From assembly GCA_005879795.1 (NCBI GenBank), contig VBKJ01000192.1, positions 1-33,302 of the forward strand: a stretch of 33,302 nt of DNA. The letters are read 5' to 3'. Shown here one piece after another: positions 1 to 33,302 of the stretch. The notes beneath the pieces were generated by a model, which saw nothing but the letters and a program-made list of their open reading frames with translations, had not been told where the DNA came from and made no database searches. How positions within the stretch are numbered: the stretch's first letter is position 1; each line of letters starts with the position of its first letter. Position numbers and translations under genes: made by a program. The DNA comes from Deltaproteobacteria bacterium. GTDB lineage: Bacteria; Desulfobacterota; Binatia; DP-6.

Positions 1-384
1 TGGCAGGGACCTTGTCTGCGAGTACGAGTCCTCGCGAGGTTCGTTCCGTGCCTTCTGCTCCCGTCGCGGATCGCCGCTCCATCGGCGGCTCGACCCGGTC
101 CCGTCGATTCGCGTGAGCGCCGGGACCGCCCCCCTCTACCTCGGGGCGAATCGGATCCATCTCCGGACGGTGTCGTCGGCTCCGGCGAGCTGAGCCTCCG
201 GCCCCGAGCCCAGCCGTCGCGGCCGGGCGTGCCGGTGCGTCGTTTCCACGCCTTGGCCTGGCGCGGAGCCTGGCGGGGCGTAGCAAAGCTGCCCACGACC
301 CGGCAGGGCGGCGTTCCGCGCGATCTTCGGCTGGCTCAGCGCATCCCTGGCCTGGACCAGGCGTCGTTCACGAATATCGCTCGC
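1..384. other. Left-edge stretch without a recognisable gene
   Basis: This stretch lies downstream of the leftward tad operon. A plus-strand frame stays open from the left edge past position 700, but its composition is the Arg/Ala/Gly-rich pattern expected of a shadow frame in GC-rich DNA, and it runs antisense into the tadG-like gene. I see no RNA gene, no hairpin followed by a T-run and no protein motif here. Confidence 0.4.
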
Positions 385-1851
385 CTACTGGCTCAGGCGA
401 AAGATCTCGTCGTGCACTTTCGAGAAGGCCAAGCTCAGCTGGTCCGGCTTGTCGGCGTAGAAGAACTGGCCGTCGAGCTGGTCCGGATTGTGATCGGGCG
501 AGGTGGGATCGTTGGCGATGCGCTTGAGGATGGACGCCCCGGTTTCCAATCGCGAGCCCGTTCCCGCGAGCAGCAGATCTCCGAGCCCGAGCGTATAGAT
601 GCGGATCCGGTTCAACCCGTCCGTGTCGCTGCGGATCGCGTTCGCGATGGTCTCCGCCAGGTTCCGCGCTGCGTTGTTCGCGCTCCACCAGTTGTTCGGA
701 TAGCCGCCCGAGAGCGGGTCGTCGAGCGAGCGCTGGCCGGGAAGCCATAGCGGGAACGAGGTCGGAATACCGCTCGACACGTGGCTGGCGTGGTAGCTCT
801 GCAGCGGATTCGGCAGATAGGGGATGCACGGATTTTGTTTGTGCAGGCCGCCGTTGACTCCGGAGTGGTATGCGCCACAGCGGTTGTCCGTCGGCGAGAC
901 GCACGTGACGCCCGTCGCGTACGTGTCAAAGAGGCCCTTGTCGTCGGGGTACTGCGTCGTGCTGCTGTTCCCGGGGACTTTGGGGTAGTCAGACGTGCCG
1001 ATCGTGCCGAAGACGGGGTTGCGGGGCCAGAGCGAGGTGCTGCAGCCCGACGGGACCGGGCTCATCACCTGGAACTTTCCGGGGAAGGAGTTTGGCGTGC
1101 CGTCCGTGAAGAGCACCACGATGCGCAGCCCCGACTGGCTGCCATACGGGACGGCGCGGAGCTGATCCCAGGCCTCATAGAGGGCCTCCGCCGTCGCAGT
1201 CTCTCCGTTCGCCTTCGTGGCCGCGATGTCGGCGTCGATCTGAGCAGGAACGAAGCCGCGCGCGGAACCCATGGGCTCCGCAAGCGTGGTGCCAGAGGAG
1301 AACGTGATCAGCGCGATCCGATCGGCCTCCGGATCGAATTTGCCCACGAACTCCATCGCCGCTGCCTGCACGGCGGGGAAGGCCCCCAACAACGACCCCG
1401 ACCGGTCGATGACGAAGGACATGTCGACCAGCCGCCGCGTGGCCGTCGCGTCGGCCGACACCGTGAGGGTGTCGAACTTGGCCATGCGCATGAAGGTCGT
1501 CGGCAGCGTGGCGGTCGAGGACACCGTGATGATGTGGGAGCCGTCCGAGCCGATATCGAACTTCAGCCCGGGCGGGTTCCGCAGGGAGCTCACACCGAGG
1601 AAGCCCGGCGGGAAGTTCGCGTTGAAGATGTTGTTGGCGACGGCCGTCGCCGTCGCGGAGTCCGCGGTGATGTTCCGGGCCGCCGCCAGGGCGGCGGCAT
1701 CCACGGCCTTCGCGAGGGCGACCCGCACGAGGTATCCGCGGCCGAGATCGATGGCCAGCCCCGTGCACAGCAGGATCGGCACCAGGAAGATGCCCACGTA
1801 CACCAGGGCTATGCCCTTCTCCCTCGCGTCATCCACCCTCTCGATGGTCAT
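385..1851 (-). CDS. TadG-like Flp pilus-assembly protein with von Willebrand factor A domain
   Basis: A 488-residue protein. Residues 11-50 form the typical TadE/G-like N-terminus: a short charged start, one membrane segment (about 14-34, GIALVYVGIFLVPILLCTGL) and an Ala-rich helix, as in the Pfam Tad family. A VWA domain follows from about residue 142. Its metal-site residues are visible as D149-R-S-G-S153 and FTD250-GTPN, with a candidate Thr near residues 217-220 (NGETAT). The bulk should be periplasmic or surface-exposed, anchored in the inner membrane. ATG 1851 has a GAGGTGA ribosome site 7 nt upstream. It is the last gene of a three-gene leftward operon, 35 nt after the preceding TadE-like gene. 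TadG proteins accompany Flp pili, but no pilus ATPase or secretin gene is in the window. Family assignment is firm; the exact role is not. Confidence 0.85.
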   Translation of the reverse strand: MTIERVDDAREKGIALVYVGIFLVPILLCTGLAIDLGRGYLVRVALAKAVDAAALAAARNITADSATATAVANNIFNANFPPGFLGVSSLRNPPGLKFDIGSDGSHIITVSSTATLPTTFMRMAKFDTLTVSADATATRRLVDMSFVIDRSGSLLGAFPAVQAAAMEFVGKFDPEADRIALITFSSGTTLAEPMGSARGFVPAQIDADIAATKANGETATAEALYEAWDQLRAVPYGSQSGLRIVVLFTDGTPNSFPGKFQVMSPVPSGCSTSLWPRNPVFGTIGTSDYPKVPGNSSTTQYPDDKGLFDTYATGVTCVSPTDNRCGAYHSGVNGGLHKQNPCIPYLPNPLQSYHASHVSSGIPTSFPLWLPGQRSLDDPLSGGYPNNWWSANNAARNLAETIANAIRSDTDGLNRIRIYTLGLGDLLLAGTGSRLETGASILKRIANDPTSPDHNPDQLDGQFFYADKPDQLSLAFSKVHDEIFRLSQ

Positions 1852-1886
1852 CCGATTGTCACCTCGTGCGCACCCGCGCGTGGCCC

Positions 1887-2486
1887 TCAGAAGTACGCGA
1901 CCGAGTAGAGGCTGTTGGGGAGCTGGACGCCCGCGAGCGGCGTGATGTCGCGTCGCTTGAGGTAGATCTCGGCCACGTACACCGACTGGCCCTGGCGGAT
2001 GGTCAGGCTGTTCGGGAGCGGGGCCCTCGCCCGTATGCTGCTGTCACGAAGATCCTTTGCAGTGTAGGTCGGACCTGCACCGTACGAGGACGGCGGGGGC
2101 TCCCCGAGCACGCTCGCGCCGGTCAGCGTCCCCGCGACGTGCCGCTGGGTGATGATGGGGTCCCCCGCGGTCGGCCCTCCCGGCGGACCCAGCTCGACGA
2201 CCGAGAGGATGAGCTTCGTGTCGGCGTCGAAGTCGGGGCGGGCCGAGCGGATCGCGGACTCGACGACGTCGAGGCTCTTCTCCCTCAGGGCGAGATTCGC
2301 TCCCTCTCGTGCGAGATTGATGGCGACGTACTGCTGGTAGATCAGGTATCCCACCTGGAAGATCCCGAGGATCAGGACGATCAGGAGAGAGATCGTGATG
2401 CCGAACTCGGCGAGCGTCTGGCCACGCGAGCGTCCCTTCGCCTCTCGCGTCCGCTCCGGGCCCGTGAGCGATGGTCTCCTCGACAT
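1887..2486 (-). CDS. TadE-like pseudopilin
   Basis: A 199-residue protein with the TadE signature. An Arg-rich start of about 23 residues is followed by SRGQTLAEFGITISLLIVLI, where the G-x-x-x-x-E-F pattern precedes a single membrane segment (about residues 26-50). The C-terminal part, roughly 150 residues, is extracytoplasmic, with a Pro/Gly-rich loop and a beta-rich tail. TadE and TadF are minor pseudopilins of Flp pili, processed by a dedicated prepilin peptidase. The start is ATG 2486, with GGGGGA just upstream, 15 nt after the stop of the upstream TadE/F-like gene. It is flanked by another pseudopilin and a TadG-like protein, so all three are probably assembled together. Confidence 0.8.
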   Translation of the reverse strand: MSRRPSLTGPERTREAKGRSRGQTLAEFGITISLLIVLILGIFQVGYLIYQQYVAINLAREGANLALREKSLDVVESAIRSARPDFDADTKLILSVVELGPPGGPTAGDPIITQRHVAGTLTGASVLGEPPPSSYGAGPTYTAKDLRDSSIRARAPLPNSLTIRQGQSVYVAEIYLKRRDITPLAGVQLPNSLYSVAYF

Positions 2487-2501
2487 GGAATCCCCCAGTC
2501 C

Positions 2502-3029
2502 TCACGAGGCGGGATAGGGCTCGTTCCTCATCGTGGCAGAGACGGCCAGGTTGATGACGCCCCCCTTGCCGACGAGCGGCCACAGCATCGGCGAGATCAG
2601 CCGGTACGGATGCGTGACCGTGACCCGGATGACGTCGTTGGGGCCGCCCGTGCCCGGCGTGTCGTGCGTGACATCGCGGAAGTCGAACTCGCTGTCGACG
2701 ATCTTGAGCCCGGGCGTCGCATTGCGCATGCTGCGCATGATCGAGTCCTTGTTTCTGGTCGGGTTGGAGGCGGTGTTCGCCTGCTGTCCCGTCACCGCGG
2801 ACCGCGTCGCTTCGGTGACCCCGTTCTGGAGGGTCATGTAGGCGAAGAAGAGCATCCCCGCGTCGATCACCGAGAACGTGAGCAGCAGAAGGAGCACGAT
2901 GCCGATGGCCGTCTCGATGAGGGCCTGGCCAGGCGCCGGTCGCGGGGAGCCGGCGCGACGCGGTCGCCGGGTGCTCGTCGGGCGAGCGGAGGGCTGTGGG
3001 TCGTGGTTGCGCACGGTGTCCGTGGGCAC
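2502..3029 (-). CDS. TadE/TadF-like pseudopilin
   Basis: A 175-residue protein and the first gene of the leftward tad set. A basic, Pro/Arg-rich cytoplasmic start (1-33) leads into PGQALIETAIGIVLLLLLTF, the TadE-family G-x-A-x-x-E motif merging into one membrane helix (about 34-57). The mature region then contains a helix rich in Thr/Ala (QNGVTEATRSAVTGQ) and a beta-rich domain. The long N-terminal extension before the motif is somewhat unusual; a later start is possible, but no better ATG lies before the motif. Alternative reading: an unassigned TadE-domain protein with no pilus role. Confidence 0.75.
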   Translation of the reverse strand: MPTDTVRNHDPQPSARPTSTRRPRRAGSPRPAPGQALIETAIGIVLLLLLTFSVIDAGMLFFAYMTLQNGVTEATRSAVTGQQANTASNPTRNKDSIMRSMRNATPGLKIVDSEFDFRDVTHDTPGTGGPNDVIRVTVTHPYRLISPMLWPLVGKGGVINLAVSATMRNEPYPAS

Positions 3030-3122
3030 GGTGCAAGTGCCATGCCCTCTGGGGGGGGCGGACGCGGCTCGGTAGCCGCGTGCAGCACGGACGCCGCGCC
3101 GGCCCGGGGCTAGGGCCTCGAG

Positions 3123-3138
3123 TTCACGTGTTCACGTG
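3123..3138. promoter_or_regulatory. Tandem CACGTG palindromes upstream of tad genes
   Basis: The 8-mer TTCACGTG occurs twice head to tail (3123-3130 and 3131-3138), so two CACGTG palindromes sit exactly 8 bp apart. They lie 94-109 bp upstream of the first tad start codon (3029) and just downstream of the peptide deformylase stop region. This could be an operator. There is no independent evidence of function. Confidence 0.25.
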
Positions 3139-3178
3139 CGCTGTGCCCGCGGGTTCCCATCCCGTCGAGGGCGCGGGG

Positions 3179-3715
3179 CTACCGCCGTGTGAGCCAGTAG
3201 CGCTGGAACTCGGGCAGGAAGGTGAGCGTCTCCAGGGACCGCATCCGGTCGAGGTACACCTTCCCGTCCAGGTGGTCGCACTCGTGCTGCACCACGCGGG
3301 CGTGGAAGCCCTCGGCCGTGAAGCGGACCGCCTTGCCGTCGCGCCCGTAGCCCTCGACCCGCACGCGCGTGAAGCGCGGCACCTTGCCGCGCAGGTCGGG
3401 CACGCTGAGACAGCCCTCCCAGTCCTCCTCCTGGTCCTGCGTGAGCGGGGTCAGCCTGGGGTTGATGAGGACGGTGGGCGGGACCGGCTCCGCATCGGGG
3501 TAGCGCGGGTTCGACTCGACGCCGTAGATGACGATGCGGCGCGAGACGTGCACCTGGGGCGCGGCGAGGCCCGCGCCGTCGTGGTCGCCCATGGTCTCGA
3601 ACATGTCGTCGATCAGGCGCTGGATCTCGGGCGCGCCGATCGCCTCGGGAGAGACCGGCTCGGCCACCTGCCGGAGGATGGGGTGGCCCAGCCGCGCCAC
3701 CTTGAGGACCGCCAT
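3179..3715 (-). CDS. def: Peptide deformylase
   Basis: A 178-residue metalloenzyme that removes the N-formyl group from nascent proteins in the cytoplasm. All three family motifs are intact: GAGLAAPQ (residues 47-54), EGCLS (C102 as metal ligand) and HECDH (H144, E145, H148). The start MAVLKVARLGHP resembles family N-termini and fixes ATG 3715. However, a strong GAGGAGGG lies directly against this ATG, closer than usual. A TTG at 3751 would give a 12-residue extension and cannot be excluded. It is a single gene pointing towards the tad operon and divergent from the ICMT-like gene. Confidence 0.93.
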   Translation of the reverse strand: MAVLKVARLGHPILRQVAEPVSPEAIGAPEIQRLIDDMFETMGDHDGAGLAAPQVHVSRRIVIYGVESNPRYPDAEPVPPTVLINPRLTPLTQDQEEDWEGCLSVPDLRGKVPRFTRVRVEGYGRDGKAVRFTAEGFHARVVQHECDHLDGKVYLDRMRSLETLTFLPEFQRYWLTRR

Positions 3716-3854
3716 CCCTCCTCGTGTCGCAGATCGGCGCGGGAGCTGCAAACGCGAGTTTGCGAGCCCGTGAGCGCGCCGCTACGATCGCCGCACGCCG
3801 CTCCCCACCGCATCCGTCGCGGACGCGCTGCTCGCGGCCGCCTGGGCTCTGCTC

Positions 3855-4427
3855 GTGCTCGACGGCGTCTGGCAGACCCGCCGCGAGCACGCGGCGCGCG
3901 CGCGGCTCGGGCCGGTCGTGCTGCGCTCCTGGCAGCCGTCGGTGGCGGCCGGCCTGGCGGTGCTGGTGACCACGCTCGCGGGCGCCGCGGTGCTCGAGCG
4001 GGCGCTCGGGCGCTTCGCGTTCCGGCCCGGCGCCGCGCTCCTCGGCCTCATGCTCGCGAGCGCCGGCGTCGTCCTGCACGGCTGGGCACGGCGGACGCTC
4101 GGGCCGATGTGGTCGGGCGTGGTCCAGGTGCGCGCGCAGCACGTGCTCGTCGAGCGCGGGCCGTACCGCCTCGTGCGCCACCCGATCTACCTGGCCGGCC
4201 TCCTGCTCGCCGCCGGCTCGTTCCTCGCGCATCCGTCGCCCGCGAGCGCGTGCCTCGGGGGCGGCTTCGCCGCCGGCGTGGTGCTGAAGGCGTGGCTCGA
4301 GGAGCACGCGCTGCGCGGCGTGCTCGGGGAGGAGTACACGCGCTACGCGGCGCGCGTGCCGGCGCTGATTCCGTGGCCGCGCGCGCCCCGCCACCTGCGC
4401 CGAGCGGTCAGCGGCACGCCGCGATGA
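3855..4427 (+). CDS. ICMT/PEMT-like membrane methyltransferase (start uncertain)
   Basis: About 190 residues with several hydrophobic helices and the isoprenylcysteine carboxyl methyltransferase / phospholipid methyltransferase signature. This is RGPYRLVRHPIYLAGLLLAA (residues 101-120, His109-Pro110) followed by LEEHALRGVLGEEYTRYAARVP, containing the paired Glu (149-150) and Tyr161. These proteins use S-adenosylmethionine to methylate lipids or prenyl-cysteine-like groups; the substrate here is unknown. The start is odd. The frame is open back to a stop at 3771 and encodes a hydrophobic helix (ALLAAAWALLVLDG) before GTG 3855, yet has no ATG, GTG or TTG there. Either GTG 3855, a CTG start at 3828, or a frameshift from GTG 3770 is possible. 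The last 20 bp overlap the convergent LLM gene. Confidence 0.75.
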   Translation: MLDGVWQTRREHAARARLGPVVLRSWQPSVAAGLAVLVTTLAGAAVLERALGRFAFRPGAALLGLMLASAGVVLHGWARRTLGPMWSGVVQVRAQHVLVERGPYRLVRHPIYLAGLLLAAGSFLAHPSPASACLGGGFAAGVVLKAWLEEHALRGVLGEEYTRYAARVPALIPWPRAPRHLRRAVSGTPR

Positions 4428-5421
4428 GCCGGCGCCAGAGCTCGTCGTCCGTGCCCGGCCGGACCGGCGCGTAGAACCCGAGGCGGTCGATCACGCCGCC
4501 GTACTTCTTCTTGAGCAGCCCGGGGATCTCGTCGTAGGTGCCCTCGACGGCGTAGACCTCCAGCATCTCGTCGGTGATGAGCGAGGCCATGCCGGCCCAA
4601 TCGCCCTGCGCGGCCTTCTCGTTCAGGCGGTAGCAGGTCTCGCCCCAGCCGTGCGCCTCGAGGACGCCGATGTACGTGCGGGTCGAGGCGTAGAAGGAGA
4701 TCTGCTGGCGCACCGGCGCCCGCGCCCGCTCGATCTCGTCGCGGCTCTTGCCGGCGATGACGAACGCGGTGGTGGCGAGCGCCACCTGCTCGCTCCTGCG
4801 GCTCGCCTTCTCGAGTCCGGCCTCGACGTTCGGCAGCACGCTCTCGCGGATGAACTTCATCGAGTGGAAGGGATGGATGTGGAAGCCGTCGGCCAGCTCG
4901 CCGGCGAGCCTGCACACGTAGGGGTTCAGGCCCGCGATGTAGAGCTGGGGCAGCGGGCAGTCGAGCGGCGCGGGGCTGAAGAAGGGCGTCATCAGGCTGA
5001 ACCGGTAGTACTTGCCCTCGAACCCGGGCCGCGTCCCGTGCTGCCACACGTCCCAGATGTGGCGGATCAGCTGGATCATCTCGCGCAGCCGCGGCCCCGG
5101 CGCCAGCCACGGCGTCGAGTAGCGGCGCTCGTTGTGCCCCTTCACCTGCGTGCCGAGCCCGAGGACGAAGCGGCCGCGCGAGGCGGCCTGCAGGTCCCAG
5201 GCGACCTGGGCGTGGACGAGCGGGCTGCGCGGGAAGGCGACCGCGATGTTGGTGCCGATCGTGATGCGCTCGGTCGCCGTCGCGGCGAACGCCGCGGGCA
5301 GGTACGGGTCGTGCCCCGCTTCCGCCGTCCACAGGCCGTCGTAGCCGAGCCGCTCGACGTGCGCCGCGAGCCGGGCCGCGTCGCGCAGGTCGGTCGTCAT
5401 GAGGCCGCCGTCGATCTTCAT
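4408..5421 (-). CDS. LLM-class (luciferase-like) F420-type oxidoreductase
   Basis: A 337-residue member of the bacterial luciferase-like TIM-barrel family. Diagnostic stretches are the start MKIDGGLMTTDLRDAARLAA, ERLGYDGLWTAEAGHDPYLP, ITIGTNIAVAFPRSPLVHAQ and RFVLGLGTQVKGHNER, then LPQLYIAGLNPYVCRLAGEL and ADGFHIHPFHS. It resembles the F420-dependent subgroup often given as TIGR03617, so coenzyme F420 is the likely hydride donor, but FMN cannot be ruled out by reading. The substrate is unknown. ATG 5421 has AGGGGG upstream. The gene stands alone on the minus strand and its 3' end overlaps the ICMT-like gene by 20 bp. Confidence 0.85.
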   Translation of the reverse strand: MKIDGGLMTTDLRDAARLAAHVERLGYDGLWTAEAGHDPYLPAAFAATATERITIGTNIAVAFPRSPLVHAQVAWDLQAASRGRFVLGLGTQVKGHNERRYSTPWLAPGPRLREMIQLIRHIWDVWQHGTRPGFEGKYYRFSLMTPFFSPAPLDCPLPQLYIAGLNPYVCRLAGELADGFHIHPFHSMKFIRESVLPNVEAGLEKASRRSEQVALATTAFVIAGKSRDEIERARAPVRQQISFYASTRTYIGVLEAHGWGETCYRLNEKAAQGDWAGMASLITDEMLEVYAVEGTYDEIPGLLKKKYGGVIDRLGFYAPVRPGTDDELWRRLIAACR

Positions 5422-5471
5422 GGCCGCCCCCTAGTCAAGTCGCGAGCGTCCGGTCAAGTACGCCCACGTGA

Positions 5472-6455
5472 TCAGCCGAGCCGGAAGGGCAGGTAGATGA
5501 GGGCGGACATCGCCGCCGTGCACGGGATGGTCAGGATCCACGCCAGCACCACGCTCTGCGCCACGCCCCAGCGCACGGCCGAGAAGCGCCGCGTGCTGCC
5601 GACGCCGACGATCGCGCCCGTGATGGTGTGCGTCGTGCTCACCGGGATGCCGAAGGTGGCCGAGCCGAGCAGCGCGATGGCGCCCGCCGTCTCGGCGCAG
5701 AAGCCGCCGACCGGCTGGAGCGCCGTCAGCCGCATGCCCATGGTGCGCACGATCCGCCAGCCGCCGAACGCCGTGCCGAGCGCGATCGCCGCGTGGCAGA
5801 TCAGGATGACCCAGAACGGCACGTAGAACTTCTCGCCCAGGTAGCCCGAGGTGAAGAGGAGCACGGCGATGATGCCCATCGTCTTCTGCGCGTCGTTGGT
5901 GCCGTGCCCGAGGCTGTAGCCGGCGGCCGAGACGAGCTGGAGCCGCCGGAAGGCGCGATCGATCGTGGCCGGCGTGGCCCGATAGACGAGGCGGATGATG
6001 ACCAGCATGAAGAGCGCGCCCAGGAGGAAGCCGACGAGCGGGGAGACGACGATGAAGACGACGACCTTCACCAGCCCCGCCGGCAGCAGCACCCCGAAGC
6101 CGGCCTTCGCGATCCCGGCGCCGGCGAGGCCCGCGATGAGCGCGTGCGAGGAGCTGCTCGGGAGCCCGTAGCGCCAGGTGATCAGATCCCAGAGGAAGGC
6201 GCCCACGAGCGCCGCGAAGATGACCGCGTGGTCCACCACCTCGGGGGAGACGATCCCCCTCCCCACCGTGGTCGCCACCGCCACCCCGAAGCCGAAGGCC
6301 GCCACGAAGTTGAAGAACGCCGCCCACGCCACCGCCGCACGCGGCGTGAGCACCCGGGTCGAGACGATGGTGGCGATCGAGTTGGCCGCGTCGTGGAAGC
6401 CGTTCATGAAGTCGAAGGCCAGCGCGACGAGGATGAGGAGGACGAGGACGAGCAT
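5472..6455 (-). CDS. pit: PiT-family inorganic phosphate transporter
   Basis: A 327-residue polytopic membrane protein that imports phosphate (usually as a metal-phosphate complex with H+ or Na+). Both PiT signature repeats are visible: FMNGFHDAANSIATIVSTRV near residue 16, and GHGTNDAQKTMGIIAV in the second half, with PVSTTHTITGAIVGVG near the C-terminus. The length matches short PiT proteins that are paired with DUF47 partners rather than E. coli PitA. It starts 27 nt after the DUF47 gene, so ppk2-DUF47-pit form one leftward operon; expression probably depends on the Pho-box-like repeats at 8080-8108. PiT is usually the low-affinity route, so predicted PhoB control would be notable. Confidence 0.93.
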   Translation of the reverse strand: MLVLVLLILVALAFDFMNGFHDAANSIATIVSTRVLTPRAAVAWAAFFNFVAAFGFGVAVATTVGRGIVSPEVVDHAVIFAALVGAFLWDLITWRYGLPSSSSHALIAGLAGAGIAKAGFGVLLPAGLVKVVVFIVVSPLVGFLLGALFMLVIIRLVYRATPATIDRAFRRLQLVSAAGYSLGHGTNDAQKTMGIIAVLLFTSGYLGEKFYVPFWVILICHAAIALGTAFGGWRIVRTMGMRLTALQPVGGFCAETAGAIALLGSATFGIPVSTTHTITGAIVGVGSTRRFSAVRWGVAQSVVLAWILTIPCTAAMSALIYLPFRLG

Positions 6456-6482
6456 GCCGGTGAGCGAAGGCCGGCGCGCCGC

Positions 6483-7139
6483 TCAGGCGTACTCGAGTGC
6501 CACGCCTTCGATCACGTTGGCGACGTCCTCGCAGCGATCGATCGCGTTCTCCAGGTAGTCGTAGATCTCCTTCCACTTGACGACGTGGATGGGATCGGCG
6601 CCCTCGCGGAAGAGGCGGGCGACCGCGCGCCGCAGGAGCTGGTCGCCCAGGTTCTCGAGGCGGTTGATCTCCGTGCAGTGGGCGAGGAGGCGCGGCCGGT
6701 CTTTCAGGTCGCGCAGCGTGCCCACGGCCGCTCCCATCTCCACGACCGCCTTCTTCAGCACCTCTGCCAGCTCGCGCGCCTCGGGCTCCATGGTGCGGAT
6801 GCCGTAGAGCGCGATGCGCTCGGCCGAGGCCTCGATCAGGTCGAGGACGTCGTCCATGCGCGAGATGAGCTCGTGGATGTCGCCGCGGTCGATGGGCGTG
6901 ATGAAGGTCTGGTGCAGGCGCTCGATCACCGTGTGGGTGATCTCGTCCCCCTGGTGCTCGACGGCCTTCACCCGGACCGCCTGCTGCTCGGGATCGGCGC
7001 CGTCGTGGAGCACGGCGGCCAGGAGCTCCGCCGCCTCGCGCGCGCGCTCGGCGTGCTGCTCGAAGAGGTCGAAGAACTGCTCGCCCCCGCTCGCCGGAAG
7101 GAGGCGCGCGAAGAACCCCTTGTGCGGCGCCGTCGCCAT
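6483..7139 (-). CDS. DUF47 PhoU-like regulator of phosphate transport
   Basis: A 218-residue, entirely helical protein of the DUF47 (TIGR00153-type) family, distantly related to PhoU. The signature region is visible as RLHQTFITPIDRGDIHELIS followed by RMDDVLDLIEASAERIALY. A second half repeats the fold (NRLENLGDQLLRRAVARLFR, YLENAIDRCEDVANVIEGVA). Such proteins are nearly always encoded beside PiT transporters and are thought to modulate them, probably through bound metal ions. ATG 7139 begins MATAPHKGFFARLLP; an upstream continuation of the frame has no family similarity. It sits 47 nt after ppk2 and 27 nt before pit. The window also encodes true PhoU (20793-21476), so each transporter has its own regulator. 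Confidence 0.9.
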   Translation of the reverse strand: MATAPHKGFFARLLPASGGEQFFDLFEQHAERAREAAELLAAVLHDGADPEQQAVRVKAVEHQGDEITHTVIERLHQTFITPIDRGDIHELISRMDDVLDLIEASAERIALYGIRTMEPEARELAEVLKKAVVEMGAAVGTLRDLKDRPRLLAHCTEINRLENLGDQLLRRAVARLFREGADPIHVVKWKEIYDYLENAIDRCEDVANVIEGVALEYA

Positions 7140-7186
7140 GCTCGAGTCCGGCCCATAGCACGGCGACCTCGGCTGCTCCAGCGGGG

Positions 7187-8008
7187 TCAGCGCCCACCGA
7201 GCGCCGCCCGCAGCCGGCGCGTCTGGGCGGGCGAGAGCGCGGGGGGCGGGTAGTGGCTGTCGAGCCCCTCGAGCGCGGCGACCAGCGCCGACGCGACCGC
7301 CAGGTTGCGATACCACCGGTGGTCGGCCGGGATCACGTACCAGGGCGCGGGCCGCGTGCTGCAGCGCGTGAGGAGCTTCTCGTAGGCCGTCACGTACCGG
7401 TCCCAGAGCGCCCGCTCCTTCAAATCGCCCGCCGAGAACTTCCAGTACTTGCCCGGGTCGGCCAGGCGCTCGAGGAGCCGGCGGCGCTGCTCGCCCTTGC
7501 TGATGTGGAGGAAGAACTTCAGGATGAGGGTGCCGTTCTCGGCGAGGATGCGCTCGAAGCCGTTGATCTGATCGTAGCGCTGGCGCACGACCGCGCGCGG
7601 CACGGTGCGATGCACGCGCGGCACCAGCACGTCCTCGTAGTGCGAGCGGTTGAAGATCGTGATGTGCCCGCGCCGCGGGGCGGCGCGGTGCGCGCGCCAG
7701 AGGAAGTCGTGCGCGGCCTCCTCCTCGGTCGGCACCTTGAAGGGGACGACCTCGCAGCCGCTCGGGTTGACGCCGTTCATGACGTGCTTGACGGTGCCGT
7801 CCTTGCCCGACGTGTCCATGCCCTGGAGCACGACCAGCACCGCGTGGCGGCGTTCGGCGTAGAGTACGTCCTGGAGCTTCGCGAGCCGCGCGATGTCGCG
7901 CCCGAGCTTGGCGCGCGCCGCGCCCTCGTCGGCGTGCTTGCCGGTGTCGGCGGGGTCGATCCGATCGAGCCGGACGCGGGTGCGGGGCGGGACGCGATGA
8001 TGGGCCAT
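7187..8008 (-). CDS. PPK2-family polyphosphate:nucleotide phosphotransferase
   Basis: A 273-residue PPK2 enzyme, which transfers phosphate between polyphosphate and nucleotides. Visible motifs are Walker A GMDTSGKDG (residues 63-71), then the conserved GVNPSGCEVVPFKVPT and the lid/Walker B region IFNRSHYEDVLVPRVH (about 118-133), then FFLHISKGEQRRRLLERL and a C-terminal APWYVIPADHRWYRNL. This layout matches the group often annotated TIGR03709 (one PPK2 domain, related to AMP- or ADP-phosphorylating PPK2s); nucleotide preference cannot be assigned by reading. It is the first gene of the ppk2-DUF47-pit operon and is divergent from the Ppx gene. The 8009-8158 interval carries three phased Pho-box-like repeats pointing towards this gene. 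Confidence 0.93.
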   Translation of the reverse strand: MAHHRVPPRTRVRLDRIDPADTGKHADEGAARAKLGRDIARLAKLQDVLYAERRHAVLVVLQGMDTSGKDGTVKHVMNGVNPSGCEVVPFKVPTEEEAAHDFLWRAHRAAPRRGHITIFNRSHYEDVLVPRVHRTVPRAVVRQRYDQINGFERILAENGTLILKFFLHISKGEQRRRLLERLADPGKYWKFSAGDLKERALWDRYVTAYEKLLTRCSTRPAPWYVIPADHRWYRNLAVASALVAALEGLDSHYPPPALSPAQTRRLRAALGGR

Positions 8009-8079
8009 GGCGGCGGGCTATATCCGCCTGCCGTTCAGTCGGGCAACTGTGCACGGGTCGCGCATCCTGTTATGAGGGC

Positions 8080-8108
8080 GTGACACCGGGGTTACGGCTC
8101 GATGACGA
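8080..8108 (-). promoter_or_regulatory. Candidate PhoB box upstream of ppk2
   Basis: Read on the minus strand, three 7-mers follow each other at exactly 11-bp steps: TCGTCAT (8108-8102), CCGTAAC (8097-8091) and GTGTCAC (8086-8080). The PhoB consensus half-site is CTGTCAC/T; matches are 5/7, 5/7 and 6/7. Both the spacing and the orientation towards ppk2 (start 8008) fit. A CATAAC hexamer (8074-8069) could serve as -10, though it is closer than in E. coli. The element covers ATG 8102, which argues that the divergent Ppx protein starts further downstream. Confidence 0.55.
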
Positions 8109-8158
8109 GCGGCCATCTGCGGGCGCATCCGATGACAGACGGGACGAGGCTCGCTAGA

Positions 8159-9739
8159 GTGTCGTCCGTGCGGCTCGCGGCGATCGACGTCGGCTCGAAC
8201 TCCGTCCACCTCGTGGTCGCTGACGTGAGCGCCGACGGGCGCGTCGAGGTCGTCGACCGGGTGAAGGAGATGGTGCGCCTGGGGCGCCGCACCTTCACCA
8301 CCGGCCGGCTCCCGCGCGCGGCGATGGATCTGGCCGTGGGCGCGGTGAAGACCTTCGCGCGCCTCGCGCGCGCGCGGCGCGTGGTGCGCGTGCGCGCGGT
8401 GGCCACCAGCGCGGTGCGCGAGGCGCGCAACGGTCTCACGTTCGTGCGCCGCCTGCGCCGCGAGACCGGGCTGCCCGTCAAGGTCATCACCGGGGCCGAG
8501 GAGGCGCGCCTCATCTTCCGCGCCGCGCAGCACGCGCTCGGGCTCCACGGCGGCCCCCATCTCCTCCTCGACCTGGGCGGGGGGAGCGTCGAGCTCGTGC
8601 TCGTGCACGAGGGCCGCCCGCTCTGGTTGCGCAGCCTGCCGCTCGGCGCCGCCCGCCTGACGGAGCGCTTCCTCGCCGGCGACTCGCCCACCGCGCGCCA
8701 GGTCGAGCGCCTGGAGAAGCACCTCAAGCGCGAGCTGGGCCCGCTCCTCACGTCGGCCCGCCACGCCGGCGTGGCGCGCGTGATCGGCACCTCGGGGACC
8801 GTGAACACGCTGGTCGCGATGGCGGCGGGCGCGCGCGGGCAGGATCCGGCGCGGCTCCACGGCGCCCACGCGACGGCGCGCGAGGTCACCCGCGTCCGCC
8901 GGCGCGTGCTCGCGCTCCCGGCCGGCCGCCGGGCGGAGCTCCCCGGTATGGACGCAAAGCGCGTCGACCTCATGCCAGCGGCGGCGGTTCTCGTGGACCT
9001 CGTGCTTGCCCGCACGGGCGCGCCGCAGCTGATGGCGTGCGCTTGGGCCCTGCGCGAGGGCGTGCTGCTCGACCTGGCCGGCGTGCGCCGGGATCCGATG
9101 GCGGGGGCGGAGTACGACCGCCAGCGCGCCGTGGAGGCCCTGGCGGCGCGCTTCGTGGGGGCGAATGCGCACGGCCGCCACGTGGCGCGCCTCGCGCTGG
9201 CGCTCTTCGACGGCACGGCCGCGGCGCTCGGTCTGCCCGCGACGGCACGCGAGCTCCTCCACCATGCCGCCCTCCTCCACGACATCGGGCACGCGATCGA
9301 GCACAACCGCCACCATCACCACTCGTGCTATCTCATCCGCAACGCGGAGCTCGTCGCCTTCGACCCGCTCGAGATCGAGATCATGGCGCAGGTGGCGCGC
9401 GGCCATCGCAAGCAGATCCCGAAGCTCGCCGACCCGGAGCTGCGGGTGCTGCCCGGCGCGGCGCGGCGGGTGGTACGCGCCCTCGCCGCGCTGCTGCGGA
9501 CGGCCGACGCGCTCGACCGCACGCAATTCGGGGTGGTCCGGCGGCTCGCTGTCACGCTCTCGCGCGCCCGCCTGGTGATCGAGGTCGAGGCGGACGGCGA
9601 CGAGGCCGAGCTCGACCTGTGGGCGGCCGACCGCCGGGCGGAGCTGCTCGGGCGGCTGCTCGACCGGCCGGTGGTGCTGCGCCGCACGCGCCGTGGCGCA
9701 GCGGCGCTCCCCCAGCTGCGCGCGAGCGGAGCGTCATGA
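8159..9739 (+). CDS. ppx: Ppx/GppA exopolyphosphatase with C-terminal HD domain
   Basis: About 526 residues from GTG 8159. The N-terminal ASKHA-fold phosphatase has the family motifs AAIDVGSNSVHLVV, VATSAVREARNG, VITGAEEARLIFRA, LLLDLGGGSVELV, LPLGAARLTERFL and GTSGTVNTLVAMA. A C-terminal HD domain begins near residue 340 with HHAALLHDIGHAIEHNRHHH (H368, H374-D375). Such enzymes release Pi from polyphosphate and/or hydrolyse pppGpp; the polyphosphate neighbours favour the first. Starts at ATG 8102 and 8132 are also in frame, but 8102 lies inside the Pho-box repeats, and GAGG at 8146-8149 is well spaced for GTG 8159. The stop overlaps the next start (ATGA), so translation of the kinase-like gene is probably coupled. 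Confidence 0.88.
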   Translation: MSSVRLAAIDVGSNSVHLVVADVSADGRVEVVDRVKEMVRLGRRTFTTGRLPRAAMDLAVGAVKTFARLARARRVVRVRAVATSAVREARNGLTFVRRLRRETGLPVKVITGAEEARLIFRAAQHALGLHGGPHLLLDLGGGSVELVLVHEGRPLWLRSLPLGAARLTERFLAGDSPTARQVERLEKHLKRELGPLLTSARHAGVARVIGTSGTVNTLVAMAAGARGQDPARLHGAHATAREVTRVRRRVLALPAGRRAELPGMDAKRVDLMPAAAVLVDLVLARTGAPQLMACAWALREGVLLDLAGVRRDPMAGAEYDRQRAVEALAARFVGANAHGRHVARLALALFDGTAAALGLPATARELLHHAALLHDIGHAIEHNRHHHHSCYLIRNAELVAFDPLEIEIMAQVARGHRKQIPKLADPELRVLPGAARRVVRALAALLRTADALDRTQFGVVRRLAVTLSRARLVIEVEADGDEAELDLWAADRRAELLGRLLDRPVVLRRTRRGAAALPQLRASGAS

Positions 9740-10461
9740 GCGTGGGTGGCCGCGCGAGCGCCCTCACCGAGCCGCATCCCTACCCGGGCCGGCTCATCAC
9801 GGTGGAGGGGATCGACGGCTCGGGGAAGTCGACCCAGCTCCTCCTCCTCGACCGCTGGCTCAGCGCGCGCGGCTTCCCCGTCCGCTTCACCGAGTGGAAT
9901 TCTTCGCGTCTCGTCCGGCGGGCCATGAGGCGAGGCAAGAAGAAGGACCTGCTCACGCCGACTACCTTCAGCCTCCTGCACGCGGTCGACTTCGCCGACC
10001 GCCTCACCTACCAGATCGTCCCGCCGCTCAAGGCGGGCATGATCGTGCTCGCCGACCGCTACGTCTACACCGCCTTCAGCCGCGACGTGGCGCGCGGCGT
10101 CCATCCGGCATGGGTGCGCGCGGTCTACAGCTTCGCGCCCCGGCCGGACCTCGCGCTCTACTTCCGGGTGCCGATCGAGGTCTCGCTCGACCGCCTGCTC
10201 GGCGGGCGGGCGAAGCTCAAGTACCACGAGGCCGGCATGGACCTCGGCCTGGCGCCCGAGCCGGTGCAGAGCTTCCGCCTCTTCCAGAGCCGCGTCCTCG
10301 ACATCTACGATCGCCTGGCGGAGGAGTTCGAGCTGCGCGTGATCGACGCGACGGGCGACATCCCGACCCAGCAGAAGGTGGTCCGGCGCATGGTCCAGGA
10401 GGTGCTGCGCGGCTACGCGCGCCCGCCGGCGGTCGAGAGGGCCAATGGCGCGCGGGGCTAG
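9736..10461 (+). CDS. Thymidylate-kinase-like P-loop protein 1 (intact Walker A)
   Basis: A 241-residue P-loop kinase of the dTMP-kinase superfamily. Walker A is GIDGSGKST (G25-T33) within ITVEGIDGSGKSTQLLLLDR. The DRY motif is VLADRYVYTAFSRD (D107-Y109), preceded by TFSLLHAVDFADRL. A lid-like region reads KYHEAGMDLGLAPEP. The core matches dTMP kinase, but the gene sits between ppx and CHAD and has a close paralogue immediately downstream, unlike a housekeeping tmk. The structural kinship between dTMP kinases and PPK2 makes a polyphosphate- or nucleotide-linked role plausible; that is inference. ATG 9736 overlaps the ppx stop by 4 bp, and its 3' end overlaps the next gene by 17 bp. Confidence 0.85.
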   Translation: MSVGGRASALTEPHPYPGRLITVEGIDGSGKSTQLLLLDRWLSARGFPVRFTEWNSSRLVRRAMRRGKKKDLLTPTTFSLLHAVDFADRLTYQIVPPLKAGMIVLADRYVYTAFSRDVARGVHPAWVRAVYSFAPRPDLALYFRVPIEVSLDRLLGGRAKLKYHEAGMDLGLAPEPVQSFRLFQSRVLDIYDRLAEEFELRVIDATGDIPTQQKVVRRMVQEVLRGYARPPAVERANGARG

Positions 10462-11212
10462 GCGCGGCAGGCGGTGGTACGGCGACGGCCTCCCCTACCT
10501 CAAGACGGGGCCGCTGCCCGGACACCTGATCGTCATCGAGGGCACGGACGGGGTCGGGCGCTCGACGCAGATCGAGCTCCTGCGCCCCTGGCTCGAGCTC
10601 GAGGGCTGGGCGGTGAGCAACACGGGCTGGACCCGCTCGCCGCTGCTCTCCGACACCATCAACGAGGCCAAGGCCGGCCACGAGCTGACCGTCGTCACCT
10701 TCAGCCTGCTCTACGCCGCCGACTTCGCCGATCGCCTCGAGCACCAGATCATCCCCGCGCTGCGCGCCGGCTTCATCGTGATCGCGGACCGCTACATGTA
10801 CAACGCCTTCGCGCGCAACACGGTGATGGGGGCCGACCCGCACTGGACCCGCCAGCTCTTCGGGTGCGCGCTCATGCCCGACCTGGTCCTCTACCTCGAG
10901 ATCGACGTCGACGGCCTCCTGCCGCGTGTCGTGCAGGGCAAGGGCATGGACTACTGGGAGTCCGGCATGCACCTGGCGCTCGGCAACGACATCTTCGAGT
11001 CCTTCCAGCGCTACCAGCGGCGCCTCATCGAGGAGTACAACGTGCTCGCCAGGGAGTTCGACTTCGTGACCGTCGATGCGCGCCGATCGATCGACGCCAT
11101 CCAGGGCGAGCTGCGCGAGCACGTGGTCGCCTACCTCGCCGGGGCACGCCGCGCGCCGCCGTCCCCGGGCAGCGACCAGACCGCGAACCATCGCGTGCGC
11201 CGCCGCGGCTGA
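10445..11212 (+). CDS. Thymidylate-kinase-like P-loop protein 2 (Walker A Lys replaced by Arg)
   Basis: A 255-residue paralogue of the upstream protein, with aligned blocks throughout: PLPGHLIVIEGTDGVGRSTQ, TFSLLYAADFADRLEHQI, IVIADRYMYNAFARN (D115-Y117) and DYWESGMHLALGNDIFESFQ. The codon at the invariant Walker A Lys position is CGC, giving GTDGVGRST with Arg39. In P-loop kinases this Lys contacts the ATP phosphates, so this copy may be catalytically weak, use a different donor, or act as a regulatory partner of protein 1. The gene overlaps its partner by 17 bp and is followed one base later by the CHAD gene, so the two are likely made in step. The C-terminus carries a basic Pro/Arg tail. 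Confidence 0.82.
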   Translation: MARGARRGRRWYGDGLPYLKTGPLPGHLIVIEGTDGVGRSTQIELLRPWLELEGWAVSNTGWTRSPLLSDTINEAKAGHELTVVTFSLLYAADFADRLEHQIIPALRAGFIVIADRYMYNAFARNTVMGADPHWTRQLFGCALMPDLVLYLEIDVDGLLPRVVQGKGMDYWESGMHLALGNDIFESFQRYQRRLIEEYNVLAREFDFVTVDARRSIDAIQGELREHVVAYLAGARRAPPSPGSDQTANHRVRRRG

Positions 11213-11213
11213 G

Positions 11214-12173
11214 ATGACCGCGCTCCGCGTGCCCCAGCGGGCGGGACTCGTCCTCTCGCCCGACGACGGCGCAGCCGTCGCCGCCCGGGTCGTGGTCCGC
11301 TTTCACCTGCGCGCCTTCGCGCGCGTCGAGCCGGCCGCGCGGGCCGGCGAGGTCGAGCCGGTGCACCAGCTGCGGGTCGCCACGCGCCGGCTGCGCGCGG
11401 CGCTCCGGCTCTTCGCCCCCGTCCTGCCCGCACGCTTCGCCGCCGCGGCGCACCGCGACCTCGCCTGGCTCGCGACCGCGATCGGCGCCGTGCGCGACCT
11501 CCACGTCCTCGGCGAGACGTTGCGCAAGCAAGCGGCGCGGCTCGACCCGGAGCTGCGCCGGGCGGTCGGCCCGCTCGGCGTCGCGCTGCACGAGCAGCAT
11601 GAGCGCACGCTCGCGGAGCTGGGCACGAGGCTCGACGGCAAGCGCGCCCGTCGCCTGCTCGAGCGGCTCGCCGCGTTCGCCGACTCGCCCGCCCCGGTCG
11701 GCCGTGGGCCGCGGCTGGGCGACGTCGCGGCCGACCTGATCCGCCCCCACGTGCGGGGGGTCGTGCGCGCCGGCCGCCGCCTCGGCCCTGACGCGGCACC
11801 TCCCGACCTGCATCGCCTCCGCGTCCGGGTGAAGCGGCTGCGCTACGCGCTCGAGACGCTGCGCAGCCTGGGCGACCGTTCGGTGCGCGAGGTCCTCGTA
11901 CGCCTCGAGCGCCTGCAGGACACCCTCGGCAAGGGCCAGGACGCGGCCACGGCGATCGCCTGGCTGCGCGGCTACGCCGCGACCCGCGGAGTTCCGGCGG
12001 CATCGTTGCTGCCCGCCGGGGCGCTGATCCAGGCGCTGGCGCGCCGTGTGCGCAAGCAGCGCCGGCGCGGGCTCAAGGCCTGGCGGCGGTTCGAGCGCAC
12101 CCGGCTCCTCGAGAGCGTGCTCAAGGAGCTGGCGGCCGAGGCGTCCCCGCCGCGGGAGGCGGCGCGCGCATGA
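11214..12173 (+). CDS. CHAD-domain protein (polyphosphate-binding helical domain)
   Basis: About 319 residues, almost all helical and very rich in Arg. The CHAD domain shows its two half-repeats, each starting with the conserved His and basic helix: VHQLRVATRRLRAALRLF (H51-R61) and LHRLRVRVKRLRYALETL (H200 onward). Between them is GAVRDLHVL. CHAD domains have been shown in other bacteria to bind inorganic polyphosphate and to target polyphosphate granules, which fits the PPK2 and Ppx neighbours. The start chosen, ATG 11214, lies one base beyond the stop of the preceding gene; residues upstream in the same frame show no family similarity. The 3' end overlaps sixA by 4 bp. It is a stand-alone CHAD, without the CYTH domain often fused to it. 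Confidence 0.9.
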   Translation: MTALRVPQRAGLVLSPDDGAAVAARVVVRFHLRAFARVEPAARAGEVEPVHQLRVATRRLRAALRLFAPVLPARFAAAAHRDLAWLATAIGAVRDLHVLGETLRKQAARLDPELRRAVGPLGVALHEQHERTLAELGTRLDGKRARRLLERLAAFADSPAPVGRGPRLGDVAADLIRPHVRGVVRAGRRLGPDAAPPDLHRLRVRVKRLRYALETLRSLGDRSVREVLVRLERLQDTLGKGQDAATAIAWLRGYAATRGVPAASLLPAGALIQALARRVRKQRRRGLKAWRRFERTRLLESVLKELAAEASPPREAARA

Positions 12174-12670
12174 TGCTCTACGTGCTGCGCCACGGGGTCG
12201 CCGAGGAGGTCGGCCCCGAGGGCACCGACGGCTCGCGGCGGCTCACTCCGGCCGGCCGGCGGAAGCTGCGCGCGGTGGCGGCCGGCGTGCGCGGCCTGGG
12301 CCTCGCCTTCGACGCGATCCTGACCAGCCCGCTCGTGCGCGCCGCGGAGACCGCGGCCATCGTCGCGGAGGCCCTGCGCAACCAGCCCGTGCCGCGCGAG
12401 CTGGCCGCGCTCGAGCCGGGCGTCGCGCCGGTCGAGACCGTGCGCGCCCTGCGCGCCTTTGCGCGCCACGAGCACGTGGCCATCGTGGGCCACGAGCCCG
12501 GCCTGAGCGGCGTCGTGGCGCTCCTCCTGACCGGCTCGCCCGACGGGCTGAGGCTGGTCCTCAAGAAAGGCGGCCTGGTCGCCCTCGAGGTGCGCGATCC
12601 GGGGCGGGGCCGCGCCGCGACGCTGCACTGCATGCTCACGCCGCGCCAGCTCAGGCGGCTCGGGCGCTGA
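12170..12670 (+). CDS. sixA: SixA-type phosphohistidine phosphatase (histidine phosphatase superfamily)
   Basis: A 166-residue branch-1 histidine phosphatase. The catalytic RHG motif is at R7-H8-G9 (MLYVLRHGVAEE), a phosphate-pocket Arg lies in TSPLVRAAETA (R57), and the second catalytic His is in AIVGHEPGLSG (H108). The short size and layout fit SixA, which in E. coli dephosphorylates a His residue of a phosphotransfer protein. The target here is unknown, and no phosphotransferase-system gene is nearby. It is the last gene of the ppx-kinase-kinase-CHAD-sixA run, sharing ATGA with the CHAD stop. This recurring neighbourhood suggests that it removes phosphate from something made by the kinase-like pair or by polyphosphate chemistry (inference). 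Confidence 0.88.
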   Translation: MMLYVLRHGVAEEVGPEGTDGSRRLTPAGRRKLRAVAAGVRGLGLAFDAILTSPLVRAAETAAIVAEALRNQPVPRELAALEPGVAPVETVRALRAFARHEHVAIVGHEPGLSGVVALLLTGSPDGLRLVLKKGGLVALEVRDPGRGRAATLHCMLTPRQLRRLGR

Positions 12671-12677
12671 GCAGGCG

Positions 12678-12935
12678 CTACGCCGCGGCGGGAGCGGGCG
12701 ACCGGCGCGCGCGCCGGCAGACGATGTGCACGCCGTACTGGCGCAGTGGCGCGAGGCGCGCGTCGACCGCCTCGAGGTCGGCCTGGTCGGCGCTCGGCGC
12801 AAGGCGGATCTCGATGCGTCCGCCCGCGCCGCGGCGGCGGACGTCGTCGACGATGAGCTCGGTCAGGTAGGGCGTCAGCGCACCGCTCCGGTAGAGGCGG
12901 CCGACCCGCACATGGATCAAAGGTGTTCTGCTCAT
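12678..12935 (-). CDS. Small basic protein of unknown function
   Basis: An 85-residue protein convergent with sixA (7 bp between stops). I do not recognise a family. It has a beta-like start (PLIHVRVGRLYRSGALTPYL), an alternating helix/strand pattern, a middle segment resembling a small ferredoxin-like fold (RIEIRLAPSADQADLEAVDA) and a basic C-terminus. Codon composition, with coherent hydrophobic spacing and moderate Arg, looks more like a real gene than the surrounding shadow frames. The ribosome site upstream of ATG 12935 is weak. Confidence 0.5.
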   Translation of the reverse strand: MSRTPLIHVRVGRLYRSGALTPYLTELIVDDVRRRGAGGRIEIRLAPSADQADLEAVDARLAPLRQYGVHIVCRRARRSPAPAAA

Positions 12936-13237
12936 GCGCCCGAGCCTAGTGCACGGACGTTGCGCACCCGGGTCGCCCGCATGAGGTGTTCGTGAACCCG
13001 CACGGCGCAGGGGGGGCGCACCAGGGGCGCCCCGCAGGATCTACCGTACTGAGCGAAGCGTCCCCGGTGCGTGCGTAAGGAGAGAGGACGGGGGGCGCGA
13101 ACCGTAGCCCGCCCGCGTTGCTCCCCTGCGAAGGGAACATGAACAGTCGGCGTATTGCAGCCGGCGGGCCAAGGATTCACGCGCCGTTCACCGCCTCGCG
13201 ACGGGGCCGCCATCCAGCCTGACGATCATGGTGGTGT
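12936..13237. other. Intergenic region before olsB
   Basis: About 300 bp between the small minus-strand gene and olsB. No tRNA, convincing ORF or terminator is visible. A 27-codon ORF (13139-13222) with an AAGGGA ribosome site is present but without family similarity. The right part contains a Pho-box-like pair listed separately, so this is most likely the olsBA promoter region. Confidence 0.5.
13174..13191 (+). promoter_or_regulatory. Candidate weak PhoB box upstream of olsB
   Basis: Two 7-mers, GATTCAC (13174-13180) and CGTTCAC (13185-13191), are 11 bp apart in the direction of olsB, whose start is 47 bp downstream. They match the CTGTCAC half-site at 4/7 and 5/7, both keeping the TCAC core. 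AGTTCAC is also the distal repeat of the better phoB-upstream element in this window. Phosphate control of ornithine-lipid genes is known in Sinorhizobium. The match here is weak. Confidence 0.35.
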
Positions 13238-14056
13238 ATGCAGCATCCCGAGCCACGGCGCGGAGGAGGCGGCGACGGCTGCCTGGTCCGCACCTCCCAG
13301 TTCAGCGCGGGCCTCGCGTCGAGCGACCGCGAGGTCGAGGAGGGCCAGCGGCTGCGTTACCGCGTGTTCGCCGACGAGTTCGGCGCCTGCGTCCCGGGCG
13401 GGGCAAACGGCCTCGACCGCGACGACCTCGATCCATTCTGTCACCACCTCGTCGTGCGCGAGCGGCGGAGCGGCACGTTGGTCGGAACCTATCGCATCCT
13501 TCCCGCCGATCGCGCGCGGCGCGCCGGCGGCTTCTACGCGGAGCGCGAGTTCGACCTGCGCCAGCTCCGCTCCCTCCGTGCGGACACGGTCGAGGTCGGC
13601 AGGGCCTGCGTGCATCCCGACTTCCGACACGGGGCCGTGATCGCGCTCCTCTGGGCGGCGCTCCTGCGCTACCTCAACGCCTGCGAGAGCCGCTACGTCA
13701 TGGGCTGCGCGAGCGTCGGACTGGGAGCGGGTCACGATACCGCCGCGGCCACCTGCGGCCGCCTGTGCGAGGAACACCTCGGACCGGCGCCCTGGCGCGT
13801 CTTTCCCTACCGCCCCTTTCCCATCCGGGGCTGGTCGCGCGAGACGGCTCACGAACCGCCGGCTCTCATCCGCGGGTACCTCCGACTCGGCGCCTTCGTC
13901 TGCGGCGAGCCCGCCTGGGACGAGGGCTTCAACACGGCGGACCTTCTGCTGCTCCTGCCGCTGTCCCGGCTAAATCCCCGCTACGCCCGCTGGCTCCTCC
14001 GCCTCGGGGAGGCGCCCGGGACGTCGCTTCACCCGCGCCATGTCCGCGCCGCGTAG
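13238..14056 (+). CDS. olsB: OlsB-like ornithine-acyl(ACP) N-acyltransferase
   Basis: A 272-residue GNAT-fold acyltransferase of the OlsB/hemolysin-like group (Pfam Acetyltransf_5 type). Diagnostic parts are the early RLRYRVFADEFGA, then DPFCHHLVVRERRSGTLVGT and YRILPADRARRAGGFYAERE, followed by TVEVGRACVHPDFRHGAVIA and LWAALLRYLNACESRYVMGC. OlsB attaches a 3-hydroxy fatty acid to ornithine, giving lyso-ornithine lipid. The adjacent, overlapping OlsA-like gene (17 bp) strongly supports ornithine-lipid synthesis, a phosphorus-free replacement for phospholipids used when phosphate is scarce. That use matches the surrounding phosphate genes. ATG 13238 was chosen because it begins the only coherent N-terminus; the ribosome site is weak. 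Confidence 0.82.
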   Translation: MQHPEPRRGGGGDGCLVRTSQFSAGLASSDREVEEGQRLRYRVFADEFGACVPGGANGLDRDDLDPFCHHLVVRERRSGTLVGTYRILPADRARRAGGFYAEREFDLRQLRSLRADTVEVGRACVHPDFRHGAVIALLWAALLRYLNACESRYVMGCASVGLGAGHDTAAATCGRLCEEHLGPAPWRVFPYRPFPIRGWSRETAHEPPALIRGYLRLGAFVCGEPAWDEGFNTADLLLLLPLSRLNPRYARWLLRLGEAPGTSLHPRHVRAA

Positions 14057-14804
14057 GACGAGCGCGCGGCTGGCGCGACACCTGCTCGCGGTCTACGCGA
14101 GCGCCGTGCTGCGCGCGCCGCGCCTCGGGCCGGGCGAACGACGGGAGCTGGCCGCGCGCTTCGCGCGCGCGATGCTCGACGTCCTCGAGGTCCCGCTCCA
14201 CGTGCGCGGGACTCCACCCGCGGGGGGACCGGCGCTGGTGGTCGCCAATCACGTGTCCTGGCTCGACATGTACGTCCTCAACGCGGTCGCCGGCGCACGC
14301 TTCGTCGCCAAGTCGGAGATGCGGGGGTGGCCCTTCTTCGGCACCATCGCCGCCCGCTTCGACACCTTCTTCATCGTACGCGGGAGCTATCGCGACGCGG
14401 CGCGCACCCGTACGGCGGTCGCGCACGCGTTCCGCGAGGGCGAGCGCGTCGCCGTCTTCCCCGAGGGCACCACGACGGATGGGGCGACCGTCGGCCGCTT
14501 CTACCCTGCCCTCTTCCAGGCGGCGATCGACAGCGGCGCGACCGTACAGCCGGCCGCGCTCCGGTATCGCGATGCGCACGGGCGCCGCAGCCCGGCGCCC
14601 GTCTTCGTGGGCGACACGACCCTGCTCGCGTCGGTCGCGCGGGTCGTCCGCGAGCCGGCACTCTCGGCCGAGGTCGCCTTTGGGCCCCCGCTCGACCCGG
14701 TGGGCCGTACGCGGCGGGAGCTGGCGGAGGAGGCCCGACGCTGGATCGTGGCAACGCTCGGCATCGGCGACGAAGCCCGGGCCACCCGACGCGTCGCCGC
14801 CTGA
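14040..14804 (+). CDS. olsA: OlsA-like 1-acyl-glycerol-3-phosphate/lyso-ornithine-lipid O-acyltransferase
   Basis: A 254-residue PlsC-fold acyltransferase. Motif I is NHVSWLD (N70-D76, the catalytic H-x4-D pair), motif II is around KSEMRGWPFFGTIAARFDTF, and motif III is VFPEGTTTDG (141-145). The N-terminal helix (ARHLLAVYASAVL) probably sits on the membrane. By itself it could be PlsC, making phosphatidic acid. Overlap with olsB makes OlsA, which adds the second fatty acid to lyso-ornithine lipid, the better call. A lipoprotein-like gene follows 16 bp later. Confidence 0.82.
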   Translation: MSAPRRTSARLARHLLAVYASAVLRAPRLGPGERRELAARFARAMLDVLEVPLHVRGTPPAGGPALVVANHVSWLDMYVLNAVAGARFVAKSEMRGWPFFGTIAARFDTFFIVRGSYRDAARTRTAVAHAFREGERVAVFPEGTTTDGATVGRFYPALFQAAIDSGATVQPAALRYRDAHGRRSPAPVFVGDTTLLASVARVVREPALSAEVAFGPPLDPVGRTRRELAEEARRWIVATLGIGDEARATRRVAA

Positions 14805-14820
14805 TCTTCCTCGGAGCCTT

Positions 14821-15570
14821 GTGCGCCGGCCGCACTCCTGCTCTTCTGCCCGGCGCGTGGAACGACGACTGGTGAGCGTGCTCCTGGCCGCGGCGGCGCT
14901 CGGCGCGGGCTGCGCCGGCCTCCGCCGTCCGCTGGCCGTCGACCCCGACGCCAACTTCGCCGCGCACCGCGAGCACGGCGGCCTGGTCGTCGACCGCCTC
15001 GGGCCGGGACGCGCCGGCGAGCTGCGGCCGGCACGTTGGGTGCGGCTGCCGGGCGACCCCACCTTCGTGCTCGAGGCCGATGGCGAGCGGATCGCCGCGC
15101 TCTGGGTTGCGGGCCAGCGTGTGGTGGTCCGGCGCGCGCCGGCGGAGGACGCACCGGTGGTGGGCGAGATCGACCCGGCGTGGGACGCCGGTGCGATCCG
15201 CCTCGTCATCCGCGCCGCGGACGGGTCGTCGCTTCGCACCGACCCCTTCGCCCGCAAGGTGGCGGACACCGGTCCCGACGCGCTCACCCGAGCGAGCCAG
15301 ACGGTGATCGACGTCCGGGGAACGTACCAGGCCGCGCTACGCGATGCGAAGGGCGCGCCCGTGGGATGGCTCCGGGTCCGCGTCGGGCCCTACCTGCCCG
15401 CGCCCCGCATCTTCGAGGGCGTGCTGCCGGCCGCCGTCGATCCCGCGCTGTCGGCTGCCGCCGCGGTCGCGCTCGACGCCGAGATCGACTGGATCGAGGC
15501 GCACACGCTCGACGTCTACCGCGGCGACGGGGGCGGCGGGCTCGAACGCTCCGTCCCCGCGCGCCGCTGA
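14821..15570 (+). CDS. Putative lipoprotein of unknown function
   Basis: About 249 residues from GTG 14821, with GGAG 4 nt upstream. GTG 14857 and 14872 are alternatives. A basic start (RRVERRLVS) precedes VLLAAAALGAGCAGL, a lipoprotein-type signal with Cys31 as the predicted lipidated residue, though Gly at -3 is not ideal. The mature part is beta-rich, with repeated strands such as GELRPARWVRLPGDPTFVLE and VVRRAPAEDAPVVGEIDPAW, then a region resembling surface loops (VGWLRVRVGPYLPAPRIFEG). I do not recognise a family. It follows olsA by 16 bp and is convergent with the porin (7 bp gap), so it is probably co-transcribed with olsBA and exported to the envelope. Confidence 0.6.
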   Translation: MRRPHSCSSARRVERRLVSVLLAAAALGAGCAGLRRPLAVDPDANFAAHREHGGLVVDRLGPGRAGELRPARWVRLPGDPTFVLEADGERIAALWVAGQRVVVRRAPAEDAPVVGEIDPAWDAGAIRLVIRAADGSSLRTDPFARKVADTGPDALTRASQTVIDVRGTYQAALRDAKGAPVGWLRVRVGPYLPAPRIFEGVLPAAVDPALSAAAAVALDAEIDWIEAHTLDVYRGDGGGGLERSVPARR

Positions 15571-15577
15571 AGGCGTG

Positions 15578-16945
15578 CTAAAACTTCACCTGCGCGTCGA
15601 GCTGGAGGCGCGTGAGCGTCGGGTTCGTCATCCCCGTGGGCCGGTTGATGAAGTTCGTGAAGTGACTCCGCACCGTCACCGTGAGCGGGTTCAGGAGCTG
15701 GTAGTTGATCTCCGCCACTGGCCCCTCGAGGTTCGTGCCGCCCGTGCCGAAGTCGTCGTAGGTGAAGGAGGAGATGGTCGACTCCTGGCCGATGTGCTCC
15801 CAGTAGCCGGTGACCGACCAGTCGCCGCGCGTCTTCGTCTGCCCGAGGGTGAGGCCGGCCATGACGCCGTGCGCGTCGTCCGTCGCGGCCAGCCAGTTGT
15901 AGACGTAGTCGGTGAACGCCCTGAGCGGCTGCGTGCCGATCAGGTTGGGCCAGGTGGCGGCGAGCATGGCGTTCGACTGGTTGAAGGCGCCCTTGTAGCC
16001 CGTGATCGTCGCCTTGCCGCCGACGGTCTGGGTGGTGACGAGGTTCGTGTTGATGAGGGCGGTGTTGGTGTTGAGCGCCTGCGCGATCTGGTCGGCATTG
16101 AGCCACCAGTACTGCCCGAGGCCGGCTTCGAGCTGGAGGTTCCCGAAGTGCATGCTCGGGTTCACCTGGCCCCCGAACATCCAGCCGTCCTGGTTGTTCG
16201 AGACCTCGTTGAAGGTCCACTCGAGGGCGTGCACCTTCACCTGATCGAGGGCCCCCATGGGCCGCGAGAGCAACGTGAAGGTCTCGCTCGCGCCCTCGGG
16301 CGCGAGGTCGTCGTCGAACACGAGCTGCCCGACGCGGAAGATGGGGTTCGGGAACTTGCCGGCGGTGATGGACGCGACGCCCGGGCGGATGCCGAAGCTC
16401 GCGCCGGGCGTGAAGGTGAGGAACGCCCAGTCGAGGTTGAAGTGCTTGCGGGTGAAGCCGCCGCTCAAGGTCTCGTTGTAGGATACGGGGCTGTTCGGAT
16501 CGCCCGTCGCGCCGCGGATGGTGGCCGAGATCTCGTCGCTGAAAGCCACCTTCACGCCGAGGCGCGCGCGGATGCGCTCGCGGTTGCGCGCGGTCACGAG
16601 GGTGCCCTTCTTGTGCGGCTGGTGGTAGAAACCCTCGTGCCGGTATCGCACGTCGCCGAAGACGGTGGTGCGCTTGAGCCAGTCCGGCAGCTCGACCGCC
16701 TTCTTCGCCTCGGTGGTCGCCGTCTTGGTCTCCTCGGCCGTCTGCTCGACCTGCTTCTGCGTCGCCTGGCCGATTGCCTTCTGCTGGTCGAGCTGGCGGT
16801 GCAGCTCCCTCAGTTCGTCCTCGGTCTTCCGGAGCGTCTCCTCCAGCTGCCGGAGCCGCTTCTCCGTGGGGGTCTCGGCGCCCCCGGAAACGGCAACCGT
16901 CAGCAGCACCGCGACGACTGCACCGACCAGTCCGCGCTTCATCAT
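15578..16945 (-). CDS. Outer-membrane beta-barrel porin with N-terminal coiled coil
   Basis: A 455-residue exported protein. A signal peptide (MMKRGLVGAVVAVLLTVAVS) is followed by a Glu/Lys/Gln-rich coiled coil (about residues 25-85, e.g. KRLRQLEETLRKTEDELREL). Then comes a Tyr/Trp/Phe-rich barrel of alternating strands, starting FGDVRYRHEGFYHQPHKKGT. The chain ends LTRLQLDAQVKF, with the terminal Phe typical of barrel-assembly signals. This layout resembles the 'putative porin' family (Pfam Porin_5 type). It is divergent from pstS, so phosphate or polyphosphate passage is an attractive inference, but no substrate residues can be assigned by reading and the Pho-box-like repeats nearby point to pstS, not to this gene. 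Confidence 0.82.
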   Translation of the reverse strand: MMKRGLVGAVVAVLLTVAVSGGAETPTEKRLRQLEETLRKTEDELRELHRQLDQQKAIGQATQKQVEQTAEETKTATTEAKKAVELPDWLKRTTVFGDVRYRHEGFYHQPHKKGTLVTARNRERIRARLGVKVAFSDEISATIRGATGDPNSPVSYNETLSGGFTRKHFNLDWAFLTFTPGASFGIRPGVASITAGKFPNPIFRVGQLVFDDDLAPEGASETFTLLSRPMGALDQVKVHALEWTFNEVSNNQDGWMFGGQVNPSMHFGNLQLEAGLGQYWWLNADQIAQALNTNTALINTNLVTTQTVGGKATITGYKGAFNQSNAMLAATWPNLIGTQPLRAFTDYVYNWLAATDDAHGVMAGLTLGQTKTRGDWSVTGYWEHIGQESTISSFTYDDFGTGGTNLEGPVAEINYQLLNPLTVTVRSHFTNFINRPTGMTNPTLTRLQLDAQVKF

Positions 16946-17050
16946 CGCCCCTCCCTGAGGTTCGGTCTCCGCACCCCACTGGCTGAAAACTGCCCGCCAG
17001 TCGAGGGGGGCGCGCGCCCACGGACGAGATTTCTACGCCTTTTCTCGGTC

Positions 17051-17068
17051 TCGTAACGTGGCCGTCAC
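17051..17068 (+). promoter_or_regulatory. Candidate PhoB box upstream of pstS
   Basis: TCGTAAC (17051-17057) and CCGTCAC (17062-17068) lie 11 bp apart, oriented towards pstS, whose start is 68 bp downstream. They match the CTGTCAC half-site at 4/7 and 6/7. A perfect CTGTCAC also occurs at 17083-17089, but it is 21 rather than 22 bp from the second repeat. Pst operons are the classical PhoB target. A clear -10 is not visible. Confidence 0.45.
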
Positions 17069-17136
17069 ATTCGCCCGGGAGACTGTCACGAGCATACGCT
17101 GGATTGCCGGCGGGCTCCCGAAGCGAAGGAGGACGA

Positions 17137-18159
17137 ATGCGACGACGCTGGTGGTTCGCCGGACTTCTCGCCCTCGGCCTGGCACAGCTCGCGCACGCCG
17201 CGACGCTCGTGACCGGCGCGGGTGCGACCTTCCCCTACCCGCTCTACTCGAAGTGGTTCGACGAGTTCCACAAACGCAACCCCGACCTCCAGATCAACTA
17301 CCAGTCGATCGGCAGCGGCGGCGGCATCCGCCAGGTGCTCGAGGGCACCGTCGACTTCGGCGCCACCGACGGCCCCATGAGCGACGAGCAGCTCAAGTCG
17401 GCGCCGGTGCCGATCCTCCACCTGCCGACCGCGCTCGGCGCCGTCGTGCCGACCTTCAACCTGCCCGGGGTGGAGCGCATCCGCTTCACGCCCGAGGCGA
17501 TCGCGGGCATCTTCCTCGGCAGGATCACGCACTGGAACGACCCGGCGCTCGCGACGGAGAACCCGGGCGTCGCGCTCCCCGCGGCCCCGTTCGTCCCCAT
17601 GCACCGCTCCGACGGCAGCGGCACGACCTACATCTTCACCGACTACCTCGCGAAGGTGAGCCCCGAGTGGCAGCAGCGCGTCGGCCGCGGCACCTCGGTC
17701 AACTGGCCGGTCGGCCTCGGCGGCAAGGGCAACGAGGGCGTGGCCGGCCTGGTCAAACAGACGCCCAACGCGATCGGGTACGTCGAGCTGATCTACGCCG
17801 TGCAGAGCAAGCTCCCCTACGGCGACGTCCGCAACCGGAGCGGGAAGTTCGTGCAGGCGACATTGGAGAGCGTGACGGCGGCGGCCACGGCCGCCGCCGA
17901 GAAGATGCCGGAGGACTTCCGCGTCTCGATCACCGATCCGGCGGGCGCGGATGCCTATCCCATCGCGAGCTTCACCTGGCTGCTCGTCCCGACCCGCATC
18001 AAGAACGCGGACAAGGGCGCGGCGATCAAGAAGTTCCTCGCCTGGATGCTGGCCGACGGGCAGCAGCTCGCTGGTCCGCTCAACTACGCGCCGCTGCCGG
18101 CGTCCGTGGTCGCGCTCGAGCAGAAGGCGCTCGCCACGATCCAGGCCGGAGGGTTCTAG
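17137..18159 (+). CDS. pstS: PstS periplasmic phosphate-binding protein
   Basis: A 340-residue ABC phosphate receptor. The signal peptide is MRRRWWFAGLLALGLAQLAHA. Phosphate-binding segments are clear: GAGATFPYPLYSKWF at the mature N-terminus, SIGSGGGIRQVLEG, FGATDGPMSDEQL and HRSDGSGTTYIFTDYL, with IGYVELIYA later. ATG 17137 is preceded by AAGGAGG at 17126-17132, which fixes the start over an in-frame ATG 33 bp upstream. It is the first gene of pstSCAB-phoU-arsC, delivers phosphate to the PstCA permease and is the part expected to be most strongly induced by phosphate starvation. Confidence 0.96.
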   Translation: MRRRWWFAGLLALGLAQLAHAATLVTGAGATFPYPLYSKWFDEFHKRNPDLQINYQSIGSGGGIRQVLEGTVDFGATDGPMSDEQLKSAPVPILHLPTALGAVVPTFNLPGVERIRFTPEAIAGIFLGRITHWNDPALATENPGVALPAAPFVPMHRSDGSGTTYIFTDYLAKVSPEWQQRVGRGTSVNWPVGLGGKGNEGVAGLVKQTPNAIGYVELIYAVQSKLPYGDVRNRSGKFVQATLESVTAAATAAAEKMPEDFRVSITDPAGADAYPIASFTWLLVPTRIKNADKGAAIKKFLAWMLADGQQLAGPLNYAPLPASVVALEQKALATIQAGGF

Positions 18160-18179
18160 CCACGGGCCGCGCCGCTCTC

Positions 18180-19142
18180 CTGTCCTCTCCCGCCGTCCGC
18201 CTCGCGGCGGCCCGGCCACGCCGCCCGAGACGGCTCGGCGATCCGGCGTTTCGCGCCCTCTCGCTCGCCTTCGCGCTCTCGGTCATCGCCATCGCCGGCA
18301 CCATCGCCGTCGTGCTGCTGCGCCGCTCGGCGCTGGCGCGGGCGGCCTTCGGGCTGGGCTTCCTCTGGACGTCGACGTGGGACCCGGTCGCGCTCCGCTT
18401 CGGGGCCCTCCCCTTCATCTACGGGACGCTCGCCACCACCGCGATCGCGATCACGATCGCGCTCCCGCTCGGCCTCGGCGCCGCGGTCTGCCTCGCCGAG
18501 CTCATGCCCCGGCGGCTCGCCGACCCGCTCACCTTCCTGATCGAGCTGCTGGTCGCCGTGCCGAGCGTCATCTACGGCCTGGTCGGCGTATTCGTCCTCG
18601 TGCCGGCGATCCGTAGCGTCGAGCAGGCCGTCGCGCCCGTGCTCGGGTCCATCCCGCTCTTCGCGGGACCCGCCTACGGCGTGGGGCTCCTCGCGGCCGG
18701 CATCCTCCTCGCAGTCATGATCGTCCCGTTCATCGTCAGCGTGTCGCGCGAGGTCCTCCTCGCGGTGCCGCAGACGCAGCGCGACGCAGCCCTGGCGCTC
18801 GGGGCCACGCGCTGGGAGACGGTGCGCGACGTGGTCGTCCCCTACGCGCGCTCGGGCATCCTGGGCTCGGTCTTCCTTGCCCTGGCGCGCGCGCTCGGCG
18901 AGACCATGGCGGTGACCATGGTGATCGGCAACCGTCCCGAGCTCGCCGCCTCGCTCTTCGCGCCCGCCTACACGATGGCCGCCGTGCTCGCCAACGAGTT
19001 CACCGAGGCGACGGACGACGTCTACCTGGCCGCGCTGGTCGAGATCGGGCTCGTGCTGTTCGCGATCACGCTCGCGGTGAATGCGATCGCGCGGCTCCTG
19101 ATCGCCACTGTCCGGCCGGCGCCCGGCGCCGCGCGCCCATGA
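18180..19142 (+). CDS. pstC: PstC phosphate ABC permease (start codon not canonical)
   Basis: A permease with six predicted membrane helices. The first is [20 protein letters not shown]. The conserved early part [20 protein letters not shown] and [20 protein letters not shown] are characteristic. The cytoplasmic EAA loop is [20 protein letters not shown], and [14 protein letters not shown] follows. The frame is open well upstream, but between the pstS stop (18159) and helix 1 there is no ATG, GTG or TTG in any frame. The first in-frame candidate, GTG 18312, would delete helix 1. CTG 18180 is given here as a placeholder; ACG 18162 or a sequence error are alternatives. With the CTG the length is about 320 residues, normal for PstC. 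The stop overlaps the pstA start (ATGA). Confidence 0.9.
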
Positions 19143-19987
19143 ACGCGACCTACCGGCACCGCCGCCGCATCGAGCGGCTCATGTTCGGGGCGACGGCAGG
19201 CGCGACCGTGGCGACACTCGGTGTGCTGGTCTTCCTGCTCGGCTACATCGCCTGGCAGGGCATGAGCTCGCTCTCGTGGAGCTTCTTCACCGCGCTCCCG
19301 GCGCCCGTCGGCGAGGCGGGCGGTGGCATGGCGAACGCCATCGTGGGGAGCGCGAAGCTCCTCCTCACGGCGGCCATGGTCGGCATTCCCGTCGGCTTCC
19401 TCGGCGGCGTCTACCTCGCCGAGTACGGCCGCGGATCGCTCGCCAGCTGGGTCGGCTACGCGGCGGACGTGCTGAACGGCGTCCCCTCGATCGTGATCGG
19501 CATCACGGTCTACGCGCTCGTCGTCATCCCCATCGGCCACTTCTCGACCCTGGCGGGCGGGGTGGCGCTCGGCGTGATGATGGTCCCCGTCGCGCTGCGC
19601 TCGACCGAGGAGTTCCTGCGCCTCGTCCCCGACTCGCTGCGCGAGGCGGCGCTCGCGCTCGGCGCCCCGCGCTGGGTGACGATCGTGCGCGTCGTCATCC
19701 CCGCCGCCGGGCGCGGCATCACGACCGGCCTCCTCCTCTCGCTCGCGCGTGTCGCGGGCGAGACCGCACCGCTCCTCTTCACGGCGCTCAACAACCGCTT
19801 CTGGAGCCCGGGCTGGCTCCAGCCGACGGCGTCGCTCCCGGTCATGATCTTCACCTACGCGATCGCGCCCTACGAGGACTGGCACCGCCAGGCCTGGGCG
19901 GCGGGCCTCGTGCTCCTGGCCCTCGTGTTGGGGACCAATGTCCTCGCCCGCTTCCTCCTGCGCAGCGGAGCGGTGCGGAGCGCCTAG
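19139..19987 (+). CDS. pstA: PstA phosphate ABC permease
   Basis: A 282-residue membrane permease that pairs with PstC. Helices are evident from residue 18 ([20 protein letters not shown]). Family stretches include [36 protein letters not shown] and [18 protein letters not shown], then the EAA loop [20 protein letters not shown] and [16 protein letters not shown]. The start ATG 19139 overlaps the pstC stop by 4 bp. The stop shares a base with the GTG start of pstB (TAGTG), so the permease subunits and the ATPase are tightly coupled in translation. Confidence 0.96.
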
Positions 19988-20793
19988 TGCTCGACCCCGG
20001 ACTCACGCGCATCCATCCCCCGGCGGCGGCCACCGACGCGCCGATCAAGATCGCCGTGCGCGATTTGGTCGTCCACTACGGCGGCACCTGCGCCCTGGAG
20101 GCCGTGTCGCTCGACATCCCGGCGCACCGCGTGACGGCGCTGATCGGTCCGTCGGGCTGCGGCAAGTCGACGTTCCTCCGCTGTCTCAACCGCATGAACG
20201 ACCACATCCCGGGCGCGCGCGTCACCGGCCAGGTGACCATCGACGGCGACCCGATCTACGGGTCTGAGGTCGATCCCGTCGTGCTTCGCCGCCGCGTCGG
20301 GATGGTCTTCCAGAAGTCCAACCCCTTCCCCAAGTCCGTCTTCGACAACGTCGCCTTCGGGCCTCGCGTGCACGGCGAGCGCGACTCCCTGTGTCTGCGC
20401 GAGATCGTCGAGCGCACACTCCGCCAGGCTGCGCTCTGGGACGAGGTGAAGGACCGGCTCGACCGCTCCGCCCTCGAGCTCTCGGGCGGGCAGCAGCAGC
20501 GACTCTGCATCGCGCGCGCGCTCGCGGTCGAGCCCGAGGTGGTGCTCATGGACGAGCCGGCCTCGGCCCTGGACCCGATCGCGACCGCCAAGATCGAAGA
20601 GCTGATCCACGAGTTGAAAAACGCCTACACGATCGTCATCGTGACCCACAACATGCAGCAGGCCGCCCGCGTCTCGGACCTGACCGCCTATTTCTACCTG
20701 GGCCGGCTGGTCGAGTTCGGGCCGACCGAGCGCCTGTTCACCAACCCCGTGCGGCCGGAGACCGAGGACTACATCACGGGACGGTTCGGCTGA
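19987..20793 (+). CDS. pstB: PstB phosphate ABC transporter ATPase
   Basis: A 268-residue ABC ATPase that powers PstSCA. Walker A is GPSGCGKST, preceded by [10 protein letters not shown] and followed by the Pst-typical [19 protein letters not shown]. The Q-loop region is [20 protein letters not shown], the signature is [15 protein letters not shown], Walker B is [13 protein letters not shown] and the switch His is in [15 protein letters not shown]. The N-terminal 20 residues before [14 protein letters not shown] are dispensable-looking, so a start later than GTG 19987 is possible. I chose 19987 for its 1-bp overlap with pstA. Its stop overlaps the phoU start by one base. Confidence 0.96.
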
Positions 20794-21476
20794 TGCCGCT
20801 CCATACCGACCGGGCCTTCGAGGAGCAGCTCGGCCAGCTCCGTACCGCCGTCCTCGAGATGGGCGGGCTCGTGGAGGAGCAGATCGGGCAGGCGGTGCGC
20901 GCGCTCACCCAGCGCGACGAAGCGCTCGCCCACGCCACCATCGAGCGCGACCACACCGTGAACCGCTTCGACGTCGAGATCGACGACCTCTCGCTCAAGC
21001 TGCTGGCGCTCCGCCAGCCCGCGGCGCGCGACCTCCGCCTCATCACCACCACGCTCAAGATCACGACCGACCTGGAGCGCATCGGCGACATGGCGACCCA
21101 CATCGCCGAGCGCGCGATCGAGCTCGCCGCCGAGGTGCCGATCAAGCCCTACATCGACATCCCGCGGATGGCCGACGTGGCGCGCGACATGCTCCGGCGG
21201 AGCCTCGACGCCTTCGTGCGCGAGGACACCGAGCTGGCGCTGAGCGTGTGCCTCGCAGACGACACGATCGACCAGCTCCACGAGCAGCTCTTCCGGGAGC
21301 TGCTGTCCTACATGGTCGAGAACCCGGCCACGGTCAGCCGCGCCATGCGGCTCCTCTTCGTCTCCAAGTACCTCGAGCGGGTGGGCGACCACGCCACCAA
21401 CATCGCCGAGATGGTGATCTTCATGGTGAAGGGGCGCTCGATCCGGCACATGGACAAGCTGCCGCGCGAACTCTGA
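20793..21476 (+). CDS. phoU: PhoU phosphate-signalling regulator
   Basis: A 227-residue, all-helical protein made of two similar three-helix bundles. The first contains LRLITTTLKITTDLERIGDM and the second LLFVSKYLERVGDHATNIAE; the metal-binding E-R-I/V-G-D motifs are both present. PhoU links the occupancy of PstSCAB to the PhoR kinase so that the Pho response is off when phosphate is plentiful. The ATG 20793 overlaps the pstB stop (TGATG). phoB and phoR lie 1.6 kb downstream on the other strand, so the full signalling chain is local. Confidence 0.95.
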   Translation: MPLHTDRAFEEQLGQLRTAVLEMGGLVEEQIGQAVRALTQRDEALAHATIERDHTVNRFDVEIDDLSLKLLALRQPAARDLRLITTTLKITTDLERIGDMATHIAERAIELAAEVPIKPYIDIPRMADVARDMLRRSLDAFVREDTELALSVCLADDTIDQLHEQLFRELLSYMVENPATVSRAMRLLFVSKYLERVGDHATNIAEMVIFMVKGRSIRHMDKLPREL

Positions 21477-21477
21477 G

Positions 21478-21879
21478 ATGCCGCGCGCGACCGTGATCTT
21501 CGCGTGCGTCGAGAACGCCGGCCGCTCGCAGATGGCGGCCGCGCTCTTCAACGCGCTCGCCGACCCCGCGGCGGCACGCGCGGTCTCGGCCGGGACCGAG
21601 CCCGCGGAGCGGGTGCACCCGGCGGTCGAGCAGGTCATGCGGGAGCTGGGCATCGAGCTCGGCGATGCGCGGCCGCGGCACCTGACCGGCGATCTGGTCG
21701 CGCGCGCCGACGTGCTCATCACCATGGGCTGCGGCGAGGCGTGCCCGGTCGTCCCCGGGGTGCCCCACGAGGACTGGCCGCTCCCCGACCCCAAGGATGA
21801 ACCCGTCGAGCGCGTGCGGGAGATCCGCGATCAGATTCGCGTGCGGGTCGAGGCACTGATCGCGCGCTCGGGCTGGTAA
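21478..21879 (+). CDS. arsC: Thioredoxin-type arsenate reductase (LMW-PTP fold)
   Basis: A 133-residue protein with the low-molecular-weight phosphatase loop CVENAGRS (C10-R16-S17) in VIFACVENAGRSQMA. The redox pair lies in TMGCGEACP (C84, C88) and the general acid Asp in WPLPDPKD (D103). This three-Cys layout matches thioredoxin-coupled arsenate reductases of the S. aureus type rather than a plain tyrosine phosphatase. It starts one base after the phoU stop, so it is the last gene of the pst operon. Arsenate enters cells through phosphate transporters, and co-production with Pst would clear arsenate taken up during phosphate starvation. No ArsB or Acr3 efflux gene or ArsR is in the window. 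Confidence 0.88.
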   Translation: MPRATVIFACVENAGRSQMAAALFNALADPAAARAVSAGTEPAERVHPAVEQVMRELGIELGDARPRHLTGDLVARADVLITMGCGEACPVVPGVPHEDWPLPDPKDEPVERVREIRDQIRVRVEALIARSGW

Positions 21880-21895
21880 CTCCCTCACATCGCCC

Positions 21896-23080
21896 TCACG
21901 CCCACGGCGCCGCACCGAACGGGTCCCGCAGCAGGCGGCGCGCGACCACCATGCGGTGTACCTCGTCCGGTCCGTCGTAGATGCGCGCGTAGCGTGCCTC
22001 GCGGTACATGAACTCGAGCGGCGTGTCGGCCGTGACCCCGAGCGCGCCGTGCACCTGGATGGCGCGGTCGATCACGTCGTGGAGCATGCGTGCGCCCCAG
22101 AACTTGATGAGCGCGATCTCGACGCGCGCCTCGCTGCCCCCGTCCATGGCGCGTGCAGCGTCCAGCGTCATCAGGCGCGCCGCCTGGATCTCGGCCGCCG
22201 ACTCGGCGACGTAGCGCTGGATCTCACCCTTCTCCGAGAGGAGCGAGCCGTGCGCGAAGCGCGTGGTCGCGCGCGCGCACATGAGCTCGAAGGCGCGCTC
22301 GGCCTGGCCGAGCCAGCGCATGCAGTGGAAGATGCGCCCCGGGCCGAGCCGCTTCTGCGCGACCACGAAGCCGTGGCCGCGGCCCCCGAGCAGGTGATCG
22401 CGCGGCACGCGCACGTCGGAGAGCCGGATCTCGCAGTGCGCGCCGCCGGTGTGGCCCATGGTGGGGACCACGCGCACGATCTCGTAGCCCGGGGTGTCCG
22501 TCGGGACGATGACCGCCGAGAAGCGCTCGTGCGGCGGCGCCTCGGGCTCGGTGATGGCGAAGATGGTGGTGAAGGCCGCGCGGTTGGCGCCGCTCGTGAA
22601 CCACTTGTGAGCGTTCACCACCCAGTGGTCGCCCTCGAGCCGCGCCGTCGACTGCATGAGGGTGGGGTCGGAGCCCGCCACCTCGGGCTCGGTCAAGCCG
22701 ACCGAGGGATAGATGTCGCCCGCTACCAACGGCTCGAGCCAGCGCCGCTTCTGCTCCGCGGTACCGTAGAGGTGGAGCATGATCGAGTCCTGCATCGAGA
22801 GCGAGCCGACGGCGACCTGCCCCCAGTGCGAGCGGCCGATCACCTCGTTCAGGTAGACGAACGGCATGAACGGCACGCCCCCGCCGCCGATCTCCTTCGG
22901 ATGGCCGAGCGCCCACAGGCCCTCGGCTTTGGCCCGCGCCTTGAGGCGCCGCGTGGTCTCGGCCGCGGCCTCGTCGTCGCGCGCGAGCACGGGCTCGGCC
23001 GGGATGACCTCCTCGTCGATGAAGCGGCGCATGCGCTCGCGCAGCGCGCGGACCTCCGGGGTGAGGCCGTACGTCGACAT
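21896..23080 (-). CDS. Acyl-CoA dehydrogenase of the ACAD10/11-like type
   Basis: A 394-residue FAD flavoprotein with the standard helical/beta/helical acyl-CoA dehydrogenase layout. Visible are IYPSVGLTEPEVAGSDPTLM, WVVNAHKWFTSGA, IQVHGALGVT and, near the C-terminus, RIYDGPDEVHRMVVARRLL. In medium-chain enzymes the catalytic base is Glu in a Y-E-G-T stretch; here the aligned residue is Asp369 (YDGPDEVH), as in the ACAD10/11 clade. Members of that clade act on 4-hydroxyacyl-CoA substrates through phosphorylated intermediates; whether this protein does is unknown. It starts 14 bp after phoR and may be co-transcribed with phoBR, or merely be read through. Confidence 0.9.
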   Translation of the reverse strand: MSTYGLTPEVRALRERMRRFIDEEVIPAEPVLARDDEAAAETTRRLKARAKAEGLWALGHPKEIGGGGVPFMPFVYLNEVIGRSHWGQVAVGSLSMQDSIMLHLYGTAEQKRRWLEPLVAGDIYPSVGLTEPEVAGSDPTLMQSTARLEGDHWVVNAHKWFTSGANRAAFTTIFAITEPEAPPHERFSAVIVPTDTPGYEIVRVVPTMGHTGGAHCEIRLSDVRVPRDHLLGGRGHGFVVAQKRLGPGRIFHCMRWLGQAERAFELMCARATTRFAHGSLLSEKGEIQRYVAESAAEIQAARLMTLDAARAMDGGSEARVEIALIKFWGARMLHDVIDRAIQVHGALGVTADTPLEFMYREARYARIYDGPDEVHRMVVARRLLRDPFGAAPWA

Positions 23081-23094
23081 GGGCGATTCTCCTT

Positions 23095-24960
23095 CTACCG
23101 CGCGACCTCGGCTGCCGGCCGCGCCGGCGCCGCGGCGGGCCAGAGCACCCGCACCGTGGTGCCGCGGCCGACGGCGCTGGTGATGCCGAGCTCGCCGCCA
23201 TGGGCCTGGACGATGTGCTTCACGATCGCGAGCCCGAGCCCCGTGCCGCCGAGGGCGCGCGAGCGTCCCTTGTCGACGCGGAAGAAGCGCTCGGTCAGCC
23301 GCGGCAGGTCCCGCGCGGGGATGCCGACGCCCGTGTCCTCGACGGCGATCTCGACCATGCCGTCGTGCTCGGCGCCGCTGGCGGCGGCCCGCACGAACAC
23401 GCGGCCGCCCCCCGGCGTGTACTTGATCGCGTTGTCGACCAGGTTGATGAGCACCTGCCGGAAGCGATCCGCGTCAGCCTCGAGCGCGGGGCTGGCCGGG
23501 TCGACCTGCGCGCCGAGCTCGACGCCACCCCGCGCCGCCGTGTCGGAGAGGATCTGGAGCGCGTCCTCCACCGCGGGCGCAACGGCGACCGTGCCGAGGC
23601 GGAGCGGGCTGCGCCCCAGCTCCAGGTCGGAGAGGGTGAGCAGGTCGTCGATCAGCCGCCCGAGGCGCTCCGAGTGCCGGTCGATGACCGAGAGAAAACG
23701 CCGCCGCGCCTCGCGGTCGTCGCCCGCGGGGCCGAGGAGGGTCTCCGCGTAGCCCTTGATGGCCGTGACCGGCGTGCGCAGCTCGTGCGACACGTTGGCG
23801 ACGAAGTCGCGGCGCACGACCTCCAGGCGGCGCAGCTCGGTGACGTCGTGCAGCACGAGCACGTAGCCGAAGGGCTGGCCGTCGGGGCCGCACAGCCGAG
23901 CCCCGTTCACCTGGAGGGTCGTGCGCTCGGCGCCCTCGAGCATCAGGTCGCGCGAGAGGACCGTCTCGCCCCCGGCGAGCCCGCGCAGCATCTCGCTCAC
24001 CTGCGGCTGGCGCGCGACCTCGACGAGCGACCGCCCGGCGCCGTCGAGGCCCGCGGGCAGGCCGAGCAGCTCGCGCGCACGCTCGTTCATGAGCGCCACC
24101 CGGCCGACCAGGTCGGTGACCAGCACGCCCTCCACCATGCCGCGCAGGATCGCCTCCAGCCGCTCGCGCTCGACGCGCAGCGCCGCGATGGTGGCCGCCA
24201 CCTCGCGCGCCATCTCGGCGAGCTGCGCCTCGAGGACGCCCAGGTCGTCGCGCCGCTCGGGCGCCAGGTAGGGCGCGGGGGCGCCGCCCGCGACGGCGCG
24301 CGCGAACGCGACCAGCCGCTGGATGCGGCGCAGCACGCGGCGCGAGAGGACGAGCGAGGTCGCGAGGCCGAGGAGCATCGCCGCGAGGAGCCCGATGACG
24401 AGGAGCCGGCGGAGATGCGCCACATTCTCCGCCACCGCCGTCAAGGGCAGCGCCGTGCGCACGACGCGCACCGCGTCGGCGCGCGTCTGCAGCCAGGCGG
24501 TGTAGAGAAGCAGCGCGCCGACCGTGGCGCTGTGGCGGACGGCCTGGCCGCGGCCCATGGTGAGGGCGTCCTTGACCTCGGGCCGATCGGCGTGGTTCTC
24601 GAGCGACTCCGAGGAGCGCGTCGACTCGCCGAGCACGCGGCCGTCCGCCGCGATCACGGTGAGGCGGACGCCGAGGTCGGCGGCGAGCTGCGCGCAGGCC
24701 ACGTCGAGCGGCGCGCCGGCCGTCCACGGCAGCGCCTCCCCCGCGACGCGCGCCTCGGCCAGGAGGCGCTCGCCGAGCGTCTCGATCTGGTGCCGCTCGA
24801 CCGTGAGCGCGACGTAGGGGATCGCCGTCGCGAGCGCGGCGCCGAGCGCCGCGAGCGTCGGCAGGACGAACTGGAGGACGAGCCTACGGCTCGAGCGCGT
24901 CGGGGTTGAACTTGTAGCCGACGCCGCGGACGGTGAGGATGAGCTCGGGGTTGGCGTCAT
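23095..24960 (-). CDS. phoR: PhoR-like sensor histidine kinase (start uncertain)
   Basis: About 621 residues from ATG 24960, or about 595 from the membrane segment. An N-terminal helix (LPTLAALGAALATAIPYVAL) is followed by a periplasmic domain, then a second membrane helix (LLVIGLLAAMLLGLATSLVL), HAMP and PAS domains (GMVEGVLVTDLVGRVALMNE). The kinase core has an H-box FVANVSHELRTPVTAIKGY, N-box LINLVDNAIKYTPGGG, G1 VEDTGVGIP and G2 GGTGLGLAIVKHI. It senses phosphate status with PhoU and phosphorylates PhoB. The only canonical start near the membrane segment is ATG 24960, which overlaps phoB by 77 bp and adds a Ser/Pro/Thr-rich leader. A non-canonical start next to the phoB stop is equally possible. 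Confidence 0.92.
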   Translation of the reverse strand: MTPTPSSSSPSAASATSSTPTRSSRRLVLQFVLPTLAALGAALATAIPYVALTVERHQIETLGERLLAEARVAGEALPWTAGAPLDVACAQLAADLGVRLTVIAADGRVLGESTRSSESLENHADRPEVKDALTMGRGQAVRHSATVGALLLYTAWLQTRADAVRVVRTALPLTAVAENVAHLRRLLVIGLLAAMLLGLATSLVLSRRVLRRIQRLVAFARAVAGGAPAPYLAPERRDDLGVLEAQLAEMAREVAATIAALRVERERLEAILRGMVEGVLVTDLVGRVALMNERARELLGLPAGLDGAGRSLVEVARQPQVSEMLRGLAGGETVLSRDLMLEGAERTTLQVNGARLCGPDGQPFGYVLVLHDVTELRRLEVVRRDFVANVSHELRTPVTAIKGYAETLLGPAGDDREARRRFLSVIDRHSERLGRLIDDLLTLSDLELGRSPLRLGTVAVAPAVEDALQILSDTAARGGVELGAQVDPASPALEADADRFRQVLINLVDNAIKYTPGGGRVFVRAAASGAEHDGMVEIAVEDTGVGIPARDLPRLTERFFRVDKGRSRALGGTGLGLAIVKHIVQAHGGELGITSAVGRGTTVRVLWPAAAPARPAAEVAR

Positions 24961-25600
24961 CGCGCTCGATGCGTCTCCGCAGCCGGCGGACGTGGACGTC
25001 CACGGTGCGCGGCTCGACGTGCGTGTCGGGGCCCCATACGAGGTCCAGGAGCTGGAGCCGATCGTACACCCGATTGGGGTGGCGGACGAAGAACTTGAGG
25101 AGCTCGAACTCCCGCAGGGAGAGGCCGAGGCGCTCCCCATCGATGAACCCCTCGTAGGTGTCGAAGTCGAGCCGCAGGCGGCCCCGCTCGAAGATCTCGT
25201 GCGGGGCCGGGGTGTCCTCGCCGTGCGTGCGCCGGAGCACGGCCCGCACCCGCGCCACCAGCTCGCGCGGGCTGAACGGCTTGGTCACGTAGTCGTCGGC
25301 TCCGAACTCGAGGCCGAGGACCCGGTCCACCTCCGCCGCCTTGGCGGTGAGCATGATGACCGGGAGGGCGCGCGTCCCCTCGGCGGCCCGCAGGCGCCGG
25401 CAGACCTCGAGCCCGTCCATCGCCGGCAGCATCAGGTCGAGCACTACGAGCGCGGGCCGCTCGGCCACCACCACGGTCAGGGCGCTCTCGCCCGACTCCG
25501 CCTCACGGACGGCATAGCCTTCCTGCTCGAGGTGGAAGCGGACGAGCTCGCGGATGTCCTTCTCGTCCTCGACCACGAGGATCGTGCGCTTGACGCCCAC
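24884..25600 (-). CDS. phoB: PhoB-like OmpR-family response regulator
   Basis: A 238-residue regulator. The receiver domain (1-120) has the acidic cluster E11-D12-E13, phospho-acceptor D55 in VVLDLMLPAMDG, T85 and K107 (VTKPFSPREL). The C-terminal winged helix contains LSLREFELLKFFVRHPNRVY and the recognition-helix region HVEPRTVDVHVRRLRRRIER, ending RGVGYKFNPD. It should bind 11-bp-phased CTGTCAC-like repeats, four sets of which I list in this window. It is the first gene of phoB-phoR. Three such repeats lie 30-58 bp upstream of ATG 25600, suggesting autoregulation. Confidence 0.95.
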   Translation of the reverse strand: MGVKRTILVVEDEKDIRELVRFHLEQEGYAVREAESGESALTVVVAERPALVVLDLMLPAMDGLEVCRRLRAAEGTRALPVIMLTAKAAEVDRVLGLEFGADDYVTKPFSPRELVARVRAVLRRTHGEDTPAPHEIFERGRLRLDFDTYEGFIDGERLGLSLREFELLKFFVRHPNRVYDRLQLLDLVWGPDTHVEPRTVDVHVRRLRRRIERDDANPELILTVRGVGYKFNPDALEP

Positions 25601-25629
25601 GGAAACCGCCCTCAGGCTACTGGCTCATT

Positions 25630-25658
25630 ATGACACGCCGGTGACGGGACGGTGAACT
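25630..25658 (-). promoter_or_regulatory. Candidate PhoB box upstream of phoB
   Basis: Read on the minus strand: AGTTCAC (25658-25652), CCGTCAC (25647-25641) and GTGTCAT (25636-25630), at exactly 11-bp steps. Matches to the CTGTCAC/T half-site are 4/7, 6/7 and 6/7. A weak -10 (TAGCCT, 25619-25614) lies 10 bp beyond the last repeat, close to the usual PhoB promoter spacing, which would give a very short leader before ATG 25600. Confidence 0.6.
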
Positions 25659-25664
25659 CTCGCC

Positions 25665-25682
25665 GGGCCCGGGCCCGGGCCC
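25665..25682. repeat. Tandem GGGCCC hexamers
   Basis: Three perfect head-to-tail copies of the self-complementary hexamer GGGCCC, with a fourth copy at 25686-25691. The block lies between the phoB Pho-box-like repeats and the promoter region of the amidotransferase gene. It can fold on either strand and is prone to slippage. Function unknown. Confidence 0.7.
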
Positions 25683-25731
25683 ACCGGGCCCGCGCCTTGA
25701 CTGCGGGCCACCGCTCGGCAAAGAGGGGCCC

Positions 25732-26481
25732 ATGGTGCGTCGGGGTGGGGACGCGGACGCCTCCGGCGAGGGCACCTCCTGGCTCGTGCTCCGGCACGTG
25801 CAGGCCGAGGGGCTCGGCCTCCTCGTCAACGTGCTGCGCGACCGGGGCATCCACCATCGCTACCTCGACCTGCCGCGCGGCGAGGCGCCGCCGCGCGACC
25901 TCACCAACGTGGGCGGGCTCATCGTGCTGGGCGGGCCCATGTCGGTCTACGAGGCGGAGCGGCACACGTTCCTCCGGACCGAGAGCGGGCTCGTGGAGCG
26001 CGCGTTCACCGCGGGCCGCCCGGTGCTCGGCATCTGCCTCGGCGCACAGCTCATCGCGAGCGTGCTCGGAGCGCGGGTCTACGCTGGCGAGCGGCGCGAG
26101 GTCGGCTGGGCGCCGATCACGCTCACCCCCGAGGGGCGCGACGATCCCGTCTTCGGCGTCCTCGAGCCCGAGCTCACCGTCTTCCACCTGCACGGCGACA
26201 CCTACGAGCTGCCGCCCGACGCGCGCAACCTGGCGCGCTCGGCGCTCTACGAGCAGCAGGCCTTCCGCTGGGGCGACGTCGTCTACGGGCTCCAGTTCCA
26301 CCTCGAGTTCACCGAGACGATGATCCAGCGCCTGGCGACCGAGGCCGAGTCCCGCGCCTACGTCACCGGCGCCGGGGTCGATCCGAAGGCGCTCGTGCGC
26401 GACGCCGCGCAGCACGTGCGCCGCCTCGGGCCGGTGGTGGAGAAGGTGTTCGCCGAGTTCTTCGCTCAGTGCGGGCTCTGA
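25732..26481 (+). CDS. Class-I glutamine amidotransferase (GMP-synthase-like)
   Basis: A 249-residue triad-type glutaminase domain. Nucleophile Cys102 is in GICLGAQLIASVLGAR, His190 and Glu192 are in LQFHLEFTE, and LIVLGGPMSVYEAERH shows the oxyanion-side loop. There is no synthetase or substrate domain, so it is a stand-alone protein like those often annotated as GMP-synthase-like; the amine acceptor is unknown. ATG 25732 is preceded by GAGGGG. A TTGACT at 25697-25702 could be a -35 element. The last 16 bp overlap the convergent phosphatase gene. Confidence 0.85.
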   Translation: MVRRGGDADASGEGTSWLVLRHVQAEGLGLLVNVLRDRGIHHRYLDLPRGEAPPRDLTNVGGLIVLGGPMSVYEAERHTFLRTESGLVERAFTAGRPVLGICLGAQLIASVLGARVYAGERREVGWAPITLTPEGRDDPVFGVLEPELTVFHLHGDTYELPPDARNLARSALYEQQAFRWGDVVYGLQFHLEFTETMIQRLATEAESRAYVTGAGVDPKALVRDAAQHVRRLGPVVEKVFAEFFAQCGL

Positions 26482-27836
26482 GCGAGCAGCGCGGCGATCG
26501 GGTGTCCGGCGCGCGCGGGCGGCACCGCGCGACCGTCGAGCAGCCGGGGCACGCGCAGCCCGAGGAGCGCGGCGATGGTCGGCGCGACGTCCACCGAGCC
26601 GGGCGACGGCGTGCCGCGTGGCGCGGCGCGGAGCCCCGCCCAGCCGCCCGTCACGACGAGCGGCACGGCGAGGTCCTCGGGCCCGCCGTGGTTGCCGAGG
26701 AGCCCCGCCTCGACCGGGTCGAACGGGTCGACGAACTGGTGACCGGGTGCGGCCACGAGGAGGAGCTCGCCCGTGCGCGGATGGTCGAGATGCCAGTCGG
26801 GATGGACCGCGCCGAGCGTCGGCACGTCCGGCACGGGCAGGCGGGCCAGCACCTCCGCGACACCCGGCGCCGCGCGCGCGAGCGCGGCGACGCGGGCGAG
26901 CGGCTCCGCCGCATCGCCCGCGGCGGCGGCGCCGGCCGCCACGCGCTCGGCATAGACGTGCTCCACGCCGCCGTCGGCGACGACCGTGACCCCGCGGACC
27001 ATCTCCCGCCGGAGCACGGGCTCGAGCGAGATCACGGGGTGCGGCCGCTCCGGCGTCGGGCCGACGGCACTCATGCCGTGGTCGGCGGTCACGATGACGA
27101 CCGAGCGGTCCCAGCGCCCGCGGGCGTGGAGATCGTCGAGCAGGCGGCCGACGGCAGCGTCGGCGCCGGCCACGGCGCGTACGTACTCCGGCCCGTCGGG
27201 ACCGCGCGCGTGCCCCGTCCGGTCGACGTCCGAGAGGTTCAGCACCGCGAGGTCGGGCTCGGCAGCGGCCGCGAGCGCGAGGACCGCCCCCATGGTCTCG
27301 GCGTCTGGGGCATAGCCGCTCGCGGGATCGCGGCGGGCGGGTGGAAGCCGCTCCGGTGACCAGAGCATGTCGGGCGCCCGCTGGCGCGCGGGCACGCCCG
27401 CGAACAGGCGCGCGAGCTTGGGCTTGCCCAGGGCGGCCATGGTCGCGAGCGACGGCTGGTCCGTCTCGGCGACCGTGAAGAGGGTCTCCACCTTGATCAG
27501 CGCCGCGTTGTCGAGCTTCTCCGGCGGCGCGCCGGGGGCGCGGCTCCTGTAGGCGTTCCCCGTGATGCCGTGCGCGTCGGGGTAGGCGCCGGTCAGCAGC
27601 GTCACGTGGTTCGGGTTCGTGCGCGCCGGCATGACCGCGTGCGCGTCCGGAAAGAGGGAGCTGTGCGCGGGCTCGTGCGCCACCGCCTCGAAGAGCCGCG
27701 GCATGTGCGCCGCGTCCGCGACGCGGGCGGCGAGCCCGTCCACGATCACGAGGTAGACGTGCGGGCGCGGCGGCGCGTCCGCCGCGGCGCGCAGCGAGCA
27801 GGCGAGGAGCCACGCGAGGGCCAGGAGGGCGCGCAT
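26466..27836 (-). CDS. Exported nucleotide-pyrophosphatase/phosphodiesterase-type phosphatase
   Basis: A 456-residue member of the alkaline-phosphatase superfamily, NPP-like. A signal peptide (MRALLALAWLLACSLRAAA) sends it out of the cytoplasm. Metal and nucleophile residues are visible: D33 in VYLVIVDGLAARV, nucleophile Thr73 in PARTNPNHVTLLTGAYPDAH, the D...H pair in LNLSDVDRTGHARGP and DHGM in VIVTADHGMSAVGPTP. It could release phosphate from diesters or nucleotides outside the membrane, complementing Pst uptake. No Pho-box-like repeat is visible upstream (27837-27882), so control by PhoB is unsupported. The upstream neighbour is divergent. Confidence 0.88.
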   Translation of the reverse strand: MRALLALAWLLACSLRAAADAPPRPHVYLVIVDGLAARVADAAHMPRLFEAVAHEPAHSSLFPDAHAVMPARTNPNHVTLLTGAYPDAHGITGNAYRSRAPGAPPEKLDNAALIKVETLFTVAETDQPSLATMAALGKPKLARLFAGVPARQRAPDMLWSPERLPPARRDPASGYAPDAETMGAVLALAAAAEPDLAVLNLSDVDRTGHARGPDGPEYVRAVAGADAAVGRLLDDLHARGRWDRSVVIVTADHGMSAVGPTPERPHPVISLEPVLRREMVRGVTVVADGGVEHVYAERVAAGAAAAGDAAEPLARVAALARAAPGVAEVLARLPVPDVPTLGAVHPDWHLDHPRTGELLLVAAPGHQFVDPFDPVEAGLLGNHGGPEDLAVPLVVTGGWAGLRAAPRGTPSPGSVDVAPTIAALLGLRVPRLLDGRAVPPARAGHPIAALLAQSPH

Positions 27837-27882
27837 CCCGGGGCGTGTAGACCCCTCGCGAGCGAAAAGCTAGAAGCCTCGC

Positions 27883-29424
27883 GTGACGACGAGCGCGCGC
27901 TTGACGATCCTTTCCGGCGACGGCCCGCTCGTTCTGGTCGCGCCGCACGGGGGTCGCCGGGACGCGAAGCGCCGGCCGTGGGCCGGCGGGCACCTCCGCG
28001 TGAACGACCTGCACACGGCGTCGCTCACCGCCGAGCTGGCGACGCTCACGGGCGCGGCCGCGCTCATCAACACGGAGCACGATCGCAACGACGTCGATCT
28101 GAACCGGGTGAGCGAGGCGCACGAGCGCGTGCCGTGGTTCCTCGAGCGTCTCGCCGGGCTGCTCGACACGGCTCTCCGCCGCCACGGGCGTGCGACGCTC
28201 CTCGCCCTGCACGGCTGGAACGTGGTGGAGCCGGTCGTCGACCTGGGCCTCGGCTGCGCGCCCGGCGAGGACCCGTTCGCCGCCGGCCGCGCCGCGGCCG
28301 TGAGCCCGGCCTTCGCGGCGAGCGCTCTCCCGCGCCTCGTGGCGGCGTGCCGCGCGCGCGGCATCACCGCCACGGTCGGCGCGCGCTACCCGGCGCGCCA
28401 CCGCGAGAACCTGGTCCAGCTCTTCACGCGGCGCTACGCCGAGGACGGCCGCCCGCTGGTGCGCGCGCTCGCGGCCCTGGCGCCGTTCGTCGACGCCGTG
28501 CAGCTAGAGCTGGGCATCCCGCTGCGCTGGCCGGGACAATGGCGCGCGCGCCTGGTCGCGGCGTGCGCCGACGCGCTGCCGGCGCTCCTCGGCGCCCCGC
28601 GGCCGGCGACCGAACCGCCCAGCGGTGCCGCCGCTGCCCCGCCCGCGGCGCCCCTCCCGCGCCGGCTCGAGTTCGCCGGCGCGGCGCTCTCGGGCCTGGT
28701 CGGGCTGGACGCGGCCGGCACCGGGCGGCTCCTCCTCTTCCCCGCAGGCGGCGACCTCGTCCTCTTCACCGGCGAGCGCCTCGGGCGCACGGCGGGAGGG
28801 CTCCGCGTGGAGCCGTCGGCGAGCGGCGGCCTCGCCCTCCGCTGCGACGGCCCCCTCCTCCGCTTCCCGGACACGACGCCGTTCCTCGATCTGGAGACCG
28901 GCCTCGCGCGTGCCCGTCTCGTCGACGGCGAGATCGATCTCCGCTTCGCGCCCCGGCACGCGCACGACGGCACGGCCGAGTTCGGCACGATCACGGGGAG
29001 CGTCGCGCTGGACGGCGTGCTGGAGCCCGTCACGGCGCGCGGCTTCGTCGAGGACGGCACGCCGGCGGGACCGTGGCCGCGGCTGCGTGCCGCGCTCGAC
29101 CTGGGCGACGGCGCACGCCTCGCGCTCACGCTCGGCCTCCCGGGCGGCCAGGCGAGCGGCTTCCTCTGTCGTGACGGGCGGCACATCGCGGTGGCGGCGG
29201 CGCGCGCGGCGCTCGGCCCGGCCGAGGCGCCGCTCGCGCGCGTCACGCTCGAGCTGGAGCTGGCCGACGGCAGCCGGCGCCGCCTCGCGGCGCGCGCGCT
29301 CCATCGCCTGCCCGTGATCCGCGCCCGCGGCCGCGCGCCGGTGCGTGTCGAGTTCGCGGCTTGCTGCCTGGACGACGCTCCAGCCCCGGACCCGGCAGGC
29401 TGGCTCGAGGTCGGCGGGCTGTAG
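27883..29424 (+). CDS. N-formylglutamate-amidohydrolase-like protein with unknown C-terminal domain
   Basis: A 513-residue protein. The N-terminal 235 residues resemble the FGase family. PHGG (21-24) in PLVLVAPHGGRRDA would be the first metal motif, HDRNDVDLNR (66-75) contains the D-x-N-R signature, LALHGWN (H110) a further His, and DAVQLELGIPLR a conserved Glu. A Pro/Ala linker (about 245-262) leads to a beta-rich C-terminal half of about 250 residues with repeated strands (RLEFAGAALSGLVGL, GLRVEPSASGGLALRCDGPL). I cannot place that half in a family. The length is about double that of a normal FGase. No histidine-degradation genes are nearby, so its substrate is unknown. Confidence 0.7.
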   Translation: MTTSARLTILSGDGPLVLVAPHGGRRDAKRRPWAGGHLRVNDLHTASLTAELATLTGAAALINTEHDRNDVDLNRVSEAHERVPWFLERLAGLLDTALRRHGRATLLALHGWNVVEPVVDLGLGCAPGEDPFAAGRAAAVSPAFAASALPRLVAACRARGITATVGARYPARHRENLVQLFTRRYAEDGRPLVRALAALAPFVDAVQLELGIPLRWPGQWRARLVAACADALPALLGAPRPATEPPSGAAAAPPAAPLPRRLEFAGAALSGLVGLDAAGTGRLLLFPAGGDLVLFTGERLGRTAGGLRVEPSASGGLALRCDGPLLRFPDTTPFLDLETGLARARLVDGEIDLRFAPRHAHDGTAEFGTITGSVALDGVLEPVTARGFVEDGTPAGPWPRLRAALDLGDGARLALTLGLPGGQASGFLCRDGRHIAVAAARAALGPAEAPLARVTLELELADGSRRRLAARALHRLPVIRARGRAPVRVEFAACCLDDAPAPDPAGWLEVGGL

Positions 29425-29437
29425 GGGCCGCCCGCCG
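29412..29437. terminator. GC-rich hairpin between convergent genes
   Basis: CGGCGGGC (29412-29419) pairs perfectly with GCCCGCCG (29430-29437) around a 10-nt loop. It spans the stop codon at 29424 and the gap to the next, convergent gene. No T-run follows on either strand, so it is at best a weak or factor-assisted bidirectional terminator. Confidence 0.3.
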
Positions 29438-29446
29438 CGACGGCCG

Positions 29447-29830
29447 CTACTGCACCACGCACGCCCCGTCGGGCACGCCGCAGATCGTGAAGTCGTAGCA
29501 GCCGTCGCCGACGTAGTCGCCGCTGATGAAGCAGCGCACGACGCCCCCGCGAGTCAGGACGGCGCCCAGCACCTCGCCGGTCGCCGCGTCCTCGCAGAAG
29601 AACGCATGGCCCCGGAAGCCGAACTGCCGGAGCTCCCGGGCCGCGAGCGTGATGCAGCCCAGGCTGTCGCCCCGGAAGTCCGTCGTGTGCGTCTCGGGCC
29701 GGATCGCCTTCCGCGCGGAGAGCTTGGTGGCGATGGCCCGGGCGAAGGCGTCCCGGTCCGCGGCGGCCGCCGGGCGGCCGAGAGCCGCGAGCGCGAGCAC
29801 CACGGCGATGATCCCGATCAACGTTCGCAT
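29447..29830 (-). CDS. Small secreted Cys-rich protein of unknown function
   Basis: About 127 residues from ATG 29830, which has AGGAGG 8 nt upstream. A clear signal peptide (MRTLIGIIAVVLALAALGRP, cleavage after about AAAA) precedes a small domain with six Cys (in LGCITLAAR, FFCEDAATG, RCFISGDY, GCYDFTICG and GACVVQ). Most are in the C-terminal half, suggesting disulphides in the periplasm. I do not recognise a family. It is convergent with the FGase-like gene and stands alone. Confidence 0.7.
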   Translation of the reverse strand: MRTLIGIIAVVLALAALGRPAAAADRDAFARAIATKLSARKAIRPETHTTDFRGDSLGCITLAARELRQFGFRGHAFFCEDAATGEVLGAVLTRGGVVRCFISGDYVGDGCYDFTICGVPDGACVVQ

Positions 29831-29929
29831 GGCAAGACCTCCTGCGGCGCGGCGTGGCAACACCGAGCGCGGGACGAGGTTGCGCGTCCCCGGGCCGTAG
29901 TATGCCGGTTCGCTTCCGGCGGGGAGCGT

Positions 29930-30655
29930 CTACCGTCCGGGCGGCAGTGCGAAATCGACGCTGACGGAGCCGCCCGGCGGGACGGCCACCGGGCGCTCGG
30001 TACGGCCGAGCACCTCGTGCCAGAGCGCGAGCGTGTACGACCCCGGGGGCACGGTGGCGATCGCGAAGCGCCCGTCGGTGCCGGTCACGGCGGCGCGCGG
30101 ATGGTCGAGGACCACGAGCCAGCCGCGCATCCAGGGGTGCACGTCGCAGCCGAGGCGAACGAGTGCCTCGCCGGTCGGGGGGAGCGCGGCCGCAAGACGG
30201 CGCGTCAGGTCCATCGTCTGCCCTGGAACGGCGAGCGCGAGGTTCGCGACCGAGACCTCCGGCTCCGCGACCAGCACGGGATGGGCGTTGTGCAGGATCG
30301 GGTCCGAGGTCCGCACGCGCACGCTCTGGCCCCGCGTCACCACCTGCACGCGCGGGATGAAGCGGCAGCGCGCGTTGTCGACCAGCGCCTCGGGGGGCTC
30401 GGCCGGCGCGCCGGCCACGACGCCGCGCACGACGACGACCGCGTTCGCCACGCCGCCGTCGTGGTCCACGAGCAGCGACTCGTCGGGGATCTCCGTCCCG
30501 CACGCCGCGGGGTCGACGGTCGCGGCGATCGGCGGGCGCGGCCCGGGCGGCGCTCCGGCGAGGCGCACCCGGCCCACGATGCGCCCGGGGCTCGGCTCTT
30601 CCGCGCGGGCCAGCGCCGTCGAGAGCAGGACCAGCGCGAGGACCGGACGGCGCAC
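29930..30655 (-). CDS. Amicyanin-type cupredoxin-like exported protein (copy 1)
   Basis: About 241 residues from GTG 30655 (GGAG 3 nt upstream), with signal peptide VRRPVLALVLLSTALARA. A beta-sandwich domain carries a likely type-1 copper set: His122 or His125 in DPILHNAHPV, and C160-x2-H163-x2-M166 in LGCDVHPWMRGW, the C-x2-H-x2-M spacing seen in amicyanin. The C-terminus has a carboxypeptidase-regulatory-like beta domain (AVTGTDGRFAIATVPPGSYT). It is a paralogue of the protein at 31708-32436. A periplasmic electron-transfer role is inferred; absence of bound copper is possible. It is divergent from the adenosine-deaminase-like gene, with a perfect palindrome between them. Confidence 0.72.
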   Translation of the reverse strand: MRRPVLALVLLSTALARAEEPSPGRIVGRVRLAGAPPGPRPPIAATVDPAACGTEIPDESLLVDHDGGVANAVVVVRGVVAGAPAEPPEALVDNARCRFIPRVQVVTRGQSVRVRTSDPILHNAHPVLVAEPEVSVANLALAVPGQTMDLTRRLAAALPPTGEALVRLGCDVHPWMRGWLVVLDHPRAAVTGTDGRFAIATVPPGSYTLALWHEVLGRTERPVAVPPGGSVSVDFALPPGR

Positions 30656-30677
30656 CGCTCCAGTAGACGCGAAGCGC

Positions 30678-30694
30678 GCGCCTTGACAAGGCGC
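30678..30694. promoter_or_regulatory. Perfect 17-bp palindrome over a TTGACA -35 element
   Basis: GCGCCTTG-A-CAAGGCGC is a perfect inverted repeat with a one-base centre (30686). It covers TTGACA (30683-30688), an ideal -35 for the rightward gene that starts at 30724; no good -10 is seen 17 bp further on. Its position between divergent start codons (30655 and 30724) is typical of an operator. Confidence 0.45.
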
Positions 30695-30723
30695 CGCCCC
30701 CTCTGCGACGGGTCGCGCGGCAC

Positions 30724-31677
30724 ATGGCCGTCCCACCCGACCTGGCGACACTGCCCAAGGCCGAGGTCCACGTCCACCTCGAGGGCACGGTCCGGCCGGC
30801 GACGCTCGAGGAGCTGTGCGCGCGCACGGGCCTGAGCGTGCCGCGCTCGTTCACCGATCTCCCGAGCTTCGTCGAGGTGTACTCCTGCGCGTGGGCCACC
30901 ATGACCACGCCCGGCGACTACGCGCGGCTCGTGCGCGAGTACTGCGAGGATGCGGCACGCGCCGGCGTGCGCTACGCCGAGCTGGAGCTCACGACCACCG
31001 GCCGACCCTACGACTGCCTCGCGGAGGCGGTCGAGGCGGCGGCGCGGCAGCGCGACGTGGTCGTCCGCTTCGTCACCGGCAACGCGCGCGACCTGCCGCT
31101 CGAGATCGCCTGGATGATGCTCGAGGCCGCGCGCGGCGTGCCCGAGGTGGTGGCGATCGGCCTCGGCGGGCCCGAGGAGGGCTTCCCGCCCGAGCCGTTC
31201 GCCGCCCTCTTCGCCGAGGCGCGCCGGCGCGGCCTGCACGCCGCGCCGCACGCGGGCGAGGCGGCCGGCCCCGCCTCGATCCGCGGCGCGCTCGACGCGC
31301 TCGGGGCCGAGCGCATCCAGCACGGCGTGCGGTCGGTCGAGGACCTGGACCTCCTGGCGGAGATCGTGGAGCGGCGCATCCCCCTCGCCGTCTGCCCGAC
31401 CTCGAACCTCCGCCTGGGCGTCGTGCGCTCGCTCGACGAGCACCCGCTCCGCCGGCTGTGGGACGCGGGCGCCGTCGTGTCGGTCAACACCGACGATCCG
31501 GGCTTCTTCGGCTCCGACCTGCTCACGGAGTACGCGATCGCCGGCCGCCTCCTCGTCCTCGACCGGCGGGGCTACGCGCGCCTGGCCGCGAACGCCGTGG
31601 ACGGCTCCTTCGCGCCCGAAGCGGTGAAGGCGGAGCTGCACGACGCGATCCACGACTGGGCCCGGCGCGGGGATTGA
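30724..31677 (+). CDS. Adenosine-deaminase family amidohydrolase
   Basis: A 317-residue TIM-barrel deaminase. Metal ligands are H16 and H18 in KAEVHVHLEGTVRP, H176 and catalytic E179 in PHAGEAAGPASI, H200 in RIQHGV and D257-D258 in VVSVNTDDPGFF. It converts an aminopurine compound to its keto form plus ammonia; adenosine, adenine, or aminodeoxyfutalosine (menaquinone route) are all possible substrates for this subfamily and cannot be told apart here. ATG 30724 is the natural start (MAVPPDLATLPKAEVHVHLE). No ribosome site is clear. It lies between two cupredoxin paralogues, with no evident functional link. Confidence 0.88.
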   Translation: MAVPPDLATLPKAEVHVHLEGTVRPATLEELCARTGLSVPRSFTDLPSFVEVYSCAWATMTTPGDYARLVREYCEDAARAGVRYAELELTTTGRPYDCLAEAVEAAARQRDVVVRFVTGNARDLPLEIAWMMLEAARGVPEVVAIGLGGPEEGFPPEPFAALFAEARRRGLHAAPHAGEAAGPASIRGALDALGAERIQHGVRSVEDLDLLAEIVERRIPLAVCPTSNLRLGVVRSLDEHPLRRLWDAGAVVSVNTDDPGFFGSDLLTEYAIAGRLLVLDRRGYARLAANAVDGSFAPEAVKAELHDAIHDWARRGD

Positions 31678-31707
31678 ACTCGGCCCTCGCGCGGCCCGCC
31701 GGAGGCG

Positions 31708-32436
31708 CTACTTCACCGCCATCTTCCACGCCACCTTGGTCTCCTCCTTCGGCTTGATGCTCGCCTTCTGCATCGCCTTGCCGAGCTTCTCCTGCCAGAG
31801 CTCGACGTCGTAGTCGCCCGGCGCCAGATCGGCGATCTTGAAGCTGCCGTCGGCGGCGGTCACGGCCACGTATGGCGTGTCGGTCGCGACCCAGTACGCG
31901 CTCATCCAGCCGTGCACGTCGCACTTGACGGCGATCGTCTCGGGCTTCTCGACCTTGAGCTGGATGACGGGCTTGAACTTCGGCTGCGCCTGGTTCTGCG
32001 AGGGGTTGATCGTGGCGGTGGTGTGGATGTTGTGCAGGATGCCGTCGCTGTTCTTCACGTCGACCGTGCTGCCTGCCGGGAAGACGAGCACGTGCGGGTG
32101 GAACTCGCACGTCTTCTGATCGAAGACGGGGTGCTCCGCGGGCACCTCCAGCTTCTTCCCCTTCGTGGCCTTGACCGTCACCACCACGTTGGCGATGCCG
32201 CCGCCCTGCCCGACGAGGAGGGCCGGGTTGACCTTCTCCTTGCTCTCCTTGCCACACACCTCGGGATCCTTGGTGACCTCGATCTTGGCGGGCGGCGGCG
32301 CCGCGCCCTCGATCGTGACCGTGCCGGAGAGCGTGCCGCCGTCGGTCACGGTGATCGCCTCGTAGGCGGCGGCGCGCCCGGCGAGGGACGCCGTTGCCAC
32401 CACGGCGAGGGCGGAGAGGAAGAGAGTCCGTCGCAT
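31708..32436 (-). CDS. Amicyanin-type cupredoxin-like exported protein (copy 2)
   Basis: 242 residues with signal peptide MRRTLFLSALAVVATASLAG. The probable copper ligands are His135 or His138 in DGILHNIHTT and C172-x2-H175-x2-M178 in KCDVHGWMSAY, matching copy 1 in order and spacing. Additional Cys61 and Cys110, with FHPHVLVFPAG, may form a second site or a disulphide. The C-terminus again has a carboxypeptidase-regulatory-like fold (AVTAADGSFKIADLAPGDYD). ATG 32436 has AGGAGG upstream. It follows the multihaem cytochrome c by 21 bp, so the two are probably one operon for a periplasmic electron-transfer route. Confidence 0.78.
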   Translation of the reverse strand: MRRTLFLSALAVVATASLAGRAAAYEAITVTDGGTLSGTVTIEGAAPPPAKIEVTKDPEVCGKESKEKVNPALLVGQGGGIANVVVTVKATKGKKLEVPAEHPVFDQKTCEFHPHVLVFPAGSTVDVKNSDGILHNIHTTATINPSQNQAQPKFKPVIQLKVEKPETIAVKCDVHGWMSAYWVATDTPYVAVTAADGSFKIADLAPGDYDVELWQEKLGKAMQKASIKPKEETKVAWKMAVK

Positions 32437-32457
32437 CCTGACCTCCTTGGTCTCGGG

Positions 32458-33302
32458 TTACTGGCTCGCACCAGGGCCGGCGCTCGTAACGCCGGCGGCC
32501 TGTTGGGGTGACGGCGTCACGTCGGGGAGCCCGAGCGAGACGACGTAGTCGCGCAGCGCGCGGATCTGCGCCTCGTCGTCGCCGCCCAGCACGTCGGGGG
32601 GGCCGCCCGGGAAGAAGGACGGCATCTTGGTCCCCGGCATGACCTTCTGCGGGTCGTGCAGCCACTTGATGATCCACTCGGGGTTGAGCCGCTGGTGGGC
32701 GAGCGCCAGGTCGGGCGCCCAGCCCTCGGGCGGACCCTGCGGCTTCTGCGCACCCCGCTGGTGGCACGAGAAGCAGTCGAAGTAGTCCTTCCCGGTGAGG
32801 AGCTTGCCGGCGGCGACGCTCTCGGGGCTGAAGGCCGCCTTCTCGATGTGGACGAACGGCACCTGCACCCGGTCGAGCGCTTCGAAGTAGCCGACCACGG
32901 TGTTGGCCTCCTCGTCGGCGAGGCCGAACGTCGGCATGCGCAGGCTGAGCCAGGGGCGGATCGGCTGCGGCGCCTTCACGAAGTTGAAGAGCCAGCCGGC
33001 CTGCACCTTCTCGCCCTCACCGAGGAGGATGGGGGGCGCGAGCGTCGGGTTGTCGACGTAGAGCCGGCGGATGTCGCCGCCCGTGTTCTCGATCACGTGG
33101 CAGCCGGTGCAGTTGTAGCGCGCGACCAGACGGCGGCCGGCGATGATCCGCTCCTCGCCGGGCCCGTGGTAGGCGTAGCGCACCGGCACCCTGGCGTCGG
33201 TGCGGCTCGCGAGGAACGCCCGCAGCGCCTTGATGTCCTCGTCGGCCAGGTCGAACTGCGGCATCACCTGCTCGATCCACTTGGTGGCGTAGGTGCGCGG
33301 CA
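32458..33302 (-). CDS. Multihaem cytochrome c, 5' end beyond the window
   Basis: A partial gene whose frame is still open at the right edge. Two haem c sites are present: CTGCH (NCTGCHVIENTGGD) and CFSCH (DCFSCHQRGAQ). Three Met-Pro axial-ligand motifs are also seen: MPQFDLADEDI close to the edge, MPTFGLADEE and MPSFFPGG. The first belongs to a cytochrome c domain whose CxxCH lies outside the window, so the full protein probably has three haem domains. It would be periplasmic or membrane-attached. The cupredoxin gene follows 21 bp downstream. The partner complex cannot be seen. Confidence 0.88.
   Translation of the reverse strand, partial: PRTYATKWIEQVMPQFDLADEDIKALRAFLASRTDARVPVRYAYHGPGEERIIAGRRLVARYNCTGCHVIENTGGDIRRLYVDNPTLAPPILLGEGEKVQAGWLFNFVKAPQPIRPWLSLRMPTFGLADEEANTVVGYFEALDRVQVPFVHIEKAAFSPESVAAGKLLTGKDYFDCFSCHQRGAQKPQGPPEGWAPDLALAHQRLNPEWIIKWLHDPQKVMPGTKMPSFFPGGPPDVLGGDDEAQIRALRDYVVSLGLPDVTPSPQQAAGVTSAGPGASQ

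Follow-up and report, generated by a model that had tools for sequence, protein, structure and literature searches.

Architecture of the Array and Its Locus

A 29-bp array of three phased heptamers upstream of ppk2-DUF47-pit is, on good support, a Pho-box array of the same type as those that this genome carries at its pstS and phoB promoters. It faces these genes and most probably serves as a PhoB operator that raises their transcription upon phosphate limitation, with basal expression retained. The DNA itself shows the array, how rare it is and that it is akin to those at pstS and phoB, as well as the promoters on both sides of it and an intact DNA-reading helix in the encoded PhoB.

The window (the whole stretch of 33,302 nucleotides that was analyzed, contig C192 of a 4.1-Mb genome in 280 contigs, with a GC content of 72.6%) is a phosphate and polyphosphate locus. 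On the minus strand lie ppk2, encoding a polyphosphate kinase 2 family protein (7187–8008; Pfam PF03976, and TIGR03709 above its cut-off), a DUF47/PhoU_div gene of the Pit accessory protein type (6483–7139; PF01865), and pit, encoding a PiT-type phosphate transporter (5472–6455; PF01384). These three genes are presumably co-transcribed, and a search for intrinsic terminators inside ppk2-DUF47-pit found none. Divergent from ppk2, on the plus strand, lies ppx (8168–9739), assigned to the Ppx/GppA exopolyphosphatases by Pfam and homology, followed rightward by two thymidylate-kinase-like genes, a CHAD gene and a SixA-like gene. The window further holds the pstSCAB-phoU operon (17104–21476, plus strand, from profile searches), a PhoR-like kinase, and PhoB. 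An earlier sequence-only reading of this DNA mentioned neither pst, phoU, phoR and phoB nor the divergence of ppx on the far side of the array.

Two further observations concern these neighbors. The thymidylate-kinase-like genes (9724–11212) follow ppx in most relatives examined (loci L216, L217, L218, L219, L224 and L228) and share ∼71–83% identity among relatives, compared to 47–68% for ppx; they are possibly a polyphosphate-linked nucleotide kinase pair. In addition, a Porin_5 family gene (PF16930; 15578–16945) diverges from pstS and shares the region of the pstS Pho array; it is linked to pst in relatives also and is possibly a phosphate porin.

Pho boxes are tandem 11-nt direct repeat units bound by PhoB or PhoP. 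Between 8108 and 8080 on the minus strand, we find unit 1, TCGTCAT (8102–8108), unit 2, CCGTAAC (8091–8097), and unit 3, GTGTCAC (8080–8086), each identified by pattern scan and matrix scores, separated by the spacers CGAG and CCCG and thus in exact 11-bp phase. All are oriented toward ppk2, whose start codon lies at 8008, and away from ppx. This bears out the sequence-only reading, which had described three minus-strand heptamers at this spacing pointing to ppk2, and to which the pattern scan adds a possible, weak fourth unit in phase, TCATAAC (8069–8075, minus strand), such that units 2–4 match the pattern with one mismatch. The array therefore has three, possibly four, 7-nt direct repeats with 4-nt gaps, where at least two define a Pho box. 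An AT-rich 4-nt spacer has also been given for the Pho box (PMC3131613), which the spacers here are not; another account speaks of four less conserved nucleotides between units and does not demand AT-richness (PMC4415409). As the spacers of the pstS array (GTGG) and the phoB array (CGTC and CGGC) in the same genome are likewise GC-rich, we do not treat AT-richness as a requirement.

Rarity of the Array and Its Similarity to Those of pstS and phoB

The pattern YGTMAY, taken three times at 11-bp phase, has a single perfect match in the 4.1-Mb genome, which is the array before ppk2. When up to two mismatches are allowed, there are 5 matches (at 4 loci) in the whole genome compared to 4 for the reversed control, so that the bare count is not enriched and proves nothing; it is the identity of the matched loci that is informative. 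Besides the array, these matches are the array shifted by one unit, the pstS promoter, the phoB promoter, and one unrelated place, that is, pstS and phoB make up two of the three other loci, and both lie in this window. The pstS array (17040–17068, plus strand) consists of a weak TTTTCTC followed by TCGTAAC-GTGG-CCGTCAC, and the phoB array (25630–25658, minus strand) of AGTTCAC, CCGTCAC and GTGTCAT, with both arrays located by pattern and matrix scans. We also note an extra CTGTCAC downstream of the pstS array (17083–17089), one base off the 11-bp phase.

Two exact phased units occur 14 times in the whole genome (3 times for the reversed control), with 4 of the 14 matches inside the 33-kb window. 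None of the ten outside it has an obvious phosphate gene, and about half fall inside probable coding sequence; we therefore claim no further member of the regulon from them.

The array was also scored with two matrices against a background of 400 kb of the same genome on both strands, which is ∼10% of the genome, the pattern scans having covered all of it. With a clade matrix derived from pstS promoters elsewhere in the class, and containing no sequence of this genome, the array ranks first in the window at 25.7 bits, followed by the pstS array (24.5) and the phoB array (16.1), while the background maximum is 13.0. An E. coli-style matrix, based on E. coli boxes, likewise gives the three boxes the top score of the window (17.1), while the highest background value is 8.4. 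None of the 798,880 background positions attains the array score with either matrix, nor does any of 20,000 shuffled versions of the intergenic region. The sequence-only reading had proposed such a PhoB-matrix scan, in which random intergenic sites might have scored equally well; no such site was seen in the 400 kb, and the likeness of the array to the consensus and to the genome's own presumed Pho promoters stands above background. We note, however, that the YGTMAY pattern was written after the site had been seen and that the clade matrix was picked with this pattern, which makes the YGTMAY scans, the two-unit counts and the clade-matrix test partly circular. The E. coli-style matrix result and the identity of the other matched loci are outside that circularity.

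Two other sites from these scans are worth recording. The strongest two-unit Pho-like site of the background stretch, CCGTAAC-ATCC-TCGTAAC (L185, G000:C136:39494-39510; 23.3 bits), has no evident gene nearby in the proper direction. Within the window, the E. coli-style matrix gives its highest two-unit score to TGGTCAT-CCGA-TTGTCAC (1845–1862), a site overlapping the beginning of a Tad/VWA-type gene for which no connection to phosphate is evident.

Promoters Flanking the Array

Between the array and ppk2 lies a putative basal promoter, TTGCCC-18-TATAGC (8017–8046, minus strand), ending 8 nt before the ATG and thus nearly leaderless. The same element precedes the ppk2 orthologs of two relatives, G006 and G018 (with a shuffle rate of 2e-5 per sequence), where ppk2 has other neighbors and no Pho boxes. 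Its conservation there without Pho boxes indicates that the PhoB array is an addition upstream of a basal promoter; it occupies the stretch ∼34 to 62 bp upstream of the −35 element, without overlapping it. Control of ppk2 is thus probably basal plus PhoB. The proposal of the sequence-only reading that PiT and PPK2 are under PhoB accordingly holds insofar as the array facing the operon is well supported, but needs to be amended for the separate basal promoter at 8046–8017.

A candidate −10 element of a PhoB-dependent promoter, CAGGAT (8064–8069, minus strand), is found 10 nt after unit 3. It is a weak one, retaining just A2, A5 and T6 of TATAAT, and hence a poor candidate. Comparable spacing is seen for TAGCCT at phoB and for TAAGCT, TAGCCT, TAGAGA and TAAACT at the pstS genes of relatives, such that phoB and the pstS of several relatives have a better TAnnnT-like hexamer 10–11 nt from the last unit.

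The divergent ppx gene is preceded by a sigma-70-like promoter of its own, ATGACA-17-TAGAGT (8132–8160, plus strand), which ends 7 nt before the GTG start. A TGAC-N16-20-TAnnnT element right before the ppx start, mostly at 6 nt, is kept in 26 of the 31 class genomes compared (shuffle rate of 0.0007), suggesting that ppx is probably transcribed without a leader and independently of the array. A ppx start at the ATG at 8102, which would place unit 1 inside ppx, was also considered and rejected, as homology and the conserved promoter point to the GTG at 8168.

The PhoB Regulator and a Proposed Mechanism

The window encodes an OmpR-family response regulator, PhoB (24884–25600, minus strand), with a conserved DNA-contact helix. 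At 271.9 bits it falls under the curated cut-off of 296.2 for the TIGR02154 equivalog, yet it is the best match to this family in the genome. As it also adjoins a PhoR-like kinase and lies in the pst locus, it probably works like PhoB even though it stands outside the strict equivalog. Its winged helix–turn–helix domain, aligned to E. coli PhoB (1gxp), retains the RTVDVHxRRLR and TVRG residues, which we take to be the DNA-reading contacts of PhoB, and the protein probably binds the array. The three phased units at the phoB promoter further suggest autoregulation.

From these observations, we infer that PhoB binds the array and acts there by activation rather than repression, the former being favored because the array lies upstream of, and not over, the basal promoter, as would be expected of an activator. 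When phosphate becomes limiting, PhoB, whose gene lies 17 kb away, would in its phosphorylated form bind the 11-bp units head to tail and raise leftward transcription of ppk2-DUF47-pit, either from a −10 element of its own ten nucleotides past unit 3 or by boosting the basal ppk2 promoter ∼35 nt further down. PPK2 and PiT would then be expressed at a basal level and further induced when phosphate is short, while the divergent ppx operon would be served by its own leaderless promoter.

Arrays and Gene Neighborhoods in Related Genomes

A close PPK2 is encoded in 3 of 148 genomes of the class, and beside ppx in this genome only; the other two, G006 and G018, have neither the array nor the neighborhood at their ppk2. 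With the arrangement present in one genome only, the site is not directly footprintable by comparison, and footprinting on ppk2 orthologs was abandoned, these two alone being close. Among GTDB contigs of named organisms, we found only PPK2s of up to 58% identity. The DUF47-pit loci of relatives showed no convincing array within 1.5 kb upstream of pit, and in four genomes of the same family (G002, G004, G005 and G006) DUF47-pit adjoins a glutamine-amidotransferase gene, without boxes; the corresponding gene here (25732) adjoins phoB.

Boxes of the same type do occur at the pstS of eight relatives (G003, G004, G005, G006, G024, G031, G052 and G039), and arrays adjoin ppx in G004, G005, G018 and G037. 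The array of G004, a member of a sister genus, aligns with the one described here and has the same orientation at almost the same distance from ppx (62 bp, compared to 59 bp here), and faces pstS. Those of G018 and G037 face ppx, and both genomes are without the conserved TGAC/TAnnnT ppx promoter. These comparisons suggest that the array was originally associated with ppx and that, in the one genome with this arrangement, ppk2-DUF47-pit later came to lie before it. Such promoter capture, in which genes that are split between box-free loci elsewhere in the class were assembled beside an older ppx-side array, is a tentative explanation that we put at somewhat below even. If it is correct, polyphosphate-nucleotide phosphotransfer by PPK2 and uptake by PiT came under the starvation response with the basal promoter retained.

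Two of the related loci show features of their own. In G037 (L219, G037:C90:1-16000), a single strand carries ppx, the two kinase genes, phoB, phoR, a porin gene and pstSCA, and transcription of much of this Pho locus may start from a perfect Pho array that precedes ppx. In G005 (L216:9085-10914), the array next to ppx is weaker and points to an ORF of 609 aa that has no Pfam match but contains a signal-peptide-like stretch at an internal Met, making it a candidate new Pho-regulated exported protein.

Alternative Explanations

The ppx-adjoining arrays of four relatives, two of which face ppx, raise the question of whether ppx, alone or together with ppk2, is the target of the array. We consider this unlikely, as the units here face away from ppx, and ppx has its own conserved promoter, which is found also in box-free relatives, whereas the two genomes with ppx-facing arrays lack it. 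Somewhat less likely still is a role of the PhoB operator as a brake, shutting off low-affinity uptake upon starvation. The orfA-pit operon of Sinorhizobium meliloti is indeed repressed upon Pi starvation (PMC3131613, PMC8829014), and ppk2 has a complete basal promoter that could be repressed; however, the S. meliloti box lies just before the translation start, while the array here lies well above the basal −35, in a manner like that of relatives' pstS arrays, which are upstream of the promoter.

It is also conceivable that the array is an inherited remnant, namely a former pstS promoter left next to ppx after rearrangement and without effect, with ppk2 transcribed from its basal promoter. The equivalent G004 array facing pstS and the conservation of the ppk2 basal promoter would agree with this, but none of the three units has decayed, and the array scores at least as high as those at pstS and phoB in this genome, making a functionless relic very unlikely. 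Finally, the choice of the pattern after the site had been seen, and the loose matches not clearly above the reversed control, would fit a chance similarity without PhoB binding. Given the zero background positions with the independent E. coli-style matrix, the outcome of the shuffles, the fact that other hits fall at the promoters of pstS and phoB, and the match to the array of G004, we regard chance as extremely improbable.

Comparison with Known Systems

Like the E. coli-type Pho box, the array has 7 conserved and 4 variable nucleotides repeated head to tail every 11 bp; unlike it, the units here lean to YCGTMAC, with GC-rich spacers and three to four units. Control of Pit varies between species (PMC4415409), and Pho control of a PiT transporter is not unusual, with Streptomyces pitH2 activated and S. 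meliloti orfA-pit repressed, such that the contrast drawn by the sequence-only reading with a "usual constitutive" PiT was overstated.

Streptomyces pitH2 has four 11-nt direct repeat units, is bound by PhoP and is induced by low phosphate (PMC7866108), and thus resembles the present case as a PiT gene with phased 11-nt units, but it lies away from the pap-pitH1/ppk cluster. In that cluster, pap-pitH1 has no PHO box, whereas ppk, which sits with pit and pst, has PHO boxes, as does pstS (PMC7866108). The PiT described here, preceded by an accessory-type DUF47 gene, resembles the box-free pap-pitH1, but is led by ppk2. The Streptomyces cluster likewise links a polyphosphate kinase and pst with Pit and the Pit accessory protein (PMC7866108); the kinase there is Ppk, whereas here it is of the PPK2 family, the boxes face ppk2-DUF47-pit, and the locus includes ppx, CHAD and phoBR. 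The S. meliloti operon is similar in combining Pit with a small upstream gene, orfA, annotated as a Pit accessory protein, and in its PhoB-linked control (PMC3131613, PMC8829014), but differs in being repressed and in having its box at the translation start (PMC3131613). PolR of Microlunatus phosphovorus is alike in that a single response regulator binds repeats in 11-bp phase before pit, pstS, ppk and ppgk, but it is tied to oxygen and not Pi, and it did not bind ppk2 promoters (PMC6754071).

In the titles, abstracts and passages of open-licence papers that we consulted, we came across no DUF47-pit operon that is led by ppk2 and carries a Pho box. With the present locus, the Pho regulon of this high-GC lineage would come to include PPK2 as well as a PiT transporter, which suggests that both serve the starvation response here besides basal needs, and the locus provides a clear case in which the neighbor of a Pho array differs between sister genera. 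Tandem Pho boxes and variable Pit control are already known, and it is the arrangement that makes the locus moderately interesting.

Follow-up and report, generated by a model that had tools for sequence, protein, structure and literature searches.

The question raised by this locus is whether the short repeats in front of phoB constitute a Pho box, through which PhoB would control the expression of its own gene. The window (the whole stretch of DNA analysed, 33,302 nucleotides) corresponds to contig C192 of a 4.1-Mb genome, referred to as G000 among its relatives, which we take as members of the class Binatia. The original prediction described three repeats, AGTTCAC, CCGTCAC and GTGTCAT, at exact 11-bp steps, 30–58 bp before the ATG of phoB. 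The letters are exact, and the repeats are located on the minus strand (no strand had been given), where, read from 25658 to 25630, they are separated by cgtc and cggc within the phoB/amidotransferase intergenic region. The 11-bp steps are correct as well (the units begin at 25658, 25647 and 25636), and so are the distances to phoB, except that its start codon is GTG, not ATG (Table 1). As read from the sequence, the minus-strand region from 25658 to 25614 is very probably a PhoB-activated promoter of phoB-phoR, at which PhoB~P would recruit RNA polymerase.

Table 1. Coordinates of the features of the window (positions are those of the whole stretch).
Feature	Position	Strand	Remarks
Pho half-site 1	25652..25658	(-)	AGTTCAC, core GTTCAC
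Pho half-site 2	25641..25647	(-)	CCGTCAC
Pho half-site 3	25630..25636	(-)	GTGTCAT
Predicted -10 element	25614..25619	(-)	TAGCCT, 10 nt after third half-site core
Inferred transcription start	25607	(-)	Deduced from -10 position
phoB, response regulator	24884..25600	(-)	GTG start at 25600; Response_reg and Trans_reg_C
phoR, sensor kinase	about 23095..24909	(-)	Provisional start; HisKA, HATPase_c, PAS; overlaps phoB end
Second perfect three-half-site Pho box	8080..8108	(-)	Between ppk2 (-) and ppx (+)
Weaker Pho box before pstS	17041..17068	(+)	Good half-sites CGTAAC, CGTCAC; no TA at 10/11 nt
pstS-pstC-pstA-pstB-phoU	17137..21476	(+)	NCBIfam equivalog model above cut-off for all five

The Pho box is described as tandem direct repeats with an 11-nt period, composed of 7 conserved and 4 loose nucleotides (PMC4415409). 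The repeats in front of phoB have this build, and their half-sites are of the TGTCAT and GTTCAC kinds. With a scoring based on simple half-site weights, the three-repeat score was not reached once, on either strand, when the 131-bp region between the two genes was subjected to 2000 dinucleotide shuffles, and none of 30 shuffles of the whole window contains a comparable three-repeat site. In the real window a single other site, at 8080-8108 of the minus strand, outscores the phoB box. The motif TTCAC likewise opens the box at phoB of G001 and at pstS of G003, G005 and G006.

An exact 28-base IUPAC pattern of the three half-sites is found at two places in the 4.1-Mb genome, both at phosphate genes in the window (upstream of phoB, and at 8080-8108 between ppk2 and ppx), a rarity that is not an independent test, because the patterns were written after the window site had been seen. 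With at most one mismatch there are 6 matches, as compared to 1 for the reversed-pattern control; five are located within the window (three overlap at ppk2-ppx and one precedes pstS), and the lone match outside is in contig C142. A two-half-site pattern proved too loose for the genome (28 matches with at most one mismatch versus 11 in the reversed control). The site at 1845-1862, despite its good pair score, was set aside: it overlaps the start of a VWA/Tad-domain gene, and no phosphate link was seen there.

In E. coli, Pho boxes sit 10 bp upstream of a -10 element of the form TAN3T/A (PMC1906773). The phoB box shows the same arrangement, with TAGCCT located 10 nt past the 6-mer core of the third half-site, which bears out the claim of a possible -10 at the right distance. 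Among the 14 same-family sites listed, TA is present 10 or 11 nt past the third half-site in 10. Nine of the sites, picked from the same-family phoB and pstS genes (the window's own pstS is outside this tally), have TA at 10 nt (six sites) or 11 nt (three), and TANNNT is read in seven of them. One of the five further sites has TA at 10 nt and four are without it (own pstS, own ppk2, G001:C2 and G004:C95:10030). On these sequences the phoB -10 is most likely TAGCCT, and transcription starting near 25607 would leave a leader of about 7 nt, i.e. a nearly leaderless mRNA.

Another -10 candidate, CATAAT at 25632-25627, overlaps the third repeat (no specific element had been named before). It allows an E. 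coli-like arrangement, in which half-sites 1 and 2 form the working box, CATAAT is the -10, and half-site 3 acts partly as a self-repression element. CATAATG indeed sits at half-site 3 and resembles the -10 region of E. coli phoB, where self-repression is described (PMC6194859). We consider this arrangement improbable, since CATAAT is missing from the other eight tallied same-family phoB/pstS sites and lies 8 nt, not 10, past half-site 2, whereas TA follows half-site 3 by 10 or 11 nt in 9 of 9 tallied sites (the untallied own pstS being without it). Moreover, all that the antisense strand offers is a pair of weak half-sites, 9 bp apart and scoring 4.4 and 4.2 of 5.4, as compared to CGTCAT (5.2) and CGTCAG (4.6) in E. 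coli, and the antisense half-site pair at the -10, characteristic of E. coli-type self-repression, is not seen at the window phoB.

The phoB product comprises a receiver and a winged-helix effector domain, and a PhoR-type kinase gene adjoins it. TIGR02154 PhoB is the best of the 101 matching NCBIfam models, scoring 271.9 bits versus a curated equivalog cut-off of 296.2; the name PhoB is therefore assigned from the context and the site, not from this model. In the case of the phoR product, the PnpS and PhoR models both match under their cut-offs. The aligned PhoB sequences of this genome and E. coli share 113 of 229 residues. In respect to the recognition helix and wing, 11 of the 12 positions that we take to contact DNA in E. 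coli PhoB are identical, and the remaining one, Y189, is H here.

Tandem repeats are common among the sites of OmpR-family regulators, and the genome has 5 Trans_reg_C matches, so that a member of this family other than PhoB might bind the repeats. This is very unlikely, as the motif goes together with phosphate genes both in this genome and in its relatives, and the repeats match the Pho half-sites CTGTCAT of E. coli and GTTCACC of Streptomyces coelicolor (PMC4415409).

The relatives allow the promoter to be viewed against gene order. A PhoB match at E 1e-50 is present in at least 50 of 58 genomes, with up to 48 candidates scored per genome. Forty-four phoB genes from 42 genomes were classed (identity of at least 52%, which excluded the 8 genomes whose matches were weaker), the counts being of distinct genes: 9 in 7 genomes are detached (the own gene and 8 in six relatives), and 35 lie directly behind phoU. 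The phased box is found at 8 of the 9 detached genes, namely in G000 and G001, at both copies in G006, and at one gene each in G002, G018, G024 and G037, with scores of 13.6-15.6. For the 35 genes behind phoU the upstream scores range within 9.5-12.6, none being as high as at the boxed detached genes; such low values are expected, because the upstream DNA there is largely phoU coding sequence. The telling point is that the box appears where phoB needs a promoter.

The significance of the individual boxes was assessed on 200-bp stretches, those of G037 and of the second copies of G002 and G006 being placed by the site already found. Shuffling of each detached upstream stretch reached the observed score in 0 of 1000 cases for six genes, and in 2 and 3 of 1000 for two. 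No box is present at the first phoB copy of G002, where 687 of 1000 shuffles attain the score obtained with 11-bp spacing. When spacings of 7-16 were compared at detached phoB, with the stretches so placed, only 11 stood out (mean best score 14.26; the next is 11.74). Some units in the boxes of the relatives are degenerate: the third in G024 is GGTCGT, the second in G002 is GGACAT, and the third in G006 is GGAAAC. Conservation extends to other phosphate genes, a box being located upstream of pstS in G003, G005 and G006 as well as of detached phoB.

Several local arrangements were also observed. The same-genus genomes G002 and G006 (L092, L093) each have two copies of phoB on a single contig; the box is present only at the copy with no phoR behind it in G002, and at both in G006. 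In G024 and G037 (L094, L095) a Phosphodiest-family gene immediately precedes phoB in the same orientation, and its relative in the window (26466-27836) is more distant by one gene, on the far side of the amidotransferase. The phoB upstream region of G024 (L010) has a second half-site-like row, CCGTTAC, AGGGAAC and GCGTCAC, closer to the gene than the row that scores best.

That the box mainly serves the divergent glutamine amidotransferase gene (25732-26481, plus strand), which shares the 131-bp intergenic region and retains its pairing with phoB in G001, deserves hardly any credence, since the half-sites are oriented to phoB (three half-sites score at best 11.0 on the opposite strand, versus 15.4) and no amidotransferase match (>35% identity, 90 residues) was found in the stretches examined near the six other boxed detached phoB genes of five genomes.

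The original prediction also used the motif elsewhere in the window, and it does recur there, once perfectly, with all three repeats, between ppk2 and ppx, and once more weakly, with two half-sites, before pstS. The ppk2-ppx box, to which CATAAC may add a fourth unit, suggests that polyphosphate metabolism is controlled by phosphate. ATGACA-17-TAGAGT is located immediately ahead of the GTG of ppx. In four same-family relatives scored upstream of ppx, antisense box-like rows are found in G004 (15.6) and G005 (14.2), and none in G001 and G003; no box was seen upstream of the close ppk2 relative of G006. In G004:C95 (L202, 5331-5358) the divergent neighbours pstS and ppx share one Pho box in their gap. 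Near the window pstS, CTGTCAC at 17083 was not counted, being one base off phase. A Porin_5 gene (15578-16945), possibly a phosphate porin, is divergent from pstS, as it is in G003, G005 and G006.

A second pattern with TTCAC as the first unit, built on the sites seen up to then, yielded 12 matches with at most one mismatch in 7 same-family genomes, and 0 in the control. Nine of the 12 precede phoB or pstS, one is located upstream of pstA-pstB-phoU in G001, and two are unplaced. Across the class (58 genomes) there are 68 exact matches, overlapping ones included, versus 11 in the control. Within 20 kb of phoB lie 24 of the 68, in 16 genomes, where about 0.6 would be expected by chance; 23 are located upstream of the gene, and 21 share its strand. 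The class-wide pattern specifies no downstream bases, so the offset of TA is separate from it. TA is present at offset 10 in 11 of the 24 near-phoB matches, two of these being the phoB sites of G000 and G001 already in the nine-site tally, and at every other offset in no more than 3; with the two overlapping G055 pairs counted once each by the downstream member, the value at offset 10 is 10 of 22. Little is shown by the remaining 44 matches, with TA at offsets 10, 11 and 37 in 4, 6 and 5, respectively. Among the 68 matches are also GGTTATCCACA repeats and a near copy (G022, G029, G042), which by their appearance are presumably DnaA boxes. The two same-genus genomes G029 and G022 (L220, L225) share one Pho-like site located away from phoB, and the 45 bases that follow the site are also identical.

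Of the 35 genomes in which phoB follows phoU, 11 have an exact-pattern box 0.8-13 kb upstream on the phoB strand, and in the other 24 no exact match was found upstream on that strand within 20 kb, which the strictness of the pattern may explain. It is possible, though somewhat less likely than not, that PhoB self-control has been retained across the class Binatia while gene order changed, selection acting on the feedback loop and not on the operon; the 24 genomes weigh against this reading. Accompanying it would be a box, probably at the operon head, where phoB lies behind phoU, and where phoB is detached, a three-half-site box of its own at a fixed distance from the -10 and, at least in the window, a nearly leaderless mRNA.

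With respect to known systems, the E. coli phoB Pho box (TTTCATAAATCTGTCATA) is similar in having tandem 11-bp half-sites directed toward phoB, with a weaker third unit following in E. coli. ChIP-seq shows PhoB at this E. coli site, which is widely conserved among gammaproteobacteria (PMC10294691), and autoregulation of E. coli phoB is described (PMC6194859). The site studied here differs in its GC-rich half-sites, in the inferred -10 located after half-site 3 (after half-site 2 in E. coli), in the lack of an E. coli-type antisense pair at the -10 and in the short inferred leader. The direct repeat units of S. coelicolor PhoP include GTTCACC (PMC4415409), identical to the letters at half-site 1. 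The regulator here differs in being PhoB-like, presumably of Binatia, and its operator in having just three units in a simple row. Cyanobacterial SphR boxes consist of at least three tandem 8-bp repeats with a 3-bp linker, and hence also show an 11-bp period (PMC1906773), but the SphR half-site consensus is CTTAACCT.

PhoB autoregulation, as originally proposed, is supported by the Pho-box build, the boxes at 8 of 9 detached phoB genes, the TA-type -10 and the conserved DNA-binding positions; from these we infer PhoB binding, the phosphate response, the start site and the sign of regulation at phoB. In phosphate shortage PhoR would phosphorylate PhoB, and PhoB~P molecules would line up head to tail on the three 11-bp half-sites, in place of a poor -35 element. 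For E. coli, it is well established that PhoB effector domains bind 11-nt repeats in this head-to-tail manner (PMC4415409, PMC3348028). The bound PhoB~P would set the sigma70 RNA polymerase on TAGCCT, 10 nt downstream, and transcription from near 25607 through the GTG at 25600 would yield more PhoB, closing a positive feedback.

The phoB box is a new example of the known Pho box and of PhoB autoregulation, not a new kind, and no published description of Binatia Pho boxes was found in the literature searched. This class is known mostly from assembled genomes. The layout suggested for its Pho promoters (three half-sites, 10 or 11 nt, and a TA-type -10) means that phosphate regulons in Binatia could be predicted, and the natural rearrangements of phoB offer a setting for asking whether its self-regulation is selected.
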